Below are positions 1 to 64,000 of a DNA stretch of 64,000 nucleotides, piece by piece. Source of the DNA: Patescibacteria group bacterium (GTDB taxonomy: Bacteria > Patescibacteriota > Patescibacteriia > 2-12-FULL-60-25); assembly GCA_028688515.1 (NCBI GenBank), contig JAQTXZ010000003.1, positions 1 through 64,000 of the forward strand. The letters run 5' to 3'. The notes beneath the pieces are model-generated. The model searched no databases. It was not told where the DNA came from and worked only from the letters and a program-made list of their open reading frames with translations. The position numbers and the translations under genes were made by a program. Positions within the stretch are counted from its first letter, which is position 1, and every line of letters starts with the position of its first letter.

Positions 1-1081
1 AGTAGTAGGCTTGCGCCCCTACCCCCATTCAGTGCTCTACCCCCGTTAAACTATGTACCAACGCTAGTCCAAAAACTATTTCAGGGAGAACCAGCTATCA
101 CCCAGTTCGATTGGAATTTCACCGCTAACCACAACTCATCCCCGAGTGTTGCACGGCTCGTGGGTTCGGACCTCCATCCCGCTTTCGCGGGACTTCATCC
201 TGGTCATGGTTAGATCACCGGGTTTCGGGTCGTGTATGTGCCACAAACGCCCTATTCAGGCTCGCTTTCACTATGGCTACGCTCCCGCAGGAGCTTAACC
301 GAGCGACACACAGCACACTCGTTGGCTCATTCTTCAATAGGCACGCCGTCACCCCTTGCGGGGCTCCGACTCCTTGTAAGCGTACGGTTTCAGATACTAT
401 TTCATCGCCCTCCCGGGCTGCTTTTCAGCTTTCCATCACTGTACTAGTTCACTATCGGTTAGGAGGAGTATTTAGCCTTGCCACATCGTCGTGGCTGCTT
501 CCTACGGGGTTTCTCGAGCCCCATAGTACTTTGGATCTGGAACAATATGAATCAGAAGATATTTCGTCTACAGGTCTATCACCTTCTTTGGATTGGCTTT
601 CCAGCCAATTCGACTATATAACTGATTGGATATCGGAAACCTTGGGGGTTCCACGTTCCGTCCGCAACACCAATTTGTGCGACAGCCCAAGCTCGTCATT
701 CATACCCGCGGTCAAACTTGCGTCCAACTCGGTGTACGAACTCACACAAAAAGGTTTAGGCTCGTCCGCTTTCGCTCGCCACTACTCACGGAATCATATC
801 CCTTTTCTAATTTCTGCGTGTAATGTTTCGCAGAAATTAGAAAGGGATTTCGTTTTTTTCTTTTCCTCTGGATACTGAGATGTTTCACTTCTCCAGGTGC
901 CTCTCGCTACGCCTATGTATTCAGCGCAGGATATCGCGACATCATCGCGATGGGTTGCCCCATTCGGAAATTCCCGGATCATAGGTTGCTTACCACCTCC
1001 CCGAGACTTATCGCAGGTTGCTACGTCCTTCATCAGCTCCTCGCTACCAAGCCATCCACCGTACGCCCTTACGTGCTTCGG
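1..1081 (-). rRNA. 23S ribosomal RNA, 5' part (cut by window edge)
   Basis: The complement reads as domain I and the start of domain II of bacterial 23S rRNA. The plus-strand blocks gggagaaccagctatcac, ccgggtttcgggtcgtgta, tcactatcggttaggagtat-like and gccatccaccgtacgc are the reverse complements of universally conserved 23S segments. The 5' end is placed near 1081 by analogy with E. coli, where the GGTGGATGCC-type block lies about 20 nt from the 5' terminus. Roughly the first third of the molecule is present. The gene reads off the left edge, so its 3' part, 5S and any downstream genes are unseen. It carries an extra hairpin (798-848). No 16S gene lies upstream: the next gene on that side, rlmH, points the other way. 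Confidence 0.97.
798..848 (-). other. Extra hairpin inserted in 23S rRNA domain I
   Basis: Arms ctttctaatttctgcg-like and cgcagaaattagaaag pair over about 18 bp with a single bulged base and an 11-nt loop. E. coli has only about ten bases at this point, between the blocks that read GAGGAAAAGAAA and CAGTAGCGGCGAGC on the RNA strand. This is either a helix extension kept in the ribosome or an intervening sequence that RNase III could remove; the sequence cannot tell which. Confidence 0.8.
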
Positions 1082-1651
1082 CCATCCAATGCTCCAACCC
1101 CAGGTTGGAATGGATGGTCAATTCGTTTTGTACGCTTTCTATATACACTTACAATTTTTGCATTATTAAGATAGATGCTTTCATCTATCAAGAACATGCC
1201 TTGTACGTATGATCTTCTATCAAACCTCTGCGGCTTATCATTGCAGAGGCTGATAATAAATTGTCGAAGTTCCTGCCTTTCTCAGCCGAGCTGAACTCGG
1301 TTGAGGCGGACACGGGTCGATTCTCTTCGAGCCAAGCTCGATGCACCGTCCTGTAGCCGTCTCACTTTTGGGTTTTAAAAAAACTTGGCCGAGGCCAAGC
1401 ATCATGATCTCAACAGAGATTCCTATGGGCTTAGCCTTGTGTCGAGTCTAGCTCGACTAATTGGGATTTGCTCATGATAGTTTAATCTCCATTGCTCTTT
1501 TCCGTTCGTCCCGCGTCTTACGTCCGCGTCATACTTGGGACGATTGGGACGAGCGACGTGCTACGTTTTCGTAAAGAGTTGGTTTTTTGACGTGCCCGTA
1601 TGATAATGTAAGTCACGACAACTGTCAAGAGACGTAAATAAGCCAAAATAT
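1082..1651. other. Gene-free, hairpin-rich spacer between 23S and rlmH
   Basis: No convincing coding region. The stretch holds at least six short inverted repeats: 1083-1117 (arms ccatcca/tggatgg and tccaacc/ggttgga), 1170-1189 (gatagatg/catctatc), 1226-1250 (cctctgc/gcagagg), 1286-1300 (ccgag/ctcgg), 1384-1399 (cttggcc/ggccaag) and 1440-1456 (gtcgag/ctcgac). It must contain promoters for both divergent genes. On the 23S side it may also be precursor leader involved in rRNA processing. Confidence 0.6.
1162..1191 (-). promoter_or_regulatory. Possible 23S rRNA promoter
   Basis: On the minus strand TTGATA (1186-1191) is followed after 18 bp by AATAAT (1162-1167), about 80 bp before the mature 23S 5' end. 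A perfect 8-bp inverted repeat (1170-1189) fills the spacer and overlaps the -35. The match is moderate and other candidates exist farther upstream, so this is tentative. Confidence 0.3.
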
Positions 1652-2128
1652 ATGAAAACCCACATACAGGTCCGATCCATTGGCAAGCCCCAAGCAGACT
1701 GGATAAAAGAAGCTGTCAACATGTACGCCACAAGATGTGCACCTTTTGGCAAAATTGAACTCATCGAGCTGCCCGAAGGGCATCGCGGATCAGCAAAACC
1801 GGACGTACGCAAAGCTATGCAGACAGAAGCTGAACATTTGTTGGGCAAGCTGTCGGATGACGCTTACGTAATCGCGTTGGATGAAACCGGCAAACAATTG
1901 AACTCGATCGCATTCTCCGGCATGATCGAATCCGAAACATCCAACGGACGCAGTTTAATATTTTTAATCGGCGGCTCCTGGGGCTTGGACGCAGCTGTAA
2001 TTAAACGAGCGAACATAACGCTCTCTCTCGGCAAAATGACGCTCCCCCACTCGCTCGCCCGCATTGTTTTGCTTGAACAAATTTATAGAGCACAGATGAT
2101 TGGAGAGGGAAGGAATTATCATAAGTAA
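1652..2128 (+). CDS. rlmH: 23S rRNA (pseudouridine-1915 N3) methyltransferase RlmH
   Basis: RlmH methylates N3 of pseudouridine 1915 in helix 69 of 23S rRNA using S-adenosylmethionine, acting on the assembled 70S ribosome. The 158-residue length is normal for this SPOUT-fold family. The glycine-rich SAM-binding loop FLIGGSWGL (about residues 108-116) and the C-terminal signature LSLGKMTLPHSLAR followed by EQIYRAQMIGEGRNYHK are intact. The gene lies divergently beside the 23S rRNA whose product it modifies, which is unlikely to be functionally meaningful in itself but is a neat pairing. There is no Shine-Dalgarno in front of the ATG (ccaaaatat precedes it). A family A palindromic repeat starts essentially at the stop codon. 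Confidence 0.95.
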   Translation: MKTHIQVRSIGKPQADWIKEAVNMYATRCAPFGKIELIELPEGHRGSAKPDVRKAMQTEAEHLLGKLSDDAYVIALDETGKQLNSIAFSGMIESETSNGRSLIFLIGGSWGLDAAVIKRANITLSLGKMTLPHSLARIVLLEQIYRAQMIGEGRNYHK

Positions 2129-2195
2129 CGGGTAACGAGTGACGAGTAACTAGTGTCTGCCAAATACCCGTTACTCGTTACTAGTTACTCGTTAC
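2124..2195. repeat. Family A palindromic repeat, copy 1
   Basis: Iterated gtaac/gag words form two arms (taacgggtaacgagtgacg and its complement-like partner) around the central word tgtctgcca. A second copy with the same central word lies at 29640-29724. It could act as a transcript-end structure for rlmH. Confidence 0.7.
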
Positions 2196-2659
2196 AAAAA
2201 AAACCTCGCGTTCGAGGGCTATCTTGCTTCTTGCGGAAGAAGACAGGAAACGCGAGGAGTGCACGGCGGTGTGAGGGGAGTTGTACAGCTTTCGCTGATA
2301 TCCCGAAGTCAAACCGTCGGCAAGAGAGTTGGACGTGACAGGAGCACAAGGAGGCGAATCCACGACTCGCATGTCACGTCCACAGACCGTGGGAATGGGG
2401 CTCTTGAGCGCGGTCTGTTTAAGAGCGTGGGCCAGAAACCTTCACTACCGTGGGGGCGCAGTTCAGGGAAAATTCCTGACCCAAGTTGGGCGAGACGAGA
2501 CACCGTATGAGCCATCAAGACGATGCCTCGCCCCATAAAATAGTGGGAGGAGGATGGACAGGCGGCAGGGGTTGTTAACCGCACCACCCAGAGCATCCTC
2601 TCCCAATGGAACGCCAGCGATGGAGAGTTAGGCCCCACCGGCGCACCGTACGTAGTTGT
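2196..2659 (-). ncRNA. Candidate structured non-coding RNA, about 460 nt
   Basis: A 650-bp gap has no credible gene but a dense chain of stems. On the minus strand it starts after TTGACG (2689-2694), 17 bp, TAGTGT (2666-2671). It ends in a strong intrinsic terminator: a 9-bp outer stem cctcgcgtt/aacgcgagg (2204-2257), an inner cttctt/aagaag hairpin, then eight U. Internal stems include ggacgtgaca/tgtcacgtcc (2332-2383), cagaccg/cggtctg (about 2382-2415), ttcagg/cctga (about 2463-2479), gggcgag/ctcgccc (2488-2533) and an 11-bp stem around 2545-2603. I looked for RNase P RNA, tmRNA, SRP RNA and 6S signatures on both strands and found none. Strand and limits are inferred. Confidence 0.45.
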
Positions 2660-2697
2660 AGAGATACACTATGGCAATAATCGTTGAGCGTCAAGCC

Positions 2698-2729
2698 TTG
2701 ACAGTTGAGGCTAAAAATGGTTGCATAAT
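2698..2729 (+). promoter_or_regulatory. Possible promoter of the 2779 gene
   Basis: TTGACA (2698-2703) and CATAAT (2724-2729) lie 50-80 bp before the start codon. The 20-bp spacing is longer than ideal, so the -10 assignment is uncertain. Confidence 0.4.
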
Positions 2730-2778
2730 TGTACTGCTTCAAGCACCCACTCGCGCAAAAAGCCGTAAGGAGGTATTC

Positions 2779-3276
2779 ATGAGCAAGGTCGTAGATTTGC
2801 GGCTTTACGCAAAACAACAAAAACGCATCAAGCGTCGGCTCAAGCCGGTCATTGATGCGATGGCAGAGTTCATCCGCCTGGACGTAGACGACTTGATTGA
2901 ACGCGATCGCGTCGTCGATACGATTACCAAATTGGCAACGCGCCATTTTCCAGACATCGGATTGGACGAGAATCAGCTCGTCATGTTCGACTGGTTTCTG
3001 CGCTTAATGTGCGACACCATGACACGCGATCAACGCGAGTCTGCCATGCGGTTCTCGCTGGCCTACATGCTGGCGCACATGCGCATCGGCTATTTCAGCA
3101 CCGAGCCACTCAAGGGACATCTACTGCAACATACGGCAGACAGCACCAGTCTGCATTGCGCATTCGGCGTTCTGGCGCTCGCCTGGCAAGTCAAAAGAGG
3201 CCGCGAGGTCGTCTTCACTCCTGACGCCTACTTCGCAGCCTTACCAGACAAGCATCCCTCTTGGTACAAGCCCTGA
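2779..3276 (+). CDS. Orphan protein, 165 aa, function unknown
   Basis: No family recognised. The start is set by an excellent Shine-Dalgarno TAAGGAGG (2766-2773) five bases before the ATG; an upstream in-frame ATG at 2671 has no such site. The product is mostly helical and basic at the N terminus (KQQKRIKRR, about residues 12-20), with no signal peptide or membrane segment, so it is probably cytoplasmic. It is one of a set of single-gene cassettes in this window: its TGA stop lies inside the terminator stem that follows. Codon use is GC-richer than in the gene that follows it. Confidence 0.75.
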   Translation: MSKVVDLRLYAKQQKRIKRRLKPVIDAMAEFIRLDVDDLIERDRVVDTITKLATRHFPDIGLDENQLVMFDWFLRLMCDTMTRDQRESAMRFSLAYMLAHMRIGYFSTEPLKGHLLQHTADSTSLHCAFGVLALAWQVKRGREVVFTPDAYFAALPDKHPSWYKP

Positions 3277-3300
3277 CAACTCTCGTCAGGTTATTTTTTT
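3272..3300 (+). terminator. Intrinsic terminator overlapping a stop codon
   Basis: cctgac/gtcagg stem with a 7-nt loop, then ttattttttt. The TGA stop of the 2779 gene (3274-3276) is part of the left arm. Confidence 0.85.
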
Positions 3301-3306
3301 AAAACT

Positions 3307-3885
3307 TTATTGTGCTTTTTTCGCTCGTCCTTTTTGATTCCGCAAAAAATCCTTTATTTTTTCATCGAAATATTTTGCCTCTTCCGGACTTGGCCCTGTC
3401 GGCACATCTGCTCTTGACCACTGACTAGCATAAGTTGCTTTAATGACTCTTTCGGTAGAATCCTGCAAATACGCTCGATTATCATCCGCAGTATCAACCA
3501 AATCTGGAGGTAAATTCGAAATGTAACTATCCCAATATGTCGGGACATCATCTACATTACCCGTGATGACTGCCCATGCAATGTCCTTCAAAATCTTAAG
3601 TCTAATCTGATCCCTTTGTTCCGCCTGTCGCTCAACTGCAGAATTACGTACTCGATCAACTCTGAATCTCATCTCTTCTTGCTGGCGTTGCATTTCTAAG
3701 TCCGCTTTCTTCAGTCTTTCTCTCCTCACTTCCGGAGTCTCAACAGCTTCCGTTATACCGTTCTTAGCCAAATCAAAAGGCTCGTCCAACTCGTGTTGAG
3801 GTATGGGTTTGTTTCTTGGCGCGGGCGATTTTTCTTCCACTTCGCTAAACGGTTCATCCAATTGATTGATCGGGGGTTTTTCCAT
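3307..3885 (-). CDS. Hypothetical charged helical protein, 192 aa
   Basis: No family recognised. The N-terminal third contains two copies of the short motif LDEPF (residues 9-13 and 33-37), a possible linear docking motif. It is followed by a long charged, coiled-coil-prone helix rich in Arg, Gln and Glu (about residues 55-100) and a C-terminal helical part. There is no signal peptide or membrane segment. It ends 6 bp from the oppositely oriented 2779 unit and lies downstream of the DUF4173-like gene, with which it could be cotranscribed. Confidence 0.65.
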   Translation of the reverse strand: MEKPPINQLDEPFSEVEEKSPAPRNKPIPQHELDEPFDLAKNGITEAVETPEVRRERLKKADLEMQRQQEEMRFRVDRVRNSAVERQAEQRDQIRLKILKDIAWAVITGNVDDVPTYWDSYISNLPPDLVDTADDNRAYLQDSTERVIKATYASQWSRADVPTGPSPEEAKYFDEKIKDFLRNQKGRAKKAQ

Positions 3886-3938
3886 ACATGCAGATTATAA
3901 GCTCCAATAACCAAGAAAACAATAACCAAACAATCAAG

Positions 3939-5474
3939 TTATTTCAGCGTTTCAAGCGCATCCAACGCCCAATGGTCGGAAAGAGAGGCGCCGAGGCCGA
4001 CGTCGGAAATATGTAATTTTAATGAATTGCGCTTCTGTATAAGCTGATTTATAAAATACTCACGTTCACGCGCCGAATCAGAGAACAGCGACCATGCCGG
4101 CCATTCCATGTTGGCGAACCTCACTAATTCGTAAACGGCATCTGATGATAAATGCGCCAAATAATAGCTGTCTATCCCGACGATTTCATCTTGCCTCGAT
4201 CTGTCAAAAAAACTCTTTTTCTCACCCGACAAAAAACGATCAATATTATATTTCGCAATCAGTTTTTCGGTTGGTACAAGCAGTGCGACCGAAGTGACTA
4301 AAAGTATGCCGAGAAAAGCGACTTTCGATGATTGCGAGTATGTAACTTTTGTAATTGCGAAAACAGCAACAGAAAGCAACGTCAAGCCAATCAAAATGAT
4401 GCAATACATCGCCCACCAGCGCTGAAGAGTCAGCCCGTATGCGTCGATGTAAAGAGAAAGGCGCATGATGGCGGAGACGATGATGACTCCGGTTTCGACG
4501 ATTAGTGCAATGTTCAAAATCTTAGTCCATTTCTGATGCATCTCAGTCATCCAATAAATCACCCATGAGATTGCAAACACAACTCCGGCGACAAAAAGCA
4601 ATTGAAAGAATCCTTCACGCGCATAGCTTGCATACGTGATACCTTGCGCGACCAAAAAATCTTGACCGCCGAAGAAATATGCAAATTGAAAGCCGACAAA
4701 AATCAAGAACAGGACGTTAATCAGACCAAGGAATGTTACGAAAACCGTTTGGTTAAAAAAAGCCGGTTTCTGTTCTGATTTTTCTTCCAAATTTTTACTT
4801 TCACCAAACGCGCGAGTCAGCATCATCGTGCCTGCCGCCAAAAAGTAGACGCCGACAATAACGTCGCGTATGGTTTTGAAAACATAAGATCCAAAATTTG
4901 CATTTTGAAATATGCTTGAGAACGACTTTGAGAAGAATTGATCCGCAGCGGCGAAAGATGCAACGAAAACCATCAAAAAAGGAATGGCTATAATCGCTCC
5001 GATAGCCACGCCTCCCAATCGTCTGTCACCTCTTATCTTTGAGATATAGTTTGCGAGCGAACCGAAGGGGAAAACGGTATTTTTGAAAAAGGCGACCGGC
5101 CAAAATTCTTTGACGCGCTTGAAATCGATCTTGGGCATCGTTGTCCAATACGCAAAAAGCGCAAGCGAGCCAAGAGAGATCACGACTGATAAAAATTGAA
5201 CCACGTGACTGGAATATATCGCATCGGCCAAAGCGCTCAAAACAACCGGGATGAGGAAAAGATGAGACCATTTGTTACGCGACGCATTGCCCAACCCGGC
5301 AACGAGAACCATTGCGACCGCAAGGCTCACGACGAAGATCGCAAAAGCAACTCCAAAGGGATGGTCAGCGGGTAAAAAATGAAAAATCGCCGTCAAAGCG
5401 ACCGCGATCAGCGTTACATCCAAAAACCTGTCGCGGCTTTGGACGCTGTTAGAAATTTCAAGATCTGTATGCAT
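3939..5474 (-). CDS. Polytopic membrane protein, DUF4153/DUF4173-like
   Basis: A 511-residue integral membrane protein with about ten hydrophobic segments spread over residues 20-400, then a soluble C-terminal tail of about 100 residues. The segment ITYASYAREGFFQL (about residues 278-291) resembles the conserved core of the DUF4153/DUF4173 membrane family, whose biochemical role is not known. No catalytic motif can be pointed to. A small charged gene lies downstream on the same strand (54 bp gap). Confidence 0.7.
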   Translation of the reverse strand: MHTDLEISNSVQSRDRFLDVTLIAVALTAIFHFLPADHPFGVAFAIFVVSLAVAMVLVAGLGNASRNKWSHLFLIPVVLSALADAIYSSHVVQFLSVVISLGSLALFAYWTTMPKIDFKRVKEFWPVAFFKNTVFPFGSLANYISKIRGDRRLGGVAIGAIIAIPFLMVFVASFAAADQFFSKSFSSIFQNANFGSYVFKTIRDVIVGVYFLAAGTMMLTRAFGESKNLEEKSEQKPAFFNQTVFVTFLGLINVLFLIFVGFQFAYFFGGQDFLVAQGITYASYAREGFFQLLFVAGVVFAISWVIYWMTEMHQKWTKILNIALIVETGVIIVSAIMRLSLYIDAYGLTLQRWWAMYCIILIGLTLLSVAVFAITKVTYSQSSKVAFLGILLVTSVALLVPTEKLIAKYNIDRFLSGEKKSFFDRSRQDEIVGIDSYYLAHLSSDAVYELVRFANMEWPAWSLFSDSAREREYFINQLIQKRNSLKLHISDVGLGASLSDHWALDALETLK

Positions 5475-5599
5475 AATTCGGCTTTGCTCATTATGCCCTG
5501 ATTAAATTGAAGGGCACATCAAATAATGATAACTGCGTGCTACAAATAGGATGACACCATCACCTTGTTTTTACAATACATTAATCTATTCTGTCGTGG

Positions 5600-5616
5600 T
5601 ATGATAATCGCATATG
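5600..5616 (+). promoter_or_regulatory. Leaderless promoter of the 5614 gene
   Basis: TGG-TATGAT (-10 at 5600-5605, TGn-extended) is followed by aatcgc and then ATATG. Transcription starting the usual 7 bases after the -10 would begin two bases before the ATG. Confidence 0.6.
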
Positions 5617-6819
5617 ACAAACAATCCTCTTTTTAAGCTAATGGGACTCTCCGTAGCTTGTTTTACTTTGTTGGCTTTCGTTCCAAATACCACTCACGCC
5701 GAGGAGGTTGACTGCGGCAAAGATCCCGTTTATGAACGCAATTTTTCCGCTGTAACCAATGTCGGTTCGCGCGTCAGAAGCATCGCTTGCATGACAGGTT
5801 CTAAAATCCTAACCGTATTGCCGGCCAAAACCAAGGTATCGGTCATTGCGGAGACCGACGGCTGGTATAAAGTTAAAGTCGGCGACAAAATCGGCTGGGT
5901 CGGACGCCAACTTTTAACCAAAACTTCGGCGGATACTGCGGAACAAACCGCAAAAGCCGTCAGCACAACACCCAAGGCAATCGGATTGACGGGAATATCC
6001 GAAGCAAATTACAACCGCTTGAAAGCGAAGAATAAAAGCCTGATCAAACTTTTAAAAAATAAAATTGTCTTGCGCGTGCTTGCAAAAGGCCAAGCGTATT
6101 TTGTAGACGCCAACGGCGATCTGACTTATCTAAAAAACGGCGATGAGGTTAAAAAATATCTTAAAGCCGAAATTAAAGAAACCCCGCAAGAAAAAAAGCA
6201 GACCGAGGCTCAACCGCAGATCTCTTCGAACGGACAAATCACTTTGACTGCAATTTTAGTTGATCCGGGCAAGGTCAAATTAACATGGGACTCAACCGCC
6301 GACACGCCAAAAGGCTTCAAAGTTGTTATTTCGGAAAGCGAGAATCCCGTATATCCTGGCAATGACTACCATTATCTCTCCGACCCGTCGATTCGGCAGG
6401 ACACATGGTCCGGATTGGGCAATAAAACCTATCATTTCCGAGTTTGCCAGTATCTTGGCAGCGCGTGCGGAGTCTACAGCAACAATGCGACCATTCAAGT
6501 TACCACCAACGGAGCTTCAACCTCCAATGTCACAGCCGGGACAATCGTTTTATCCGCTACACCAATCGGCAACGGCAAGGTGGCAATGACTTGGAGCCTA
6601 AAAGACATGACTTCTTCCAAGGGCTTCAAGGTCGTCGTCTCTGAAAATACCAATCCTGTTTATCCGGGAAATGATTATCACTATTACAGCGAACCAAATA
6701 AGAGCGATGATGTTTGGAGTGGACTTGAGGCAGGTAAAACATACCACTTCAGGGTCTGCGAGTACCTTGGCGGTTATTGCGGAGTGTACAGTAATGATGT
6801 GACCGCAAAAGTGGAATAA
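5614..6819 (+). CDS. Secreted SH3-domain protein with two C-terminal beta-sandwich repeats
   Basis: A signal peptide (residues 1-29, cleavage after THA) is followed by a bacterial SH3-like domain (about 45-105, containing KTKVSVIAETDGWYKVKV and GWVGRQLL). Next comes a short lysine-rich domain with the GQAYFVDANG motif common in CPR surface proteins (about 125-190). Two tandem homologous repeats follow (about 210-300 and 310-401), each with WxxxxxxxGFKVVxSExxNPVYPGNDYHY and YHFRVCxYLG...CGVYSN. The paired cysteines in each repeat suggest a disulfide, consistent with an exported fibronectin-III-like fold. It is probably a cell-surface or wall-binding protein. There is no Shine-Dalgarno; a promoter 9 bp upstream implies a leaderless mRNA. 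Confidence 0.8.
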   Translation: MTNNPLFKLMGLSVACFTLLAFVPNTTHAEEVDCGKDPVYERNFSAVTNVGSRVRSIACMTGSKILTVLPAKTKVSVIAETDGWYKVKVGDKIGWVGRQLLTKTSADTAEQTAKAVSTTPKAIGLTGISEANYNRLKAKNKSLIKLLKNKIVLRVLAKGQAYFVDANGDLTYLKNGDEVKKYLKAEIKETPQEKKQTEAQPQISSNGQITLTAILVDPGKVKLTWDSTADTPKGFKVVISESENPVYPGNDYHYLSDPSIRQDTWSGLGNKTYHFRVCQYLGSACGVYSNNATIQVTTNGASTSNVTAGTIVLSATPIGNGKVAMTWSLKDMTSSKGFKVVVSENTNPVYPGNDYHYYSEPNKSDDVWSGLEAGKTYHFRVCEYLGGYCGVYSNDVTAKVE

Positions 6820-6833
6820 AATTGTTTGCAAAA

Positions 6834-6856
6834 GACGTCCTGCGGGACGTCTTTTT
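6834..6856. terminator. Intrinsic terminator between convergent genes
   Basis: gacgtcc/ggacgtc stem with a tgcg loop and T5 on the plus side, directly after the 5614 gene and just before the end of the convergent DUF4230 gene. Confidence 0.85.
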
Positions 6857-6859
6857 GGT

Positions 6860-7456
6860 TTATTTGATCGTGACTTCTATTGTCTTGCCTTGCGAAATAT
6901 AACCAATCAATCTTGCGACCTCCGTTCTTGCGAGCTCCGTCGCACGGTCGACAAACTCCGAACGCGTTGCGGACTCTTCCGCTACACGCGAAAGCTCTGC
7001 CTGCGCCTCGTTATAACCGTCATCATTCTCAAGCAAGCGTTTTAAAATGCCTTGCGTGTTTTGAACATCCAAAGGACCGACCAGCCTGACGTTAAAAAGC
7101 TGCGCTTTCGGAATTGTCACACTGATTTTATCATCAGCAATCTTAATGTCATCGGCCAAAACTTTAGACAGGTCGATGCCCAAGTTCGCTTCCATCGCCC
7201 CCCTGGCCGTAATCGTCTGCCCGTAGAAAAAATCCTTAAGCGCGCTGCCCGACTTTTTTGTAATCGTCACCGGCTCGTCAAAAACATAAGTCTGCGTCAC
7301 CAGAAACCCGCGATCACGCAGAGCAGTTAATATCACTTGAGCAGTAACTTGGGTCTTTACTGTTTTTGGTGCAAATAGACGGTAACCGGCATAAATTCCA
7401 ATAACCAAAATAACAATGACCAGTAATGATGCAATCAAGTATTTGTATATTTTCAT
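6860..7456 (-). CDS. DUF4230 family membrane-anchored protein
   Basis: The 198-residue protein has one N-terminal membrane anchor (about residues 7-28) and an extracytoplasmic domain with the features of DUF4230: a strand-rich first half, GxxIxARGxxEANLGIDLSK near the middle, and a C-terminal helix ending in LARTEVARLIGY. Family function is unknown. Its promoter lies inside the end of the gene upstream: TGC-TATAAT at 7465-7470, then six bases, then ATATG, so it can be made as a leaderless message independently of the 7458 gene. The two genes are separated by a single base. Confidence 0.8.
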   Translation of the reverse strand: MKIYKYLIASLLVIVILVIGIYAGYRLFAPKTVKTQVTAQVILTALRDRGFLVTQTYVFDEPVTITKKSGSALKDFFYGQTITARGAMEANLGIDLSKVLADDIKIADDKISVTIPKAQLFNVRLVGPLDVQNTQGILKRLLENDDGYNEAQAELSRVAEESATRSEFVDRATELARTEVARLIGYISQGKTIEVTIK

Positions 7457-7457
7457 A

Positions 7458-8831
7458 TCACTTGATTATAGCACCCGTCTCCAGCGCTTCAAACGCACTG
7501 CCCGGAACTGACTTTAACTGGTTAAGGTCATCGTCGTTCCAGCGTGGATCAGTGTCGCCCTGGAAATACCAGTTGGAACCGTTATCCGCGACGATCATGC
7601 CGTATTTTTTCATGGCTTCGAGAATGATTCGCGATTGTCCCGTGAATTTTGAGGTGTCGAAACTCGCTTTGAGCCTTACGCGCAAACCCATGGGAGGCAA
7701 ATCCGCATTGTTGATGCCGGCTTGATGAGTTGCCGGATGGATGTAACCATTTTGTGTGCGCGAGGCCGTAAAACGAATGGCGTGATTAATGGAACCGCTG
7801 GCAACTTCGTTGTATTTGACGAGTCCCGGATAAATCGGGAGCCCTGCCGCATCGGTCGATGTCCAACCTTCGGGACGAAGTGCGTTTGACGTCAAGTTAA
7901 AAACAGCGCCGGAATCCGCGTCCCAGCCGCTCGTTGTTTTGAAAGCGCGATAAAGCTCGTAAAGTTTGCAATTGTCTTTATCGACAACCAAAACATGACG
8001 GTCACCGTCTGAATTTGCGCCGCCTTCGATGCTTGCCGTCGCGGGAATTGGGTACGGACCCGGATCACTCTCGTCGCCGTAGGCCGTAAAGTTAATCGGC
8101 ACTTTCGTCTGACCAGCTGACACAACCTCGAACGGAATTCCATACTCGCCGTTACCACCAAAATCAGGATGCAAAGTCCTCGCCTCGCCGATTGATGCGA
8201 TATAAGCCGCGGACATCGAATTCACCGGCAACTTTGAAACATCTTGATTCCACGGATTGTCAGACGGAAAAATCTGACAACTTCCTACTTTCGGTGCGCT
8301 GTTATTGGTTATTAACCCCTTGTCGATATCGATTGATTGCGCGACTTGAGTTGCTGTCGACGGACTAAAATCAGACGAGCTGACGATTGGATTTCCAATG
8401 ACGTAGTTTGTAAAAAATGCATCCGGAATATCATCAACCATTTTATTCCAGTTGGAACCGTATAATGCTGTTGCAATCGTCTCTGTCGTAATGTGGCGCA
8501 AAGTGCCATGTGCATCAACGGCGTAGACCTTTGGGTCAGTCGTGACTTTAACAAGCTTGACGCCTGGTCGATAAGTCACATTCCCGCCAATTTGCAATGT
8601 CGCCAATTCCGCATCACTGATGGTTTTTACGTTATTAAAATTCGAGTACCACGAAAAATACGTCTTTTCCGTCGGAAAAACGTAGCGCTTGCCGTTTGAA
8701 CCGTAATAATAAACAGCAGGTTGTGAGGCTTTTATCAAATCACCTGCGCTAAATGACGCCGCATCAGTTCGATGTGCAGGAATGACGATGAGCAAGCTAA
8801 AAATTGCAGCTAAAATCAATGTTCTTTTCAT
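7458..8831 (-). CDS. Large secreted protein with KVYAV-type N-terminal repeats
   Basis: A signal peptide (about residues 1-24) leads into an N-terminal region (about 28-145) with the pattern AVYYYGSNGKRYVFP and KVYAVDAHGTLRHI, a repeat type very common in secreted CPR proteins. The C-terminal 290 residues form a separate globular domain beginning CQIFPSDNPWN. It contains GDRHVLVVD, CKLYELY, AIRFT, YIHPATH and a closing DPRWNDDDLNQLKSVPGSAFEAL. Domains like it occur in secreted proteins of many bacteria, but I know no assigned activity. The protein is expected outside the membrane, perhaps on the surface layer. The downstream DUF4230 gene starts 1 bp after its stop. Confidence 0.75.
   Translation of the reverse strand: MKRTLILAAIFSLLIVIPAHRTDAASFSAGDLIKASQPAVYYYGSNGKRYVFPTEKTYFSWYSNFNNVKTISDAELATLQIGGNVTYRPGVKLVKVTTDPKVYAVDAHGTLRHITTETIATALYGSNWNKMVDDIPDAFFTNYVIGNPIVSSSDFSPSTATQVAQSIDIDKGLITNNSAPKVGSCQIFPSDNPWNQDVSKLPVNSMSAAYIASIGEARTLHPDFGGNGEYGIPFEVVSAGQTKVPINFTAYGDESDPGPYPIPATASIEGGANSDGDRHVLVVDKDNCKLYELYRAFKTTSGWDADSGAVFNLTSNALRPEGWTSTDAAGLPIYPGLVKYNEVASGSINHAIRFTASRTQNGYIHPATHQAGINNADLPPMGLRVRLKASFDTSKFTGQSRIILEAMKKYGMIVADNGSNWYFQGDTDPRWNDDDLNQLKSVPGSAFEALETGAIIK
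7465..7473 (-). promoter_or_regulatory. Leaderless promoter of the DUF4230 gene, inside the preceding gene
   Basis: Extended -10 TGC-TATAAT on the minus strand. It overlaps the last codons of the 7458 gene, whose TGA is at 7458-7460. Confidence 0.6.
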
Positions 8832-8879
8832 ATGATTTTACTGTACTCATATGCTAAGAAATTGGCAAATCGTTCGGTT

Positions 8880-9479
8880 CTAAAAATCTTTGATAACGTC
8901 GTTCTTAATCAAAGCCTGATAATGTTCGGGTCTTTTTCTTTTAATATATTCTATGACTTTACCTCTTACAAAACCAATCGTAAGACCATCATCTTGTGCG
9001 AAATTCAAAATTTTTTCAATCGCCGCTTCTATCTCGGGCTTGTCATTCACCATCAACTCAATTTCTCCCAGACTGTAATTAAAATCACCGTAATCAACAT
9101 AATCCAAATCAATTGTAAATTGATCCTTTTTATACTTTTTTCTTGTTGTTTTGCAAACGCAAAAAGATTCGCAGCCGGACCGCTTCATGGACGCTTCCAA
9201 ATTCACATCGGGCGAGAAATTTAAAGCTTCTTTAATTTTCAATTCGTCTTCCAGCTCATCATACTGATCCGCTTGTCTATCGGCTCCTGAATGCAGGGGC
9301 AATTTCAATTCATATCTTCCGTCTCTCGAACGCAGCCATTTATCCGAACGCGTTAAAGCGTAATCCGTCGTGTCATAATAAACATCCGTAAATATTTTTT
9401 CACTTAAAAAAACCGCGCCCTCCGTCAGACGCTTAATATCATCATCATTCAATATAAACTTTTTCTCAACTTCGATCAT
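8880..9479 (-). CDS. CYTH domain protein (triphosphatase/adenylate-cyclase superfamily)
   Basis: The start is placed at the ATG that gives the canonical CYTH opening IEVEKKF; a longer reading frame exists but would overlap the upstream gene. The tunnel-fold signature residues are visible: ExExK at the start, YYDT at about 33-36, LRSRDGRYELKLP (basic substrate-binding strand) and the acidic E-E-L, DLDYVDY and GEIELMV strands later. Enzymes of this family cleave inorganic triphosphate or thiamine triphosphate with divalent metals. The HAD-like gene sits 16 bp upstream on the same strand, and a second CYTH gene is at 12807. Base composition is noticeably AT-rich compared with neighbours. Confidence 0.85.
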   Translation of the reverse strand: MIEVEKKFILNDDDIKRLTEGAVFLSEKIFTDVYYDTTDYALTRSDKWLRSRDGRYELKLPLHSGADRQADQYDELEDELKIKEALNFSPDVNLEASMKRSGCESFCVCKTTRKKYKKDQFTIDLDYVDYGDFNYSLGEIELMVNDKPEIEAAIEKILNFAQDDGLTIGFVRGKVIEYIKRKRPEHYQALIKNDVIKDF

Positions 9480-9495
9480 ATTTCGCCAACTTATT

Positions 9496-10083
9496 TTATA
9501 ACTTATCAAGCCAATAATCAAGCGGGGTTTCAGAGGTGACAAGATGAGATTTACCACCAAGTTTTGAAAAAAGCGTGCATAAATTTTTTGAATTATCAAT
9601 CAAAATACAATCTTCAATTTTTGTGCCAGCTCTGTCTGCCAACCGAATAAAAATCTCACCTTCGTTATACTCTTTGAATTTTTTGACTTCGAAAGAGTTA
9701 ATTATATAATCAAAAAATGAATCAAGTTTTTGGGCGGGAACGGTAAATCTGGTAAAACAATCCATATTATCGGTTACCAAAATTACAATATGATCATTTC
9801 TAAGTTCTTTGATGCGATCAAGAGAATTTCTAGAAATGGCCATTGTTTTGCAATCCTCGACAAACACATTCCATATTTTTTCAAACGGGACATTTAGCTC
9901 TTTCGCAATAAGTCGATTAATGTCTTCTGAAGAATAAACACCCTTCATCCAATCATGTTTAACCGATTTATTTTCAGAAAATAAAAAAGATTGAATTTTT
10001 TCAAAGATAACAGGATCTATGCTTCTCCAAAATTTATCATTGCAAAGCGTTCCGTCAAAATCAATAAAAAGTATTGGCTTCAT
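9496..10083 (-). CDS. HAD-superfamily hydrolase
   Basis: HAD motif I is FIDFDGTL (residues 6-13, nucleophile Asp), motif II is VTDN (about 102-105), the motif III lysine lies in the FEVKKFK segment and motif IV is ILIDNS. The length (195 aa) fits a small phosphatase/phosphohydrolase with a helical cap of about 60 residues. The substrate is not predictable. It is the first gene of a two-gene AT-rich unit with the CYTH phosphohydrolase; both enzymes act on phosphate esters, which hints at a shared nucleotide or polyphosphate housekeeping role (inference). Confidence 0.85.
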   Translation of the reverse strand: MKPILFIDFDGTLCNDKFWRSIDPVIFEKIQSFLFSENKSVKHDWMKGVYSSEDINRLIAKELNVPFEKIWNVFVEDCKTMAISRNSLDRIKELRNDHIVILVTDNMDCFTRFTVPAQKLDSFFDYIINSFEVKKFKEYNEGEIFIRLADRAGTKIEDCILIDNSKNLCTLFSKLGGKSHLVTSETPLDYWLDKL

Positions 10084-10167
10084 ATTCTCAAGCCATAATT
10101 ACCCGAACAAAGCTCTTTTCATACAACTTCACTGTAGTTGAGTTCAAGTTAAATTGCAAATAAAAAA

Positions 10168-10192
10168 GGCGCCGTACCAGCAGGTCGTGCGC
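10168..10192 (-). terminator. Intrinsic terminator
   Basis: gcgc/gcgc stem with additional acc/ggt pairing inside, followed on the minus strand by six U. It lies 20 bp after the stop of the 10213 gene. Confidence 0.55.
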
Positions 10193-10212
10193 TTGAGACT
10201 GGCCTCGCCCGT

Positions 10213-10599
10213 TCAGGTGGCCGGGACGAAGACATCCGTCTCAGAGAATGGCTGCCAATTGCCAGTCCTGCACAGGATCACCTTCTTGGAGTCGCTGCGC
10301 TCAACATTTCTGATCAGTATGTCCTCATCCGGCATTTTGCGCCTGAGCTGTGCCAGAGTGAAGACCTTGCCGCCATAATAATGCAGCGGCGACATATTAA
10401 TGCACTTGCTCGTAAGCTCCACTTCAACACCGTCGACCATTACGGTCGTTGAGATGGTGTCGTGGAACTTGAAGGCAAAAGCGTTCTCCGGCACCATGAG
10501 CCTCGACACATCACGTGTTTCAATCTCTTGTTTTGAGACTACGTTACACACCACGCCAGGGTGAATGAACTCGACATACGTCTTGCGCACATATTGCAT
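10213..10599 (-). CDS. Orphan protein, 128 aa, function unknown
   Basis: No family recognised. The start is fixed by GGAGGT five bases upstream of the ATG and by a promoter farther back (TTGACT 10686-10691, 16 bp, TATCTT 10664-10669); a longer open frame upstream lacks both. The protein is a mixed alpha/beta soluble chain with strand-rich middle TISTTVMVDGVEVELTSK and no signal peptide. The leader contains a six-bp aacagc/gctgtt hairpin. This is another single-gene cassette with its own promoter and terminator, next to tRNA-Leu. Confidence 0.7.
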   Translation of the reverse strand: MQYVRKTYVEFIHPGVVCNVVSKQEIETRDVSRLMVPENAFAFKFHDTISTTVMVDGVEVELTSKCINMSPLHYYGGKVFTLAQLRRKMPDEDILIRNVERSDSKKVILCRTGNWQPFSETDVFVPAT

Positions 10600-10663
10600 G
10601 TAGCACCTCCGAAAACGTTTTTGTACATACAGCACTGCCAGAACAGCACCAGCTGTTTTCACA

Positions 10664-10691
10664 AAGATACACCTTACGCAGTAAAAGTCAA
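10664..10691 (-). promoter_or_regulatory. Promoter of the 10213-10599 orphan gene
   Basis: TTGACT, 16-bp spacer, TATCTT on the minus strand, about 65 bp before the start codon. Confidence 0.6.
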
Positions 10692-10800
10692 GACACGGGC
10701 AAGGTCCTACTCCCTTATAAACTTCATCTGCAAATCTTTCATCAGCTCGCTGATTTGCGTCCAGAAGAATGGTCAAATCCAGTTAAAGGTGATAAACGAA

Positions 10801-10820
10801 AAAAGATCCTAGGATCTTTT
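10801..10820 (-). terminator. Terminator of tRNA-Leu
   Basis: Perfect palindrome aaaagatcc-ta-ggatctttt immediately 3' of the tRNA gene, with a U-run on the minus strand. Confidence 0.75.
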
Positions 10821-10834
10821 GTTTGTTTTTTGAC

Positions 10835-10921
10835 TGGTGGGCCCGGTGGGAATCGAACCCACAAGCTCTTTCGAGCGACGGATTTTAAGTCCGTTGCGTC
10901 TACCAATTCCGCCACGGGCCC
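10835..10921 (-). tRNA. tRNA-Leu (anticodon UAA), CCA encoded
   Basis: The complement folds into a class II cloverleaf: acceptor GGGCCCG/CGGGCCC, D-arm with GGTAGACGC, anticodon stem CGGAC/GTCCG-like around loop with TAA, long variable arm CTCG-aaa-GAGC and T-arm GTGGG-TTCGATT-CCCAC. Discriminator A and CCA are genomically encoded. Confidence 0.96.
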
Positions 10922-11231
10922 ATGTCTTGCGACTAATTGACATCGCTAAACCATGCGAATGTTATCGCAAATTCTGGATTTTAGCAACTGATAGAAGCTA
11001 TTGTCTCGTAGTTAGTTTGATCCAACTAAGCCACAAGCCCTAATCAACTTGAAGGATCTTTTTACGTTACTTTTCATAACTGAACAAGTAACCAAAAGGT
11101 TTCGGGGACAAAAAACTCGCTTCTTTCTATGTGGCAACTCATTTCATGTGAGCCGCTCAAAATTTTTGTCCCCGAACCCCTACGAGATACAAAGAGACTT
11201 AAAATAGTTTGGCGAGGTCTTTATATTTCGA
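10922..11231. other. Gene-free spacer with an inverted-repeat element
   Basis: No gene seen. It should contain the tRNA-Leu promoter, which I could not place. It also holds a 76-bp element bounded by 14-bp perfect inverted repeats (11101-11176). Confidence 0.6.
11101..11176. repeat. Element with 14-bp terminal inverted repeats
   Basis: ttcggggacaaaaa at 11101-11114 and its exact complement at 11163-11176 enclose 48 bp. As RNA it would fold into a terminator-like hairpin downstream of lexA; as DNA it resembles a very small non-autonomous element. Confidence 0.6.
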
Positions 11232-11837
11232 TCAAAACTTCCTAATCACCGCCTTCACCACGCCCTGAATAATCGGGTCATAACAGTAGATAGGTTTCAT
11301 TGTGGAATTGGCGGGTTGGAGGCGGATGCGATCGCGTTCGCGGTAAAAACGCTTGAGGGTAGCGTAGGCGTTGTCTAAAAGCGCGACGACCACATCGCCG
11401 TTTTTGGGGCTGGGATTGCGCTCGACGACGACATAATCGCCGTCATGAATGCCATCTTCTATCATTGACTCACCTTTGACGCGCAAGACGTATGAATTGG
11501 AAGAGTCGGGAGCAAGATCGACGGGTACTGCCATTGTTTCGCGTTCTTCGACTGCTTCGATCGGAAGACCGGCAGTGATTAAGCCTGCAAGAGGCAAAAG
11601 GACGCTTCTGCCCCAACGCACAGCTTTGTCCGTCGGTTCAAGCTCTCTCGCGGCTCCGCCTGCTTTTAAAAATCCACGCGAGCGCAAAGCTTGGATATGC
11701 ACGTGCACAGTCGAAGGCGACGCCAAATCCAATCCATCAGCGATTTCTCGAAAGGACGGCGCGTATCCGCGATCATTGATGAACTGGATAATGTAATCCA
11801 GCACTTCTTTTTGTTTTGGTGTGAGTGGTTGGAGCAT
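11232..11837 (-). CDS. lexA: LexA SOS-response repressor
   Basis: LexA represses DNA-damage genes and is inactivated by RecA-stimulated self-cleavage. Visible features are the N-terminal winged helix (LTPKQKEVLDYI; FREIADGLDLASPSTVHVHI recognition region, about residues 5-50), the AG cleavage site in LPLAGLITAGLP, the catalytic serine in GESMIEDGI and the catalytic lysine in the LKRFYR segment. Length 201 aa is typical. The ATG chosen is three codons inside a possible TTG start. A direct-repeat operator GTTC-N7-GTTC sits 4 bp before it and overlaps the -10 box, so the gene is probably autoregulated, and its mRNA should begin about two bases before the ATG. Confidence 0.95.
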   Translation of the reverse strand: MLQPLTPKQKEVLDYIIQFINDRGYAPSFREIADGLDLASPSTVHVHIQALRSRGFLKAGGAARELEPTDKAVRWGRSVLLPLAGLITAGLPIEAVEERETMAVPVDLAPDSSNSYVLRVKGESMIEDGIHDGDYVVVERNPSPKNGDVVVALLDNAYATLKRFYRERDRIRLQPANSTMKPIYCYDPIIQGVVKAVIRKF

Positions 11838-11840
11838 ATA

Positions 11841-11874
11841 GAACAAATATAGAACGCAAGTGGAACCTCGTCAA
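11841..11874 (-). promoter_or_regulatory. lexA promoter with overlapping direct-repeat LexA operator
   Basis: On the minus strand TTGACG (11869-11874), 17 bp, TATATT (11846-11851). GTTC tatattt GTTC (11841-11855) overlaps the -10. This spacing is the GTTC-N7-GTTC type known from alphaproteobacterial LexA, not the palindromic E. coli or Bacillus box. Confidence 0.7.
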
Positions 11875-11958
11875 GAGCACTGTGTTGAGAGAAGAAGTTA
11901 CGATTTCCACAGGGCGATTGGTAAAGTTTGGCGCTTTGCCTTAATATCGATTCAGAGT

Positions 11959-12252
11959 ATGTATACAAAATTTTCTGATGCACTATTTTTTACAACGTTT
12001 GTCGTTGCCGGCTTAATCGCTACAACGATTTTTGTTTACAGCATTATCGCTATCTTAAATCCATCCGCGCTCGCGCAATTGAATCAAACAAATCAAATCG
12101 CCGGTCTTGCTTGGCGGCAAACTTTTTCAATTATCAGCATGTCGATTTTAACAGCCGTTGCATCAGCAGTAATACTGGTGTGGAGATTGACGCGCGAAAC
12201 TAAAGACGGCAAAGGACTGCAGGCGCACAATTTGCAAACAGAACTTCTATAA
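11959..12252 (+). CDS. Small membrane protein with two transmembrane helices
   Basis: The 97-residue protein has hydrophobic segments at about residues 10-35 and 52-75, a short loop between them and a polar C-terminal tail. This is the layout of the small two-helix membrane proteins frequent in CPR genomes, some of which are related to pilin-locus inner-membrane proteins, but no family can be assigned. The start is the ATG nearest the hydrophobic segment; no Shine-Dalgarno is visible. It ends at a bidirectional terminator shared with the cytochrome b5-like gene. Confidence 0.6.
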   Translation: MYTKFSDALFFTTFVVAGLIATTIFVYSIIAILNPSALAQLNQTNQIAGLAWRQTFSIISMSILTAVASAVILVWRLTRETKDGKGLQAHNLQTELL

Positions 12253-12260
12253 TAAAAAAA

Positions 12261-12286
12261 TACGCGGGTAGGCCTCGCGTATTTTT
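12261..12286. terminator. Bidirectional terminator
   Basis: tacgcg/cgcgta stem with A-run on the left and T-run on the right, between convergent genes. Confidence 0.8.
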
Positions 12287-12296
12287 GTTAAACTTT

Positions 12297-12683
12297 TTAT
12301 TGTTTCAAATCACCGATATAAAGAGCCTGCATGATGTCGGCTGCATCTTGCGAATGACCGCGGCCGCCCTTAATCCCATCGAATAATGAAGTCGCATCTT
12401 TGCCGCATCCCTGCAAAATCTTATCTCCGCCCGGATGATTGGGAATAAAACTCGTCGCATTATACACTTTGCCATCAATCGCCATCCAGCAGTCTGACGC
12501 GGTTGTATGCAAAGCGACATCCGCTAAAGCGTAAGTTTGAACGGCTATATTCTGTCCGCCGACAGCGACGTCTTGCTGCGAAGACGGCTGGCTGTTAGAC
12601 GCGGTATTCGTAGGTTGAGACGACCCGCAGCCTGCACCGAAAGCAAACAAAACCGCAACCGCTAAAAACAAAGATTTTTTCAT
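12297..12683 (-). CDS. Lipoprotein with cytochrome b5-like heme-binding domain
   Basis: A lipoprotein signal (residues 1-19, lipobox GAGC) is followed by a Ser/Gln/Thr-rich linker and a cytochrome b5-type domain (about residues 48-128). The two heme-ligand histidine contexts are visible: NHPGGDKIL and the later GHSQDAADIM, with the intervening GKDATSLFDG typical of the family. It should be anchored outside the cytoplasmic membrane and could carry electrons or bind heme. Its redox partner is not evident; the 3Fe-4S ferredoxin at 31.3 kb is cytoplasmic and unlikely to be it. Confidence 0.88.
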   Translation of the reverse strand: MKKSLFLAVAVLFAFGAGCGSSQPTNTASNSQPSSQQDVAVGGQNIAVQTYALADVALHTTASDCWMAIDGKVYNATSFIPNHPGGDKILQGCGKDATSLFDGIKGGRGHSQDAADIMQALYIGDLKQ

Positions 12684-12806
12684 ATGATGAAATTAATGAA
12701 TTTTATTTCTTTATAATCTATACGAGATAGCCATTAGTGTCTATACGCTATATGCCTGACTATTATTTTATAAGTATGCCGATTATAGGGTTGTTCACCC
12801 TAACTG

Positions 12807-13400
12807 TTAGTACTTATTTAGGATATTTTGTAACTTTTTCAAATCATTTTTAGTGGCGCCGAATTCCCAATCTATATGCTTGGAGAGCCTATCGCACAAA
12901 TCTTTAAATTCATTTTTATCCACCGATTTGTATCCTAAATTTTTAAGCAAAAGGACAAGTTCTCTCTTATTCTGCAAAAGGTCTTTCTTGTCGCTCATGC
13001 GTTCTATTTCCAAATAAGCGATCGGTCCCGCCTTAACCAAAGAAACAATCGTATTTTTTCCAAAGTCGAAATTCATCGTTTCCCTCTCTCCAACTTTTGA
13101 TGCAAAACCAAACAACGAAAAAGTTCTGGCTAAACCGGACATTTCATTTTTTTGAATGGGCTGGGAAAATTCGATGCGATCATGAGCATGCAAAGCGCCC
13201 TTCTTGATCACAAGTTCCGCCTTTCCATTGGTGACCCTTATGCGAATATCGAGCTTATGTCCTCCGGCTGATCCAAAAAACATAACCGAACATCGTCTGG
13301 TCTTAGAAATAAGCTTGCCTGATTTTTTTAATTTTGCCAGCAAACCCGCGTATTCTTTAATGGCAACTTCGGACCTTAACTCAAGCTCAATGATTTTCAT
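12807..13400 (-). CDS. CYTH domain protein (second copy in window)
   Basis: The ATG at 13400 gives the CYTH opening KIIELELRS. Further family features are DIRIRVTNGKAELVIKKG (basic strand lining the tunnel), RIEFSQPI, AYLEIERM and a C-terminal helical extension of about 60 residues. At 197 aa it matches simple CYTH triphosphatase-like proteins, but it is only distantly similar to the copy at 8880, so duplication is not recent. A TACAAT box with TGC extension lies 9 bp before the ATG, leaving a leader of about three bases. Confidence 0.8.
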   Translation of the reverse strand: MKIIELELRSEVAIKEYAGLLAKLKKSGKLISKTRRCSVMFFGSAGGHKLDIRIRVTNGKAELVIKKGALHAHDRIEFSQPIQKNEMSGLARTFSLFGFASKVGERETMNFDFGKNTIVSLVKAGPIAYLEIERMSDKKDLLQNKRELVLLLKNLGYKSVDKNEFKDLCDRLSKHIDWEFGATKNDLKKLQNILNKY

Positions 13401-13435
13401 AATGACAGCATTGTAGCACAATTACTTATATAAAA

Positions 13436-13460
13436 TGACCGGGAAAGAAACTCCCGGTCA
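13436..13460 (-). terminator. Intrinsic terminator containing a TGA stop
   Basis: tgaccggga/tcccggtca-type stem with U-run. The stop codon of the 13458 gene is the first triplet of the stem. Confidence 0.85.
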
Positions 13461-14399
13461 GTAGAGCGGCAAGTGCCAGGCTTGCCAAGTTCCGATGTAT
13501 TGCTGCGTGTCGGCATTAACCACGATGCCGGAGATGATGTCGCGATTCAGGATGTCGCCGAGGTAGAAGTTGCCGCCGATACGAAAGGAAATTTCCTTGG
13601 TATCAACGTAGCCTTTGCCGTTTTGGCCAAGGCCGAAGACACGACCATCCTGGTCAATGGTCACGCTGTCGCAGTCGCCGTTAAATGTGGAGCCGGAAAA
13701 ACACCACGAGCCTTCCAGGTTGACGACGACATTGAGCGGCAGAGTATCGCAGATCTGCTGATTGCCAGGCCAATTGCCGCCGCCCTTAGGAACCGCACAG
13801 ACAGTGACGCTCGTGCTCGGCTCGTGCGATTGGTCGTCTGCCCAAAAGATGTCGTACATGGCCGAAGGCCTTTGCACATTGTCACGCTCCTTCCCCGGCA
13901 AGGGGTGGATCTGCGCGATCGAAGTGTCTGCGATGCTCCACACGTAGTCCGCGGAAACATCGTACACATCGCCGTCGTCATCGCGATAGGCAAAGGCTTG
14001 CACCGTATCGCAGTAGCGGTCGTCCGTGGGATTGAGCGGCACAGCGACTTCCCACGGATTGCTCATGCAGGTCGCGAACATCAACCCTGTGGGGACTACG
14101 TCCTGCGGAAAGAGTTCGCTGCCGTATCCATTGGCAACCTTCGCGACCTCGCCTTTCGCCGCACTGATCTTGTCGTACGATGCCGGATTGGCGTGCGCAG
14201 GCTGCGCCGCCTGCGAAGCTTTGTTGGCGCGGATCTCTTGCACGGACACGTTGATCACGCGCTGATCACGGTCGACTTCCACTCTCTCGCGATCCGGCTC
14301 GATGACCGGATCGTCGACATCGCCGGAAGCCGGCGAAGAGCAGCTGAACAGACACAGGCCGATTGCGCACAGACTTGCAAGCATTGATTCTCGATTCAT
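13458..14399 (-). CDS. Orphan lipoprotein, 313 aa
   Basis: The N terminus is a lipoprotein signal with lipobox LFSC (about residues 17-20), then an acidic linker and a mostly beta extracellular domain with several Asp-rich loops (DDDGDVYDVSADYVW, NPTDDRY, DQDGRVFGLG) that could bind calcium (inference). Pairs of cysteines fit an exported protein. GGAGGT five bases upstream of the ATG decides the start; a much longer open frame continuing to 15068 would run through the divergent gene and is rejected. The message begins with a 5' hairpin plus U-run (14421-14454) before the Shine-Dalgarno, which could attenuate transcription or protect the 5' end. Confidence 0.75.
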   Translation of the reverse strand: MNRESMLASLCAIGLCLFSCSSPASGDVDDPVIEPDRERVEVDRDQRVINVSVQEIRANKASQAAQPAHANPASYDKISAAKGEVAKVANGYGSELFPQDVVPTGLMFATCMSNPWEVAVPLNPTDDRYCDTVQAFAYRDDDGDVYDVSADYVWSIADTSIAQIHPLPGKERDNVQRPSAMYDIFWADDQSHEPSTSVTVCAVPKGGGNWPGNQQICDTLPLNVVVNLEGSWCFSGSTFNGDCDSVTIDQDGRVFGLGQNGKGYVDTKEISFRIGGNFYLGDILNRDIISGIVVNADTQQYIGTWQAWHLPLY

Positions 14400-14420
14400 C
14401 ACACACCTCCAGCGAGAAAT

Positions 14421-14454
14421 AAAAAAGGAGCGAGACGAGGACTTCGTCTGCTCC
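14421..14454 (-). promoter_or_regulatory. 5' leader hairpin with U-run (possible attenuator)
   Basis: ggagc-agacga stem pairing with tcgtct-c-gctcc (one bulged C), then six U, located between promoter copy A and the Shine-Dalgarno of the 13458 gene. The same architecture is repeated at 16145-16181. Confidence 0.65.
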
Positions 14455-14466
14455 GCACCTACAAAT

Positions 14467-14495
14467 AGCGTGACAGATTTTTTTAAAAATGTCAA
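14467..14495 (-). promoter_or_regulatory. Promoter copy A (TTGACA-N17-CACGCT)
   Basis: TTGACA (14490-14495), 17 bp ending in TGT, CACGCT (14467-14472). The 19 bases tgtcacgctatttgtaggt are identical to copy B at about 16125-16143. Confidence 0.55.
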
Positions 14496-14582
14496 CGGGT
14501 GGGATGTGGGTATCTTGCCTTTTTCGCCCAATGTGCTAGTCTCACATCCACAAGACACGCAACTTAGACAAGGAGAGTTATC

Positions 14583-15920
14583 ATGGCACAAGGACCCATT
14601 GAAAGCATTGAGATCTTCATGTATCAAGGCCGCGAAGTCCGCATCAGCTGTCTGGTTTATCCGTGGGGGGATGCGACGCAGTTGGATAACTTCGAGATCG
14701 CACGCGAGGCCGGAAAAAGGAAGAAGACCAAAGTCGAAAGATATCATGCCGGCAGTATGTGGCGGACCAACAAAGACCTCGCCCGCACAAGCAAAGGCAA
14801 AACCGAACGGCAACACTACCCGTCCGGTGCCTACTCGCTTTTGCGCAGCGGCATCGAGGCGGTGAACAATTACGGCCTCATCAAGTTTGCACCGGACACG
14901 GAGATCTCGGAAATCGAAGATCACAAACTCAAGGTCCGGCGCGCGGCTATCGAGATCATGACGAACGGCGGCAGCGTGGTGGAACTCGAAACGCTGGCCA
15001 AGCAGCACAACGAACCGCTCATCCGCGAGCTGGATACCAAGCGCAATATCCGCAAAAAGATGGCGCAACAGAATCTGCGGCGCGGCACGGTAGCCATTGA
15101 TTCACGGGGCCGAAGAAATCCTCGCGTCATGGCAGCGGTTACTGAAGCCGCCATCGGCAATCTCAATTGGCGCATCGAATCCATGTGGAGCATTGCTTCG
15201 CGTCTCGACACCCGCAGTCGAGGCGTCACATCCATCATTCGCCAAAGACGCGCGCTGTATCGACAAGTGCGGCTGCAGTTCGACCCGCACTGCGAGGCTG
15301 TCTGGAAGGCGGAAGATGCCGGAACGCGTCCGAAGAACGTCCAGATCCAACCAGGATGGCTGGATGAATTATCCGGTCTTCCTGAGCATGAGGCCATGTA
15401 CGAAACGCTCAGGCATTTCCGTAACGCATTCGAACTTGTTAAAGAAGCGCCGTTTTGCAAAAACGCCCGCCATATGGCCGAGGATTGCAAAAGAGCTATG
15501 TGGGCGATCGAGGAGCAACAAGACGTTCATCTGTATAACGCGCTCAAGCGCATACTCGAAGGAACGCGCTGGTTCTTTGCACTTGATCATCTTGAACAGC
15601 GCGTCATTTTTCCTCTCGCGCTTCTCATGGCCGACCTGCGCCGGCGGGAACGCGCACGACGCCGCGTGACGCACGAGAAAGGCAAATTCAAAATCACACG
15701 AAATCTGGCGCCGTACGAGTTTGGCATGATCGCCCACGCATTCAGTTCTTTCGTCAAAGAACTCGCCTGGGAAAAAGACGGCGAGCTGATGCCGGAAGCC
15801 ATCGCAAATCCTATGCGCCCGCGCATCAAGCCCTTGCTCAAAACCGTGTTCGCCGCCATGCGCGAGGACGACTGGATCAAGGTCAAGCGTAATCTCCTTA
15901 AGATCGAAGCTATTCTCTGA
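14583..15920 (+). CDS. Orphan protein, 445 aa, function unknown
   Basis: No family recognised. An AAGGAGA Shine-Dalgarno lies seven bases before the ATG, with a promoter TTGCCT-N16-TAGTCT (TGC-extended) farther up. The product is cytoplasmic by appearance: no signal peptide or membrane helix, strongly basic stretches (GKRKKTKVER at about 42-51; RRRERARRRV at about 351-360) and long helices. The basic clusters would fit nucleic-acid or ribosome association, but that is inference. It is divergent from the orphan lipoprotein, with about 180 bp of shared regulatory DNA, and its TGA stop lies inside the terminator stem. Confidence 0.75.
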   Translation: MAQGPIESIEIFMYQGREVRISCLVYPWGDATQLDNFEIAREAGKRKKTKVERYHAGSMWRTNKDLARTSKGKTERQHYPSGAYSLLRSGIEAVNNYGLIKFAPDTEISEIEDHKLKVRRAAIEIMTNGGSVVELETLAKQHNEPLIRELDTKRNIRKKMAQQNLRRGTVAIDSRGRRNPRVMAAVTEAAIGNLNWRIESMWSIASRLDTRSRGVTSIIRQRRALYRQVRLQFDPHCEAVWKAEDAGTRPKNVQIQPGWLDELSGLPEHEAMYETLRHFRNAFELVKEAPFCKNARHMAEDCKRAMWAIEEQQDVHLYNALKRILEGTRWFFALDHLEQRVIFPLALLMADLRRRERARRRVTHEKGKFKITRNLAPYEFGMIAHAFSSFVKELAWEKDGELMPEAIANPMRPRIKPLLKTVFAAMREDDWIKVKRNLLKIEAIL

Positions 15921-15945
15921 CTCCGCACGCTGCGGGTCATTTTTT
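15918..15945 (+). terminator. Intrinsic terminator containing a TGA stop
   Basis: tgactccgca/tgcgggtca stem with cgc loop, then T6. The stop of the 14583 gene opens the stem. Confidence 0.85.
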
Positions 15946-15977
15946 ATTGAGTTAATTTCCCCAATTCAACGCCATGC

Positions 15978-16061
15978 GTCGAATATCCCCTTTTACAAAA
16001 AGGGGTACTAACAATCTGCGTCCCCTTTTCCAAGGGGGACAGCTTTAAATGCAAAGCATTA
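15978..16061. repeat. Two-hairpin C-rich/G-rich repeat (family D relative)
   Basis: cccctttt/aaaagggg followed by gtccccttttccaaggggg: two adjacent hairpins of the same word type as the repeats found inside epmA, hflX and the Memo gene. Confidence 0.6.
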
Positions 16062-16103
16062 AAGCAGAGGGATCAACTCATAAACTTATTCACAATCCCA
16101 CTC

Positions 16104-16132
16104 TTGACTTTTTTGCAAAAACTTGTCACGCT
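16104..16132 (+). promoter_or_regulatory. Promoter copy B (TTGACT-N17-CACGCT)
   Basis: TTGACT (16104-16109), 17 bp ending in TGT, CACGCT (16127-16132). Same downstream sequence as copy A. Confidence 0.5.
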
Positions 16133-16138
16133 ATTTGT

Positions 16139-16181
16139 AGGTGTGAAGCTGACGAAGCCTTTCGTCACGCTTCTTTTTTTT
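16139..16181 (+). ncRNA. Possible tiny transcript consisting of one terminator hairpin
   Basis: Directly downstream of promoter copy B, gaagc-tgacgaa pairs with ttcgtca-c-gcttc (one bulged C), then eight T. A start 7 bases after the -10 would give an RNA of about 43 nt with nothing but this hairpin. No gene follows closely, so it may be a relic of a lost cassette or a small RNA. Confidence 0.4.
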
Positions 16182-16313
16182 GATGTGCATCGCGCACATA
16201 ACGCGCAAAGCACTTATTAAATTGTTCGTTGTTAATTGTTAATTCTTCCCGCCTCCATAAAATTCGATGTGGCGGGATCCCGCAGAGGCGGTGATAATTG
16301 TTAATTGGAATTT

Positions 16314-18566
16314 ATGCGTTTCAAAACGATTTGTCGGTTTCTTGTTCTCGTTCAATTTGTAAGCGCAATATTTTTGGCGCTTCCAACGCCGCAAGCGCGC
16401 GCCGCAACTCCAAACGCAATTTATATCAGCGAAGTCGCCTGGGCAGGTTCAACGCTCTCAACATCCGATGAGTGGATAGAGCTTGGCAATGCAAGCGCTT
16501 CGGACGTTTCCATCGGCGGATGGAAGCTGTTTGGCGCTGGATCAAGCGACAAAGTTTTAGTCCTGCCGAGTGACGCGACTATTCCGGCACACGGCGTTTA
16601 TCTCATCTCAAATTATCCGATGGATGATTCGCACTGCGCGTTGACAGTCTCGCCCGATACAGTGACGTCAACCGTTTCACTCTCGAACAGTGCGCTTCGC
16701 ATCGAGTTAAGAGACGTCGACAACAACTTGATAGATCTGGCGGGTGACGGACAAACACCGCTCGCAGGTTATTCGCAGACGCTGAAAGCCGGCATGATTC
16801 GCATTGACATCGGTTTATTCGGCGATGATGCGAACGCGTGGGGCACGGCAAATGTCTCGCAAAATATGTACACGTCGGATTTTGGCACGCCGGGTATTAT
16901 TGACTTTGATTTTGCAGACGAGCCGGTTGACGAAACTCCGCCGCCGATTGACGTTGATGAAACGAGCACGACATCAACTCCTGCAACAGAGCCTGATGTC
17001 GATCAGGTTAATACGACCTCTACCGAAATTCTATTGATTAATGAAGCAGCTACATCAACAGAATCCATATTGACATCAACGCAAGGAATGTCCGTCGCAA
17101 CATCAACCGCTACAACAACTGCGCCGATAATTGAGGTTCCTGTTGTGCAAACGACGCTTACCGTAAACAACCAAACCGACGCACTGCAAAATTATCAATA
17201 TCTGCGTTTAAACGAAGTAATGCCATATCCCGAGACCGGCAGCGAGTGGATCGAAATTTCGAGCATTGCTCCGGATAGAACAATCTCGCTCGAAGATGTG
17301 ACTTTGTACGATGCTGCCGGCAAGTTTGCGACTCTGCACGGCGAAGTTTCTTCGACGCATATCTTCTTCGTTTATCAACTCACAAGTTCTAGATTAAACA
17401 ACACGGGCGACGACGTTTATTTGCGCGGTCCTGGCGGCGAAACTATCGACTCGTTTCACTATGCCGATGCATTCAAGGGCGTTTCGTGGGCACAGGATAA
17501 TTTAGGCGCTTGGCGCGACACGATAACTCCCACGCCGGATGCGACAAACGCAATCACTCCAAGGAACACTCCGGTTGCGCAAACAACCGAGAGTTCTGAT
17601 ATGAATCAAAAGACGCCGAAGATTGCAAGCAAAACTACAACAACCGCCGCCGTTAAAGCAACATCGACTAAAGCAGTTACGGCAAGCAAGACGGTTGCGA
17701 AAGCAGGAACCGTCACGACCGCTTTAAGCACGATTACCACAACAGCCAAAAAGACAACCGCCGCTGCATCAACCGCCAAACCAAAAACAGCAGCAAGTTC
17801 AAGTTCAACTTCCAAAACTAAATCAGCTATAACTTTGGATTATGATATGTTGCAAGACGACACTTACGGCAACTTGCGCGTCAAGCTGCAAGGCAGCGTG
17901 GGTTCGATGACGGGATTGCTCACGGGCAGATCTTTTGCTCTCTTAAATCAGGATGGCAGAGGTATTATCGTTAAACTCCCCACCGGCAAAAAAGCTCCGG
18001 GCATCAACACTTATGTCGAAGTTACGGGCACGCTCAAGTTTGACACGCATGATCTGCCGTATATTTCCATGACGACCAGCGACACGTGGCTGGCCATGCA
18101 AAAAAACGTTTCGACTCCAAAAATACGCAATGTATTTTGGAGCGCGCCTTCCGCGGAAGACGCTTGGAGCTTAGTCAACGCAACCGGAACCGTGTCGGAA
18201 GTCTCCGGCTCAACAATCAAAATGATCGTCGATGATGAGGAGGTGAATATGCGCATCAAATCCGGCGTCGACTATCGGGCTGCACGCTTGCTTAAAGGCG
18301 ACACTGTTGCGGTCAGCGGATTACTTGATATCAGCGGCGACATCCCAGCCATCTTGCCCAGAAATGCGAATGAAATTACTCTTATTTCTCATGCGCCGGA
18401 AAAAATCGCTCTAAATCCGGCTGCCGCAAACACCGGCAGCGGACTTCCTGGTTGGACTCCGTTCGGCGCGGCGCTTGGCATGATCGGCGCAATTGAAGGA
18501 GTGAAAAAAGTCCGTTCAAGAAAAAAGATTAGGACAGTGACAACGGCCGTGGTGCGTGAAGTTTAG
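16314..18566 (+). CDS. Secreted protein with two lamin-tail domains and a C-terminal OB-fold
   Basis: A signal peptide (about residues 1-30, ending PQARA) is followed by a lamin-tail domain (about 34-190; ISEVAWAG, DEWIEL, GGWKL), a Thr/Ser/Pro-rich linker, a second lamin-tail domain (about 295-405; LNEVMPYP, SEWIEI, FHYADAFKG) and a low-complexity Thr/Ala/Ser/Lys linker (about 405-505). Then comes an OB-like domain (about 505-690; LRVKLQGSVGSMTGLL, EVTGTLKF, VDDEEVNMRI) and a hydrophobic segment plus basic tail at the C terminus. This is an envelope protein, possibly anchored by its C terminus. OB-folds next to lamin-tail domains are typical of secreted nucleic-acid-binding or nuclease-linked proteins in this lineage, but no catalytic motif is seen. 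Confidence 0.82.
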   Translation: MRFKTICRFLVLVQFVSAIFLALPTPQARAATPNAIYISEVAWAGSTLSTSDEWIELGNASASDVSIGGWKLFGAGSSDKVLVLPSDATIPAHGVYLISNYPMDDSHCALTVSPDTVTSTVSLSNSALRIELRDVDNNLIDLAGDGQTPLAGYSQTLKAGMIRIDIGLFGDDANAWGTANVSQNMYTSDFGTPGIIDFDFADEPVDETPPPIDVDETSTTSTPATEPDVDQVNTTSTEILLINEAATSTESILTSTQGMSVATSTATTTAPIIEVPVVQTTLTVNNQTDALQNYQYLRLNEVMPYPETGSEWIEISSIAPDRTISLEDVTLYDAAGKFATLHGEVSSTHIFFVYQLTSSRLNNTGDDVYLRGPGGETIDSFHYADAFKGVSWAQDNLGAWRDTITPTPDATNAITPRNTPVAQTTESSDMNQKTPKIASKTTTTAAVKATSTKAVTASKTVAKAGTVTTALSTITTTAKKTTAAASTAKPKTAASSSSTSKTKSAITLDYDMLQDDTYGNLRVKLQGSVGSMTGLLTGRSFALLNQDGRGIIVKLPTGKKAPGINTYVEVTGTLKFDTHDLPYISMTTSDTWLAMQKNVSTPKIRNVFWSAPSAEDAWSLVNATGTVSEVSGSTIKMIVDDEEVNMRIKSGVDYRAARLLKGDTVAVSGLLDISGDIPAILPRNANEITLISHAPEKIALNPAAANTGSGLPGWTPFGAALGMIGAIEGVKKVRSRKKIRTVTTAVVREV

Positions 18567-18570
18567 AGAT

Positions 18571-18609
18571 AAAAAAACGCCCTGGAGCGAGAGTCGCTCC
18601 GGGGCGCTA
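18571..18609. terminator. Terminator shared by convergent genes
   Basis: cgccctggagcga/tcgctccggggcg-type stem with seven U on the minus side. It directly abuts the TAG stop of the 18607 gene. Confidence 0.8.
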
Positions 18610-19602
18610 GCTTGCCGCCTGAAAAGTCGATCGCGTCTTACGGAGACGCGCGCCCCGACTCTTCCTGAAAGAAATCACCATCTGTTGAAGCATAGCCATC
18701 TCGATGGTAAGCACAGTCTTCTTGTCGCACATCGGACGCTTCAGGCCGCGGTCGAGATCCTCGAACGTGAGATGCTCGGCACCGCGTGTCAACAGGCCCA
18801 CCAAGGAACGATATGGGGCATTGCGCTCATCGAGCCGCAGCTTGACCTTGACTCTGATTTTGCGTGACACCAATTGAGTATCCGGAAGGCCTGCCAACAA
18901 ACCCTCAAGGGCAAACGCATCCCAGACCGTACGGATGAGTTTTTGGTAGCTCTTCTGCGCTCGACCATAGGTCAGCGCATCGTCTAACTTGTAATCTTGC
19001 GCTTCCTGAATCGCGAACCAAGCCTCTTCTGTCGAATAGCCGGCGCGCAGCTCTTCCTGGTCGTCGAGATCGACTCCGATGCCGGCGCACAGCAGCGAAT
19101 TGAAGGCTTTGTCCCACATGCGATATTCCAGCTCGTGGGAGATGACCCGCTGCCAGTACTCATCAAAGTCAACGAACGGAGCAAACCAGAGTCCGTTGCG
19201 TGGGTTCAGTGCCAGCAACACAACCTCGGTGTGCCGGTAATCGACATTGACCATGAGCCGGTTTACTGCACTGATGACAACCGTTTCGTTGTCCCACGAG
19301 CAGTCGATGTCGTTCTTGGCCCACTTTCGCGCAAGCCCCAACATCACCAGCCAAAGCTCATCCTCACGACTGCTCGCGATGGCGTGTTCGACCACCAACC
19401 GCAAGCACTCCGCTTGCTCGGAGTACTTAGCGAGGAGGAACAACTTGCTCATACCGGCGCTGGTGGCCATCGCCATGTCGAGCAGCTTGCAGCACTCCTC
19501 GAGAGTGCAACCGGCGACGTTGCTCGGTTCCGCGAGAGCCGCGTCGCACTTAACCCGCAAGCGCCTCTCCACTGCCGCCCTGATATCTGCCACTCTTGTC
19601 AT
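18607..19602 (-). CDS. Orphan protein, 331 aa, function unknown
   Basis: No family recognised. A GTG three bases upstream is possible, but GGAGG is six bases from the ATG at 19602, which is preferred. The promoter is TTGACA (19697-19702), 16 bp, TGT-TATCAT (19675-19680). The chain is soluble and helical with three cysteines near residues 32-39 (CTLEECC), no signal peptide, and a basic C terminus (FRKSRGARLRKTRS). It follows the cassette pattern and precedes a second orphan of similar size on the same strand; I see no clear similarity between the two. Confidence 0.75.
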   Translation of the reverse strand: MTRVADIRAAVERRLRVKCDAALAEPSNVAGCTLEECCKLLDMAMATSAGMSKLFLLAKYSEQAECLRLVVEHAIASSREDELWLVMLGLARKWAKNDIDCSWDNETVVISAVNRLMVNVDYRHTEVVLLALNPRNGLWFAPFVDFDEYWQRVISHELEYRMWDKAFNSLLCAGIGVDLDDQEELRAGYSTEEAWFAIQEAQDYKLDDALTYGRAQKSYQKLIRTVWDAFALEGLLAGLPDTQLVSRKIRVKVKLRLDERNAPYRSLVGLLTRGAEHLTFEDLDRGLKRPMCDKKTVLTIEMAMLQQMVISFRKSRGARLRKTRSTFQAAS

Positions 19603-19674
19603 CACAAACCTCCACGAGTTGGAAACTTATTAAGCAAAAAGTCGAAAGTCCAACTCCGCGATTGCGGAAAAACG

Positions 19675-19702
19675 ATGATAACAAATTTCATCGATTTGTC
19701 AA
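19675..19702 (-). promoter_or_regulatory. Promoter of the 18607-19602 orphan gene
   Basis: TTGACA, 16-bp spacer ending TGT, TATCAT on the minus strand. Confidence 0.65.
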
Positions 19703-19711
19703 GATTAACGC

Positions 19712-19738
19712 AAAAAAAGACGCCCGCAAGTGCAGACG
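19712..19738 (-). terminator. Intrinsic terminator next to a TAG stop
   Basis: Stem cgtctgc/gcgggcg (two G-U pairs in RNA) with actt loop, then seven U, immediately after the stop of the 19739 gene. Confidence 0.7.
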
Positions 19739-20665
19739 CTAGATGACGATGGGTGAAATCCCAAGCCCCGTGATTCTGACCGAGTTGCCGTAGTCGGTGA
19801 CTTCCAATGCGCAGTCGTCGACATTCGGACCGCGACTGACATATCCGATACCGCAACTGACATCCGAAGCGCGCAGACCATCGCCGTGTATCAACTCTTT
19901 GCGATAACCGGCGTCGGTACGAACTGAGTGGAAATCAAAATTTGAGATCAACTTCTCAGCGCGAGCCTGAACCCAAAGTACAGCCTGCTCGGCCAAATCT
20001 CCCAAAACAACTTCTTTTGGCGGAATTTTTAAAAGGCGAGCAAATTGCGACATCAACCAACGCTGCTCTTGCAGAGTCGCGTGTTCGCTCAAAGGCAAAA
20101 GTCTTGGCTGCCAAAGAACCCAATATCCTCCGCGATGACTGCTGTCGATCGCGTGTTTGCCGTCCTCCATGCTTCGAATGGAAGTTCCGTTCGGATCATA
20201 AGTAGGAGTGCCGGAAACGTCCAAATCTCCCCGCCACCAGGTGTGTTGCAATCCAAGATTCACAAGATGCAAGATGGTCACGCCTTCCGGCATAAACCAT
20301 AGAACCGGCAACTTGGGATCCGCAAACTCCAAATAGCGTTCGACCGTTTCCGGTTGATGATGCATGAGCTGCGGAAGAGCACAGTATTTCTGAAACAACG
20401 GAAGATGGTCAAAAACGCGTACTGCGCGTCGGTACGCCTCGCACGACATTTCCAACAACCAGTCGGGCGCTCGTCGATTACTCGAGACAACCGGTTTTGA
20501 TTCGAAAATGTCTACGCCGGATTGAGGCGACGGGCGATGCATCGTTTGCATGAGCGAGGGAATAATATCCGTCGCACACGCGTCTGACGGCGTCATCGCA
20601 GGAGCGGGATTCGAAGGCAGCGTAGGGCTCGGGTTTCTCGAGCACGAATTTTCCTCTTGTGTCAT
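19739..20665 (-). CDS. Orphan protein, 308 aa, function unknown
   Basis: No family recognised. The N-terminal 60 residues are Pro/Ser-rich and probably disordered. The remainder is a globular alpha/beta domain with many aromatics (HTWWRGDLDVSG, GGYWVLWQPRLLPL, ISNFDFHSVRTD). There is no signal peptide or membrane segment. AGGGAAGG precedes the ATG, and a promoter TTGACA (20733-20738), 17 bp, TGA-TTTTAT (20710-20715) is visible. Its composition is like that of the other cassette genes. The Trp/His-rich core hints at a ligand-binding or enzymatic domain but nothing specific can be claimed. Confidence 0.75.
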   Translation of the reverse strand: MTQEENSCSRNPSPTLPSNPAPAMTPSDACATDIIPSLMQTMHRPSPQSGVDIFESKPVVSSNRRAPDWLLEMSCEAYRRAVRVFDHLPLFQKYCALPQLMHHQPETVERYLEFADPKLPVLWFMPEGVTILHLVNLGLQHTWWRGDLDVSGTPTYDPNGTSIRSMEDGKHAIDSSHRGGYWVLWQPRLLPLSEHATLQEQRWLMSQFARLLKIPPKEVVLGDLAEQAVLWVQARAEKLISNFDFHSVRTDAGYRKELIHGDGLRASDVSCGIGYVSRGPNVDDCALEVTDYGNSVRITGLGISPIVI

Positions 20666-20862
20666 TGAAGACCTTCCCTCAGGAGTTAAAGAACGAATGA
20701 GTAAGAATCATAAAATCATTTATATTCAAATATGTCAATCATTTATTATTAAAAACAAACTTTCCCTTTCTTGGAGGGTAATTGATTATGGCAGCGCCAC
20801 GTGAACAGCGAGTGAGCAGCCGCGTAAAGCACAAAATTATTTTATTCGATGCGCCGCGGGGC

Positions 20863-20896
20863 ATGTAAAAACAGCCCTTGTGGAGCTGTTTTTACA
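20863..20896 (-). terminator. Terminator of tRNA-Gly
   Basis: Perfect 13-bp inverted repeat atgtaaaaacagc/gctgtttttacat directly 3' of the tRNA. Confidence 0.75.
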
Positions 20897-20971
20897 TGGA
20901 GCGGGTAACGGGAATCGAACCCGTCTCTAATGCTTGGGAAGCACTCATAATAACCACTATACGATACCCGC
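20897..20971 (-). tRNA. tRNA-Gly (anticodon CCC), CCA encoded
   Basis: Cloverleaf on the minus strand: acceptor GCGGGTA/TACCCGC, D-arm with TAGTGGTTA, anticodon loop TTCCCAA giving CCC, T-arm CGGG-TTCGATT-CCCG, discriminator T and encoded CCA. Confidence 0.94.
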
Positions 20972-21106
20972 TTATTCAATTAACAATGAACAAATAACAA
21001 TTAACAATTTTCAGAGTTCAATACTACATGTTTGTGTACATGTTACATGCCCTAACGGCAGTAGGTTAACAGGAAGAACTGAGTTCATCAAGATTGATTT
21101 TAAAAA

Positions 21107-21127
21107 AAGAGACGGCCAAAGCCGTTA
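21107..21127 (-). terminator. Intrinsic terminator touching a TAA stop
   Basis: acggc/gccgt stem with tttg loop, then a U-run. It overlaps the last base of the stop of the 21125 gene. Confidence 0.8.
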
Positions 21128-21397
21128 GAGCGAGCTGAGACGCTTGCGTGCAGATGTATTGACGAGCGACTCGCCGGTCAACGAGGCACGAAAGACTCGA
21201 AGTTTCTCGTTTAAGCCGCGGCAGTCCTGAGCAAGATGTTCCAGCTCGATCATCTTATGCTGTTGTTCCTCGAGCGGCAAGGCGAGAATCTTGTCGCGAA
21301 TCTGCGACAAACGTAGAAAGGACGTGCACGTAGAGCCCAAAGCCGACAGCAAGTCGACAAGCTCTTTCAGATTTTTCAATAACACGCTATCCATCAT
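21125..21397 (-). CDS. Small orphan helical protein, 90 aa
   Basis: No family recognised. GGAGGT precedes the first ATG of an ATGATG pair by six bases. The product is almost entirely helical, with heptad-like leucines (NLKELVDLLSALG, ELEHLAQDCRGLNEKLRVF), so a short coiled-coil dimer or partner-binding helix is plausible. There is no signal peptide. A TTGACC about 17 bp from a GAATAT box could be its promoter. It has the same compact cassette layout as its neighbours. Confidence 0.7.
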   Translation of the reverse strand: MMDSVLLKNLKELVDLLSALGSTCTSFLRLSQIRDKILALPLEEQQHKMIELEHLAQDCRGLNEKLRVFRASLTGESLVNTSARKRLSSL

Positions 21398-21454
21398 CAA
21401 CTACCTCCGTTAGCAACCTGACCGCATATTCGCATGACGACGAGTAACGGTCAA

Positions 21455-21518
21455 ACTAACAACTGACAACTAACAAGAGCAGCTTAATAACTCTTGTAAG
21501 TTGTAAGTTGTCAGTTCA
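21455..21518. repeat. Family B palindromic repeat, copy 1
   Basis: Iterated aactgacaact/aactaacaagag words and their complement (ctcttgtaagttgtaagttg). The right end supplies the stop codon of the epmA-like gene. Related copies are at 46274-46353 and 52584-52617. Confidence 0.7.
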
Positions 21519-22592
21519 TGGGCTAAACCTCTCGCTCGCAGAAAACGGCAATACGTCGTTGATCGAAGTCGAGCCGGTCAAAAGCATTACCAGTCGATCA
21601 ACGCCAAAAGCGATGCCTGCGGCGTTACCCATTTTTGGCAGGTCTGACAAAAATCGCTCGTCCAAAGCCCAAGTCTTTCTTCCTTGCTTGGACCTTAAGG
21701 CGCGTTCTTCCAAAAATCTTTTTCTTTGTTCGTCCGCATCGCACAACTCCGCAAAACCGTTTGCGAGTTCCAAGTCTCCGATATAGAGCTCGACTCTTTC
21801 CGCCCAGCGCGGATCGTCTGCACACTTGCGAGAGAGCGATGCTTGGCTCGCGGGGTAACGATGTAAAAAAGTTGGGTACACGGTCCTAGGTACACGGTCC
21901 TGGTTATTTTGTAACCAGCCGAGGCTCGGTTCTATTTGCGACAAAAAAATTTTGAAATATATATCATCCCAATCATCGTCATCGTTTACGGTTTGATTGA
22001 ATTTTGTGTGTGCCAATTCTGCGAGTGCTTCGCGATCTCCCAGATAGTCGGCAAGCTCAACGCCTGCATATTCGCGCCAAGCTTGTTCAACTGTCATGCG
22101 ACGAAATGGAATTCCACGAATATCCGCTGCGCTGAATATACGCTGCGCTGAATATACGCTGCGCTGAATTTCGCTTTCACAACCTTCTGAAACAAAACGA
22201 ATCATCTGCTCCGTGTCGTCCATAAGCTGTTCGACGCCAGAGTCGCGGCGATACCATTCGATCATCAAAAACTCGGGATCGTGCGTTCCGTCCCAAGGTT
22301 CGTTGTTTCTAAAACACGAACCCAAATCGTAAATCTTATCCATGCCCCGCGCCAACAAACGTTTCATCGAATATTCGGGGGAGGTTATGAGCGCAGCCGA
22401 AAATCCCCCCTTCCCCCCTTTGACAAGGGGTATGTTGTTAGTCACTTCTGTCCAGAAAGGCTCAAGATAAGGTTCCTGGCCGGGGAGACCGACCAAGCGC
22501 GGAGTCAGCATTTCCGTAAACCCTTGATTATCAAAAAACTCGCGGATGAGTTTTACGACTTTTGAGCGTATAATGACTTTGTCCAAATCCAT
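21516..22592 (-). CDS. epmA: EpmA-like lysyl ligase (class II LysRS-related)
   Basis: The protein is the size of EpmA/GenX (358 aa against about 325) and lacks the LysRS anticodon-binding domain. EpmA adds beta-lysine to a conserved lysine of elongation factor P. Class II motifs are visible: motif 1 around GFTEMLTPRLVGLPG, motif 2 in YDLGSCFRNNEPWDGTHDPEFLMIEWYR and motif 3 as GIAFGVDRLVMLLTG. The start is the ATG giving MDLDKVIIRSK; a longer frame extends through the divergent promoter and is rejected. Two repeat-derived insertions interrupt the enzyme: PLVKGGKGGF (about residues 55-65) and a triple 16-bp repeat (about residues 141-157). These explain the excess length. Promoter geometry predicts a leaderless mRNA. 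Confidence 0.85.
   Translation of the reverse strand: MDLDKVIIRSKVVKLIREFFDNQGFTEMLTPRLVGLPGQEPYLEPFWTEVTNNIPLVKGGKGGFSAALITSPEYSMKRLLARGMDKIYDLGSCFRNNEPWDGTHDPEFLMIEWYRRDSGVEQLMDDTEQMIRFVSEGCESEIQRSVYSAQRIFSAADIRGIPFRRMTVEQAWREYAGVELADYLGDREALAELAHTKFNQTVNDDDDWDDIYFKIFLSQIEPSLGWLQNNQDRVPRTVYPTFLHRYPASQASLSRKCADDPRWAERVELYIGDLELANGFAELCDADEQRKRFLEERALRSKQGRKTWALDERFLSDLPKMGNAAGIAFGVDRLVMLLTGSTSINDVLPFSASERFSP
22120..22167 (-). repeat. Triple 16-bp tandem repeat inside epmA
   Basis: Three head-to-tail copies of aatatacgctgcgctg (first copy with one change). Three units make 48 bp, which keeps the reading frame. Confidence 0.85.
22401..22438 (-). repeat. Family D repeat inside epmA
   Basis: ccccccttccccccttt and aaggggt form a palindrome encoding PLVKGGKGGF on the minus strand. 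The same word type occurs inside the Memo gene (39337-39370) and hflX (51160-51192). Confidence 0.8.
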
Positions 22593-22600
22593 ATGCAGAC

Positions 22601-22632
22601 ATCTTGACAAAAACCCGAATTTTTGCCAAGCT
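22601..22632. promoter_or_regulatory. Fully overlapping divergent promoters (epmA / 22736 gene)
   Basis: Plus strand: TTGACA (22604-22609), 17 bp, TGC-CAAGCT (22627-22632). Minus strand: TTGGCA (22624-22629), 17 bp, TGT-CAAGAT (22601-22606), then six bases and ATATG. The interval is itself a near palindrome, so each -35 overlaps the opposing -10 and only one polymerase can bind at a time. Confidence 0.6.
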
Positions 22633-22735
22633 GTCACATTCGGTTCCGTTAACGCGGAGCCGCGCTCCCTCCCCTTTACCAGGTGTGTCAACACCCAAAA
22701 AACCGACCGGCGCAAGCCGTAAAACGAGGTGGCTC

Positions 22736-23092
22736 ATGGAGACCAATTCCGTCTGCATCCACTGCAACCATCCTGCGTCCGCGGACGAGGCGATCGTGAT
22801 CGACGGCAACGGCAATCCTACCCACGAAGGTTGTCGGACAGCTTTCAACAAAAACGTCTTCAGACGATCAGACTTCGAGGATGAGATTCGCAAACTCAGA
22901 CGAGTCGCCCAAAATAACCCCCTGGTCTCCGAGGCTTTCAAGGGGAACGTGCCTGATCGGTCAAATCGAGCAAGCTATCCTCGCTGCATCGCTCTCGCTT
23001 TGCCCAGGGCCAAAAGCCTCGGCGTTCCGAGCGAAGTGACAGACAAGCTATACGAAATACGCAGAGCCATGATCGAGCTCTGCGCATCTTGA
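22736..23092 (+). CDS. Orphan protein with N-terminal Cys motif, 118 aa
   Basis: No family recognised. CIHC at residues 7-10 and HEGC about 20 residues later form a plausible zinc ribbon/knuckle. A basic helical region follows (FEDEIRKLRRVAQ, LPRAKSLG). GAGGTGG is the likely Shine-Dalgarno and decides the start over an upstream frame opening at 22604. The 100-nt leader contains short stems (gcggagccgc; ggtgtgtcaacacc). It could be a small DNA- or RNA-binding protein, but this rests only on the cysteines. The TGA stop is at the edge of the terminator stem. Confidence 0.7.
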   Translation: METNSVCIHCNHPASADEAIVIDGNGNPTHEGCRTAFNKNVFRRSDFEDEIRKLRRVAQNNPLVSEAFKGNVPDRSNRASYPRCIALALPRAKSLGVPSEVTDKLYEIRRAMIELCAS

Positions 23093-23112
23093 CCCACTCG
23101 GGTCTTCTTTTT
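23091..23112 (+). terminator. Intrinsic terminator overlapping a TGA stop
   Basis: gaccc/gggtc stem with actc loop, then ttcttttttt. It begins within the stop codon of the 22736 gene. Confidence 0.8.
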
Positions 23113-24039
23113 TTATCTATTTAACTCAAGCCAATCAGAAGGTTGATGCATGACGCCGTTCGTCTGTTTTTCAATGTATTTATTAATGTCAGCCAGAGTT
23201 TTAGCAAGAGACTGCCTCACAACAACCATATGCTCGCTGCCTTGATCAGGAAACAAGTCACTTTCTCCTTGATGCAGCGATGGCATTTGACTTAAAACGT
23301 CATCTAACTCATTTGCCAAACGATCTTGCAGCTTGCCGTTTTCATCCAATTTTAATTTTACAGTTTTTCTCTCATCACCTTCAGCATCTGCATAGTTTTT
23401 CCTGAGCTCTTTCTCTATATCGCGCAAAACTCTTTTGGCAAGCGTCAATTTCATCATTAATTCATTTTCGCTTTCCGTCTCAGCTGCAGGTATTTCTTTG
23501 GGGATTTGACGAGATGTCGAAACTTCAGACGCAGAGGTTGCCATAGGCACATTCTCGGACGCGGCTGCAATGGGGGGATTTGCATCAATCTCCGTTTGCG
23601 TAATCTCCTCTTGTTTTTGTCGCAAAGTCGGAACATCTTTTGAAGCGCGTGCAGCGACTCGCTCTTGCAACTCTTCTTTCACGTCGACCGGCAGATCCAA
23701 CAAACCGGACAGACTTTCTACCGCTTCACTGCTGTCGCGACCGTAAAAATCAACGAACAGCTTTGCATCAAACAAAGAGAGCAGGTTGGTCTTCGCATTT
23801 TCCATTGATTCTTTATCTTTGGAAAAATTTCTTTTTTCGAGATCACGCAAAACATGCACCTGATTCAAAAACTCTCCCGCGTTAGTGACATATCTCTCCA
23901 GTTGAGGTTTTATATTTTCCTCATAAGACTCTAGCGCCTCGTCGGAGTTGACCCGCAAAGTCATTCTTTCGTTCTTAGCACGCACTCCGGAATCTTCATT
24001 CTCCTGCGAGGTGTATGGCATTTGTTCAAGTTTTGGCAT
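23113..24039 (-). CDS. Hypothetical coiled-coil protein, 308 aa
   Basis: No family recognised. Highly charged and helical, with predicted coiled-coil stretches at about residues 35-95 and 190-250 separated by a Ser/Thr/Pro/Ala linker (about 150-190). There is no signal peptide or membrane helix. It may be structural or a scaffold. It lies downstream of the dCMP deaminase gene on the same strand, separated by 44 bp containing a short family C repeat, so cotranscription is possible but unproven. Confidence 0.6.
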   Translation of the reverse strand: MPKLEQMPYTSQENEDSGVRAKNERMTLRVNSDEALESYEENIKPQLERYVTNAGEFLNQVHVLRDLEKRNFSKDKESMENAKTNLLSLFDAKLFVDFYGRDSSEAVESLSGLLDLPVDVKEELQERVAARASKDVPTLRQKQEEITQTEIDANPPIAAASENVPMATSASEVSTSRQIPKEIPAAETESENELMMKLTLAKRVLRDIEKELRKNYADAEGDERKTVKLKLDENGKLQDRLANELDDVLSQMPSLHQGESDLFPDQGSEHMVVVRQSLAKTLADINKYIEKQTNGVMHQPSDWLELNR

Positions 24040-24075
24040 AGTACGTGATGTGCGTTAGGTACGTTATGTACGTGA
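24040..24075. repeat. Family C iterated repeat (short copy)
   Basis: gtacgtgatgtgcgttaggtacgttatgtacgtga: the acgta-type words also found at 36963-37064, 37718-37815 and inside iscS and hflX. Confidence 0.7.
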
Positions 24076-24083
24076 TTTTCGAG

Positions 24084-24581
24084 CTATTGATTCGCGTATT
24101 GCTCGACTTCGTCGGACAACACGACAAGCTCCACGCCGGCTTGTTTGAATAGTTCTCTGGATTCGCTTGCCGCGTGATAGCAACGCTCGTAAACAGCACG
24201 CTTGATACCGGCGTTGATCATCGCTTTGGCACAAGTATAACACGGCTCAAACTTGCCATACAAAGTTGCGCCGTCAATGGCAACGCCATAACGGGCCGCA
24301 TTGCAGATTGCATTTATCTCGGCGTGAGAAGTACGCACGCAGTGTTGAGTCACGGTTCCGTCCTCATGCGTGACTTTGTGCATTTGGTGCCCGACCTCGT
24401 CGCAATGCGGCGTACCGATAGGCGAACCGACATAACCTGTGGCCAAAATTCTTTTATCTTTAACCAACACGACGCCGATGCGTCCGCGGTCACAAGTGCC
24501 GCGCGAGCCGACGGTCTTGGCTATTTCGAGAAAATATTCGTCCGCTGAAGGACGATGATGCTCTAAAGATTGATCTGTCAT
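24084..24581 (-). CDS. dCMP/CMP deaminase family protein
   Basis: Zinc-dependent deoxycytidylate deaminase, converting dCMP to dUMP for thymidylate synthesis. The zinc-binding motif HAE (in RTSHAEINAI, about residues 84-93) and PCYTC (about 113-117) are present, along with the CDRGRIGVVLV and GYVGSPIGTPHCDEVGH segments typical of dCMP deaminases rather than cytidine deaminases. Length 165 aa is normal. A TACTAT box five bases before ATATG suggests a leaderless transcript. It lies just downstream of the S6-SSB-S18 operon, separated from it by a terminator. Confidence 0.9.
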   Translation of the reverse strand: MTDQSLEHHRPSADEYFLEIAKTVGSRGTCDRGRIGVVLVKDKRILATGYVGSPIGTPHCDEVGHQMHKVTHEDGTVTQHCVRTSHAEINAICNAARYGVAIDGATLYGKFEPCYTCAKAMINAGIKRAVYERCYHAASESRELFKQAGVELVVLSDEVEQYANQ

Positions 24582-24617
24582 ATGATTGATAGTAAATCAC
24601 GAATGGACACGCTAATC

Positions 24618-24640
24618 AAAACCCCGACGTCAAGTCGGGG
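24618..24640 (-). terminator. Terminator of the rpsF-ssb-rpsR operon
   Basis: ccccgac/gtcgggg stem with U-run on the minus strand, just after rpsR. Confidence 0.8.
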
Positions 24641-24648
24641 CTTTTAAT

Positions 24649-24864
24649 TTATCTGACCACGAATGGGAGGATGGCCATAAAGCGGGCGCGCTTGATGGCG
24701 CTGGCCAGCTTGCGCTGGTGCCAACTGCAGGCGCCGGAGCGCTTGCGGGCTACTATCTTGCCGAAAGAGGAAAGATAGCGGCGCAGCAAGTTGGTGTCTT
24801 TATAGTTGATCTCTTCGATGTTCGAGTGGCAGAAATAACAATTATGTGGAGTCTTTTTATTCAT
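24649..24864 (-). CDS. rpsR: 30S ribosomal protein S18
   Basis: Small basic protein that binds the 30S platform as a dimer with S6. The conserved DTNLLRRYLSSFGKIVARKRSG and HQRKLASAIKRARFMAILPF elements are present in the normal 71-residue length. The N terminus has CYFC, so this is a zinc-ribbon-like C+ form. It is the last gene of a conserved S6-SSB-S18 operon, 5 bp after ssb. Confidence 0.97.
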   Translation of the reverse strand: MNKKTPHNCYFCHSNIEEINYKDTNLLRRYLSSFGKIVARKRSGACSWHQRKLASAIKRARFMAILPFVVR

Positions 24865-24869
24865 AGAGT

Positions 24870-25319
24870 TTAAAATGGAATATCTTCTATCCTGATTTCT
24901 TGATCACCCACGCCAGGTTCGACCTGCGGTGCCGGACTGTCATCAGGCGTTCTAACCGTGGTCGGTGCAACTGCCCCGCCTTGGCCGGCTTTATCCAACA
25001 TGATCATGTTGTCGGCAACGATTTCGGTGCGCTGGCGCTTTTGCGCGTCCGGGGTTTCCCACTCGCGAGTTTGCAAGCGTCCTTCGATATAGACCTTGCG
25101 GCCCTTACCAAGATACTGATGGCAGATTTCCGCCAACTTGCCCCAAGCGACAATGGGATGATATTCGGTGCGCTCTTGGCGCTGACCGGCGGCATCAGTC
25201 CACTGCGACGATGTTGCGACTGAAAAGTTTACAACGCTCTGGCCGCTGGTGGTTGTGCGCATTTCCGGATCCCTGGTCAGGTTGCCGATGATCGTGGCGC
25301 GATTCAAGCTCATGGACAT
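24870..25319 (-). CDS. ssb: Single-stranded DNA-binding protein
   Basis: OB-fold SSB that coats single-stranded DNA in replication and repair. The family core is LNRATIIGNLTRDPEMR, then VVNFSVATS, YHPIVAWGKLAEI, YLGKGRKVYIEGRLQ and a flexible Gly/Pro/Thr linker. It ends in the acidic tail RIEDIPF, the DIPF-type tip that recruits partner proteins. Position between rpsF and rpsR is the classical bacterial arrangement. Confidence 0.97.
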   Translation of the reverse strand: MSMSLNRATIIGNLTRDPEMRTTTSGQSVVNFSVATSSQWTDAAGQRQERTEYHPIVAWGKLAEICHQYLGKGRKVYIEGRLQTREWETPDAQKRQRTEIVADNMIMLDKAGQGGAVAPTTVRTPDDSPAPQVEPGVGDQEIRIEDIPF

Positions 25320-25365
25320 ACTTATTCAATTAACAATTTACAAATAACAATTAACAATGAATAAA

Positions 25366-25911
25366 TTACGTATTTTCAGTGAGCGCAGCGTCTATCTTTC
25401 GATCAAGCTCTTCGGGGCTGATTTTTTCAGCTTCTTCTTTTACAGAGTCTTCCTCGTCTTCCGTTTTTTCTTCAGGCTTAGCGTCTAACTCCGCGGCAAC
25501 TTTGACATCTTCTGCAGCCTTGGATTTTTCCGCCTCCATCTTGCGGCGTCTTGTGCGGTCATCTTTGGCGCCGCCTTCCACAACCACCTCTTGGAATTGT
25601 ACCAGATTAAACTCGCTTCCGCCCGCTTCTTCGGCGCGCAAAATCAGATGGCGCAAAACTTTTTCATGAATGCGCAGCGCCTCGTTGATTTTGGCGACCT
25701 CTACCGGTTCTGCCTCAAAATATGAAAGCACGTAATGGCCATGTCTGACCTTTTTAATTAAATACGTGAATTTGAACTTGCCCAAGCGGCGCGTTTCTTT
25801 TGGCACGCCATTATAGCGCTGGATAAGCGCCTGGATCTCATTCTCGGCTTGGCTGACTTCTTCTTCAGCCAGAGTAGCCGGGATGATGTAAAGCAACTCG
25901 TAAAGTCGCAT
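25366..25911 (-). CDS. rpsF: 30S ribosomal protein S6 with acidic C-terminal extension
   Basis: The S6 core covers about residues 1-105 (YELLYIIP, GKFKFTYLIKK, GHYVLSYFEA, RHLILRAEE). It is followed by an extension of about 75 residues rich in Glu, Lys and Asp, longer than the short acidic tail of E. coli S6. The ATG at 25911 starts directly at the core; a GTG four codons upstream is the alternative. A run of iterated taacaatt words separates it from ssb. A leader with two small hairpins lies upstream (25924-26000). Confidence 0.94.
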   Translation of the reverse strand: MRLYELLYIIPATLAEEEVSQAENEIQALIQRYNGVPKETRRLGKFKFTYLIKKVRHGHYVLSYFEAEPVEVAKINEALRIHEKVLRHLILRAEEAGGSEFNLVQFQEVVVEGGAKDDRTRRRKMEAEKSKAAEDVKVAAELDAKPEEKTEDEEDSVKEEAEKISPEELDRKIDAALTENT

Positions 25912-25923
25912 AGTTTTTTGCAC

Positions 25924-26000
25924 GTCCGCTATTTGCGGAAACCCCGTTTTTGGCTAAAAATTCGGGATTTTGGCCGGCAAAGGTTAGGTATTAATGGCCT
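25924..26000 (-). promoter_or_regulatory. rpsF leader, possible S6:S18 regulatory RNA
   Basis: The minus-strand leader has a tccgc/gcgga hairpin next to the start and a cccg/cggg stem-loop before it, preceded by cctttgccggcc. S6-operon leaders in many bacteria bind the S6:S18 complex through a bulged CCG next to such stems. The resemblance is loose and I cannot confirm it. Confidence 0.25.
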
Positions 26001-26239
26001 ATAACTTAATATATATCGAGCTGAGAGTCAAGCCGGACGTCTACCACCTCGGCTCTCTACGCGTTCGCCACTCCACCGGACGTCTACCACCACGTCTCGC
26101 TCCGCGCTCGCCACTCCTCCTACGCCAGGCGGAGAGTAGTTTTTAAGTTTCCGACTCCGACTCGGACTCTCCTCCCTCATTTGAGGGGGAGTGCCCGAAG
26201 GGGGAGGGGGTTCCGTCAGTACCCGAGAAGAAGAGGAAA
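26001..26239. repeat. Spacer with a degenerate tandem repeat and a C/G palindrome
   Basis: A unit of about 44 bp beginning ccggacgtctaccacc occurs twice (26031-26074 and 26075-26117) with diverged ends. Downstream, ctccctcatttgagggggag followed by gggggaggggg is another hairpin of the family D type (about 26171-26210). No gene seen. Confidence 0.65.
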
Positions 26240-26240
26240 C

Positions 26241-26272
26241 AAAAAAAAGAGACCCCGAGAAGAGTGGGGTCA
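26241..26272 (-). terminator. Intrinsic terminator containing a TGA stop
   Basis: gacccc/ggggtc stem, 9-nt loop, eight U. The TGA of the 26270 gene overlaps the stem. Confidence 0.85.
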
Positions 26273-28273
26273 GATGGAGTGTCCACCGTTTGGATTATCT
26301 GTGCCGTTTGGTGGCGGAATGGTACGCGCATACGCAGTAGGCGCAGCGCCAACTCTTGCGGCCGGAGCCGCATGGTTCAAGACGTCAATCAGTTCTTGGA
26401 GAATGATCGACTTTACCTTCACAAGATCAACGTAGTCATCCTTGGAGACTTCCGCCGCGCGGAGCGTGAGTCGATTTGCTCCCAGTGAGTTGATCTGATT
26501 GCTTAGCTCATTCTCCTCTTTGCGAGCGTCTCCCAACTCGATACGATGCGCGTCGAGCCCCGACTGCACTGCCGGTATATTGAACGGATCTTTGAGAGCG
26601 CGAACGACGTCTTGCGACGTCTTGATGCGCGTTTCAAGTTCTGCAACACGGCGCAGAGCTTCGAACCAGCGAGACATGAGATCGACGACTTCGTCTACGA
26701 TGCGAATCTTAGTCGCGTCGTCGATGTCCTTAGGACTTCCTGCAGGGGCTGAATCAGCCGCACCCGCGGAAGATGCAGAGTCAGCCGCACTAGCGGCGTT
26801 GTCGTTCAAAGGCCGAACTGCGAGAGGTGCCGCTTGGCGCAGCGCCTCGAGTTCAATTTCCTTGTCGGCGACAAGGCGCGCGATCTTGGCAACCAAGCGC
26901 TTTGCCTGATCCATGTCATCCATGGCCGGCGGCACGAGGCTGTAACCGTCCGGTGCACAGCCTTGGATGAGATCACCGAGCTCACCGCTGTAGAATTCAA
27001 TAACCTTATTCATCTTGTCAGCACGTCTGTCGGACGGCTGAGTTAGAGCGGCGGCTTCGCCGGGAATCTGACTCAAGCGCTGACTCAAGACCTCGACGTC
27101 GCCGGTGCGGAGCAGGTTGAGTCTAGCGACTTCCTGTCGGATTTCCTCAACCTCTTTCTTCGCCTTGTCGATATCAACGTTGCGCAAGACATTCTTGGTC
27201 TTGTTCAGCTCTTGATCGAGCTTTTTGTTTTCATCCTTGAGGCGCCTGATTTCATCACGCGCTTCGTTCTCAAGCCGCGACATGGCCTTGCGATGTTCGA
27301 GGCCTTGTTGTTTCAAGAAGTCGCCGGCCTTAGCCAGCCCTGCATGCAACTCCAGGTTTGCACGGTTGAGTTCCTCGTTCGCCTCGCGTTCTTTCTTGAG
27401 CTCTTTTGCGAGCTTTCGCTTGGTCCAGATGTACCAGGCGAGAACCAAGTTAAGAACAGCGTACGCAATCGCCTCTATTACGAATCCCAACAACCATGAG
27501 TTCGCATCAGAGCGCGCAGCGGCGAGCATCTTGTGGGTTTCGGCCAGTTGTCCATCCATCTGCGCGAGCCTGGCCGTCATCTCCGCGACCTTGGCCTTCG
27601 AAGCTTCCATCTCCTTCTTGAAGATCTCGGCGTCGCTGACATAAGGGACCGCGGGGCCGGGAGTCTGCAGGAGAAGGCCTGCTTCGCGACACGCATTAAT
27701 GGCGCTCGCGCCGCTTGCCTCGGCACATGCGGCCTTGGCGGCAGCGATATTCTTCTGCTCTTGTGTAAGCGTCAACGTGTTCGGAATGAGAATATAAGCC
27801 TTCCACCCGTTGGATGGTACGCCCATGATGTTGGCTACTGTGCCATCGGAGCAGAATGAATCTGTTCCGGTTGAGCACTGCGACACCTTTCCGGAGCGCG
27901 ACACGCAACGGCACAAAACCGTCGGATGCTCGCTCTGATTGGCGGCGTACACGCTGCGCAACCAGGACTCGACATCAAGCTGCTTGCCGTCGACGACGAT
28001 CGGGTGTATCTGATGCGCGGTCCGAAGACTGCACGTCTTAGGACTCTCGTGCGCCAATCTTTTGTTGATGATGATGACGCTGAAGTGCTTGTCGCCAATC
28101 ACCTTGTCGGGGTTGATCGTCGTCACGCAGGCTTCAGAAGCGTACGGGTTGTCGTCGGCACGCGCGGTCTGCGCAGTCAGCGCGACGAGAAATGTGACGA
28201 GGAGGGTTACCAGCGACAACGCTCCCCTCCGTCCAACGATCGAATACAGTACGGACAGTACGTGGTGAGACAT
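26270..28273 (-). CDS. Orphan receptor-like membrane protein with coiled coil, 667 aa
   Basis: A signal peptide (about residues 16-38, ending TARA) is followed by an extracytoplasmic domain of about 170 residues with nine or so cysteines (CRC, CSTGTDSFC and others) likely forming disulfides. Next are a short coiled coil (about 214-255), a membrane helix (about 259-283, SWLLGFVIEAIAYAVL) and a long intracellular part with a coiled coil (about 286-400), an Ala/Ser-rich linker and a final helical domain. The topology is that of a signal-transducing or cytoskeleton-linked envelope protein, but no enzymatic output domain is seen. AGGGAG seven bases before the ATG at 28273 sets the start. It has the cassette layout. 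Confidence 0.75.
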   Translation of the reverse strand: MSHHVLSVLYSIVGRRGALSLVTLLVTFLVALTAQTARADDNPYASEACVTTINPDKVIGDKHFSVIIINKRLAHESPKTCSLRTAHQIHPIVVDGKQLDVESWLRSVYAANQSEHPTVLCRCVSRSGKVSQCSTGTDSFCSDGTVANIMGVPSNGWKAYILIPNTLTLTQEQKNIAAAKAACAEASGASAINACREAGLLLQTPGPAVPYVSDAEIFKKEMEASKAKVAEMTARLAQMDGQLAETHKMLAAARSDANSWLLGFVIEAIAYAVLNLVLAWYIWTKRKLAKELKKEREANEELNRANLELHAGLAKAGDFLKQQGLEHRKAMSRLENEARDEIRRLKDENKKLDQELNKTKNVLRNVDIDKAKKEVEEIRQEVARLNLLRTGDVEVLSQRLSQIPGEAAALTQPSDRRADKMNKVIEFYSGELGDLIQGCAPDGYSLVPPAMDDMDQAKRLVAKIARLVADKEIELEALRQAAPLAVRPLNDNAASAADSASSAGAADSAPAGSPKDIDDATKIRIVDEVVDLMSRWFEALRRVAELETRIKTSQDVVRALKDPFNIPAVQSGLDAHRIELGDARKEENELSNQINSLGANRLTLRAAEVSKDDYVDLVKVKSIILQELIDVLNHAAPAARVGAAPTAYARTIPPPNGTDNPNGGHSI

Positions 28274-28451
28274 TGTCTTTCTCCCTGGTTTGACGGCCGC
28301 CATAGCCGTCTTTTAGGTTGTCGAAGACCTTCGTATAGAATATACGAGATACGCATAGACCACCATAAATAACTCAAAAAGTCAAGGTTTGACCGCTAAC
28401 GTGGGACGATGGACGCGGGACGCGGGACGCTGTATCATATTGGCGTTTATT

Positions 28452-29657
28452 ATGGCTCTCCACTTTCTCGTCTTCGGCAACCATCCACGGCTATCTTTAG
28501 CGGAATTTTTGGCTTTTAAACCAAAGGCGAAAATAGTCTCCCAAACTCCAAACACCTGCATCGTGGAGATGAACGACTGGCAGGCTGATGTTCTAATGAG
28601 CCAACTTGGCGGGGTTATTAAGCTCGGCGACGTGATTTTGGAGTCAAAAGGGCTTGATCTGAAAGTTGCGGATATAGCCAAACTCGCTTCAAGCAAACAA
28701 GAGATCACAGGTCTCGAGTTTGGCTGGACATCCTTTGGAGGAAATGGAAAAGAGAGAAAAGTTTTTGAAAAATATCCTCTTCATATAAAACGCGCTTTAA
28801 AAGATCTGGGATGGAAGGTCCGTTGGGTCAGCGGCGAAGGCGGACAGCCGCTCTCCCCGGCTGCGGTTGCAAAATGCCATTTGACGGAACAACCAAACGC
28901 AGATTTTTGTTTGATGCTCGACAAAGGCAAAACTTTTTTGGGACGAACAACGAATGTGCAGGATGCCGACGCGTGGAGTTTGCGCGATTACGGCCGCCCG
29001 TGCCGCGATGATATCAACGGAATGTTGCCGCCAAAACTTGCGCGCATGATGGTCAATCTTGCACAGACGCCGGACGGCGGAACTTTGTTGGATCCGTTTT
29101 GCGGATCAGGCACTATTTTGATGGAAGCCGCTTTGGCGACAAGCAGAACAAAAATAATCGGCAGCGACATCGACGAACGGCAAACGGATGACACTTCCGG
29201 AAACTTGGAATGGCTTTTGAATAAAAATATTTTATCGCAAGACGATGAAACTCGTTTTAAAGTTTTTACTTCTGATGTAAAAGAAGTCGGGCACTATCTT
29301 TCGCCGAAATCGATTGATGCGGTTGTTACGGAAGGCTGGCTCGGACCTGCCTTAAGAGGCCGTGAATCGTTGGGCGAGATTCAAAAAAACGCATCTCAAA
29401 TCACTCAACTTTGGAAAGATGCTCTGGCAGCGCTTAAACCATTGATGAAAAAAGATGGACGCATTGTCGCCATTTTTCCGTCTTATAAAGTCGGCTCGCA
29501 AATCATTGCAACGGATTCGGACATCGACTTTGCGTCACTGGGATTCGCTTTGGAGGATTTGCCCGCTAATCTAAGGCAAATGGACATGTATTACGAAAGA
29601 ACCGGCCAACATCTGCGTAGGAACGTACGAATACTCGCAGTAACTAGTAACGAGTAA
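28452..29657 (+). CDS. Trm11/UPF0020-type RNA methyltransferase
   Basis: A Rossmann-fold SAM methyltransferase of the Trm11/THUMP-associated group, whose members modify guanine N2 in tRNA or rRNA. The SAM motif is DPFCGSGTILMEAA, preceded by the RDYGRPCRDDINGMLPPKLARMM segment diagnostic of this group. The usual catalytic DPPY is replaced by TEGWLGP at the corresponding place, as in some Trm11 relatives. The N-terminal half is probably the substrate-binding domain. The ATG at 28452 gives the natural start MALHFLVFGN. The last codons (AVTSNE) are encoded by a family A repeat. Confidence 0.82.
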   Translation: MALHFLVFGNHPRLSLAEFLAFKPKAKIVSQTPNTCIVEMNDWQADVLMSQLGGVIKLGDVILESKGLDLKVADIAKLASSKQEITGLEFGWTSFGGNGKERKVFEKYPLHIKRALKDLGWKVRWVSGEGGQPLSPAAVAKCHLTEQPNADFCLMLDKGKTFLGRTTNVQDADAWSLRDYGRPCRDDINGMLPPKLARMMVNLAQTPDGGTLLDPFCGSGTILMEAALATSRTKIIGSDIDERQTDDTSGNLEWLLNKNILSQDDETRFKVFTSDVKEVGHYLSPKSIDAVVTEGWLGPALRGRESLGEIQKNASQITQLWKDALAALKPLMKKDGRIVAIFPSYKVGSQIIATDSDIDFASLGFALEDLPANLRQMDMYYERTGQHLRRNVRILAVTSNE

Positions 29658-29724
29658 CGGGTAACTAGTGTCTGCCAGATACTCATTACTCCCTACTCTT
29701 TACTCGCTACTAGTTACTCGCTAC
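29640..29724. repeat. Family A palindromic repeat, copy 2
   Basis: taactagtaacgagtaacgg-type arms around tgtctgccagata. Same central word as copy 1 at 2124-2195. It supplies the C-terminal codons and stop of the methyltransferase gene. Confidence 0.7.
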
Positions 29725-29733
29725 ACGGCAGGG

Positions 29734-29761
29734 TTGACAAAGTCCCAAAAAAATGTACAAT
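29734..29761 (+). promoter_or_regulatory. Promoter of the 29873 gene
   Basis: TTGACA (29734-29739), 16 bp, TACAAT (29756-29761), giving a leader of about 105 nt with a cggc/gccg, gctc/gagc stem (about 29770-29800). Confidence 0.65.
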
Positions 29762-29872
29762 CACACGTTCGGCTAAGCTCTTTGCGAGCAGCGCCGGATG
29801 AAAGATTTGAAACAAAAACAAACGACCGCCCTTGTGCATGAAGCTGCAGGGGGAGTCTACGAGGAGAGTTTA

Positions 29873-31180
29873 ATGGCAAGCGACAAACCCGACCGTATCG
29901 CTCTTTCACAAGCCGCTTCTGGATCTACCTTTGTCCGCAGCAGGGACAAACTGATCGAAATCGACAAATATCCGGGTTGCGTCTTCAAGGTAAAGGCAGG
30001 ATCCGTGGATGTCGAACTGGAGTCAGCAAACCAGTTCAAAACCGTCGACCGCCTGGAAGAGGGTGACTACTTCCGTTTTCACCCCGCTTCGACGCAAAAC
30101 ATGGGATATCGAATCCGCTACCGCGTCGCGAGCGAACGCGCGGCACTCGAGGCCAAGACCGTACCCGACATCCTAGCGAGTATGCTCATGCTCAAGGAAG
30201 TTGTCCTTTCCCTCTCGAAACAGTCTTTGGTTCTGCAGGGTGTTATCGCTAACGGCTCCCTGCCCAAAGATGCGACGACAGGCCGCGGCGATCTCGCACT
30301 TCTCGAGAGTATCCAGGAAGAGCTCGAATTGCAGATCCAAGAGAACGGCAAGTTCAAGCAGCTCGTTGATGCTATGCGCCGTCGGACCATCAGGATGGAC
30401 GAAGAGCATGCCGACTGGAAAGCGCTGCGTGACAACGCCTTGGTACGCTACAAGGCCCTTGCCGAGAAAGCGACGCAAGCATCAGAAGCGGCGCAGCGCG
30501 TCATCGAGGAAGCTCGACAACGCCAACGCGATCTTGAGCTGCACGCGAATCGTATTCAGCGCGGACTGGACATGATCAGCCGCGACAATCCCAAGATGTT
30601 CATCCGCGACGCGGCGTTGCACTTGCTCTTGGGCGAGGAACCTCCGCGGCCGGATGACGATGATATCGAAGCGCTATCTCGCAGATTCCTGGATTCCGTC
30701 GAGCCGCCAGCAGCACAAGCGGATGACTCAATCGACTGGGACGATGTTTCCACCGGCGAACTCGAAGTTATTGCGGATGACGGATCGCCGACGAGTGTAA
30801 GCCTGGCAGAACCCAGAGAGACTATGTCGATCGGGCTCGAGCCAGAAGAACCTTCCGCACCGGTCGTCATCCCGCCGCCGGCGCGCGCACCTAGACCGGC
30901 TCCGGCGAGACGAATAACGCCGCCGCCCCTCCCCGCTCAGCCGCCAGCTTTCGACGCGCGTCGAACAGACTTGGGCATTCCCGGATTCAAGTCTGAACCG
31001 GATACGGACGTGCGCGATCTTCTGGATTCAATCAGACGCAAGCCGTTCACTCGGGATGAGATCTCTCCCAAGAGGACTTCCGATGAGGCTCCTCCAAGCA
31101 TCACCTTTGATCAGGGAGAGCTGGACGACGTCTTTGGGTCCGGAACTCTGGACTACCGTCTCAGGCCTACGAAAAAATAA
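29873..31180 (+). CDS. Orphan cytoplasmic coiled-coil protein with Pro-rich tail, 435 aa
   Basis: No family recognised. GAGGAG six bases before the ATG at 29873 sets the start; an in-frame ATG at 29798 has no ribosome site. The N-terminal 85 residues look like a small beta domain (STFVRSRDKLIEIDK, VKAGSVDVELE, EEGDYFRF). A long coiled coil follows (about 95-250, rich in Arg, Gln, Ala, Glu), then an acidic and very Pro-rich disordered tail (about 270-380) and a C-terminal motif region (DVRDLLDSIRRKPFTRDEI). The design suggests a scaffold that binds partners through short motifs. It is close to the receptor-like 26270 gene, but there is no evidence that they interact. Confidence 0.75.
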   Translation: MASDKPDRIALSQAASGSTFVRSRDKLIEIDKYPGCVFKVKAGSVDVELESANQFKTVDRLEEGDYFRFHPASTQNMGYRIRYRVASERAALEAKTVPDILASMLMLKEVVLSLSKQSLVLQGVIANGSLPKDATTGRGDLALLESIQEELELQIQENGKFKQLVDAMRRRTIRMDEEHADWKALRDNALVRYKALAEKATQASEAAQRVIEEARQRQRDLELHANRIQRGLDMISRDNPKMFIRDAALHLLLGEEPPRPDDDDIEALSRRFLDSVEPPAAQADDSIDWDDVSTGELEVIADDGSPTSVSLAEPRETMSIGLEPEEPSAPVVIPPPARAPRPAPARRITPPPLPAQPPAFDARRTDLGIPGFKSEPDTDVRDLLDSIRRKPFTRDEISPKRTSDEAPPSITFDQGELDDVFGSGTLDYRLRPTKK

Positions 31181-31185
31181 AAAAG

Positions 31186-31202
31186 AGCGGACGTTCCGCT
31201 CC
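31186..31202 (-). terminator. Terminator hairpin serving the minus strand
   Basis: gagcgga/tccgctc stem with cgt loop. On the minus strand it is followed by a long U-run, so it ends the ferredoxin transcript. Confidence 0.65.
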
Positions 31203-31211
31203 GGTTTACTT

Positions 31212-31247
31212 GCCCCACGAAGCCTCTGCTAAGTGGGGCTCTTTTTT
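31212..31247 (+). terminator. Terminator of the 29873 gene
   Basis: gccccac/gtggggc stem with a 14-nt loop, then tcttttttatt. Confidence 0.8.
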
Positions 31248-31282
31248 ATTTACTCTCGTTCGGAGAGATCCTGTGGGTGGTA

Positions 31283-31504
31283 TCACGGATAAATTTGATT
31301 CCCCTCTTCATCAAACAAACTGATTGCCTGTACCGGGCAAGATTGCGCTGCCAGTAAAATCGTATCATCGTCCGCTCCGTGTGCATCCACGACGATCGCT
31401 TTATTTTCATCATCCAACTGAAAAACTTTCGGCGCAACGACTACGCACGGCGCCGCTCCGATACAGAGCTCACGATCAACGATTATCTTGGCGATTTTTT
31501 TCAT
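31283..31504 (-). CDS. Small ferredoxin, probably [3Fe-4S]
   Basis: The 73-residue protein has the single-cluster ferredoxin pattern. The cysteine motif is CIGAAPC (about residues 13-19) with SCP about 35 residues later. The middle cysteine of the usual CxxCxxC is Ala, as in [3Fe-4S] ferredoxins; a bound [4Fe-4S] cluster would lack one ligand. Such ferredoxins pass electrons to cytochromes P450 or other oxidoreductases; no partner is encoded in the window. The nearby isc genes could supply the cluster. The start follows the Met giving KKIAKIIVDRELC. Confidence 0.85.
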   Translation of the reverse strand: MKKIAKIIVDRELCIGAAPCVVVAPKVFQLDDENKAIVVDAHGADDDTILLAAQSCPVQAISLFDEEGNQIYP

Positions 31505-31766
31505 ACTGCAACAGGATAAACTAGAAACTGGAAACTGGAAAGAGTACCCTCCGTCATTTCTACCGAAAAGTTCCTCCCCTCCTGTCATTTCGACCGTAGC
31601 GTAAAAGCGAAGTTTCCCGCTTCCTTCGGGATCCCGCAGACATATATCAGTTGGAGGCGGGAGAGAAATCTCAGTGCTTAACAACTTAATTCGCTCTTTC
31701 CAGTTTACAGTTGTCAATTTCTAGTCATTAGTTAGCCAAAAACACCAAAAACAGGACTTCTTATTC
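31505..31766. repeat. Nested repeat element in the ferredoxin upstream region
   Basis: Imperfect outer arms actagaaactggaaactgga (from 31521) and its complement (about 31697-31728) enclose a family F repeat (31577-31678) that begins tgtcatttcgaccgtagcg. No gene seen. Confidence 0.6.
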
Positions 31767-31795
31767 TTGACAAAATGGCTAATTTGTGCTAAATT
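31767..31795 (+). promoter_or_regulatory. Promoter of the small-gene cluster at 31.9-32.9 kb
   Basis: TTGACA (31767-31772), 17 bp ending TGC, TAAATT (31790-31795). Confidence 0.7.
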
Positions 31796-31820
31796 AATGC
31801 ATTCAATGCACATATCGTAC

Positions 31821-31893
31821 TTCCCCCAAAGCAGATAACAAGGTTGTCTGATTCGGGGGCAGTAACGGGTGTTGCACCATTCACACGAGGAGA
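31821..31893 (+). promoter_or_regulatory. Structured 5' leader element, copy 1
   Basis: ccccc/ggggg outer stem with inner cagataac/gttgtctg stem, then ggtg/cacc hairpin, the conserved tail accattcacacgaggag and the Shine-Dalgarno. Nearly identical to copy 2 at 32589-32661 although the genes behind them differ. Confidence 0.7.
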
Positions 31894-31898
31894 GTTAC

Positions 31899-32060
31899 AT
31901 GATCAAACTCGATGACGAAAGGTTGGCGCGCGTCCGAGAAGCGATGAACGAGGCTAACAGGAAGCGTGGGCCGATACCTGTCCCGGACTGGTTGCTGAAG
32001 ACTCAAGAGATCCTCGAGACCGCTCTCAACGAAGCAGACCCCCATCCCGTAGAGGACTAG
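31899..32060 (+). CDS. Very small protein, 53 aa, unknown
   Basis: GAGGAG five to six bases before the ATG sets the start. The sequence is one charged helix (LARVREAMNEANRKRG), a Pro break (PIPVPDW) and a second acidic helix, with no signal peptide. It sits behind leader copy 1 and a strong promoter, which supports it being expressed despite its size. The arrangement of three tiny genes in a row, each behind a structured leader, suggests a regulated unit; function cannot be assigned. Confidence 0.65.
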   Translation: MIKLDDERLARVREAMNEANRKRGPIPVPDWLLKTQEILETALNEADPHPVED

Positions 32061-32270
32061 TCTCGTCACTTCTTTCCCTGCCCATCGGGACTTGATGGGC
32101 TTCCGTTCAAAACCGAAGACTCGTTTCGTCGGTTATGAAGGGAATCAATAACGATTCCTGGAACATTCACAAGGAGGTGTAAAGTTTACGCCATGGTTAA
32201 TTCGGGTTGGAAATAAATCGGCAGATCATTAGTGTTTCGCAATCTGCGAACACAACCCGGAGGCAAAGCC
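32061..32270 (+). promoter_or_regulatory. Intergenic leader with a possible seven-codon ORF
   Basis: Contains a cccatc/gatggg hairpin (about 32084-32102) and a gaatc/gattc hairpin (about 32142-32157). An aaggaggtg site (32171-32179) is followed by a small ggtgta/tacgcc stem and ATG-GTT-AAT-TCG-GGT-TGG-AAA-TAA (32193-32216). A nested stem cgggttg/caacccg enclosing gcagat/atctgc (about 32203-32258) follows and ends right at the Shine-Dalgarno of the next gene. Confidence 0.45.
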
Positions 32271-32543
32271 ATGCACAATAAGACTGCGGAGAACGACGTA
32301 CCGAACCAGACAGAGTGCGAAGATGACGAGGCGTTACGGGAAGTTCTGCGCATTGCGTATGAACAATCCCGTGCATACCACGAGTTCGTCCTTCAGGCAG
32401 CGCCCTGGGATGTCGTCTTTCCTGAAGACCTCATCCCAGAAGACGACGTCCCAGCGTTCGCCTTGGTGAGCCACGATGACGAACCACTAACACCCGAACT
32501 CAAGATGCCGGTACTGCCCATCCCGGGTAAGTCCAGGCACTGA
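32271..32543 (+). CDS. Small acidic protein, 90 aa, unknown
   Basis: CCGGAGG about seven bases before the ATG is the ribosome site and is partly paired in the leader stem. The sequence is strongly acidic (ECEDDEALREVL, FPEDLIPEDDVPAF) with a Pro-rich end and no signal peptide. Acidic small proteins of this kind are often inhibitors or DNA mimics, but that is only a thought. It is followed by a gctcgccg/cggcgagc hairpin and then leader copy 2. Confidence 0.65.
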   Translation: MHNKTAENDVPNQTECEDDEALREVLRIAYEQSRAYHEFVLQAAPWDVVFPEDLIPEDDVPAFALVSHDDEPLTPELKMPVLPIPGKSRH

Positions 32544-32561
32544 ACCCACCCTTCACTCTCG

Positions 32562-32585
32562 CTCGCCGGCACCCAGTCGGCGAGC
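32562..32585 (+). terminator. Strong hairpin after the 32271 gene
   Basis: Perfect gctcgccg/cggcgagc stem with a 9-nt loop but no U-run, so it may be a pause or processing site rather than a terminator. Confidence 0.45.
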
Positions 32586-32588
32586 ACC

Positions 32589-32661
32589 TTCCCCCAAAGC
32601 AGATAACAAGTTTGTCTGATTCGGGGGCAGCAACGGATGTTGTACCATTCACACGAGGAGA
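32589..32661 (+). promoter_or_regulatory. Structured 5' leader element, copy 2
   Basis: Same order of blocks as copy 1: cccccaaagcagataacaag, tgtctgattcgggggcag, accattcacacgaggag. The differences are concentrated in the loop and the second hairpin. No separate promoter is visible upstream. Confidence 0.7.
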
Positions 32662-32666
32662 TCGTC

Positions 32667-32915
32667 ATGACTACCAGGACATTCGGAGATTTGTTCGCGG
32701 AGCGTCGGTTGAGGACTTCTTACACCATGCCGACGGTCGAGGAACCGCCCCGCAGCGTCTCGTGCGACGACAACGTCGCATCGCCGCTGGACTTGATCTC
32801 GGGCGCGGACGCTGAGCCGGACGAAGAGATGCTGGAGATGTTGCGTAGGCATCGTACGCTTCGCGGCGATCGACCGCTGCCGCGGGTCGTGGTGCACGAT
32901 CCCGACGACGACTAA
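32667..32915 (+). CDS. Small protein, 82 aa, unknown
   Basis: GAGGAG precedes the ATG. Composition is acidic at the C terminus (VVVHDPDDD) with an Arg-rich helix before it (EMLRRHRTLRGDRPLPR) and an N-terminal FGDLFAERRLRTSY segment. There is no signal peptide. It shares its leader element, not its protein sequence, with the 31899 gene. It is the last member of the three-gene cluster, followed by a strong terminator. Confidence 0.65.
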   Translation: MTTRTFGDLFAERRLRTSYTMPTVEEPPRSVSCDDNVASPLDLISGADAEPDEEMLEMLRRHRTLRGDRPLPRVVVHDPDDD

Positions 32916-32958
32916 CCCCGTTCTTTCTCACCCTTCCTATCGGGTCTCAATAGATAGG

Positions 32959-33004
32959 AATAGCTCCGAGTCAATTAGCAATAGTTGGTTCGGAGCTATT
33001 TTTT
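32959..33004 (+). terminator. Terminator of the small-gene cluster
   Basis: aatagctccga/tcggagctatt stem then tttta. Confidence 0.8.
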
Positions 33005-33020
33005 ATGTTGGATGTTATTT

Positions 33021-33133
33021 AGCATAACTCACCCTGCCCTCTCTTACCCAAGAGAGGGTTCTGACAAACTGACCAACACGAGGATGATACGGTTCTCTCT
33101 CTTGGGTAAGAGAGAGTTAGAGTGAGTTAGGCT
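33021..33133. repeat. Family E element, copy 1 (113 bp)
   Basis: Ends agcataactcacc and gagtgagttaggct are imperfect inverted repeats. Inside are two ctctctt/aagagag hairpins around the core accaacacgaggatgatacg. An inverted copy is at 40203-40322. Confidence 0.85.
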
Positions 33134-33143
33134 GCGTTGCAAA

Positions 33144-33797
33144 TCAACCAAAATACTTCTCCTTATAAAACTTCATCAGCTGCTCGACTTCCGGAATACA
33201 GGACGGATCGCCAGTGCCGACCTTTGTTTTGGATTGGATCTTGTCCAATGTATCTGCGCCTTCGAGCACAGCTTCTTCGATGTCGTGATCGGTGATTTTC
33301 AAAACCTTGTCGATGACGCGGCCCTGCTCGATTTCGATCTTGTCGATTTGTCCCGACTTGCGATAATAATCATTGATTGCGGAGCGCAAGGCTTTGTCTC
33401 CCAAAACGGAACAATGGATTTTACGCGCGGGCAAACCGCCGAGGCGCTCCATAATATCTTGCGGACGGATTTGACGCGCCTGCTCAAGAGTCATGCCGTT
33501 GTTTTCGATAACCATCGTAGACATCATGGAAGTTGCCGCAATTGCGGAGGCGCATCCAAAAGTTTTCCAGCGGCAATCAGTTAAGCGTTCTGTTTTTGGA
33601 TCAACTTTAATCCAAACGCGCATAACATCTCCGCAGGCAGGAGATCCGACAACGCCTTGTCCGTCGGCCTTATAAGCGGATTCGTCTTCCATGAAATTCT
33701 TGGGATGGAAAAAATGATCTTTGACGACATCCGAATAAAAACCGCCGTCCGAGTTTTTGCGCGGAGTGATGTCTGGTGAGTTTGTGGGTTTGGTCAT
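33144..33797 (-). CDS. iscU: Fe-S cluster scaffold protein IscU/NifU-like
   Basis: The scaffold domain (about residues 20-145) carries the three cluster-binding cysteines in GSPACGDVM, FGCASAIAAT and KIHCSVLG, with the Asp after the first Cys. The remaining 70 residues resemble the [2Fe-2S] BFD-like middle domain of NifU (HDIEEAVLEGADTLDKIQ, VGTGDPSCIPEV), but the cluster cysteines there are mostly missing, so that domain is probably structural. It accepts sulfur from the cysteine desulfurase encoded immediately upstream. Confidence 0.92.
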   Translation of the reverse strand: MTKPTNSPDITPRKNSDGGFYSDVVKDHFFHPKNFMEDESAYKADGQGVVGSPACGDVMRVWIKVDPKTERLTDCRWKTFGCASAIAATSMMSTMVIENNGMTLEQARQIRPQDIMERLGGLPARKIHCSVLGDKALRSAINDYYRKSGQIDKIEIEQGRVIDKVLKITDHDIEEAVLEGADTLDKIQSKTKVGTGDPSCIPEVEQLMKFYKEKYFG

Positions 33798-33805
33798 AAG
33801 TTCTA

Positions 33806-33907
33806 TTCGTCATCCCGACCGTAGCGTAGCGAAGTGGAGGGATCCCTTACATAACAATCCAACTGTTTAATAAGGGATTCCTCGACTACGTGCCATGAGT
33901 TTGGGCA
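33806..33907. repeat. Family F repeat between iscS and iscU
   Basis: cgtcatcccgaccgtagcg at the left end and ttcgctcggaacgacag at the right form imperfect inverted repeats, with an inner aagggattcctcg/gggatccctt pairing. Related copies are at 31577-31678 and inside iscS. Confidence 0.75.
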
Positions 33908-33938
33908 CTTCGCTCGGAACGACAGACAAGTCATTAAG

Positions 33939-35336
33939 TTAGAAATGCGACATATCCAATGTTACCGGACTTATCTTGCGCAGCATCTCGACAATGCCGG
34001 GCATTACTTTTATCACGTAGTCGATGTCCGACCTTATCGTGTCGTGACCGAGCGAGAAGCGCAAAGAACCATGCGCAGCTTCGTACGACATACCGAGTGC
34101 GAGAATGACATGCGATGGATCGAGCGAAGTTGATGCACAGGCCGAACCGGTTGAACACGAGATGCCTTTTGCATCCAAGTACAACATCGCGGCCTCGCCC
34201 TCGATGTCCATAAACGAGATGTTGACGTTATTCGGCAGGCGTTCGGCAGGATCTCCGTTTAAACGCGACTTTGGAATGCGTAAAAGTCCTTTTATCAATC
34301 TGTCGCGAAACTGCGCAAGACGCTTTGACTCTTTCTCATGATTTTTTTGCACTAGCTCCAAAGCCTTTGCCATGCCGACGATTCCCGGCACATTTTCCGT
34401 GCCGGACCTTAATCCCCTTTCCTGTCCGCCACCGATAACAGTCGGCGAAAGTTTAACTCCGCGGCGGACAAACAAAAGTCCGATGCCTTTTGGTCCATAA
34501 ATTTTTCCGCCGTTTAAAGTCAACAAATCAACATGCAATTTTTCGACATTCAAATCAAGATAACCCGCGGCCTGGCAGGCATCGGAATGAAACAAAGGGA
34601 ACGTACCACGTACCTCGTACAACGTACCACGTTTTGCGGCACGATATTTGAGTATCGCCCGTCCGATATCGCCAATGGGTTGGATGGTGCCGATCTCATT
34701 ATTGGCATACATGACGCTGACTAAAACCGTCCTGTCGTTTACTGCAGACATGATATCGTCGACTTTCACGACGCCATTCTTTTGAGGTTTAATGACAGTC
34801 AAATCAATGGCACCGTTCTTTTGCAGGCGCGTAAGTAATTCCAAAATTGCATGATGCTCGATTGCTGTCGTCACGACATGAGGCAAGCTTTCTCTCTTGT
34901 CATCCTTGCGTATGCGAGGATCCATCGGATTCTGGATTCCCGCCTTCGCAGGAATGACAGAGTTAGAAATAGGAATGACAGATATGATCCCGTTTATCGC
35001 CAAATTATCCGACTCTGTGCCGCCGGAAGTAAAAATAATTTCATCAGCATGACCATTTATGATTTCAGCAATTGACTTTCGCGCTTGTGTCACAGCCTTG
35101 TTCGCAGCTTGTCCCGCGGAATGTAAAGATGACGGGTTAGCAGCAATGGAACTAAAATAAGGCAGCATCGCTTTTAAAACTTTTGCATCAAGCGGCGTTG
35201 CGGCTGCGTTATCCAAATAAACCGATCTCAAACCATGACCAACTCGATGAGCCGTTGATGGTTTTGTGCGATGGGATTTCTCCACTTCGCTTTTACGCTC
35301 CGGTCGAAATGACAAAGGATTATTCGGCATAAACAA
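33939..35336 (-). CDS. iscS: Cysteine desulfurase IscS/NifS with repeat-derived insertions
   Basis: PLP enzyme removing sulfur from cysteine for Fe-S clusters. Core motifs are YLDNAAATPLD near the start, FTSGGTESDNLAI, the PLP histidine region AIEHHAIL, HSDACQAAGY, the PLP lysine in LTLNGGKIYGPKG and the active-site cysteine in STGSACAS. At 465 aa it is longer than usual (about 385-400). The excess comes from an N-terminal extension FRPERKSEVEKSHRTK (family F repeat), SVIPAKAGIQNPMDPRIRKD in the first third (family G repeat), and AAKRGTLYEVRGTFP before the HSDACQ motif (family C repeat). All are in frame. The start overlaps the end of iscR by 11-17 bp. Confidence 0.93.
   Translation of the reverse strand: MFMPNNPLSFRPERKSEVEKSHRTKPSTAHRVGHGLRSVYLDNAAATPLDAKVLKAMLPYFSSIAANPSSLHSAGQAANKAVTQARKSIAEIINGHADEIIFTSGGTESDNLAINGIISVIPISNSVIPAKAGIQNPMDPRIRKDDKRESLPHVVTTAIEHHAILELLTRLQKNGAIDLTVIKPQKNGVVKVDDIMSAVNDRTVLVSVMYANNEIGTIQPIGDIGRAILKYRAAKRGTLYEVRGTFPLFHSDACQAAGYLDLNVEKLHVDLLTLNGGKIYGPKGIGLLFVRRGVKLSPTVIGGGQERGLRSGTENVPGIVGMAKALELVQKNHEKESKRLAQFRDRLIKGLLRIPKSRLNGDPAERLPNNVNISFMDIEGEAAMLYLDAKGISCSTGSACASTSLDPSHVILALGMSYEAAHGSLRFSLGHDTIRSDIDYVIKVMPGIVEMLRKISPVTLDMSHF
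34599..34633 (-). repeat. Family C repeat inside iscS
   Basis: gaacgtaccacgtacctcgt iterated words, encoding GTLYEVRGTFP. Confidence 0.75.
34899..34971 (-). repeat. Family G palindromic repeat inside iscS
   Basis: gattctggattcccgccttc-gcaggaatgac, a palindrome type widespread in bacteria, here encoding SVIPAKAGIQ and DPRIRKDDK. Confidence 0.85.
35273..35318 (-). repeat. Family F repeat at the iscS 5' end
   Basis: On the minus strand tgtcatttcgaccggagcgt followed by aaaagcgaagtggag, encoding FRPERKSEVEKSH. Confidence 0.8.
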
Positions 35337-35733
35337 GTTTGGCGAGTGTCGTCTTTTTAAGCGATGCTAAAACATCTTTTTGCAAAAAACTCCAAAGCGA
35401 CTTGGAAGAGCAATGCGAAGCGACGGGACATTTTCCGCCGTTGCATTCAACAAGTGCGATCGGGCCTTCGAGTGCAGTCAAAATCTGTTCAGCTGTAATC
35501 TTTGCAGCCGGCTTGGCAAGCTTGTATCCGCCGCCTGGACCTTTGCGGCCTTTTATCAAACCGGCCTTTTTAAGCGCCATGGCTATTTCTTCCAAAAATC
35601 CCTGCGAAAGACCCATATGCGCCGCAACGTCTTTTAAACTGACAAAATCACCGGAGCTTTTGGCTTCGGCAATAACTGTCATGAGTATCAAACCTGCATG
35701 ATTGCGGGCGGAAACACGGAATAAGCTGTTCAT
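35320..35733 (-). CDS. iscR: Rrf2/IscR-family transcriptional regulator
   Basis: Rrf2-type winged-helix regulator of 137 aa. The DNA-binding domain covers about residues 10-75 (SLKDVAAHMGLSQGFLEEI, GLIKGRKGPGGGYKLA wing). The cluster-binding cysteines lie in CNGGKCPVASHC (spacing x4 and x5, slightly different from the x5/x5 of E. coli IscR). It probably senses Fe-S status and controls the isc operon it heads. The start at 35733 gives the family-typical NSLFRVSARNHAGLIL; two upstream Met codons fall in repeat-like acatgtggcatgtga DNA. Confidence 0.9.
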   Translation of the reverse strand: MNSLFRVSARNHAGLILMTVIAEAKSSGDFVSLKDVAAHMGLSQGFLEEIAMALKKAGLIKGRKGPGGGYKLAKPAAKITAEQILTALEGPIALVECNGGKCPVASHCSSKSLWSFLQKDVLASLKKTTLAKLVYAE

Positions 35734-35840
35734 AGATGCGACATGTGGCATGTGATATGCGGCACGTCTGATTAAAAGCCTAGTGGCTGGCTAGGAATAT
35801 ATAACAGACCACGAAGAGTGTCAAGAAGCGATGCAAAGCT

Positions 35841-35846
35841 GTATAA
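35841..35846 (+). promoter_or_regulatory. Consensus -10 box of the 35857 lipoprotein gene
   Basis: TATAAT with a weak GTGTCA 18 bp upstream. The start would lie about 4 bases before the ATG. Confidence 0.55.
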
Positions 35847-35856
35847 TGTCATCATT

Positions 35857-36966
35857 ATGCGACATCAACATTTATTCTTTGTTCTGCTCATCGCGACTTT
35901 TCTTGCCGCTGGCTGCAATCAGCCTGTAACGGTTCCGCATGTTGCTGAAACACTCGGTCCGTCGGAAGTTGGAGGCGCGCCGTCTCAAAATGGAGGTTTC
36001 GGAGTTTTGCCAAAAATCAATTTCCAGACAAATGACAGCAGCGATATCGTAAACATCGAAACAGATCTGCCCACAATACAGCCGACCGTGACTGTTGTAC
36101 GCTTGCCCGCCGGCGATCTGAATCTGACTGAATTTCAAAATCTGACGCAGGCTATCGGCTTGCCGGCCGGGCTTGTCGGCGATGACACTCGCAATCTTGG
36201 CTACGCGCTTACGTGGACCAACAAAGAAAGTGCGGTTTGGAAATATTATTCGCTAGACCACAAACTGACTTTTACGAATGACACGACAAAACCCAAAAAT
36301 CCCATCGTCAATTCATGGATGGGCAACGAGCAGCTGATAGATAAAGTCGACGTATTTTTAAAACTACGCGGCATCAACGAACAGTTGTTAAAAAATATTC
36401 AAATCGCCCCGGCATGGAGCGCCTGGCTCGACAAGCTCGACAGACTGCAAGGCTGCGCGCCGACAGACGTTCGCAATCAAATTGTCGCTCTGCAAACATC
36501 CGATCAAATGTTCGACAAAGCTCCGCCTGCTTTGCCAGAAGTACCGACGACAGGCTGCGTTGCGAGTTATCCGAGCATTTTACCCGTGTCTTTCGAAAGG
36601 CTAGTCGACGGTTGGAATATCGTAAATAAAGACGGACAGCCTGAGTTAGGCGGACAAATTCTGGTCAATTCACAAACCGGCGAAATGGTTTCGGGCTGGA
36701 TGACTTTTCCCGACGAACCGCAAAGATCTGATTACGCTGCCATCGATACCGCGACCCTGCAAAGTCTATTGGAACGCGGCGGGCTTGCAGGCGACCTACC
36801 TGGCTATAAACAAATCACAGATATTTCTTTCGCCTTTGTCAGACTCTCCAAAACTCAAACTTACGATTACTCATATCTTGTACCAGCAGCTGTGGCCGAA
36901 GCCGTCAGATCTACAAATCTAGGTCCGCAAAGATACAGAATAGTCGTGCCGCTCATCAAACAATAA
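35857..36966 (+). CDS. Predicted lipoprotein, 369 aa, unknown
   Basis: A lipoprotein signal with lipobox LAAGC (about residues 15-19) is followed by a globular extracytoplasmic domain. It includes WTNKESAVWKYYSLDHKLTF, several Trp residues, a small Cys pair (GCAPTD and TGCVASYP, about 60 residues apart) and a C-terminal beta region (LGGQILVNSQTGEMVSGWM). The pattern of strand-rich stretches and GEMVSGW recalls YcdB/PepSY-like extracytoplasmic domains but I would not assign it. It is divergent from iscR; about 120 bp between them holds both promoters. Family C repeats follow the stop. Confidence 0.7.
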   Translation: MRHQHLFFVLLIATFLAAGCNQPVTVPHVAETLGPSEVGGAPSQNGGFGVLPKINFQTNDSSDIVNIETDLPTIQPTVTVVRLPAGDLNLTEFQNLTQAIGLPAGLVGDDTRNLGYALTWTNKESAVWKYYSLDHKLTFTNDTTKPKNPIVNSWMGNEQLIDKVDVFLKLRGINEQLLKNIQIAPAWSAWLDKLDRLQGCAPTDVRNQIVALQTSDQMFDKAPPALPEVPTTGCVASYPSILPVSFERLVDGWNIVNKDGQPELGGQILVNSQTGEMVSGWMTFPDEPQRSDYAAIDTATLQSLLERGGLAGDLPGYKQITDISFAFVRLSKTQTYDYSYLVPAAVAEAVRSTNLGPQRYRIVVPLIKQ

Positions 36967-37064
36967 CGTGCCTAACGTACATCACGTACATAACGTACAT
37001 CGCGTGTTAGGAACGTTATGCACGTTAGGTACGTTAGGCACGTTATGAACGCGATGTACGCTGG
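36963..37064. repeat. Family C iterated repeat, long copy 1
   Basis: gtgcctaacgtacatcacgt and further acgtacataacgtacatcgc words face their complements (cacgttaggcacgttatg), making a long imperfect hairpin after the lipoprotein gene. Confidence 0.75.
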
Positions 37065-37074
37065 GCTTGGGGTG

Positions 37075-37103
37075 TTGACAAAACCCCATTTTTATGCTAT
37101 ACT
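37075..37103 (+). promoter_or_regulatory. Promoter of the 37171 orphan gene
   Basis: TTGACA (37075-37080), 17 bp ending TGC, TATACT (37098-37103): the best consensus promoter in the window. Confidence 0.8.
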
Positions 37104-37170
37104 TAGCCCCATAGTCGTTTTTTGTGTTAACAGAGGGCGGCTAGACCGCACCTTTCAAGGAGACAGGTTA

Positions 37171-37650
37171 ATGAAGACTTTGATGACGATTGTCGCCTAC
37201 CTGAGTGCACGATCCGAGGGCTACCACTTCAACTGCGAGAACGTCGGCGAGATCGTGTGGTCATGGCTCATCCTGCGCGTATTCTACGGCTGGATGAATT
37301 TCAGCGGGCCGATTCAAGGCACGCTGGTCAAAGGAGACAACAGTGCCGTTCCGACTGATGGCTTGGTGACAAACACCAGGTCTAAGTACACCCGCAAGAT
37401 GGGGGTCTACTGCAGGGTCGGTGCAGAACATGCACGTGCCGGATACTTCGTCGGTTTCAGACCGACGATCGGCGCAAAACAGGCATGCATCTGCATGACC
37501 GTGTGCCATGATCTCAAGTTCATGGAGAAGATCGGCGCAGAAGATTGTTACTTCTTCGCGGTTGATCTCCACGGAAACGAGATCCCTCTCGAGTCAGTCA
37601 AGATCATGGCCGTCTCCAACAACATCATCCTCCGGGCGCAGGCGTTCTGA
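37171..37650 (+). CDS. Orphan protein, 159 aa, function unknown
   Basis: No family recognised. AAGGAGA seven bases before the ATG sets the start. A near-consensus extended -10 promoter predicts a leader of about 60 nt with a gcgg/ccgc hairpin. The protein is soluble, with an aromatic-rich segment (IVWSWLILRVFYGWMNFSG, about 28-46) and a cysteine-containing strand (KQACICMTVCHDL). There is no clear signal peptide. Strong promoter, ribosome site and own terminator suggest high expression. It lies between two long family C repeats. Confidence 0.75.
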   Translation: MKTLMTIVAYLSARSEGYHFNCENVGEIVWSWLILRVFYGWMNFSGPIQGTLVKGDNSAVPTDGLVTNTRSKYTRKMGVYCRVGAEHARAGYFVGFRPTIGAKQACICMTVCHDLKFMEKIGAEDCYFFAVDLHGNEIPLESVKIMAVSNNIILRAQAF

Positions 37651-37673
37651 TTCGCAGAACGCGCGCCACTTTC

Positions 37674-37715
37674 CGAGCCCGACAGGTTTACTCCTGATCG
37701 GGCTCGATGTGTTTT
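37674..37715 (+). terminator. Terminator of the 37171 gene
   Basis: Perfect 9-bp stem cgagcccga/tcgggctcg, 15-nt loop, then atgtgttttta. Confidence 0.75.
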
Positions 37716-37717
37716 TA

Positions 37718-37815
37718 CGCGAAGCGTACATAACGTACATCGCGTGCCTGACGTACATGACGTAAAAAAACGCGATGTACGCTATGCACGCTATGTACGC
37801 GATGTACGTTTTTTG
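37718..37815. repeat. Family C iterated repeat, long copy 2
   Basis: gcgtacataacgtacatcgc ... gcgatgtacgctatgcacgc arms around a short aaaaaa centre, ending at the gpsA promoter. Confidence 0.75.
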
Positions 37816-37828
37816 TTAAAATGTCCTT

Positions 37829-38878
37829 ATGACAAAACAGCACATTTCAATTTTGGGCGCGGGAAATATGGCGACGGCGCTCGCATGGCATCTTGGGAAT
37901 CTCGGACACCGGGTCAGCCTTTATTGTATTGAGAAAAAGGTTGAAAAGCGCATTAACAAAAAACATTACAATAAAAAATACCTCAAGGGCGTAAAACTCC
38001 CGCTGACCGTCAGCGCGACGGACAATATCGAGGCGAGTCTTAAAGATGCAAAAATAGTTATCTTCGCAGTGCCTTCACATGCGGTTGACGTAGTGATGCT
38101 GCTTGCCAAACCGTATCTCAAAAGAGATACTGTAATTGTAACGATTTCAAAAGGGTTGGATGTAAATACGCTTGATCCGATGGCTGTTTCTTTACAAAAA
38201 TTACTGCCAAAACAGCTTAGTGAACGCGTTTGTATGCTGGGCGGACCGGCTATTGCGGCAGAGATGACTGCAAACTGCCCGACAGCATTTGTGGTGGCAT
38301 CGCAAAACGCCAAAGCCCGTCAAACAGTTGCTGAAATTTTCAAGGGCAGAAACGTCAAAACAGAACTTTCAGATGATTTGTTGGGAGTGGGATTGGCGAG
38401 CGCGCTTAAAAACGCTTATGCCATTGCCATGGGTTTTTGCGACGGGCTGAATTATTCGACAAATACAAAATCCATCATCGTCACACTGGCCGTCGACGAA
38501 ATGTCCAAACTATTGTCTAAGGCGGGCGCCGATACAAAAACATCGACATCTCTCGCGGGACTAGGCGACCTGCTGACGACCGGATATTCCCCTTACGGAC
38601 GCAATCGCAAATACGGAGAAAAGTTAATGCATGCGCGCCGCAGCGAACCGCACAAACTTGGTATTAGAACGGTCGAAGGTATCGCAGCCGCTGATGCGGG
38701 ATTGAAACTCGCAAAAAAATTAAACGTCAAAACTCCTTTGCTCGCGGTTATTCAAAAATGCATACGTAACAAAAAGGATTTCAGCAAGCCGTTTGTTAAT
38801 TATTTAGCCAACTTTCAATATGCAGATCCCACAAGAGCTTCAACACTACGAACATCCGACGTTAATCGTAGTCGGTGA
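37829..38878 (+). CDS. gpsA: Glycerol-3-phosphate dehydrogenase [NAD(P)+]
   Basis: Interconverts dihydroxyacetone phosphate and sn-glycerol 3-phosphate for phospholipid synthesis. The N-terminal dinucleotide-binding motif is ILGAGNMATALA (residues 8-19), followed by FAVPSHAV, ISKGLD, MLGGPAIAAEM, the catalytic lysine in LASALKNAYAIAMGFCDGL and GLGDLLTTGYSPYGRNR. Length 349 aa is normal. TGT-TAAAAT ends six bases before the ATG, so the mRNA should start on the ATG itself. The final codons overlap the next gene by 59 bp. With glycerol kinase at 47 kb it gives the cell two routes to glycerol 3-phosphate. Confidence 0.95.
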   Translation: MTKQHISILGAGNMATALAWHLGNLGHRVSLYCIEKKVEKRINKKHYNKKYLKGVKLPLTVSATDNIEASLKDAKIVIFAVPSHAVDVVMLLAKPYLKRDTVIVTISKGLDVNTLDPMAVSLQKLLPKQLSERVCMLGGPAIAAEMTANCPTAFVVASQNAKARQTVAEIFKGRNVKTELSDDLLGVGLASALKNAYAIAMGFCDGLNYSTNTKSIIVTLAVDEMSKLLSKAGADTKTSTSLAGLGDLLTTGYSPYGRNRKYGEKLMHARRSEPHKLGIRTVEGIAAADAGLKLAKKLNVKTPLLAVIQKCIRNKKDFSKPFVNYLANFQYADPTRASTLRTSDVNRSR

Positions 38879-39251
38879 TTTTGAACATGCTGTCATTCAT
38901 CTTGCACACGACAAAGACCTTACGGAAGTCGCGACGATAGAAGCGCCGGAATTGCACCAACCGGATACGGAAGGTTCTGTAACGATTGGCGGAGGACGCA
39001 CGGCAAATCCATCGACAGACGTGGACGAAGGAGCGAGACGCGTTCGATATACAAAACAGATTGTCGATAAAATAGTAGAACTCCAAAAATCAAATGACAT
39101 TCAATTCATCAACCTGATTATGCCTGCAGAAATGTGCCGCCGGTTGCAAGACGGGTTGCCGAGTAACATGAAAACTAACGTAACAAAAGTTTTGGAAGTG
39201 AATATTGCAAAAGCTCCCATGCTGGATGTCTTGCGCAGGCTGGAGGCTTGA
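38820..39251 (+). CDS. Host-attachment/BaeRF-like protein, 143 aa
   Basis: The layout fits the small eRF1-like (BaeRF) proteins annotated as host attachment proteins. It has an N-terminal strand LIVVGDFEHAVIHL, a disordered middle with Asp/Gly, and a second half VRYTKQIVDKIVELQ, FINLIMPAEMCRRLQ and the closing TKVLEVNIAKAPMLDVLRRL. Family members are thought to act on the ribosome or in translation quality control; direct evidence is limited. The start lies inside gpsA (59-bp overlap), so translation is probably coupled. Confidence 0.7.
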   Translation: MQIPQELQHYEHPTLIVVGDFEHAVIHLAHDKDLTEVATIEAPELHQPDTEGSVTIGGGRTANPSTDVDEGARRVRYTKQIVDKIVELQKSNDIQFINLIMPAEMCRRLQDGLPSNMKTNVTKVLEVNIAKAPMLDVLRRLEA

Positions 39252-40193
39252 TCACTCCCAAACTCCCGAGATGTAAGTCGTGACGTTGGTCGGATCAGCG
39301 ACGTAGTCAGCGCTCTGTCTGTGAGAGAGCAAATGAAATCCCCCCTGCCCCCCTTTGCCAAGGGGGAGTTTTTTTTGCAAGTAAGCATGCAAGACCGCAA
39401 AACCGACGGCGCTGTCGGTATTTTTGTCGGTTGCGGACTCCAATCGATCCCAATCTCCGTCACGCAACCACCGCAAAGTCTTCGCGTCGCGCTTACTTGC
39501 ATCGTCTCGCTTGAGTCCGTGGCTCATGTCGGAAGAGACGACGACGAACGTCTTGCCGTCAGAAAGTTTAGCCAGTTCTTCGCCGACTTTTTCAGCCTGG
39601 TCAAGCGGCAAATCGGCACGCAAAAAAAGAGGCATAATCTTAGCTTGCGGATATTCGCGTTCAATAAATGGCACAAGAGCACCGACGCCATGCTCATTTT
39701 CAAATGCACGCTGATCGGTTCCATCCCAAACCCCTATCTTTTCCAATTCAAAAACCCAGCGCTTGCGCACAACCGCATCGCCGGCCGGCGTCACGTATGT
39801 CAATCCGTGAGTCGACACTCCTCTGCCTTGGCTAAAATGATCCGGCGAAATAATTATAAAAGTCTCAAGATCGGGACGCGCGATTTTTATGGTTTTAAAA
39901 AACTGCGCCAAAACATCACCGGCTAAGACATGATGATTGACAACGCCGGCGATTGGCGACCCTTTCAGTGCGAACGGTTTTAATGCATTAGTGGCTTTAA
40001 ACGCTTGAGGATCGATGAACACCGTACTGATTGGAATGGACGAAGTCGGACGCTCCATCGTCAACGCAGTTGATATCACTTCTTGTTTAATGCTTTTGAC
40101 GGGCTCAGCTTGATTTTGATTTCTACCGCAGCCGGAAAAAACACAGGCGAGAGTCAATGTTATAAAAACACCAAACAAGTTTTTCTTGTTCAT
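39252..40193 (-). CDS. Memo-family lipoprotein (AmmeMemoRadiSam system protein B)
   Basis: A lipoprotein signal (lipobox FSGC, about residues 19-22) precedes a Memo-type domain. Characteristic parts are GVVNHHVLAGDVLAQFF, IISPDHFSQGRG, ENEHGVGALVPFIEREYP, SSDMSHGL and a final GFAVLHAYLQ. Memo proteins are structurally related to extradiol dioxygenases; several of the His residues expected for metal binding are present. The AMMECR1 and radical-SAM partners are not in the window, and being a lipoprotein it acts outside the cytoplasm. A family D repeat (39337-39370) is inserted in frame near the C terminus as LPLGKGGQGGFH. The gene ends where the convergent BaeRF-like gene ends. Confidence 0.85.
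   Translation of the reverse strand: MNKKNLFGVFITLTLACVFSGCGRNQNQAEPVKSIKQEVISTALTMERPTSSIPISTVFIDPQAFKATNALKPFALKGSPIAGVVNHHVLAGDVLAQFFKTIKIARPDLETFIIISPDHFSQGRGVSTHGLTYVTPAGDAVVRKRWVFELEKIGVWDGTDQRAFENEHGVGALVPFIEREYPQAKIMPLFLRADLPLDQAEKVGEELAKLSDGKTFVVVSSDMSHGLKRDDASKRDAKTLRWLRDGDWDRLESATDKNTDSAVGFAVLHAYLQKKLPLGKGGQGGFHLLSHRQSADYVADPTNVTTYISGVWE
39337..39370 (-). repeat. Family D repeat inside the Memo gene
   Basis: cccccctgcccccctttgcc-aagggggag palindrome, encoding LPLGKGGQGGF on the minus strand. Confidence 0.8.
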
Positions 40194-40202
40194 AGGCTGT
40201 TG

Positions 40203-40322
40203 AGCCTAACTCACCCCCAGCCCCTCTCTTTAGCAAAGAGAGGGGTGCCGTATCATCCTCGTGTCGGTGAGTTGTTCAGAGCCCTCTCTTTTGGCAAAGA
40301 GAGGGACGGGGTGAGTTATGCT
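40203..40322. repeat. Family E element, copy 2 (120 bp, inverted)
   Basis: Read on the minus strand it aligns end to end with copy 1: agcataactcacc, two ctctctt hairpins, core cgacacgaggatgatacgg, gtgagttaggct. Its right end supplies part of the stop codon of the alpha-2-macroglobulin gene. Confidence 0.85.
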
Positions 40323-43300
40323 ATTTCACCTCTACAACCGCCGGCGTGGAAACCGTCGCGAGCGACGGAGTTTGCATGGATTGCAGCAATGCACCCGATG
40401 CTGTGTAAGTTCCGAGTGAAACTATGCGCGCGATATAATTTATCGTCACAGGCTTATCATGCTTGCAAACGACAAATGACACCTCATTACCCTGTACATC
40501 AAACGGGAAATAGACAGGCATGCTGCCGTAACGATTGTAGTTGATGTTGACCACGGGCATAAAACCGGCTGGCAATCTGTCGCGCAGCACGTAACATCCG
40601 TCTTGCGCTTTTTGATCCCATGTCGCATTCAAATTTACCGTAACCAAATCTCCTTCGTGATACGTCTGCACCACCGCGCCATCTACTTTATAATCGCGGC
40701 TTAAGTTGAGCAGACTGGACGCGGCGCCAACATCACCCGCGACGCGTTTGACGTAAGACACGGATGCCGGACCGTCCACGCTGACTGCACGGAAAGCCCT
40801 AACCTCATCTGCAGTCAATGTCTCATAATGCACCGGCTCGCTGTCGCTTAGCTCGATTGATTTTTGATCCTGGCCGATGGCATAACTTATTTTAACATTA
40901 CCCGAAACCATTGACGGCACGACTTTTTGCAAATACATGGCGCGATCCAAATCCGTTAAAGCCTCGTTGTTCCAATTTGATTCCACGTAGGCCATTAATT
41001 TATCAGCCGAAGAATGCGCCATCGATGCAGCTAAAGCTGCCGCTTCCGCAGTCGCTTCGATTGTTTCACTTTGAGATTGGCTGACGTTTAATGTCATCGA
41101 ACCATCATGTTCTTCTGATTTTGAGATCAAGCCGTCCAACAGTGTTCGCGCAGCTTCACGTTCTCCGATTGCGTCCAAACCGCGAGCCAAAGCCAACGTT
41201 TCGCGCCACGAAAGATCCGTGAGTTCCGCAACTTGATGCAAACGTGAAATCACCGGCTGACCAAGCGCAGCCAAACCGGCCAAAGCCTGAATGGATTCTT
41301 CACGCGAAGCTTTCGCGTTGTCCGTTACGCTCCAAAAATAATTTGCAAGCGCAGCTTGGTCGACTCCCTGTGGTGCGACTGCGGCGACCTTGGAACTCAG
41401 TGCCACGTCTTCGGACGAGTAAGGCAAAACTCCCAAACCTCCTCTTAGCAGTTGGTAACTCGTCAAACTTATATCATTCGGATCCAATTCGTTTGATTGA
41501 TAATAATCGCGCAACAATTCTCTTGACACGCGTCCGGCGACAGCGGATTCCAATCTTGCGGACCATGGATTTGCCAAAGCATCCAATTCAGATCTGGCGG
41601 CGGAACGCGTTTTGGATTCAAAAACAAGTTGGACTTCCGTAGCTTCACCAATGTCAGAGAGCTCCGTTCCCGGCGCAAGCTCAATGGAAACGCGCTCGTC
41701 ATGCGTAGCACCGGATGCAGCAACGTTTATCATGCGCTCAATCGCGTCTTTAGCCTGACCGTTTACCGATATGCCGATCGTCGCCTTGTGCGAACCGACA
41801 ATCGGGTTGTCCAAAGCAAGATAAACGGCTTGATTTACTTGGCCTTTAACCTCTTGTTTATTTATTCCCAAAGTCGGCGCGTCAACCGTGTACGATACCT
41901 CGCCCGTCTTGGGCAAAGCCGTTCCAAAAGCGCGCAATTTTAACACCGGCTTATCAGCAGCCAAAATATTTTGCGGAATTACAGCTTCTACAAATAACGG
42001 CTTGCTTGCGCTGATATTCAACTTGGCCGCACCGGCGCGCAAATCCTGCGTCATCGCAACCGCAGTAAAGCGCCACGAAGTAATATTGTCCGGCAAAGTA
42101 AACGAACCGGTCGCAATTCCATCGCCGTTGGTTAAGAGCACCATAAATGACGCTTGATCTTTAAAGTTTTTGCGCACTGCGCTGCTGCGCTCACCGCCGC
42201 CCATCTCCGCGCCGCCGCCCGCAAAACCGCTAGCCTGATCAGCCAAGTGAGTTGCGCCTGTTGCGACTATGCCGTCCGGCAATAATTGATAAAGCGTGTT
42301 CAAGGGCATTTCTTCGGCTCCAAGCTGCGCGATAGCAAGCAGCGCCTCGTCAGCAACCGAGATTGCGATATGCGCATCTTTTATTACATTTCCATTTTTG
42401 TCCGTAACTTTTGCACGGAAATTTACATTTTCACCCGGAGCGTAGATTACCTTATCCGGCTCGATAACAACGTTCAACTCGCGGCTTTGCGAATCGAACA
42501 TAATGTTGTATTGCGACATAGCAAAACTGTTTTTGGAGAATACAACTCCATAAACAGTCATGTTGGGCACATCCTCTTCGGTAAAATCAAACTCGTGCGT
42601 AGCGTTAAGTGAAACTTGCGAGCTGCGAATTCCACGCGCGGCATGGACATACAAAAAGCTCACATTTTCACCGCTCATTTTCTGTCCGGATTGAGTAAAA
42701 CTCAACGAAACTTTATCGCCCAAATCAAATGAGTTGCGATTATCGACAGCATCAGTCAATACCAAAGTCGGCGCATCGTTGCCCGAACGGTCATACCAAC
42801 CTTTTGATGCGTAAGACGTTACAGACTGCGTTGCGCCGCCATTATCGGTCCATACAACAACGCGATAAGAAATATTGTCTTTAAGCTGATAATTGAAAGT
42901 CGCATAACCGTTAGTATCCGTCACCGCATCAAAATTCCCGGCTTCTACATCGCGCTGCACATATCTGTATTGCGGTACTACTTTCTTTTCCAGAGGATCA
43001 AAATACGTTCCCGTCTGAGTCTTATCCCAATGTTGCTCTATAAATTTAGCTTTTACGCTTACGCCGGCCAAGCCTTCGGTTAGAACCGAATCATTTGTGC
43101 GGCCGTTAGCCTTGCTAGGATCAACTGTGCGCACTCTATAACGCAAAGTTGCGTTTCCGTTATCTTCTTTAATCGAATCTTCATTAAGCGAAGAATGGCT
43201 GCGCCAAACGTTATAACTCGCATAAGCATAAATTTCTCCTTCTTCGCCGACCGTCGGCCTGGCCTCTATGCTCAAATTGGTTTGCGCATAACAATTTTGA

Positions 43301-45621
43301 TAACGTTCTCCCAAATCACACTTGGGCGTGCCGAGGTTAAAGGCATAGTTTGCATAACCGGCATCATCCGTCGTAACCGTCAGCGGTTGATTGTTGGAAT
43401 CGAAACCGCCTGATGCGTTCAAAGAAATCTTAGCCTTTGCAACCGGCGTGCCGTCAAAAAATTTGGCGATCAACTGGCCCTTCGCTTGTTCGCCCGCAAA
43501 AACATTCACCTGTTCAGGTACAACCTGCAAATAATAAGCCGGTTTAACCGTGTCTCTGATTTCGATTGAACGCGAAGTCACGCGTTGGCCGTCTTTAAAC
43601 AGAACCAATTCATAATATCCGGGCGTAAGCGTACCGCTCCACGAAATCTGACCGCTAAAAAAGCCCGCACCGTCTTCGTTAAAATTTACTTTGGCATAAA
43701 CCTTGCTGTCGTAAGTTCCATAATCAATGAAACTGCGATTCATCAACCTTACCTCCGCAGTGCCGGTGCCTCGATTGGAAGCTCTGTCTTGCAACAGGCC
43801 AAAGACGTTTATAGTGTCTTGCGAGCGATACAGTGGCCTGTCGCTATAAAGATAAGACCATGTATCGAACGATGCGCCGTTGCCTCCGTAAGAAGAACCA
43901 AAATACATGAATTCCCAATCCTTACGCAAAACGCTAAGCAATCGCATAGAACCCTCGCCCAGTTCCAAAACAACAGCCGGTGCGTTCCTCGTGGTATTCG
44001 CATTACCAGCCGACCACGATTCCGGAGTCTTAAGGCGCGACGTGCCCTGTGAATCTGTTTTTACGGTCTGCCCCTCCATGGATACGGATGTCTCGACCGG
44101 TTTGCCGGTTTCCGTGTTAACGGTCCAAACCAAAATCTGATCCTTGTCGGCCATCGAATATGCCGCCAGATTTGAAACTTGCAACAAAACCCAAGTGGGC
44201 TGCACGCCTTCTTGATCCAAACGAATGGCGTAAAAACCTGCCGAAATAGAATTCGACAATCTTATTCCTTTGCTATATTCGCCCACATTTTCCAAATTCG
44301 CCTGCTGTACGAATACCTGACCGCCGGCTTTGCCTGCTAATGTTTTATTGCGGATGTCAGTCGCATCAATCCATGAAGGCTGACTTTCAATTTGTTGAAT
44401 TGCCGCTTTGGCGTCATCGAATGACAGTGAATAACCCGTTACTGTAACCGGCTTATCAACATCGCTGTACCAGACGCCGATAACCGGCTCCGTACCGGGC
44501 GCAGATTCGAACAAGTAAGATGTGACATTGATGTATTTTTGCGCAGAACTGACTTGTCCGGAGCTGGTTTGAAAACGCATCGAGTAATCATCCTGCAAAG
44601 TCGATCCTCCATCACCCAAGCCCCAACCTTTTTTTACGGTAACAGTATACAAAGTCAAAGGCGACAAAGGCTTATTTGGCAAAAAGACCAACGTGCGGCC
44701 GTGCGTTTCGAATCGACCATCGACCTGCGGTTCGACGGCAAAATACTGCGCCGGATCCTGCCAACCGACCTGGGACAAAGTAAGTTCGATTGCAGTATCA
44801 AGCGGCACGCCTGTGGATGCATCGCCGGGTACGGCACGGATAATTTTAAAAACATTCTTTGTCTGCACCGCCCACGAAAAATCGCGCTGGCGTAAATCTC
44901 CCGTTTCATCCTGCACTGCAGTTGCAATCACTACGCGGTAAACACTGCCTGTTTCCAACTCATTTTGAGGTTTAACGTTAAATTGATTGTCGCCCGTTTT
45001 GTTAAAATCAAAAGGCACGCTTTCATTGCCCTGATCTGAAACTTTAATCACGCGCAAACTCTGCTTAAGCCTATCTTGATCAATATTAACTTTAGAATTT
45101 ATTTGAAAAGAAGTATCAAGCTCCGCGGTGCCGTCATTTTGTTTTTCAACCAGCATACTGAATGCATCACCAGCGTTGGCAGCGGGAATAACCAACGAAA
45201 GTTTTGACAAACCATTCTGCGATTGAGTTTTGAATAATTGTTTAAAAGGAATAGTCCCCGTCTGTGCAGCAAAGACGAGCAGCACGACAGCCGCAACAGC
45301 AACCGCTCCACCGACCCAGAGGAACCATGGACGACGGACGTGAGCCGAATGTCGAATGTCCGCTTCGCTGAATGTCCGCTTCGCTGAATCTCGAGTATCG
45401 GGGTTCGGGGTAAGGGATTCGAGTTTTTTTGCAGCCTCAAGCAGATGTTCTTTTTGTGCAGCCATAACTTTCGGATCCATTCCGTCCTGTTTCCACGCGG
45501 CATGTTGCTTAAGAGCTTTTGCCATGCGCAAATAAGGCTTGTCCTCGGGCATCGCCTTGCTTTCATTGCCTTCGAGCGCCTCGTCTATGCGTTGCGCGAT
45601 TTGTTCTTCGTTAAATGACAT
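40321..45621 (-). CDS. Membrane-anchored alpha-2-macroglobulin family protein with cytoplasmic N-terminal domain
   Basis: A 1766-residue protein. Residues 1-75 are a helical cytoplasmic domain (FNEEQIAQRIDEALEG, DKPYLRMAKALKQH) of the kind found in anti-sigma partners. A repeat-encoded stretch (about 75-95) and one membrane helix (about 99-119) follow. The rest is extracellular: Ig-like and MG domains (SVYRVVIATAV, DRPLYRSQDTINVFGLLQDR, YYLQVVPEQVNVFAGEQAKG), the bait-region neighbourhood and NITSWRFTAVAMT typical of bacterial alpha-2-macroglobulins, then a helical thioester-type domain. The thioester CxEQ is absent; the matching segment reads NPWSARLESAVAGR. The family traps or senses proteases at the envelope. 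The start is 1 bp after an ECF sigma gene. Confidence 0.88.
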   Translation of the reverse strand: MSFNEEQIAQRIDEALEGNESKAMPEDKPYLRMAKALKQHAAWKQDGMDPKVMAAQKEHLLEAAKKLESLTPNPDTRDSAKRTFSEADIRHSAHVRRPWFLWVGGAVAVAAVVLLVFAAQTGTIPFKQLFKTQSQNGLSKLSLVIPAANAGDAFSMLVEKQNDGTAELDTSFQINSKVNIDQDRLKQSLRVIKVSDQGNESVPFDFNKTGDNQFNVKPQNELETGSVYRVVIATAVQDETGDLRQRDFSWAVQTKNVFKIIRAVPGDASTGVPLDTAIELTLSQVGWQDPAQYFAVEPQVDGRFETHGRTLVFLPNKPLSPLTLYTVTVKKGWGLGDGGSTLQDDYSMRFQTSSGQVSSAQKYINVTSYLFESAPGTEPVIGVWYSDVDKPVTVTGYSLSFDDAKAAIQQIESQPSWIDATDIRNKTLAGKAGGQVFVQQANLENVGEYSKGIRLSNSISAGFYAIRLDQEGVQPTWVLLQVSNLAAYSMADKDQILVWTVNTETGKPVETSVSMEGQTVKTDSQGTSRLKTPESWSAGNANTTRNAPAVVLELGEGSMRLLSVLRKDWEFMYFGSSYGGNGASFDTWSYLYSDRPLYRSQDTINVFGLLQDRASNRGTGTAEVRLMNRSFIDYGTYDSKVYAKVNFNEDGAGFFSGQISWSGTLTPGYYELVLFKDGQRVTSRSIEIRDTVKPAYYLQVVPEQVNVFAGEQAKGQLIAKFFDGTPVAKAKISLNASGGFDSNNQPLTVTTDDAGYANYAFNLGTPKCDLGERYQNCYAQTNLSIEARPTVGEEGEIYAYASYNVWRSHSSLNEDSIKEDNGNATLRYRVRTVDPSKANGRTNDSVLTEGLAGVSVKAKFIEQHWDKTQTGTYFDPLEKKVVPQYRYVQRDVEAGNFDAVTDTNGYATFNYQLKDNISYRVVVWTDNGGATQSVTSYASKGWYDRSGNDAPTLVLTDAVDNRNSFDLGDKVSLSFTQSGQKMSGENVSFLYVHAARGIRSSQVSLNATHEFDFTEEDVPNMTVYGVVFSKNSFAMSQYNIMFDSQSRELNVVIEPDKVIYAPGENVNFRAKVTDKNGNVIKDAHIAISVADEALLAIAQLGAEEMPLNTLYQLLPDGIVATGATHLADQASGFAGGGAEMGGGERSSAVRKNFKDQASFMVLLTNGDGIATGSFTLPDNITSWRFTAVAMTQDLRAGAAKLNISASKPLFVEAVIPQNILAADKPVLKLRAFGTALPKTGEVSYTVDAPTLGINKQEVKGQVNQAVYLALDNPIVGSHKATIGISVNGQAKDAIERMINVAASGATHDERVSIELAPGTELSDIGEATEVQLVFESKTRSAARSELDALANPWSARLESAVAGRVSRELLRDYYQSNELDPNDISLTSYQLLRGGLGVLPYSSEDVALSSKVAAVAPQGVDQAALANYFWSVTDNAKASREESIQALAGLAALGQPVISRLHQVAELTDLSWRETLALARGLDAIGEREAARTLLDGLISKSEEHDGSMTLNVSQSQSETIEATAEAAALAASMAHSSADKLMAYVESNWNNEALTDLDRAMYLQKVVPSMVSGNVKISYAIGQDQKSIELSDSEPVHYETLTADEVRAFRAVSVDGPASVSYVKRVAGDVGAASSLLNLSRDYKVDGAVVQTYHEGDLVTVNLNATWDQKAQDGCYVLRDRLPAGFMPVVNINYNRYGSMPVYFPFDVQGNEVSFVVCKHDKPVTINYIARIVSLGTYTASGALLQSMQTPSLATVSTPAVVEVK
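45354..45385 (-). repeat. Double 16-bp tandem repeat inside the alpha-2-macroglobulin gene
   Basis: Two copies of gaatgtccgcttcgct, the same 16-bp length and word pattern as the triple repeat in epmA (GAAT-n-T-n-CGCT-n-CGCT). Confidence 0.8.
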
Positions 45622-45622
45622 A

Positions 45623-46192
45623 CTATTTTGTAGCTTGAGTTAAAATCTTGCGCAGTCTGCCCAAAGATCGATAAATCAGAACTGCCGCGTGATTATTGGA
45701 GATGCCCAACTGCGATGCAATTTCTTCCGTGGCATATTCGCCGTAAAATTTTAAAGTCAGCACTTCTTGATCGCGGCGCGAAAGTTTATCAATGGCCGCC
45801 CGCAACCTGTCGCCTTCAAGAGACATTTCCGCCGACCAAGCCGGATCATCAAGCGAAGGAGGATCCCATCCCTCATCTTCATCATCTAAAGAAGTTTGTT
45901 TGCGCACCGCGCTGCTGCGCCAGTGATCAGCCAGAGCGTTTGACGCGACTCTGTACAGCCATGCGCCGATCGGCACGCCCTGCCATTCCAAATTCGGCGC
46001 CGATTGCAGGAGCTTCATAAATGACTGCGCCACCAAATCTTCGGCCGTTTCTTTATGCCCGCAGCGTTTGAGTAAATACCCATACAGCTGCCCTGCATGA
46101 CGGTCGTAAACCAGGCCGATGGCCTGCGGGTCGCTTTTTATCTGCATAAACAGCGCTTTTTCTTGTTCCAAATCAATTTTTTGTTCCGCCAT
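45623..46192 (-). CDS. ECF-type RNA polymerase sigma factor
   Basis: Sigma-70 family, group 4 size (189 aa). Region 2 spans about residues 25-90 (VYDRHAGQLYGYLLKRCG, AEDLVAQSFMKLL, GAWLYRVASNALADHWR). Region 4 spans about 130-182 (LSRRDQEVLTLKFYGEYATEEIASQLGISNNHAAVLIYRSLGRLR), with the helix-turn-helix intact. The downstream gene starts 1 bp after the stop and encodes a membrane protein with an intracellular helical N terminus, the standard sigma/anti-sigma layout. It probably directs transcription of envelope-stress genes when released. Confidence 0.9.
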   Translation of the reverse strand: MAEQKIDLEQEKALFMQIKSDPQAIGLVYDRHAGQLYGYLLKRCGHKETAEDLVAQSFMKLLQSAPNLEWQGVPIGAWLYRVASNALADHWRSSAVRKQTSLDDEDEGWDPPSLDDPAWSAEMSLEGDRLRAAIDKLSRRDQEVLTLKFYGEYATEEIASQLGISNNHAAVLIYRSLGRLRKILTQATK

Positions 46193-46273
46193 ATTAAAAC
46201 GTAGCTAATAGCCTTTAAGTGACATTAGTATAGCTTGAAACAAATTTGTGAACAATGCAACAACAAAAGACTA

Positions 46274-46353
46274 GCAACTTACAACTGACAACTAACAAGA
46301 GCGATTTAGCAACTAAGCAACTCTTGTTAGTTGTAAGTTGTCAGTTGTAAGTT
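46274..46353. repeat. Family B palindromic repeat, copy 2
   Basis: gcaacttacaactgacaact, aacaagag and their complements ctcttgttagttgtaagttg, a long near-perfect hairpin between dedA-like and sigma genes. Confidence 0.8.
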
Positions 46354-46359
46354 CTAACA

Positions 46360-46974
46360 TTACTTTCGGTTCCGCAGCCACGCGATCACGCCCGGACTGA
46401 TTGAAATAAAAATTACTGCAATGATGATCCAGTGCAAATATTTGCTCGCATCAGGTATCACTCTGCCCAAAAAATATCCAAGACCCAAAGTCAATGTCAC
46501 CCAACCGATTCCGCCGACAACGTTATATGTCACGAATTTGCGATAAGGCATTTTACCGACTCCTGCAATAATCGGTGCAAAAGTTCGGATGATAGGCATG
46601 AAACGCGCAAGCACGATCGTTTTGCCTCCGTGTTTTTCATAAAAAGCCTGCGCGCGCAGTAAATGATCTTTATTGAAAAGAATCGATTTTTCACGCGTAA
46701 AGATTTTCGGTCCCGTGACTTTACCAAAATAATAACCAACCGAATCGCCCGCAATCGCCATCACGGACAACAATATCCAAAGCTCCCAAATGTTCAAATA
46801 ACCCTGAGACGCAAGAAGCCCCGCGGTTACAAGGAGAGAGTCACCGGGTAAGAAAAAACCGATCAACAGACCGGACTCGGCAAAGACGATAACCGCCAAA
46901 ACAGTGTATCCTCCCCAGCGTATCAAATCCTCCAAATTGTTGAGGCGCGAAAAAAATTCTATAATTTCAGACAT
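46360..46974 (-). CDS. DedA/SNARE-associated family membrane protein
   Basis: Integral membrane protein of 204 aa. DedA signatures are VFAESGLLIGFFLPGDSLLVTAG in the first half, GDSVGYYFGKVTGPKIF, and the RFMPIIRTFAPIIAGVGKMPYRKF segment with the conserved arginines. Some DedA proteins flip undecaprenyl phosphate or phosphatidylethanolamine across the membrane, which would fit the uppP gene at 56.4 kb (inference). The start is the ATG at 46974, 59 bp from divergent glpK, with a TATCCT box 7 bases upstream. Confidence 0.9.
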   Translation of the reverse strand: MSEIIEFFSRLNNLEDLIRWGGYTVLAVIVFAESGLLIGFFLPGDSLLVTAGLLASQGYLNIWELWILLSVMAIAGDSVGYYFGKVTGPKIFTREKSILFNKDHLLRAQAFYEKHGGKTIVLARFMPIIRTFAPIIAGVGKMPYRKFVTYNVVGGIGWVTLTLGLGYFLGRVIPDASKYLHWIIIAVIFISISPGVIAWLRNRK

Positions 46975-47019
46975 GGTTGACAGGATAGCGTGTTGCGGCT
47001 CCAAAGTCCAGGATCGTGA

Positions 47020-47036
47020 TATAATCCGGTCATATG
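47020..47036 (+). promoter_or_regulatory. Leaderless promoter of glpK
   Basis: TGA-TATAAT (-10 at 47020-47025), six bases, ATATG. The transcript should begin about two bases before the start codon. Confidence 0.65.
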
Positions 47037-48533
47037 CGACACATCCTCTCTTTGGACATCGGCACGACATCTACGCGCGCGATCGTTTTTGACAGCAGAC
47101 TGAAAAAAATCGGCCAGGTTTCTTTGCCGCTTAACATCTTTGCGGGGGAAGATGGAAATGTGGAACAAGACCCGATTGAAATTTGGACAAAAACTTTAAG
47201 CTGCGCAAGAAGAGTTTTAAAAGCAACGAAAGTCAACGCCAAAAGCATCGCTTGCATCGGCATCGCGAATCAACGCGAGACTGTTGTCGGCTGGAATTCC
47301 AAAAACGGCAAACCGGTCGCACGCGCAATCGTTTGGCAAGACAGGAGAACGGCGGAGAGATGCAAAGAGATCGAGAGTCGTCGCGATCTGGCGCGACGTA
47401 TACGCGCGACAACGGGGCTGGTCGTCGACCCGAGTTTCAGCGCCACAAAGATTGAGTGGCTAAACAGCAGATTACTACGTCGCGATTACACTCCTCGCAG
47501 TGACAAGACGGATGTCAACTTAGTCTTTGGAACAATCGACTCGTGGATACTTTGGAATTTGACGAATGGACGATTGCACGCCACAGAACCGTCGAATGCC
47601 AGCCGAACAATGCTGTTTAATTTGAAGACTCTGACCTGGGATGAAGATTTATTAAAACTCTTCGGCATCAAAGAATCACAGATGCCTCTTCTCATGCCAT
47701 CGGAAGGACAGTTTGATGTGACAGACAAAAAACTTTTCGGTTGTGAAATTCCGATCACCGGAATTTTAGGCGACCAGCAGGCATCGCTTTTCAGTCACGG
47801 ACCGCTTGGCAAAAACATGACCGCGGTGACGTATGGGACCGGAATTTTTGCCCTCAAAACGATCGGTGACTTGCCGCACCCGGCGGCCAGCGGGATTTTG
47901 ACGACAGTTGCTTGGCATCGTCCCGAACATCCGATCGAATATGCGTTTGAAACCAGCGCACTCACGGGTGGCGCCATGCTTGAATGGTTTAAAGATCAAA
48001 TGAGCTTGGTCAAAGACATGAAAGAGCTCGACGCTCTCGCCGACTCCGTCTCGACTACCGGCGGTGTGACGATAGTGCCAGCCTTCTCCGGTTTGGCTGC
48101 ACCGGATTGGGATCCAACGGCGCGCGGACTGATCATCGGTTTAAATCGCGGAACAACCAAAGCACATTTGTGCCGCGCGGCAATCGAGGCGATCGCCTGC
48201 CAGGCCGCCCGAATGTCCACGCTGTTGGATGAACAGACAAACTCAAAATCAACTTTTTGGAAAGTCAGCGGCGGACTCGCACATTCAAATCCGCTGATGC
48301 AAAGCCAGGCGGACATGAGCCTCGTCAAAGTTTGCCGATCAAACAATCTGGAATCGACCGCCGCAGGAGCCGCAATGATTGCAGGCCTGGGAGCGGGAGT
48401 CTGGAAAACATGGGAGCAAGCATCCAAATTTTCAAAATGCGAAAAAACTTTTATACCAAAACGCCCCGCCAGAGGCGGAGCGTTTTTAGCGCAATACGAA
48501 CGCGCAATTGAACGATCGAAAGGTTGGGCCTGA
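47034..48533 (+). CDS. glpK: Glycerol kinase
   Basis: FGGY-family kinase phosphorylating glycerol to glycerol 3-phosphate with ATP. Motifs include SLDIGTTSTRAIVFD at the N terminus, GIANQRETVVGW, AIVWQDRRTAERC, the GDQQASLF segment and YGTGIFAL, with CRAAIEAIACQ and the glycine-rich VSGGLAHSNPLMQ in the C-terminal lobe. The length (499 aa) is normal. Two short stretches depart from the family: LLRRDYTPRSDKTDVN after KIEWLNSR, and KRPARGGAFL, the latter encoded by a gcgccccgcc-type palindrome (48459-48489) that resembles a terminator. It is probably a leaderless mRNA. Confidence 0.94.
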   Translation: MRHILSLDIGTTSTRAIVFDSRLKKIGQVSLPLNIFAGEDGNVEQDPIEIWTKTLSCARRVLKATKVNAKSIACIGIANQRETVVGWNSKNGKPVARAIVWQDRRTAERCKEIESRRDLARRIRATTGLVVDPSFSATKIEWLNSRLLRRDYTPRSDKTDVNLVFGTIDSWILWNLTNGRLHATEPSNASRTMLFNLKTLTWDEDLLKLFGIKESQMPLLMPSEGQFDVTDKKLFGCEIPITGILGDQQASLFSHGPLGKNMTAVTYGTGIFALKTIGDLPHPAASGILTTVAWHRPEHPIEYAFETSALTGGAMLEWFKDQMSLVKDMKELDALADSVSTTGGVTIVPAFSGLAAPDWDPTARGLIIGLNRGTTKAHLCRAAIEAIACQAARMSTLLDEQTNSKSTFWKVSGGLAHSNPLMQSQADMSLVKVCRSNNLESTAAGAAMIAGLGAGVWKTWEQASKFSKCEKTFIPKRPARGGAFLAQYERAIERSKGWA

Positions 48534-48643
48534 CACCCCTTCCCCCATTTGACCCGCCCGCAATGCCAGCAAAGCGTGGCGGGCGCGGTGGCGGGAAGGG
48601 GCCGGGCGCCGCCCAGAGGGCTCTGCCCGGAGGGGATGAGGGT
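48534..48643. repeat. G/C-rich palindromic spacer between glpK and hppA
   Basis: cccgcc ... ggcggg and gggcgccgccc ... ctctgcccgg make two strong hairpins between convergent genes, possibly acting as a bidirectional terminator. Confidence 0.5.
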
Positions 48644-50641
48644 TTACATCATCCATGCCGCAATCAACAACGCAACGATGTTCAAAATTTTGATCATCGG
48701 GTTGATGGCCGGGCCGGCGGTATCTTTGTACGGATCTCCGACAGTGTCGCCTGTGACGGCGGCCTGATGGGCAAAAGATTTTTTGCCGCCAAAGTTTCCT
48801 GATTCAATATATTTTTTAGCATTGTCCCACGCGCCACCGCCGGAAGTCATTGAGATAGCGACAAACAATCCGGTGACGATTGAACCGACGAGCAAGCCTC
48901 CCAAAGCAACCGGGCCGAGCAACCAGCCGACTAAGATCGGAGCGAGGACGGGCAACAGCGCCGGCACAATCATGCTCTTTAATGCGCCGCGCGTAACGAT
49001 GTCGACAGCTTTTCCATACTCCGGTTTACCCGTACCTTCCATGATACCCGGGATTTCACGAAACTGACGGCGGACTTCTTCCACCACCGCGCCAGCTGTT
49101 TTGCCGACAGCCTCCATGGCAAAAGCGCCAAAAAGATACGGCAGAAGACCTCCGATAAACAATCCGACAATCACATAAGGATCGTTTAATGCAAAAACCA
49201 AAGTCTTACCGGCATCTGCAAATTCTTGTGTGTAAGAAGCGAACAAGACCAAAGCAGCAAGTCCGGCCGAAGCAATGGCATAACCTTTTGTCACAGCCTT
49301 TGTTGTGTTACCGACAGCATCAAGAGGATCTGTGATATTGCGAACTTCTTCCGGCAGTTCAGCCATCTCGGCAATGCCGCCGGCGTTGTCCGTGATCGGG
49401 CCGTACGCATCAATCGTGACGATGATGCCGGCGAGCGAAAGCATGGCCATGGCCGCAACGGCGATGCCGTAAAGACCGGCCAATGAATACGCCCACAAAA
49501 TCGCGACGCTGATCAAGATGACCGGGAGCGCAGTTGACTTCATGCTCATGGCAAGACCCGCAATCACGTTCGTGCCATGTCCTGTCTGCGAAGCTTCGGC
49601 GATCTTTTGTACGGGCTTATATTTTGTTGATGTGTAGTATTCCGTAATCCAAACCATGCCGGCAGTCACGAGCAAGCCGATGAATGAACATTTAAATATC
49701 GCGTATGCACTGACAGCGGAACCGGCAGGGAAAAAGTTGAAAGCGACGAACCAAAAAGCGATGGCCGCCAAAACGCCGGCTGCAATCAATCCTTTGTACA
49801 ACGCGCCCATGATGTTTTTATTTTCACCCAAACGGATAAAGAACGTGCCTACAATCGAAGTGATGATTGATACGCCGCCGATCACCAATGGATAAAGCAT
49901 GACACTTGAATTGCCCTTGAAGGCCAATGATCCAAGCAGCATCGCGGCGACAGCCGTCACAACATAAGTCTCGAACAAATCAGCTGCCATGCCTGCGCAA
50001 TCACCGACGTTGTCGCCGACGTTATCTGCAATCACAGCTGGGTTGCGAGGATCATCTTCCGGAATGCCTGCTTCGACCTTACCCACCAAATCAGCACCAA
50101 CGTCCGCAGCTTTTGTAAAAATACCGCCGCCAAGACGCGCGAAAAGCGAGATTAAAGATCCGCCAAAACCAAGGCCGATCAGCGCTTTCAAGTCACCGCC
50201 AGACAGCCAATAAAAACCAGTGACTCCGAGCAATGCCAAGCCGACGACAAAAAGGCCGGTAACGGTTCCGCCTTTGACTGCAACGTCCAAAGCCTCCTTC
50301 ATTCCTTTTTTTGCAGCTTGCGTTGTACGCACATTGGCGCGAACGGAAACGCTCATGCCGATGTAACCCGCGAGGCCAGAGAGAACGGCACCGACCAAAA
50401 AGCCAAGTGCCATTTTATAACCCAAAAATAACCAAAGCAATACAAAAACGACAACGCCAATGTAAGCGATGACTTTGTACTGGCGCGCCAGATACGCTTT
50501 CGCACCTTCTTGAATGGCTTTGGAAATCTCCACCATTTTGCCTTCGCCGTGGCTCTGTTTAAGAATCCAACTGACGAGATAAGCCCCCCAACCCAACGCG
50601 ACCAGCGCCGAAATCAGCGCGAACAGTAGATATGAATTCAT
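48644..50641 (-). CDS. hppA: Membrane-bound proton-translocating pyrophosphatase
   Basis: Integral membrane pyrophosphatase that couples PPi hydrolysis to ion pumping, 665 aa and about 16 helices. Catalytic signatures are present: [41 protein letters not shown], and the C-terminal [28 protein letters not shown]. The segment [13 protein letters not shown] has Lys where potassium-dependent enzymes have Ala (GNTTKA rather than GNTTAA), so it should be the K+-independent type, generally an H+ pump. For an organism with reduced respiration it offers a cheap way to energise the membrane from biosynthetic PPi. Confidence 0.96.
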
Positions 50642-50741
50642 ACAAAGTGAATTAGCAATTAGAAATTAGTAATTTATGAACGAACGAAGAATACCAAAAA
50701 GAGGCTAAAACGTCAATAAAACGCGAGTCCGGAATGATGCT

Positions 50742-51926
50742 CTAAACTTGCGGCAATATGCGCAAAGACAATTGATTTTTCAACTCCTCCAACCCCTCCC
50801 CTTTAAGCGCAGAGACAAAAACCGGCGTCATCTTTTTATATTTCTTGAGCAAACTTGCTTTGGGAATTCTTTTTACCAAATCGGTTTTATTGAAAACGTA
50901 GATTTTTGGAGTTTTGCTCACGCCAAGTTGATCCAAAATCTTTTCGACTTCTTCTATTTTTTCGTGGACAAACGGATCGCTTACGTCGATGACGTGCAAA
51001 ATCAATTCCGCCTCGATCGTTTCTTCCAGCGTGGACTTGAATGCGTCGATGAGTTGCGGCGGCAGATCTTGGATGAAGCCTATGGTGTCGGATAACAACA
51101 GGGAACGTACCTGGCGTACATCACGTGCATCACGTACCACGTCCTGAACCACTGAATCACTCCCCCTTGTTAAGGGGGGCATGGGGGATCTTGGCAGCCA
51201 AAGCTTGGCGACGCGGGTGTCTAAAGTCGCAAACAGTTCATCGGCGACATAGGCACCTTTGCGAGTCAAAGCGTTCAATAGCGACGACTTTCCTGCGTTG
51301 GTGTAACCGACGATTGAGACTGTTTTGAGTCCAAGACGATCACGGCGCGCGCGATGCTGGCCACGAGTGTTGGAAATTTTCGCGAGCTGATTTTTAATCG
51401 ATCTCTCCTGCTCGGCCAAATGGCGTTTCATTATTTCGATGTTAGTCTCGCCGCCGCCGCGCACGCCGATGCCACCTTGCTGCTGACCCAACTCCAAGCC
51501 CATGCGAAAAATACGCGGCCCCATGTGGCGTATGCCCGCGAGCCTGATTTGCAATTTAGCCTCGATGGTCGTCGCGTGTTTTTGAAAAATCTTAAGTATC
51601 ATGTCGATTCGATCCCAAACGGCGATGCGTTCTTTTTCCACGCGGCGTTCTATATTAAAAATCTGATGCGGTTTTAAAATATTATTGACGACAATCAATT
51701 CGACTTTTTCCTCTTTTGCAATCACAACGACATCCTCTAGTTTGCCGGAACCTATAAACGTTTTGTAATCCGGTATTGCGCGTTTTTGAATGATTTTGAC
51801 GACGACGATGCCGCCGTATGTTTGCGTTAAATTTTCCAATTCATAAATGCGCCGCTTCGCTTCTTTATCCGGCATGCGAGGCGGAATAACATCGATCAAA
51901 ATCGCTCTGGGTTTGGATGACAGCAT
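50742..51926 (-). CDS. hflX: GTPase HflX with repeat-derived insertion
   Basis: Ribosome-associated GTPase that splits stalled or stress-inactivated 70S ribosomes. The N-terminal HflX domain (about residues 1-195) contains the glycine-rich GQQQGGIGVRGGGETNIE. The G domain has G1 GYTNAGKSS, G3 DTIG, G4 NKTD and G5-like VSALKGEG. Between the switch I strand (FATLDTRVAKLWLP) and the strand leading into DTIG, about 30 extra residues (RSPMPPLTRGSDS then VVRDARDVRQV) replace a short loop. They are encoded by a family D repeat and a family C repeat in tandem. The rest has normal length. Confidence 0.93.
   Translation of the reverse strand: MLSSKPRAILIDVIPPRMPDKEAKRRIYELENLTQTYGGIVVVKIIQKRAIPDYKTFIGSGKLEDVVVIAKEEKVELIVVNNILKPHQIFNIERRVEKERIAVWDRIDMILKIFQKHATTIEAKLQIRLAGIRHMGPRIFRMGLELGQQQGGIGVRGGGETNIEIMKRHLAEQERSIKNQLAKISNTRGQHRARRDRLGLKTVSIVGYTNAGKSSLLNALTRKGAYVADELFATLDTRVAKLWLPRSPMPPLTRGSDSVVQDVVRDARDVRQVRSLLLSDTIGFIQDLPPQLIDAFKSTLEETIEAELILHVIDVSDPFVHEKIEEVEKILDQLGVSKTPKIYVFNKTDLVKRIPKASLLKKYKKMTPVFVSALKGEGLEELKNQLSLRILPQV
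51101..51192 (-). repeat. Tandem family C and family D repeats inside hflX
   Basis: 51101-51142: gaacgtacctggcgtacatc and following acgtgcatcacgt words (family C). 51160-51192: ctcccccttgttaagggggg (family D). Both are read in frame. Confidence 0.8.
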
Positions 51927-51974
51927 AATTATACTTAAAGCTTAGCACGTTTGCCGCAAGAGAGAAGCCGGGCA

Positions 51975-52003
51975 TTGACAAAATCCACTTTTTATCATAT
52001 GTT
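51975..52003 (+). promoter_or_regulatory. Promoter of the 52042 orphan gene
   Basis: TTGACA (51975-51980), 17 bp, TATGTT (51998-52003). Confidence 0.7.
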
Positions 52004-52041
52004 GATTTTTATCAACCCACGCCCTTTCGCTCGGAGGCAAC

Positions 52042-52527
52042 ATGAGCAAAAGCAAAGAATTCTGGATTCGTTTGGCCAAGTTATATCTTGAACAATGCCG
52101 CAACGGAGACCATCGGCACGCGCACGGCCTGGACAAGATCATCAACAACGGAATCGTCTCGTTCGCTGACCTCGACTTGAAAGAAAGCGAGCTACAAGAC
52201 CACTTGCTCGAGCTTGCGCGCGCCTTGGCCAGCCGCTGCGTCGCACACGCAGACTTATTAGCAGCCTTAGATCTGCACGGCATGCTGAACTGCAAAGGCT
52301 CGTGCCAAGGAGTCATCACGCACGGCAGTGCGGGAATTGCGCCGGGCTTTCTCGAATTACTATTGCGCAAGCAGGCCCTTCGCACTCTCCAAACATGCCT
52401 CGACAGCGGCACGGAAACGGATCTGCGAACTGCCGCGCAAATCATCCGTGAGTACAAACTCACACATCTCGAGATCAACCTCGACCCGGCCGTCATCAAG
52501 CTCCTATCGGCGGACGACTCTCTATAG
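52042..52527 (+). CDS. Orphan helical protein, 161 aa, function unknown
   Basis: No family recognised. GGAGG four bases before the ATG sets the start. The chain is helical and soluble, with clusters of His and Cys (RHAHGLD; CVAHADLLAALDLHG; CKGSC) that could bind a metal, though no standard motif is matched. It is a typical cassette gene: consensus promoter, own terminator, and a TAG stop that starts the terminator stem. Confidence 0.75.
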   Translation: MSKSKEFWIRLAKLYLEQCRNGDHRHAHGLDKIINNGIVSFADLDLKESELQDHLLELARALASRCVAHADLLAALDLHGMLNCKGSCQGVITHGSAGIAPGFLELLLRKQALRTLQTCLDSGTETDLRTAAQIIREYKLTHLEINLDPAVIKLLSADDSL

Positions 52528-52563
52528 CCTCCAAAGCCAAACGGCTGACGAGGCTTCTTTTTT
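52526..52563 (+). terminator. Terminator overlapping a TAG stop
   Basis: agcctc/gaggct outer stem enclosing agcc/ggct, then tctttttt. The outer stem begins inside the stop codon of the 52042 gene. Confidence 0.8.
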
Positions 52564-52583
52564 TAGTCTACACATCTTACAGC

Positions 52584-52617
52584 TCAACCACTCTTGTTAG
52601 TTGTAAGTTGTGAGTTT
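52584..52617. repeat. Family B repeat, half copy
   Basis: ctcttgttagttgtaagttg plus tgagttt: one arm of the family B palindrome only. Confidence 0.6.
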
Positions 52618-52620
52618 GAG

Positions 52621-53070
52621 TTAAAGCAAAAATCTAAACAGCACGGAAAATATTGCCCCAAAAGTTACGCCCCCTACAATATCCACCCAATCGTGCGCCC
52701 GCAACCACACGCGCGACCAGCCGACAGTGATTGGCCAGAGTAGAAACAGCCACGACCACCAGCGAATTTCAGGAACAAGCAAAATCCACGATGCAAGCAT
52801 TGTTGCGGCGACCGTATGCGAGCTTGGAAAGCTGTAACCGTATGCTTTAACTTTGACAGACTCTCCTCGCATTGCGGGACGCGGACGACGAATTGCGAAT
52901 TTAAGACACTCAGAAGCGACTGTTGGGATAAAACCCCAGATCAACAGACTCAAACCTTTTTGCAAAGGTACGGGATGAATCAAAAAAACTAAAATAATCG
53001 AGCAAACAATGCCCCACCAGCTTCCCAACATACTGATCGCATGAGCTACGTAAGTGCGCTTTCCAGTCAT
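52621..53070 (-). CDS. PAP2-superfamily membrane phosphatase
   Basis: Lipid phosphatase of the PAP2 superfamily, 149 aa with about five helices. The three phosphatase motifs are present: KFAIRRPRP, PSSHTV and SRVWLRAHDWVDIVGG, with the catalytic histidines in the second and third. Likely substrates are undecaprenyl pyrophosphate or phosphatidic acid on the outer face of the membrane. TGC-TATGAT ends six bases before the ATG, predicting a leaderless transcript. A shorter start was chosen over an upstream Met on this basis. Confidence 0.9.
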   Translation of the reverse strand: MTGKRTYVAHAISMLGSWWGIVCSIILVFLIHPVPLQKGLSLLIWGFIPTVASECLKFAIRRPRPAMRGESVKVKAYGYSFPSSHTVAATMLASWILLVPEIRWWSWLFLLWPITVGWSRVWLRAHDWVDIVGGVTFGAIFSVLFRFLL

Positions 53071-53106
53071 GCAAACATCATAGCACAACAACAAAACTCA
53101 AAAACA

Positions 53107-53844
53107 TTATCGATTGAATAAAGGCATTACAGGAGGATGTAAACGCACGCCGCGAGGGCATGGCCTGATAATCTCAACTTCACCCGTTCTGTTGGTACTG
53201 CTAACGTCGCCCACAATGCGGACGCAAGCGCCGGGCTGCATAGGTCTTGGCATTTGAAGCACGTCCTGCGAATTAATACTGAACGTCCAAAAAACACCTT
53301 CCGGATCGCTCAACTCCAAAGTGGAAGTTCCAAAAGATTCTATGCGGCCGACGATCGTGCCCATGCCGGGGTTCATCATTTTTAAAATTCGCGGTCTGGC
53401 CATCAACGAATATTCGGGAACGAATCTGGAGGCCATTTCTTCCACGCGGTTGGCGATGCCGGAGGAAGCAGCCGCTACTCCCAAAGATGCAATGGCAAAA
53501 AAACAAATTACCAAAACCGCAGCGACTCTAAATCTGTAACCGCGCGGAGATTTTGTAAAAATCCAAACAGCCAGCAGAGCGCACGTAAAACTCACGATAG
53601 CCCACAACAAAGGCAGTGCATCCAAAAATCTATCAAGGGACATTGATCTGCCTGCATCAATCGTCAAATTTACGGGGTCTAAAATAAACCAAACAAACAC
53701 GCCTGCGGAAACCGCGGCAAACATTGCGACCAACGTAAACGCTGTCCAAAGCGCGGCGTGTTTTAAGATGACCACCCAGCGCGGAATGGGCGTGGCAAGT
53801 TCTCCGGTTTGAATTTTTTTCTCAAATTGATCTGCTATGCTCAT
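53107..53844 (-). CDS. Membrane protein paired with sigma factor (probable anti-sigma)
   Basis: The 245-residue protein has a short cytoplasmic N terminus (about 25 residues), three membrane helices (about 27-55, 76-96 and 104-128) and an extracytoplasmic C-terminal domain. This domain has a small beta-barrel appearance (GTIVGRIESFGTSTLELSD, QPGACVRIVGDVSS). No zinc-binding anti-sigma motif is seen. Position 3 bp after an ECF sigma gene is the reason for the anti-sigma proposal. The beta domain may sense an envelope signal. Confidence 0.65.
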   Translation of the reverse strand: MSIADQFEKKIQTGELATPIPRWVVILKHAALWTAFTLVAMFAAVSAGVFVWFILDPVNLTIDAGRSMSLDRFLDALPLLWAIVSFTCALLAVWIFTKSPRGYRFRVAAVLVICFFAIASLGVAAASSGIANRVEEMASRFVPEYSLMARPRILKMMNPGMGTIVGRIESFGTSTLELSDPEGVFWTFSINSQDVLQMPRPMQPGACVRIVGDVSSTNRTGEVEIIRPCPRGVRLHPPVMPLFNR

Positions 53845-53847
53845 ATT

Positions 53848-54447
53848 TTATCTGATTAAGTTGGGATACTCGTCTCCCAATTTTGCGAACTTTTGCCTGG
53901 CGCGTCTGATCCATGTGCCTACAGTGCCGATGGGAGCCTGCAAAATGTCGCTCATTTCCTCGTATGATTTTTCTTCGATGTAGGCCAAGACTAACACCTC
54001 CTTATCGCGAGGAGGCAGTTTATCCAATATTTGTTTTATGACTTTTGAGTTTAAGGAACTTTCGACCAGACTTTGACTTTCTTCCTTAGCTGAAAGCAAC
54101 CTCTCAAATCCCATGTCCTCATCGTCGATCGAAACATTATTCAAAGATGACTTGTGCTTGCGATAAGCCGAAATGGTCCGGTTATGTACTATACGATAAA
54201 TCCAGCTGGAAAACTTCAAATGCGGATCAAAACCGGCAATATGGCGATAAGCATCGACAAAAGCATCCTGCAAAATATCTTCCGCATCCTCTTTTTGAAA
54301 ACCGCTGATGCGCCTTATATAAGCCAAAAGTTTGGATTCATAACGCCTCACCAAAGGCACAAAAGCCCTGTGGTCCGTAGGCACTATGGACGCCAGTTCC
54401 TCATCTGTGTTTTTTTGGTAATCAACCAATGGCATGGGAACAATCAT
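53848..54447 (-). CDS. ECF-type RNA polymerase sigma factor (second copy)
   Basis: Sigma-70 group 4 protein of about 199 aa. Region 2 is FVPLVRRYESKLLAYIRRI, EDAEDILQDAFVDAYRHI and FSSWIYRIVHNRTISAYRKH. Region 4 is LPPRDKEVLVLAYIEEKSYEEMSDILQAPIGTVGTWIRRARQKF with helix-turn-helix. The start is uncertain between nearby Met codons (54447 or 54435) and there is no Shine-Dalgarno. It forms a unit with the following membrane gene, in the same way as the sigma gene at 45.6 kb, but its partner is unrelated. Confidence 0.9.
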   Translation of the reverse strand: MIVPMPLVDYQKNTDEELASIVPTDHRAFVPLVRRYESKLLAYIRRISGFQKEDAEDILQDAFVDAYRHIAGFDPHLKFSSWIYRIVHNRTISAYRKHKSSLNNVSIDDEDMGFERLLSAKEESQSLVESSLNSKVIKQILDKLPPRDKEVLVLAYIEEKSYEEMSDILQAPIGTVGTWIRRARQKFAKLGDEYPNLIR

Positions 54448-54490
54448 ACAATTAACAAGGAACAATGTACAATTAAAAAATTTTAGTTAA

Positions 54491-54527
54491 AAAAAAGAGC
54501 TGCCGGCGCTATAAAGCTAAGGGCAGC
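54491..54527 (-). terminator. Terminator of the 54599 gene
   Basis: gctgcc/ggcagc stem with a 17-nt loop and eight or more U on the minus strand. Confidence 0.75.
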
Positions 54528-54598
54528 AGAGTGAGAGCTGAAGCGTCCGAAATGGGGACGGTCGACTTGAGTTTAAGGACGGCGTCGGCAGGCCGTCA

Positions 54599-56284
54599 TC
54601 AACTGATTCCGCCGGGCGCATTCTGCGACGGCCGTATCGAAGGGAACGGATCAGAAGCGTGCAGTTCCTCGCTAGTCTCCAACGAGGCATTCACTGCCTC
54701 GAGAGGCGGAGGCTCAGGCGCGGGTACTATCGTTATTCTTGAGGGAATACCCTCTTCGGTCCGCATTCGTATTGGGATGTACGGGTCGCGGAGTTCAATC
54801 CTCCGCCTCCGTACCACGATCCAAACGAACATCAGTGTTGCTGCGAACATCAGCGCTATGTATGCAGGCCACTTCATGCGCTGCTGCGCAGCTTCGTGCT
54901 GTTGCACTGCCCGTTCGAACTCACCGCTAGGCGCGGGACGCGTTGCCGCGACGTTAACCGGGGGCAACACGTTCGAAGCTGACGCAGTAGGTGAGGAGAC
55001 AACTGCCCCCTCTAGCGGTGCAACAGGCGCGGGACTTCCCGCAGATGATTCTGGCACAGGCGGCATCGCCGAGGCGACAGCCATAGGATTCGTTGTAGGA
55101 TCCGTTGAAGGTGCGGGGATGGACTCTGCCTCAAGAGGCGGAGTCTCGTCAGGCGCCTCGTTGGGCGCGCTTACCGTCGGCGGAGTCGGCTGACTCTCGC
55201 TTTCTGAGTTCTTTGCCGAGAGAGTGATGACCTGTCCGGCTTGGAGCGCGAATCTGAATTCGCCTCCCTTAGCCTCGCAGCCCTTCATGAATGTGACGTC
55301 GACGGGACCGTCCAACTTGACCTTGTCCCACGACTTGACCGACATGCGGTCAGTATCGAGCTCGACCTTGCGGTCGGGCATGAAACAGGCTCCGATGAAA
55401 TTCTTGTAGCTGTTATGGGAGTCGGCGTAAGCCATCCCCCACTCTACATTGAACTTCTTGGCGATGCACGAGTGCTGCACACTCGCGAACTGCGCACCGG
55501 GGAGAACCCTGATGCGTGCAACGTCGGTGTCGTTGACGGATACGAGCTGCAGGTTGTCGCCTAGGCCGCACCAATCGCTTGGCGCAGTTGCGGGACGAAC
55601 TCGCGCTACTACGGGCCTTGCGGCCGGCTTGGCTGCCGGTTTTGCAGCCGGCGGCGTCGCTGGCTTGCTGGGCGCGGCATGAGTGCCCGCGCTCTCTGCC
55701 TCCAGGGCAGCTTCGAGCTGCTTGAGGCGCGCTGCCTCTTCCGGAGTCATGACGTACGTTGGGGACGGCGCAGGCGCTCGCGCGACGACAGTCGCTGAGG
55801 ATGCTGCCGCGGCGGCTGCCGCGCGACGGCGTGCTTCAAATGCTGCATCGCGGGCACGCATCTGAGCATCAAAATCACGACGGCCCAGAGCTTTCAAACA
55901 CGCTGCGTTCAACGACCCGGAGGCACGAGGTGCCCCGGTTGACGTGAACAAATCCACCAACTGCTGAGGTGCCCGCGCAGAACGCACAAGAACCGGCAGC
56001 CGGAGGGTGAACGCCAACTTACAGTTGGCAATCGCAATCTCGCGTCGCGTTCTACCCTGCCCCGGTACCAACCCCGGGACGTAATTCGTCCCGTCAACTT
56101 CGAGAATACAATTTGCGGCGATCTTGTCGTCGCAAACCGCGTGGTTGAGATCCGGGTACCGCGTGTAGCGGCCGCCCGGGTATGCCGACGTCGGACCACC
56201 CTGCGACGGCGCTTGGGCCATAGCCCGCGCACCGAAACAAAGCACGACGGCTGCAATGAGCAGCGCCACAATTCTCATCTTCAT
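54599..56284 (-). CDS. Orphan secreted/receptor-like protein, 561 aa
   Basis: GAGAGGA five bases before ATGAAGATG sets the start. A signal peptide (about residues 1-24, ending AMAQ) is followed by an N-terminal extracellular domain with several cysteines, then Ala/Arg and Ala/Pro/Lys-rich linkers (AAKPAAKPAARP). A second Cys-containing domain follows (about 240-370; WCGLGDNLQLVS, SCIAKKF, GACFMPDRKVELD, KGCEAKGGEFRF), then a long Pro/Ser/Ala linker, one membrane helix (about 469-491) and a cytoplasmic tail of about 70 residues. The topology resembles the 26270 protein but the sequences differ. No enzyme motif is seen. The promoter has TTGACA at 56356-56361 with TACAAT after 15 bp. Confidence 0.75.
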   Translation of the reverse strand: MKMRIVALLIAAVVLCFGARAMAQAPSQGGPTSAYPGGRYTRYPDLNHAVCDDKIAANCILEVDGTNYVPGLVPGQGRTRREIAIANCKLAFTLRLPVLVRSARAPQQLVDLFTSTGAPRASGSLNAACLKALGRRDFDAQMRARDAAFEARRRAAAAAAASSATVVARAPAPSPTYVMTPEEAARLKQLEAALEAESAGTHAAPSKPATPPAAKPAAKPAARPVVARVRPATAPSDWCGLGDNLQLVSVNDTDVARIRVLPGAQFASVQHSCIAKKFNVEWGMAYADSHNSYKNFIGACFMPDRKVELDTDRMSVKSWDKVKLDGPVDVTFMKGCEAKGGEFRFALQAGQVITLSAKNSESESQPTPPTVSAPNEAPDETPPLEAESIPAPSTDPTTNPMAVASAMPPVPESSAGSPAPVAPLEGAVVSSPTASASNVLPPVNVAATRPAPSGEFERAVQQHEAAQQRMKWPAYIALMFAATLMFVWIVVRRRRIELRDPYIPIRMRTEEGIPSRITIVPAPEPPPLEAVNASLETSEELHASDPFPSIRPSQNAPGGIS

Positions 56285-56357
56285 GATGATCCTCTCAAGG
56301 TGCTGCCTCGGAACCATTCCGAGGAATATCTTAGATTGTACTAATTTATAAACATTG

Positions 56358-57137
56358 TCAACCCCAAATGACGAATAATATGACAGCTAAGCCTAAAATC
56401 AGGCGATACCAGGCAAAAGGAACGAAGCTTTTGCGGCTAATGTAAGTCATAAACCATTTGACTACCAAAAAAGCAGAGGCGAAAGATGCAATGAAACCGA
56501 TAAACAGCAACAGCCACTCCGAACTCGAAATCGAAGCATCGTATTTTAAAAGCGAGTATCCGCCGGCAGCGATTAAAGTCGGAATCGCGAGCAAGAAAGA
56601 AAACTTAGCGGCAACCGGTCGCGTATAGCCCAAAATAAGCATACCAATAATCGTCGCACCGGACCTTGATGTGCCCGGCACAAGTGCGAGAGCTTGGATC
56701 AGACCGATAATTGCAGCATCGCCAAAAGTCACAATTGACTTTTCGTTTCGCGAGTCGCGTTTTTCCAAAATCAAAAAAACAATCCCGTAAAAAATCAACG
56801 CCAAGGCGACAACTGTCGGCGTAAAAAGATATTTCTCTGCGATTTTTCCAAACAATAGTCCGATGACAGCAGTCGGTATAAAAGCGGACAGTATCGCTCC
56901 CCACTTTTCTTTTAGACCTTCAAGTCTCCAATCGGAAGGCCAGACATCTTTCCAAAATAAAACTATCACCGCCAAAATCGCGCCGGATTGAATGACGATA
57001 TCAAAAAGTTTTGTAAAAGGTTCGCCGAAAGAAAACCATTGATTGATTAAAATCAGATGTCCCGTTGATGACACCGGCAAAAATTCCGTCACGCCTTCCA
57101 CCAAACCGAGTACGACTGCGGATATAAAGTTGAACAT
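56358..57137 (-). CDS. uppP: Undecaprenyl-diphosphatase (BacA/UppP)
   Basis: Integral membrane enzyme recycling undecaprenyl pyrophosphate to the monophosphate for peptidoglycan synthesis. The two family signatures are intact: GVTEFLPVSSTGHLIL near the N terminus and PGTSRSGATIIGMLILG in the middle. Length 259 aa is typical. It is preceded 3 bp upstream by a DUF1232 gene on the same strand, so they are likely cotranscribed. Its presence indicates a peptidoglycan-containing envelope. Confidence 0.96.
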   Translation of the reverse strand: MFNFISAVVLGLVEGVTEFLPVSSTGHLILINQWFSFGEPFTKLFDIVIQSGAILAVIVLFWKDVWPSDWRLEGLKEKWGAILSAFIPTAVIGLLFGKIAEKYLFTPTVVALALIFYGIVFLILEKRDSRNEKSIVTFGDAAIIGLIQALALVPGTSRSGATIIGMLILGYTRPVAAKFSFLLAIPTLIAAGGYSLLKYDASISSSEWLLLFIGFIASFASAFLVVKWFMTYISRKSFVPFAWYRLILGLAVILFVIWG

Positions 57138-57140
57138 AAA

Positions 57141-57386
57141 TTATTCTTTTTCTATTTGTTTTGAGTACTGACCTGACGCATGCAGCAAATATGCAATGGC
57201 GAGAGACGTGATGCCGATATCATCCAGCCAGCCGATGATCGGCGCAAAATCCGGCACAAGATCTATAGGCCAGATTAAATACAAAATCGCGACGACGATT
57301 GTAGCCTTCGGTTTCCAATCTGATTTCGGGTCACGTAAATACTTGATCAACCCGAGCCAATTGGGTACAAAGGATCTTTTTTGCAT
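57141..57386 (-). CDS. DUF1232 (YkvA-like) small membrane protein
   Basis: The 81-residue protein has the DUF1232 core LYLIWPIDLVPDFAPIIGWLDDIG, a hydrophobic hairpin whose function is unknown. It lies directly upstream of uppP and downstream of the DUF3298-like lipoprotein gene. Confidence 0.9.
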   Translation of the reverse strand: MQKRSFVPNWLGLIKYLRDPKSDWKPKATIVVAILYLIWPIDLVPDFAPIIGWLDDIGITSLAIAYLLHASGQYSKQIEKE

Positions 57387-57397
57387 ATTTGCTCTTT

Positions 57398-58705
57398 CTA
57401 GTTTTCAGTTTCCAGTTTCATCATGTCTTTCAGTGAGGCGTAAGGCACGGTCACAACCTGCGGACCTGCTGCGTACGGCGCGACTTGATATTCAGGGAAG
57501 ATGATGACAAGGCCATCTTGATTCAAATAGTAATATTGATAATTTTTCAAATCCGGTGCGGCGCCTGATTTTAAGCCCTCAACATCCATATCCGGCTTCT
57601 TGGAAAGTTCAGCGATTGCATAATCTGAAACGATTTTTAGGTAATCGCTGTCGGATTTGAAGATGTCATCAAACGTCAAACGTTTACCTGTCGAAGTGTC
57701 AAAAACAAAAGTCTCAACAATCGAAATCCCATGTGCACCGCCCGTGTATTCGTAGCCGTTAAAAACGATACTGACGACATTCGAACTGACGTTATAAATC
57801 GAATAATTATTCTGTAACACAAAAGGTCCGGGCGACGCTTTACCTTCCGTCTTAAGCAATCTAGCAAAAGTCTGCGTCGTTGTGCTGATGTAAGTATTGA
57901 TCGCGCCGTTGATCACATCTCTCACCGCAGCATCTCCGCCAAACATGACGGGATATTTTACGTCCACCGAATGATCTTTGGCATCTTCTTTTATCGACTT
58001 TGTCTCAAATCGCAAATTCAAATTCTCTTTGCTCTTACTAGGTGTAAAAGTATTTAGCGTCGACATTATCATTTTGCTCACCAACGAATCGCGGCTTTCA
58101 TCAAACGCCAGGCAAGCACCAGGTTTATCGAAGTTTTGACAATTGACCGAGTGAATCGTAAAAGCAAAAACCAAGCTCTTTTTGCCGAGCGGAATAGTAT
58201 ACCAATATTGATTGTAACGATTCCCTGCAGCCGCGCCCGCGCCTTCGACAACACAGACCTGTTGTCCGTTGTAAATCACACCGGGAGTAGCTTGTGCCGA
58301 TCCGTCTCGCTCATCATAACAACCATCTTTCAACTCTGCTCCCACTTGCAAATCGGTGCCGTCGTTGGTGATAATTTTTACGTCAAGTGCATCGTTCGGC
58401 ACGGAAAGCGCAGTTGAGCTTGCGACGGTAGGACCCAAGTCCAAAAACAAAACAGTGCCTGTCGCCGCATCGCTTCTAAAAGTCTCGACTGCATTCGCAG
58501 GATATTTGAAATCAAAACCGTAATTGTAGTTTCTGTATTGCAGCCAGCTTCCCGTCCCGGGTGCAGACTGATTCTGATCCACTGTCGTCGCATTCTGCTC
58601 GGTCGACGTGGGACGTGGGATGAGCGACGTAGGACTGCTTGAAAAGCATCCCGCTCCGAACAAAGCGAGGCTTATAGCTATAGCGTAGGCGTAGGCGTAT
58701 TTCAT
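57398..58705 (-). CDS. Lipoprotein with DUF3298/DUF4163-like C-terminal domain
   Basis: A lipoprotein signal (lipobox FGAGC, about residues 15-19) precedes a repeat-like Thr/Ser/Pro linker. A first domain follows (about 50-215; YNYGFDFKYPANAVETF), of the kind seen in PsbP-like CPR lipoproteins. The C-terminal domain (about 235-435) contains the RsiV-type pattern NGYEYTGGAHGISIVETFVFD, LTFDDIFKSDSDYL and YYYLNQDGLVIIFPEYQVAPYAAGPQ. That pattern is diagnostic of DUF3298 modules, which in Bacillus RsiV bind lysozyme. It could bind wall fragments or muramidase here (inference). Confidence 0.85.
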   Translation of the reverse strand: MKYAYAYAIAISLALFGAGCFSSSPTSLIPRPTSTEQNATTVDQNQSAPGTGSWLQYRNYNYGFDFKYPANAVETFRSDAATGTVLFLDLGPTVASSTALSVPNDALDVKIITNDGTDLQVGAELKDGCYDERDGSAQATPGVIYNGQQVCVVEGAGAAAGNRYNQYWYTIPLGKKSLVFAFTIHSVNCQNFDKPGACLAFDESRDSLVSKMIMSTLNTFTPSKSKENLNLRFETKSIKEDAKDHSVDVKYPVMFGGDAAVRDVINGAINTYISTTTQTFARLLKTEGKASPGPFVLQNNYSIYNVSSNVVSIVFNGYEYTGGAHGISIVETFVFDTSTGKRLTFDDIFKSDSDYLKIVSDYAIAELSKKPDMDVEGLKSGAAPDLKNYQYYYLNQDGLVIIFPEYQVAPYAAGPQVVTVPYASLKDMMKLETEN

Positions 58706-58750
58706 AGTTATTAGTCGTTTCTTAATGAATTTGTTCATTGTTAATTGTCA

Positions 58751-59740
58751 TTATGCCACTCCTGCCGCGGCAAGAACAGCCGCCGCCAGTTTATCGGGAT
58801 CATGGCGCAAAAGACTGCGCGCAAGCCTATCTCCGGGAACGGTTAACACGATATCATCTGACAGTAAATCACCGCGCCAAATCTGCATAGAGCCGACATC
58901 CAAATCATCCTCGATAACATGATCTCCGGCCTCGACGTATCTTAGCGCCACTTCATCCGATGGTTTTGAAGAATTGAGAATACAGACGTCGATCGATGCG
59001 GGCAAGATGTGCCTTGATACTACTTCGCAAAAATTGCTCGCCTTGTAACCCTGCGTTTGTCCGTTCTTGGAAGTCAGGTTGATGACCAAAACTTTTTTGG
59101 CGCGACTTTGCGCCATGGCCTGTGCGATATCTTTGACGAGTAAAACCGGTATCAAGCTCGTAAACAAATCTCCGGGCCCCATGACAACGATGTCAGCACC
59201 GCGAATTGCTTCGAGTGCTTCAGGATTGGCTGGAACATCGGGGGAAAGAAAACAGCGACGAATGGCCGCGCGGTTTGAAGACGGCTTATCAATCGCATGT
59301 TCACCTTTAACAACCGTCGCATCTTCAAGTTCCGCATAAAGATCGGTTGCGCGGGCAGAGACGGGAATCACGCGGCCTTTGACGTTTAAAATTCGATTCG
59401 CTTCGCGTACAGCCGCAAGCGGATCGCCGGTTATTTTTTCTAGAGCAGACAAAAATATGTTTCCGAAATTGTGGCCATCAAGTCCGCCTTGCGTAAAACG
59501 ATAGTTGAACAAGTCACGCAGTACTTGATCACCATTCGACAGCGCGACAAGACACTGACGAATATCGCCGGGCGGTAAAACTCCCAGCTCGTCGCGCAAA
59601 ATCCCCGTCGACCCGCCGTCATCGGCAATCGAAACAACCGCGGAAAGATTCACCGGATGATATTTAAGCCCCGAAAGAACCGTAAACGTTCCGGTCCCCC
59701 CGCCGAGCACGACGATTTTCTTATTTGTTGCAGTTTGCAT
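58751..59740 (-). CDS. yvcK: YvcK/CofD-like gluconeogenesis factor
   Basis: Family binding UDP-sugars and needed for cell-shape and peptidoglycan precursor balance on gluconeogenic carbon. The N-terminal IVVLGGGTGTFTVLSGLK, VVSIADDGGSTGILRDELG, PPGDIRQCLVALS and GHNFGNIFLSALEKITGD signatures are all intact, as are VVMGPGDLFTSLIPVLLV and NLTSKNGQTQGY. The 329-aa length is normal. The ATG at 59740 has a weak GGAG site; a GTG two codons upstream is an alternative. No UDP-GlcNAc genes lie beside it. Confidence 0.94.
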   Translation of the reverse strand: MQTATNKKIVVLGGGTGTFTVLSGLKYHPVNLSAVVSIADDGGSTGILRDELGVLPPGDIRQCLVALSNGDQVLRDLFNYRFTQGGLDGHNFGNIFLSALEKITGDPLAAVREANRILNVKGRVIPVSARATDLYAELEDATVVKGEHAIDKPSSNRAAIRRCFLSPDVPANPEALEAIRGADIVVMGPGDLFTSLIPVLLVKDIAQAMAQSRAKKVLVINLTSKNGQTQGYKASNFCEVVSRHILPASIDVCILNSSKPSDEVALRYVEAGDHVIEDDLDVGSMQIWRGDLLSDDIVLTVPGDRLARSLLRHDPDKLAAAVLAAAGVA

Positions 59741-59790
59741 ATTCACTCCACATTTTGCCCATAAACAAGCCGGGGTGTCTAATGCAGATC

Positions 59791-59819
59791 TTGACTAAAA
59801 CGCCTTTTTACAGTATGGT
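59791..59819 (+). promoter_or_regulatory. Promoter of the histidine phosphatase gene
   Basis: TTGACT (59791-59796), 17 bp, TATGGT (59814-59819), then a leader with ccaag/cttgg and gggg/cccc hairpins. Confidence 0.6.
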
Positions 59820-59884
59820 GCCAAGTCAAAGCTTGGGGATGCACCCCTCGCCAAGGACACCGCAACTTCACAAGGAGTTAGACG

Positions 59885-60406
59885 ATGATCATCGAACTTC
59901 GACGGCACGCACACCACAACGACGGCAATCTCACTCAAGCCGGCATCTCGCTGGCAATCAAGGTCGGAGAGACTATGTGCGACCAAGGGTACACGCACTT
60001 CGCGACGTCACGTAAACCGCGTACGTCTCAGAGCCTGTTCGCCTTCGCGGTAGGCGCCGGAGACTTCTTCGCACTTGCCTACGGCCACCTTGAGCTCGAC
60101 GCACTCGACAGCGTGCACATGGGCGATTGGCGAGAGTACTTCGCCAAGCACGACCAGATACTCGTCCCCGAGGAGCAACTGGTTCAAGATGAGGCTGCAC
60201 GCATGGTGGAAGAGTTCCGAAAGGGAACGCGCAAGATTCCGTCCGATGCTCGCCTGCTCGGCGTCGGCCATTCGCCATTCATAGAGTGCTTGGTCTACGG
60301 TCTGACCAAGCAGATAATCGACCCACTCATGGAGTGCGAAGGCGTCGTCCTCAATAACTACAATGGCGAGCAATTCCGTCTCGTCAAGCAGCTTCGTCTC
60401 CCCTAG
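59885..60406 (+). CDS. Histidine phosphatase superfamily protein
   Basis: Phosphoglycerate-mutase-like fold, 173 aa. The phosphohistidine motif appears as ELRRHAHHND (RHG variant, with His as the nucleophile), followed by LTQAGISLAIKVGE, TSRKPRTSQSL (second Arg) and the C-terminal GVGHSPFIECLVYGL with the second catalytic His. Substrate unknown; SixA-like phosphohistidine phosphatases and small-molecule phosphatases are both possible. AAGGAG seven bases before the ATG. It is one of the few cassette-type genes with a recognisable family. Confidence 0.85.
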   Translation: MIIELRRHAHHNDGNLTQAGISLAIKVGETMCDQGYTHFATSRKPRTSQSLFAFAVGAGDFFALAYGHLELDALDSVHMGDWREYFAKHDQILVPEEQLVQDEAARMVEEFRKGTRKIPSDARLLGVGHSPFIECLVYGLTKQIIDPLMECEGVVLNNYNGEQFRLVKQLRLP

Positions 60407-60436
60407 CCGCACCCCTTCAACTCCACTCATCACACC

Positions 60437-60466
60437 GCCCGCAAGTGACTTCGCTTGCGGGCACCG
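60437..60466 (+). terminator. Hairpin after the histidine phosphatase gene
   Basis: gcccgcaag/cttgcgggc perfect stem with 8-nt loop; the following U-run is weak (gtcgttt). It also lies at the end of the convergent 60471 gene. Confidence 0.55.
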
Positions 60467-60470
60467 TCGT

Positions 60471-61625
60471 TTATACTGACTTTATAACCTTGATAATTCC
60501 ACGCTCGACGTCTACTTCCACCAAATCACCGTCTTGCAAAATTTGAGTCGCGTTTTTCGTGCCGACAATGCATGGGATCTGCATCTCTCGGCTGATGATG
60601 GCCGCGTGACATGTTATACCGCCTTCATCTGTGATAATGGCTTTTACATCTTTAAGATATTGGATGTAATGCGGCGTTGTTTGTTCGGCGACGATTATCT
60701 TACCGGACATAAAAGGTGCTTTCGCATTAAGTTCATTTTTAGTTTTTACAACCAAGACTTCTCCCGTCACAAAACCGTCTCCAACAAATGCCGGCTGGCC
60801 TTTGATCTCGGCGGCCGATGATGCATCCTGCGTCTGTAAGCTAAGTTGCGAAACGATTCGTGAAACAAGATCGGCATCATCAATAACATAACGTTCTTTG
60901 CAACTATCGTGATAAACAAATCCTTGCTTTTGACGCGTGGCAACAAGATTATCAACATCAACCGATCTGTCATCGAGCCAGGCCAAAACTTCCGGCAACG
61001 AGAGACAACCCATCAAATCCTTAGCCGAACTTTTCAAATCATACTTTTGACGCATGAGATCAAAAAAACGATACCAATGCTCGCCCATCCGTTCTTCTTT
61101 AAACGCAATTTGATTACGCCAACTGTCATGCTGCTCAAGAATCAGCTTTGTCTCCCCTGTGGCGCCGAGTTCCGCAAGCTTTAAACCCAAAGAAAAAATG
61201 ACTATAAATTGCGCACTGGCCTCGGCATAAGATGACGATATTTTTTTGAACGTCTGAATCGCGGTTTGATCATCCCCGGCCTCTATCACTCGGCTCAGAT
61301 CATCGCATTCTCCGGCAATACGCGCCCAAAGTTCATCATTCTCTTTGATGCACAATGACAAAATTGACGGATCTTTCCGGATCTTCGTCAGACTGACGTC
61401 GTGAAACGCTTTGGCCTGCTCCGTATTAATTACACGGACGGGCTGCTTGCCGTCTAAAGGGACACGAAGCGTCTCGGCAAAATCGATGCCGTGCATATTT
61501 TTAACATGCTTGCGCATTCCCTCTTGTTTGGCGGAATAAAAAAGCAATGCGGAATCAATCCGCACGCCATAAAACCATTTTTGCGATTTTAAATAAGCTA
61601 TCAGCTCATCGGGGGTCATGTCCAT
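60471..61625 (-). CDS. PEP-utilising mobile-domain protein, member 3 of cluster
   Basis: The last 90 residues form the phosphohistidine (swivelling) domain of PEP synthase/PPDK enzymes: SGKIIVAEQTTPHYIQYLKDVKAIITDEGGITCHAAIISREMQIPC in outline, with the active His in ITCHAAII, then GTKNATQILQDGDLVEVD. The N-termin al 280 residues are helical and unrelated to the PEP-binding TIM barrel, so this is not a complete synthase. It starts 1 bp after the preceding cluster gene. The domain would carry a phosphate or pyrophosphate from a separate ATP-grasp partner to whatever the N-terminal domain binds (inference). Confidence 0.85.
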   Translation of the reverse strand: MDMTPDELIAYLKSQKWFYGVRIDSALLFYSAKQEGMRKHVKNMHGIDFAETLRVPLDGKQPVRVINTEQAKAFHDVSLTKIRKDPSILSLCIKENDELWARIAGECDDLSRVIEAGDDQTAIQTFKKISSSYAEASAQFIVIFSLGLKLAELGATGETKLILEQHDSWRNQIAFKEERMGEHWYRFFDLMRQKYDLKSSAKDLMGCLSLPEVLAWLDDRSVDVDNLVATRQKQGFVYHDSCKERYVIDDADLVSRIVSQLSLQTQDASSAAEIKGQPAFVGDGFVTGEVLVVKTKNELNAKAPFMSGKIIVAEQTTPHYIQYLKDVKAIITDEGGITCHAAIISREMQIPCIVGTKNATQILQDGDLVEVDVERGIIKVIKSV

Positions 61626-61626
61626 A

Positions 61627-62712
61627 TCACGCAGCGCGTTTCAGCATCGTAACAGTTCCATTGTTCGCGTCAACCTCCACTTTATCACCGTCATGCAAGA
61701 CTTGCGTTGCAATTTTTGTGCCGACAATGCAAGGCTTTTTGAGTTCGCGGCTTATAATTGCGGCGTGACATAATACTCCGCCTTCGTCAGTTATAATTGC
61801 CGAAGCTTTTTTGCAGGCAACAACTGTCGTCGGAGTTGTCATCTCGGTCACTAATATGTTACCGACCTTAAACTCATTTACCTTTTTTGTAAGATCACGC
61901 ACATTGTGCAAAACAAGCTCAACTCTGCCTTTGACCATTCCCGGTTGCGCTACTGACCCGCGCAAAATCTTATCGTCTTTTTGAGCCGTCATCTTTTTTA
62001 CGAGCGCCCTGGCCTTTTTGTACTCGTTTCCGACCAAAAGCTCCCTTTTGCCGTTGACATTCAACACGGCGTAGCCCTTTTGCCTTTGCGCTATCACTCG
62101 CGAACTGACTTTTCGACCATTGAACAAATTCTGCGCCTCGGCACAATCATAAAAAAACCAATCTTTGGATTTAATTTTAAAACGTCTGACAATTTCTTTT
62201 AAAACATCCCCCAACAGGATGCGAAATATAGACTCAACCGACTTTCTCAATTCAAAACGAATTTTGCCGACCTTAAAGAGTTCCTCTTTAATTTTTTTAT
62301 CTTTGACTCCTTCAAACTTTTTTAACTTTTCTGCCTCGGTCTTGGTGTAGAGTGCGGTAAAATCTTTTAACAAAAATCTAAAGCCGTCGAATACCCCGTA
62401 AAGTTCTTTGTCGGTCAGTGACTTGAGATCTTGGCCAAAAAAATCCGCTTCGGATTTTTGCATTTTCTCAACCATCTTTTGCGACCGTTCAATGTATCGC
62501 GAAAAACTGTCAGCTTTTGAAAAATAAACTTGCCCAGACGAATGTTCTTTTTGCATTCTTCCGTTGACGTAGTAACAATGCAATATGGGATTCTTAAATA
62601 AAAAGAAAGTATTATCACCAATGAATACATGACGCGGATCGTTCAGCCACCACAGAGGCAAACGATATTCACGTGCCCAAAATTCAATCGATTTGATTTG
62701 CGACAAGGGCAT
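61627..62712 (-). CDS. PEP-utilising mobile-domain protein, member 2 of cluster
   Basis: A C-terminal mobile domain (about residues 265-361) with TEMTTPTTVVACKKASAIITDEGG, active His in VLCHAAII, and GTKIATQVLHDGDKVEVDAN. The N-terminal part is a lysine-rich helical domain that starts with a compact segment (EFWAREYRLPLWW) and ends before GSVAQPGMVKGRVELV, the usual entry to the mobile domain. There is no ATP-grasp or PEP-binding domain. The genes on both sides are spaced by one base, so expression should be tightly coupled. Confidence 0.85.
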   Translation of the reverse strand: MPLSQIKSIEFWAREYRLPLWWLNDPRHVFIGDNTFFLFKNPILHCYYVNGRMQKEHSSGQVYFSKADSFSRYIERSQKMVEKMQKSEADFFGQDLKSLTDKELYGVFDGFRFLLKDFTALYTKTEAEKLKKFEGVKDKKIKEELFKVGKIRFELRKSVESIFRILLGDVLKEIVRRFKIKSKDWFFYDCAEAQNLFNGRKVSSRVIAQRQKGYAVLNVNGKRELLVGNEYKKARALVKKMTAQKDDKILRGSVAQPGMVKGRVELVLHNVRDLTKKVNEFKVGNILVTEMTTPTTVVACKKASAIITDEGGVLCHAAIISRELKKPCIVGTKIATQVLHDGDKVEVDANNGTVTMLKRAA

Positions 62713-62713
62713 A

Positions 62714-63820
62714 TTATAATCTTTTTAAGATCCTAACCGCGCCTTTGCTCGCATCAACCTCCACTTCGTCACCGTCATGTAAAACTTGCGACGCAACTTT
62801 AGTGCCGATAATACAGGGCCTGCCGAGCTCGCGAGAGATGATGGCCGCGTGGCTCAAAATCCCTCCGCGGTCGGTGACGATTGCGCCGGCTTTTTTCATT
62901 AGCGGCAAATATCTGACATCGGTATTGTCGCAAACCAATATTTCTCCGTCTTCGATTTGCGCATTTTCGATATTCTCCGTCGTAACGATTCTAACTCGTC
63001 CGCTGGTTTTGCCCGGATGCGCCGTGACGCCGCGAATTTCTTGCGACGCCGCTTCTGCCGTTTCGCGAACAGACCAATCGGACGGCAAATATTTCGGCAA
63101 AAGACGGTTGTAATCAATAATATAAACTTTATCGTCCGGCCAAACGGTTGATTCAAAATAACCTTTCAGATAATCGTGAGAAAACTCGCAATCTAAATTT
63201 TCTTCGAGCGTGCGCTGTTTTAATCTGTCTTGAACACGCAACAGTTCTATCATTCTTTGGACAGTTAACTGCGCTTCGTCGTCATTTTTAGACCATTTCC
63301 AACCAATGAAATCAAACTCAAAGTGCAGCAGCTCTCCGTCCGTTTCGCCGTGTGTCAATTGACTGTGCAGTCCTCGGATCATTTCACCGTAAATTTTTTC
63401 ATCGCAGACGATTATCGTCGCCGACCAGTTTAACGTTTCCGAGTGCGGACAAATATAAGCCGTGTATTCATCCGGATTGATGTCTTGTTTTAAAAACCAA
63501 TTCTCGTAACACTGACGGATCGATACGCCGCGCTGACGCAGCTTCGGCAACTCCGGTTTGTTGGGTACAAGACGAATGGCGCACAATTCGTCGCCGCGCT
63601 CGTCGATAATCGATTTAAACCTAGTCGTCATGTCCGCCAAATCTCTGGCCGACATCTCTTCAGGGCGTTCATAAGGCAAGCCAATTATCTGGTACAGCAC
63701 CTCCAATCGGTCGACCTTGCGATTATCCTCATCTCGAAAAGCTTTTGACTCTTCTTCTTCGCCGATGGCCGCAAACCATTCCGTCATTGAGGGTTGATAT
63801 GAATTGACAACTGGTTTCAT
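62714..63820 (-). CDS. PEP-utilising mobile-domain protein, member 1 of cluster
   Basis: The C-terminal mobile domain (about residues 270-368) reads RGVTAHPGKTSGRVRIV, CDNTDVRYLPLMKKAGAIVTDRGG, active His in ILSHAAII, then GTKVASQVLHDGDEVEVDAS. The N-terminal 265 residues are an independent domain rich in aromatics and His (YTAYICPHSETLNWS, GLHSQLTHGETDGELLHFEFDFIGWKW). The start codon overlaps the stop of the ATP-grasp gene upstream (ATGA), indicating translational coupling. Confidence 0.85.
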   Translation of the reverse strand: MKPVVNSYQPSMTEWFAAIGEEEESKAFRDEDNRKVDRLEVLYQIIGLPYERPEEMSARDLADMTTRFKSIIDERGDELCAIRLVPNKPELPKLRQRGVSIRQCYENWFLKQDINPDEYTAYICPHSETLNWSATIIVCDEKIYGEMIRGLHSQLTHGETDGELLHFEFDFIGWKWSKNDDEAQLTVQRMIELLRVQDRLKQRTLEENLDCEFSHDYLKGYFESTVWPDDKVYIIDYNRLLPKYLPSDWSVRETAEAASQEIRGVTAHPGKTSGRVRIVTTENIENAQIEDGEILVCDNTDVRYLPLMKKAGAIVTDRGGILSHAAIISRELGRPCIIGTKVASQVLHDGDEVEVDASKGAVRILKRL

Positions 63821-64000
63821 AATGTTGTTATAGGCCTGCTTTGCACGATGAAAAACTCGCCGTTCTCCATCCCCCACTCGATGTCGCAAGGAAAGCCGTA
63901 ATGCTTTTCGATATCAAGACAGATGGAAGCGAGTTTACCGATTTGAGCTGCGTCGAGTTTTTGCGCGGCTTTTTTATCGGACGGAATGCTGACTGTCTCA
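63817..64000 (-). CDS. PEP synthase/PPDK N-terminal (ATP-grasp) domain protein, C-terminal end only
   Basis: Reading on the minus strand to the edge gives a frame of about 60 residues ending in TGA at 63817-63819. It includes LDAAQIGKLASICLDIEKHYG, then FPCDIEWGMENGEFFIVQSRPIT. The pattern DIEWG-x8-IVQSRPIT is the hallmark of the end of the PPDK_N ATP/pyruvate-binding domain, normally followed in the same chain by the mobile His domain. Here the protein stops, and the His domain is encoded by the next gene(s). The rest of the gene is outside the window. Confidence 0.85.
   Translation of the reverse strand, partial: ETVSIPSDKKAAQKLDAAQIGKLASICLDIEKHYGFPCDIEWGMENGEFFIVQSRPITTL

Follow-up and report, generated by a model that had tools for sequence, protein, structure and literature searches.

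In-frame dispersed repeats in the cysteine desulfurase gene of a reduced-genome Patescibacterium

How does a conserved enzyme come to carry pieces of repetitive DNA in its reading frame? The question is raised by the iscS gene of an ultra-small bacterium, a Patescibacterium with a reduced genome, in which repeats of three families, here called F, G and C, lie within one open frame. The genome (G000) measures 1.29 Mb in four contigs and is 99% complete, and the nearest named relatives of its IscS are Patescibacteria, several of them with the title Candidatus Uhrbacteria. We analysed a stretch of 64,000 nucleotides, referred to as the window, whose minus strand bears a cluster of rrf2, iscS and iscU, in that order. 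The features of the cluster are the following.

33144-33797, minus strand: iscU/NifU-like scaffold gene, downstream of iscS
33808-33924, no strand assigned: F-like element with CGTC..GACA ends between iscS and iscU; extent drawn by eye, one 12-mer match to F near 33828
33939-35330, minus strand: iscS, encoding a cysteine desulfurase of 463 aa if read from the ATG at 35330-35328, or of 465 aa from an upstream TTG
34602-34631, minus strand: family C heptamer array (GTACGNN)n, which adds a net 21 nt (7 aa) compared with the protein family
34898-34924, minus strand: second REP of family G, in opposite orientation, joined with the first into a 62-nt dimer (34898-34959)
34933-34959, minus strand: first REP of family G, of CGTC type, with a TGTC tag, 8-bp stem, 4-nt loop and CCA tail
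35225-35274, minus strand: a degenerate stretch that probably prolongs F as far as the conserved YLDNAA start; a weak assignment made by eye
35275-35314, minus strand: family F repeat in the N-terminal extension, a TGTCAT start plus a 34-nt core, with pLDDT below 50 at residues 1-32
35320-35751, minus strand: Rrf2-family regulator gene directly upstream, its stop overlapping the iscS start

Elsewhere in the window, part of a large-subunit rRNA gene lies at the edge (1-1082, minus strand) and two tRNA genes lie at 10838-10921 and 20900-20971. The IscU-like protein (33144-33797) has a match to a BFD-like [2Fe-2S] domain C-terminal of NifU_N.

The iscS frame (33939-35336, minus strand) is open for 465 aa from the TTG and matches Aminotran_5 (1.5e-73). 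Pfam PF00266 and the best Foldseek matches, which were IscS and Nfs1 structures, place the protein in the IscS/NifS class. Translation likely begins at the ATG at 35330-35328, two codons past the TTG, because in a congener (G002) the iscS ATG overlaps the Rrf2 stop in the same way. This ATG probably represents the ancestral initiation site, behind whose first few codons the F repeat would have been added. K278 and C400, which we take to be the PLP lysine and the conserved catalytic cysteine, are invariant across 42 aligned IscS sequences and are spared by the inserts, as an initial annotation of this DNA had claimed. The core of the protein is under purifying selection, with pN/pS of 0.23-0.30 against eight congeners at saturated synonymous sites.

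The same annotation had read three different repeat families in frame in iscS, and we found all three to be dispersed repeats within an open frame. The G dimer is read as VIPAKAGIQNPMDPRIRKDD. When each half was folded singly as DNA, both showed an unpaired TGTC tag, an 8-bp stem beginning with AT (8-9 bp in CGTC-tagged REPs), a 4-nt loop (4-5 nt in those REPs) and a CCA tail. TGTC stands at each outer end of 34898-34959, as in an HH dimer, and as DNA the whole dimer folds into a strong hairpin (z -3.85). Family G in iscS is a CGTC-tagged REP dimer with the hallmarks of family CGTC-1. Its own genome holds 17 matches to it at E<=1e-3, at 15 places (two places give two each), and 28 at E<=1. A search of the genome with the Y1_Tnp profile, by which G also agrees with the CGTC REPs in having no transposase, gave one partial match (profile positions 37-121), and its 3.25-kb locus contained no F, G or C core. 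The same search found no Y1_Tnp match in G014, a genome rich in G elements. A dedicated Y1 transposase was therefore rejected as the identified mover of these repeats. The surroundings of the partial match (L191, G000:C4 at about 29944-30195) look G+C-rich by eye, unlike the rest, and could be foreign or mis-binned.

The C array was delimited by TRF at 34601-34632, with a period of 7 and 4.6 copies, and it folds no better than its shuffles. Allowing up to 3 mismatches, we found twelve copies of C in the genome, and a reversed control pattern gave 0 matches. The 34-nt core of F (35275-35308) has 14 genome copies at the same threshold and is identical letter for letter to four of the others; it had 0 matches in 22 relatives, and its reversed control pattern likewise gave 0. 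Given the counts for the three families, and the reversed controls for F and C, we regard them as genuine dispersed repeats and not as chance resemblances. Replication slippage is a possible origin of the heptamers, but the recurrence of GTACGNN at a dozen places suggests that they also spread in some other way. Among the TRF rows for the window, 20 of 56 had period 7 and 13 of 56 period 9 (hand count). Period-7 arrays are the commonest tandem repeats there and often form inverted pairs (e.g. 2124-2195, 20977-21009, 21454-21516, 29639-29724 and 46259-46357); period-9 arrays occur at 36963-37060 and 37725-37808.

Family F is harder to place. Its segment in the extension has the peptide MPNNPLSFRPERK. 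F and G share the opening bases TGTCATT(T/C)C, and an inverted second half follows other copies of F, as it does in G; both likenesses were seen by eye and carry no statistic. We rejected F as a CGTC-tagged REP: it has no stem of 8-9 bp with a loop of 4-5 nt, and its left half folds like the shuffles (z 0.01). F is a separate REP-like element with outer bases as in G and a different fold. The three families had been described as unrelated, which holds for G as one CGTC REP dimer and C as one heptamer array, but not fully for F, since it shares its outer bases with G. That F is an insert is likewise upheld in part: its core is repeated 14 times, yet the congeners G006 and G008 have iscS extensions of similar length with no recognised repeat. 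In G005 and G007 the N-terminal extensions do contain tandem or palindromic repeats. The array of G007 looks like a local expansion, because it was found nowhere else in the G007 genome at 2 mismatches, and it is a weak case of recurrence.

Which start codon is used would decide whether F reaches the protein. If GTG (codon 18) or TTG (codon 36) is used, the F segment may partly be an untranslated leader. F might even be a mere spacer between rrf2 and iscS, with the start downstream and only G and C in the protein. The downstream GTG and TTG codons and the short N-termini of most family members would fit such a spacer, and REPs at the 5' ends of ORFs are often extragenic according to the part of PMC3733652 available to us. 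On the other hand, the ATG at the Rrf2 overlap has its counterpart in G002, and open extensions occur also in G005, G006, G007 and G008. We consider the spacer possible but somewhat doubtful, and it is compatible with our main explanation for G and C.

The position of the inserts in the protein was considered next to the model and the orthologues. The AlphaFold model of IscS, made from 42 sequences (that of the window and those of 41 of 80 homologous loci), had a mean pLDDT of 87 and a pTM of 0.86. Segments of at least three residues with pLDDT below 50 were only 1-32, 124-138 and 239-243, all within the three inserts, which are thus predicted to be disordered. In the model, G occupies the loop from helix 106-120 to strand 153-157, and C the loop from helix 221-234 to strand 248-252. 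The best solved homologues in phmmer align up to query residues 117-119 and resume at 152, omitting the G segment. The inserts are accordingly modelled outside the folded core, in loops for G and C, as the initial annotation had expected, and at the N-terminus for F.

Lengths in the protein family agree with this placement for G and C. We aligned 33 IscS sequences, including that of the window, from 38 genomes with a match, and 31 of the 33 could be measured for each loop. Of the 31 members, 27 share a single C-loop length, which the loop of the window exceeds by 7 aa, or 21 nt, the size of three heptamers. The other exceptions are G005 (+19), G051 (+8) and G016 (+2), and the 8 aa of G051 contain no recognised repeat. 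The G loop measures 9 to 21 aa in 29 of 31 members, and 36 and 39 aa in the window and G014, respectively. The orthologues thus have other lengths than the IscS of the window at the G and C sites and lack its G and C segments, which bears out the reading of these two segments as inserts.

Our strongest result is that different repeats recur in these two IscS loops across species. In G014, from another genus and with 27 genome matches to G, a REP dimer stands in the G loop and is read in another frame (CHSRAGGNP vs SVIPAKAGIQ). In G005, from the same genus, the C loop contains a heptamer array of a different motif, (TCCGACT)n, which has 46 overlapping matches in the G005 genome and 0 in G000, G007, G014 and G020. 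In G042, again from another genus, (GTACGNN)x3, equal to 21 nt, stands in the G loop (the motif was read at the iscS locus only), and this loop has 17 aa compared with 10 aa in the congeners G021, G041 and G043. A more distant IscS from Giovannonibacteria (L017) has a 19-aa insert bordering the G loop.

The idea that iscS is a singular case did not hold, because in this genome QueA, TrmD, LigA and RecO have in-frame inserts too. These genes were listed by tracing copies of the repeats, so the list is not a genome-wide census. QueA (L154/L179) combines an insert of G type with a C-type array and a CCCCCTTACCAAGGGGAG-type palindrome. TrmD (L165) has a G dimer at about residues 82-110, where solved TrmD shows a gap. 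In alignments, the solved homologues of QueA and TrmD lacked the repeat inserts, and congeners did not have them in this form. C arrays lie between the domains of LigA (L159) and RecO (L162), and two glycosyltransferases (L158, L171) contain copies of G and C. At the TrmD loop, which was viewed at the locus only, a further heptamer-like array is present in G006, and other insert-like sequences were seen in G004 and G005. Directly upstream of queA, a GTACGNN array occurs in both G005 (L151) and G000 (L154), so this may be an old copy or a site that was hit repeatedly. An in-frame repeat copy is possible at the N-terminus of GrpE (L127).

The families differ in how freely they can be read. All six frames are open in C, four of six in G and none of six in one full F copy. 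The contexts of all 14 F copies, 11 of 12 C copies and 16 of 28 G matches were compared; L157, near a contig end, was left out. By hand classification, C lies inside genes in iscS, ligA, recO and three weaker cases among its 12 copies. G does so in iscS, trmD and a glycosyltransferase among 15 places, with the grpE N-terminus possible and queA just below the cut-off, and F in iscS only among 14 copies. The order C > G > F is consistent with the idea that elements with more open frames are found more often inside genes, for few copies classified by hand.

Taking these results together, we believe, with a probability of roughly 0.8, that dispersed repeats keep entering genes and that those tolerated by frame and fold persist as translated, probably neutral peptides. 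REP-like palindromes and heptamer arrays would land in genes at random. Insertions that break the frame, carry stops or disturb the fold would be lost, while in-frame insertions would persist at the N-terminus or where a loop tolerates them, and iscS would have accumulated three of them. We infer from the sequence that the inserts are translated in the cell and that the decorated IscS works as an enzyme, and also that neutrality, not function, keeps the inserts in place. The observation of the initial annotation is confirmed, and its interpretation partly supported.

A more ambitious explanation is a proteome-wide system that diversifies loops. Here a spreading process would put 21-nt heptamer packets and REP dimers into many core enzymes, giving species-specific, changing peptides in the same few loops. 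We hold this to be unlikely. It is still less probable that the inserts are functional and maintained by selection, tuning how stable the enzyme is, which partners it binds or where it is located. The host enzyme is conserved and the same loops are hit repeatedly, as a function would lead one to expect, but the peptides are unrelated between species, and the frame in which one type of element is read varies. Moreover, most family members have no inserts, the segments are predicted to be disordered, and F looks young, sharing 34 of 34 bases with four other copies. Could the inserts be removed by RNA processing or skipped by ribosome bypassing, leaving a mature IscS of normal length? The hairpin of the G dimer would suit such a process. 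However, the inserts of IscS, QueA and TrmD are in frame and without stops, which removal would not need, and the C array has no such fold, so we give this very little credence. An artefact of assembly or binning is the least probable of all, for although the genome is a draft, elements of 30-66 nt are small next to typical reads, the frame is unbroken and the same sites are hit in separate assemblies of other species.

If the inserts are indeed translated, protein segments derived from at least two repeat classes, a phenomenon best known from Rickettsia, are also found in enzymes of a Patescibacterium with a reduced genome. The group offers a natural insertion-scanning experiment on conserved enzymes, because close species have different repeats in the same loops. 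There is also a warning for annotation: in such genomes, length differences and apparent extensions can be repeats.

Family G belongs with the CGTC-tagged REP superfamily (Di Nocera et al. 2013, PMC3733652), which includes RPE-4 and RPE-6 of Rickettsia and dRS3 of Neisseria. In the portion of that paper available to us, intragenic units are described, also two in one gene, and no transposase is reported; HH dimers with the tags outside are the predominant dimer type, and different REPs occur at about the same recB site in two Xanthomonas species. G resembles these REPs in its TGTC tag, 8-bp stem beginning with AT, 4-nt loop, CCA tail, outward tags, dispersal and, for the Y1 class, lack of a flanking transposase. 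The range given in the same portion (Proteobacteria, Chlorobi, Bacteroidetes, Spirochaetes and Thermotogae) does not include Patescibacteria, and in iscS, unlike in those cases, G is accompanied by an F element and a heptamer array.

The likeness to Rickettsia palindromic elements that had been proposed at the outset is supported by the place of G in the superfamily of RPE-6 and by in-frame insertion with the core spared. RPEs (Ogata et al. 2000, 2002) are described, in the accessible part of a review (PMC10969869), as in-frame palindromes in genes, about 150 bp long and with a conserved peptide. Like them, the present inserts include palindromic repeats in frame in unrelated housekeeping genes, and they enter conserved genes in the same way. 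The elements found here differ in having lengths of 21-73 nt; more than one of their frames is read, and some of them are not palindromes. Membership in the Rickettsia-specific RPE family was rejected, since the relatives of the host are Patescibacteria and not Rickettsia.

Heptameric repeats are known as GGGNATC in Xanthomonas and Nostoc (PMC4692102) and as TAACTGA in Beggiatoaceae (PMC4679880), and are mainly intergenic in the parts of these reports at hand. C agrees with them in its unit length of 7 and in its dispersed arrays of few units (PMC4692102, PMC4679880), but its net 21 nt, exactly three units, stand within a conserved enzyme. We found no literature on such inserts in Patescibacteria among open-licence papers. 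REPs read in frame were thus known already, and our findings extend that knowledge to a new host group, to inserts made of heptamers and to loops in which insertion recurs.

What the first reader, a model, noticed from the sequence alone, without database searches (positions are those of the whole stretch)
40321..46192. ECF sigma factor directly coupled to a giant alpha-2-macroglobulin membrane protein
Seen: the sigma gene stops 1 bp before a 1766-residue protein whose first 75 residues are a cytoplasmic helical domain, followed by a single membrane helix and about 1640 extracellular residues with alpha-2-macroglobulin domains. Known: anti-sigma factors are usually encoded right after their ECF sigma and sit in the membrane. 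Inference: the macroglobulin is itself the anti-sigma/sensor, so cleavage or deformation of the bait region by a foreign protease could release sigma. I know of no described system with this wiring.
Basis: partly seen in the sequence, partly recalled or inferred. Interest (0 to 1): 0.75.

Follow-up and report, generated by a model that had tools for sequence, protein, structure and literature searches.

The report
Macroglobulin wired to a sigma factor
In Patescibacteria (Ca. Uhrbacteria) a giant complement-like macroglobulin on the cell surface carries an inner domain that is found only next to a gene-switching sigma factor, and the switch's likely targets are cell-wall and secreted-protein genes, which points to an undescribed surface-attack sensor in bacteria.

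Summary
Window 45623-46192(-) encodes an ECF sigma factor; its TAG stop is 1 bp before a 1766-aa protein with a 96-aa cytoplasmic domain, one membrane helix and a macroglobulin (A2M) ectodomain. In 94 A2Ms on a tree, the cytoplasmic domain is present if and only if a sigma gene lies directly upstream (35 with, 59 without). Seven independent gains or losses are all concordant (p=0.016). Coupling recurs in several patescibacterial families, a Chloroflexi and a Clostridia genome. A conserved ECF-type promoter (TGTCAT-N16/17-CGTT) precedes the sigma gene. In genomes with the pair, 35% of its copies lie upstream of genes (random 6.6%, p=5e-16); in family members without the pair, 7%. Repeated targets are VanW, a secreted beta-propeller and MurA; single ones include a PBP, an L,D-transpeptidase and a PdaC-like protein. 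The A2M lacks the thioester (Type II-like). Not shown: the sigma/domain contact (AF2 fusion inconclusive) and the trigger, so bait cleavage remains a hypothesis. I judge it a new variant of the ECF/anti-sigma kind, with a sensor domain reported in no paper searched.

The parts
46250..46255 (-). Putative housekeeping -35 (TTGTTC), 17 bp upstream of TATACT
   Evidence: Read from sequence
46227..46232 (-). Putative housekeeping -10 (TATACT)
   Evidence: Conserved in most f1 relatives
46219..46224 (-). Putative ECF -35 element (TGTCAC)
   Evidence: Conserved TGTCAT/C upstream of sigma in most f1 loci; only full match in the window
46198..46201 (-). Putative ECF -10 element (CGTT), 17 bp spacer in this genome (16-17 overall)
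45623..46192 (-). ECF sigma factor, 189 aa; nearest solved structure sigma-BldN (6dxo_A)
   Evidence: Pfam, PDB phmmer 1.8e-18, NCBIfam TIGR02952 111 bits, below its cut-off
40321..45621 (-). Membrane-anchored macroglobulin, 1766 aa, proposed anti-sigma/sensor
   Evidence: Pfam, relatives
45334..45621 (-). Cytoplasmic N-terminal domain, residues 1-96, proposed anti-sigma domain (three helices predicted in the L002 ortholog)
   Evidence: Co-occurrence with sigma 94/94; AF2; alignment
45265..45333 (-). Single transmembrane helix, residues about 97-119
   Evidence: Hydropathy
44566..44850 (-). Big_5 Ig-like domain, residues 258-352
   Evidence: Pfam 8.8e-15
43561..43854 (-). MG2 domain, residues 590-687
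   Evidence: Pfam 1.7e-14
42334..42741 (-). A2M bait-region domain (A2M_BRD), residues 961-1096
   Evidence: Pfam 1.2e-8
42157..42267 (-). Disordered bait-position loop, residues 1119-1155, with conserved GGAEMGGG ahead of R(K/R)NFKD
   Evidence: AF2 pLDDT <50; alignment
40912..41613 (-). Helical thioester-domain-like region, residues about 1337-1570, without the CxEQ motif
   Evidence: AF2 secondary structure; motif scan
40366..40668 (-). bMG10 domain, residues 1652-1752
   Evidence: Pfam 2.3e-6

Best explanation
The macroglobulin is a one-piece receptor and anti-sigma factor. Its cytoplasmic three-helix domain holds the co-translated ECF sigma factor at the membrane; its A2M ectodomain senses something outside the cell. 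A change in the ectodomain (most simply proteolysis or binding by an attacking protease or lytic enzyme, followed by intramembrane cleavage and degradation of the anti-sigma stub, as for RseA and RsgI) would free sigma. Sigma then reads TGTCAT-N16/17-CGTT promoters, raising its own operon and a cell-wall/envelope set (VanW, beta-propeller, MurA and other secreted or membrane proteins). Shown by sequence: the architecture, the obligatory domain-sigma pairing, the conserved promoter upstream of sigma, and the promoter-located motif restricted to genomes with the pair. Inferred: physical binding, the trigger and the release route.
For: Domain present if and only if sigma is adjacent in 94/94 A2Ms; 7 independent changes all concordant, p=0.0156, including one Chloroflexi and one Clostridia case. 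Genes overlap or nearly touch. The domain is homologous between f1 and the other families (hhalign E 5.6e-5, prob 66). GTCA-N17/18-CGTT precedes sigma in most f1 loci. Motif sites lie upstream of genes in 32/92 cases in genomes with the pair versus 2/30 without it (random 6.6%; binomial p 5e-16, Fisher p 0.002). A perfect VanW site occurs in 7 genomes and a one-mismatch site in 3 more; propeller sites in all 8 same-genus orthologs (6 perfect); MurA sites in 3 genomes. Other targets are signal/membrane proteins 14/17 versus 38% baseline, p 5e-4. Nearest sigma structure is BldN, crystallised with the membrane-anchored anti-sigma RsbN.
Against: No profile or structure match of the N-terminal domain to any known anti-sigma domain. 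The fused sigma-domain model has pTM 0.39, so docking is undetermined. Own-genome regulon candidates are few: sigma-A2M, VanW and an 80-aa membrane protein. In a few genomes the sigma ATG directly follows CGTT, which does not fit a transcript from that promoter with that start codon. Whether the genome encodes a site-1/site-2 protease was not tested.
Confidence: 0.77

Rival explanations
1. The A2M is an effector, not a receptor: its cytoplasmic domain is anti-sigma, but sigma is released by another signal (general membrane or cell-wall stress), and the macroglobulin is only the operon's protective output.
For: Type II A2M MagD traps protease without a thioester and sits at the inner membrane (PMC5764988). 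The operon is apparently autoregulated. Targets are general envelope genes.
Against: One polypeptide joins the anti-sigma domain to the ectodomain in every coupled case, and the fusion arose or was lost repeatedly, which is easiest to explain if the ectodomain supplies the signal.
Confidence: 0.15
2. Sigma and A2M are merely co-expressed; the N-terminal domain is a membrane-anchoring or trafficking segment, and sigma has another regulator or none.
For: No known anti-sigma domain detected; docking not predicted with confidence.
Against: The domain disappears whenever sigma does while the A2M and its membrane helix remain; mere anchoring would not need sigma. L057 has an unrelated 87-aa N-terminus and no sigma.
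Confidence: 0.06
3. TGTCAT-N16/17-CGTT is read by a different regulator, so the proposed regulon is not that of this sigma factor.
For: Motif assigned by position only; a TATACT element lies directly upstream of it at the sigma gene.
Against: Promoter enrichment vanishes in family members lacking the pair (2/30, random level). Spacing and CGTT element are ECF-like.
Confidence: 0.1

Closest known systems
RsbN / sigma-BldN of Streptomyces (class III anti-sigma, PDB 6dxo)
   Same: Sigma is nearest to BldN among solved structures; the anti-sigma is membrane-anchored and acts on sigma4 (PMC8103513).
   Different: No detectable sequence similarity of the domain to any PDB anti-sigma chain; the ectodomain is a 1600-aa macroglobulin.
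RsgI anti-sigma factors of Clostridium thermocellum
   Same: Anti-sigma factors that sense extracellular substrates and are released by RseP cleavage and ClpXP (PMC12203970); works like it in outline.
   Different: Partner is SigI, not an ECF of this kind (general knowledge); the sensors differ from a macroglobulin; proteolysis here is not shown.
MagD, Type II bacterial A2M of Pseudomonas aeruginosa
   Same: A2M fold with bait region and no CxEQ thioester; membrane-associated (PMC5764988).
   Different: Part of a six-gene mag operon; no cytoplasmic domain or sigma partner appears in the parts of that paper read here.
Patescibacterial sigma / DUF5667 membrane protein pairs (e.g. own genome C4:164993, L031)
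   Same: ECF sigma overlapping a single-pass membrane protein with a short cytoplasmic N-terminus.
   Different: Ectodomain is DUF5667, not A2M; no profile link between the N-terminal domains.

Membership tests
ECF sigma factors | Sigma-70 regions 2 and 4 only, about 190 aa | tested here: met
   Pfam PF04542 and PF08281 above cut-off, 189 aa
BldN subfamily (TIGR02952) | Score above the curated cut-off (206 bits) | tested here: not met
   111 bits; related to, but not filed as, BldN
Membrane anti-sigma factors (functional class) | Encoded next to its ECF sigma, N-terminal cytoplasmic domain plus one membrane helix | tested here: met
Membrane anti-sigma factors (functional class) | Binds and inhibits the cognate sigma | tested here: inconclusive
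   AF2 of the fused L002 ortholog: pTM 0.39; inhibition not testable here
Class III (RsbN) anti-sigma domain | Sequence homology to RsbN | tested here: not met
   No PDB chain of an anti-sigma matched at E<10 by profile
DUF5667-associated N-terminal domain | Profile-profile similarity | tested here: not met
   hhalign probability 0.4%
Alpha-2-macroglobulin family | MG domains, bait-region domain, A2M domain | tested here: met
   Pfam; Foldseek to ECAM 4ziq and CD109 8s3o
Type I (thioester) A2M | CxEQ motif | tested here: not met
   Absent from all sigma-coupled A2Ms; present in 5 uncoupled ~2000-aa ones
Type II A2M | Bait region without CxEQ | tested here: met
   protease trapping not testable here
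RIP-controlled anti-sigma | Site-1/site-2 proteolysis of the anti-sigma | not tested

The most novel reading that the evidence does not exclude
A bacterial protease- or attack-sensing receptor: cleavage of the macroglobulin bait by a foreign protease changes the ectodomain, triggers loss of the cytoplasmic domain and frees sigma, switching on cell-wall repair and more receptor. This would be an innate-immunity-like A2M used for transmembrane signalling rather than only trapping.
Probability: 0.3. Interest if true: 0.92.

Novelty: new variant of a known kind. Interest (0 to 1): 0.77.

Why it matters
The role of bacterial macroglobulins is still debated, and they are seen mainly as periplasmic protease traps. 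Here one appears to be the input of a transcriptional switch controlling cell-wall genes, in small-genome Patescibacteria, many of which are thought to depend on other cells. It gives a testable receptor, sigma factor, promoter sequence and target list in a group with few known regulatory circuits, and links A2Ms to peptidoglycan upkeep, as Type I A2Ms are linked through their operon with a peptidoglycan synthase (PMC5764988).

Tried and rejected
(1) Link of the N-terminal domain to DUF5667-type N-termini: hhalign probability 0.4%, rejected. (2) Homology to a solved or Pfam anti-sigma domain: none. An NCBIfam CU044_5270 hit (E 0.0038) is far below cut-off and covers the membrane helix. (4) L045 seemed an exception (sigma beside a short-N-terminus A2M), but that sigma is divergent and has its own DUF5667 partner. 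(5) Leaderless-geometry scan gave mainly the sigma promoter and apparent chance sites. (6) The first genome-contig scan with the N-terminal domain alone found nothing. (7) Papers holding both macroglobulin and anti-sigma: three; none suggests such a coupling in its title or abstract start, and the one read at the hits is unrelated.

Full report
OBSERVATION. The sigma factor is window 45623-46192(-), 189 aa; the macroglobulin is 40321-45621(-), 1766 aa. The junction is TAG-T-ATG. Pfam gives regions 2 and 4 for sigma, and Big_5, MG2, bait-region, A2M and bMG10 domains for the macroglobulin, all above cut-off. The membrane helix starts near residue 97, so the cytoplasmic part is about 96 aa. An AlphaFold2 model of residues 927-1766 (pLDDT 82, pTM 0.53) matches human CD109 and E. 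coli/Salmonella A2M at E 1e-35 to 1e-34 and has its best TM-score (0.53) with protease-activated E. coli A2M. The genome is 1.29 Mb in 4 contigs; named relatives are mainly Candidatus Uhrbacteria/Patescibacteria.

DOES THE DOMAIN GO WITH SIGMA? I collected A2M genes from the genus, family and class and from other phyla and asked, for each, how long the cytoplasmic N-terminus is and whether a sigma gene lies directly upstream. In the home family, every A2M with the long N-terminus and sequence upstream has the sigma gene, mostly -32 to +18 bp away, once 75 bp. A2Ms whose membrane helix begins within the first ~50 residues have none. L057 has an unrelated 87-residue N-terminus and no sigma; I scored it as lacking the domain. 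On a tree of 94 A2Ms the two traits agree in 94/94 rows, the label changes 7-8 times, and 7 independent pairs all go the same way (sign test p=0.0156). A smaller tree of 54 gives the same picture. Coupling also occurs in a Chloroflexi (L343) and a Clostridia genome (L347), while the other Clostridia A2Ms retrieved have neither trait. Caveat: start codons of coupled A2Ms were chosen near the sigma stop, though the untrimmed ORFs give the same classes.

THE DOMAIN. The core pattern is P-(hydrophobic)-..A..L...A.......V...QR..LL, three helices in the AF2 model of the L002 ortholog, with a long third helix. The home-family and other-family versions are related (hhalign E 5.6e-5, probability 66). 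It matches no Pfam family or PDB chain convincingly nor the DUF5667-type N-terminus. The sigma is closest to BldN, whose anti-sigma RsbN is membrane-anchored and defines class III anti-sigma domains; this is a lead, not a membership result. The fused sigma-domain model has pTM 0.39, so contact is undetermined.

THE PROMOTER AND REGULON. Upstream of sigma a TATACT element is followed by TGTCAT-N16/17-CGTT, usually 4-11 bp before the start codon, in most home-family loci. In four genomes with the pair, full matches number only 3-7 per genome, yet one lies upstream of an orthologous VanW gene in all four, including this genome (C4:907286). Independent checks found perfect VanW sites in three further genomes (G006, G061, G010) and one-mismatch sites in G021, G033 and G059; G015, which has a VanW but no sigma-A2M pair, has none, and neither has G022, which has the pair. 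A secreted beta-propeller gene (PF09826) has the site in all eight same-genus orthologs (6 perfect, 2 with 1-2 mismatches); control long VanW genes have no perfect site. The present genome lacks the propeller. Sites also precede MurA in three genomes, and a penicillin-binding protein, an L,D-transpeptidase and a PdaC-like protein in single genomes. Across sites in genomes with the pair, 32/92 are upstream of a gene against 6.6% for random placement (p=5e-16), 17/74 after removing the named targets (p=3e-6); in 13 family members lacking the pair, 2/30 are, equal to random (Fisher p=0.002 against the first set). Against the 17/74 set alone the same Fisher test gives p=0.056. Of 17 remaining targets, 14 encode N-terminally hydrophobic proteins against 38% baseline (p=5e-4). 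The control used 30 of 59 sites, those for which the tool returned loci. A few upstream sites are probably chance.

ECTODOMAIN. None of the coupled A2Ms has CxEQ, while five uncoupled ~2000-aa A2Ms do, so it is Type II-like; MagD shows that such a protein can still trap a protease after bait cleavage (PMC5764988). The bait position is a disordered loop (residues 1119-1155) that holds a conserved GGAEMGGG stretch ahead of R(K/R)NFKD.

MECHANISM. Best reading: the A2M is the membrane anti-sigma factor and receptor; sigma drives its own operon and an envelope/cell-wall regulon. Pairing, promoter and regulon are shown by comparative sequence evidence; binding, trigger (bait cleavage, ligand or strain) and release (RIP, as for RseA and RsgI; PMC8103513, PMC12203970) are inferred.

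COMPARISON AND NOVELTY. It works like RsgI or RsbN systems but with a macroglobulin as sensor. No paper found in the searched library couples the two; most subscription papers are not in it, so novelty is provisional.

Noticed in passing
53848-54465 (-): A second sigma-70-like gene (Sigma70_r2 4.6e-16, Sigma70_r4_2 4e-15) with a 245-aa unknown protein directly downstream (53107-53844) that has no significant Pfam hit and only a weak OB-fold match.
   Followed up: no
46276-46353: Near-perfect inverted repeat (23-nt arms, 96% complementary, 32-nt loop) between the VTT-domain gene and the sigma promoter.
   Followed up: no
40203-40322: Long imperfect inverted repeat built of CCCCTCTCTTT-type units between the A2M and the Memo-like gene; looks like a repetitive element.
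   Followed up: no
57398-58738 (-): PdaC/DUF3298 protein; a protein with the same two domains in G003 (L258) carries the ECF-type promoter, but no full site is found at this copy in the window.
   Followed up: partly
L034, L068, L069 (also L036, L037): A second, ~2000-aa A2M type with the CxEQ thioester and no sigma partner exists in a few Patescibacteria, so Type I and Type II-like A2Ms coexist in the group.
   Followed up: partly
L138 (G000:C4:408334) and L262 (G005): Small 80-92 aa membrane protein of unknown family with the ECF-type site 10-28 bp upstream in two genomes.
   Followed up: no
L031/L071 (G000:C4:164993-166107): Own genome also has an ECF sigma overlapping by 4 bp a DUF5667 membrane protein; DUF5667 proteins occur in 120 of 144 genomes of the class and several lie directly after a sigma gene.
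   Followed up: partly
46198-46232 and upstream regions of L002-L005, L011, L062: In several relatives the spacer between the two ECF elements holds a small hairpin of changing sequence (e.g. GGGGCTTAGGCCCC, GAGGCGGTCGCCTC); could be an operator or 5' leader structure.
   Followed up: no
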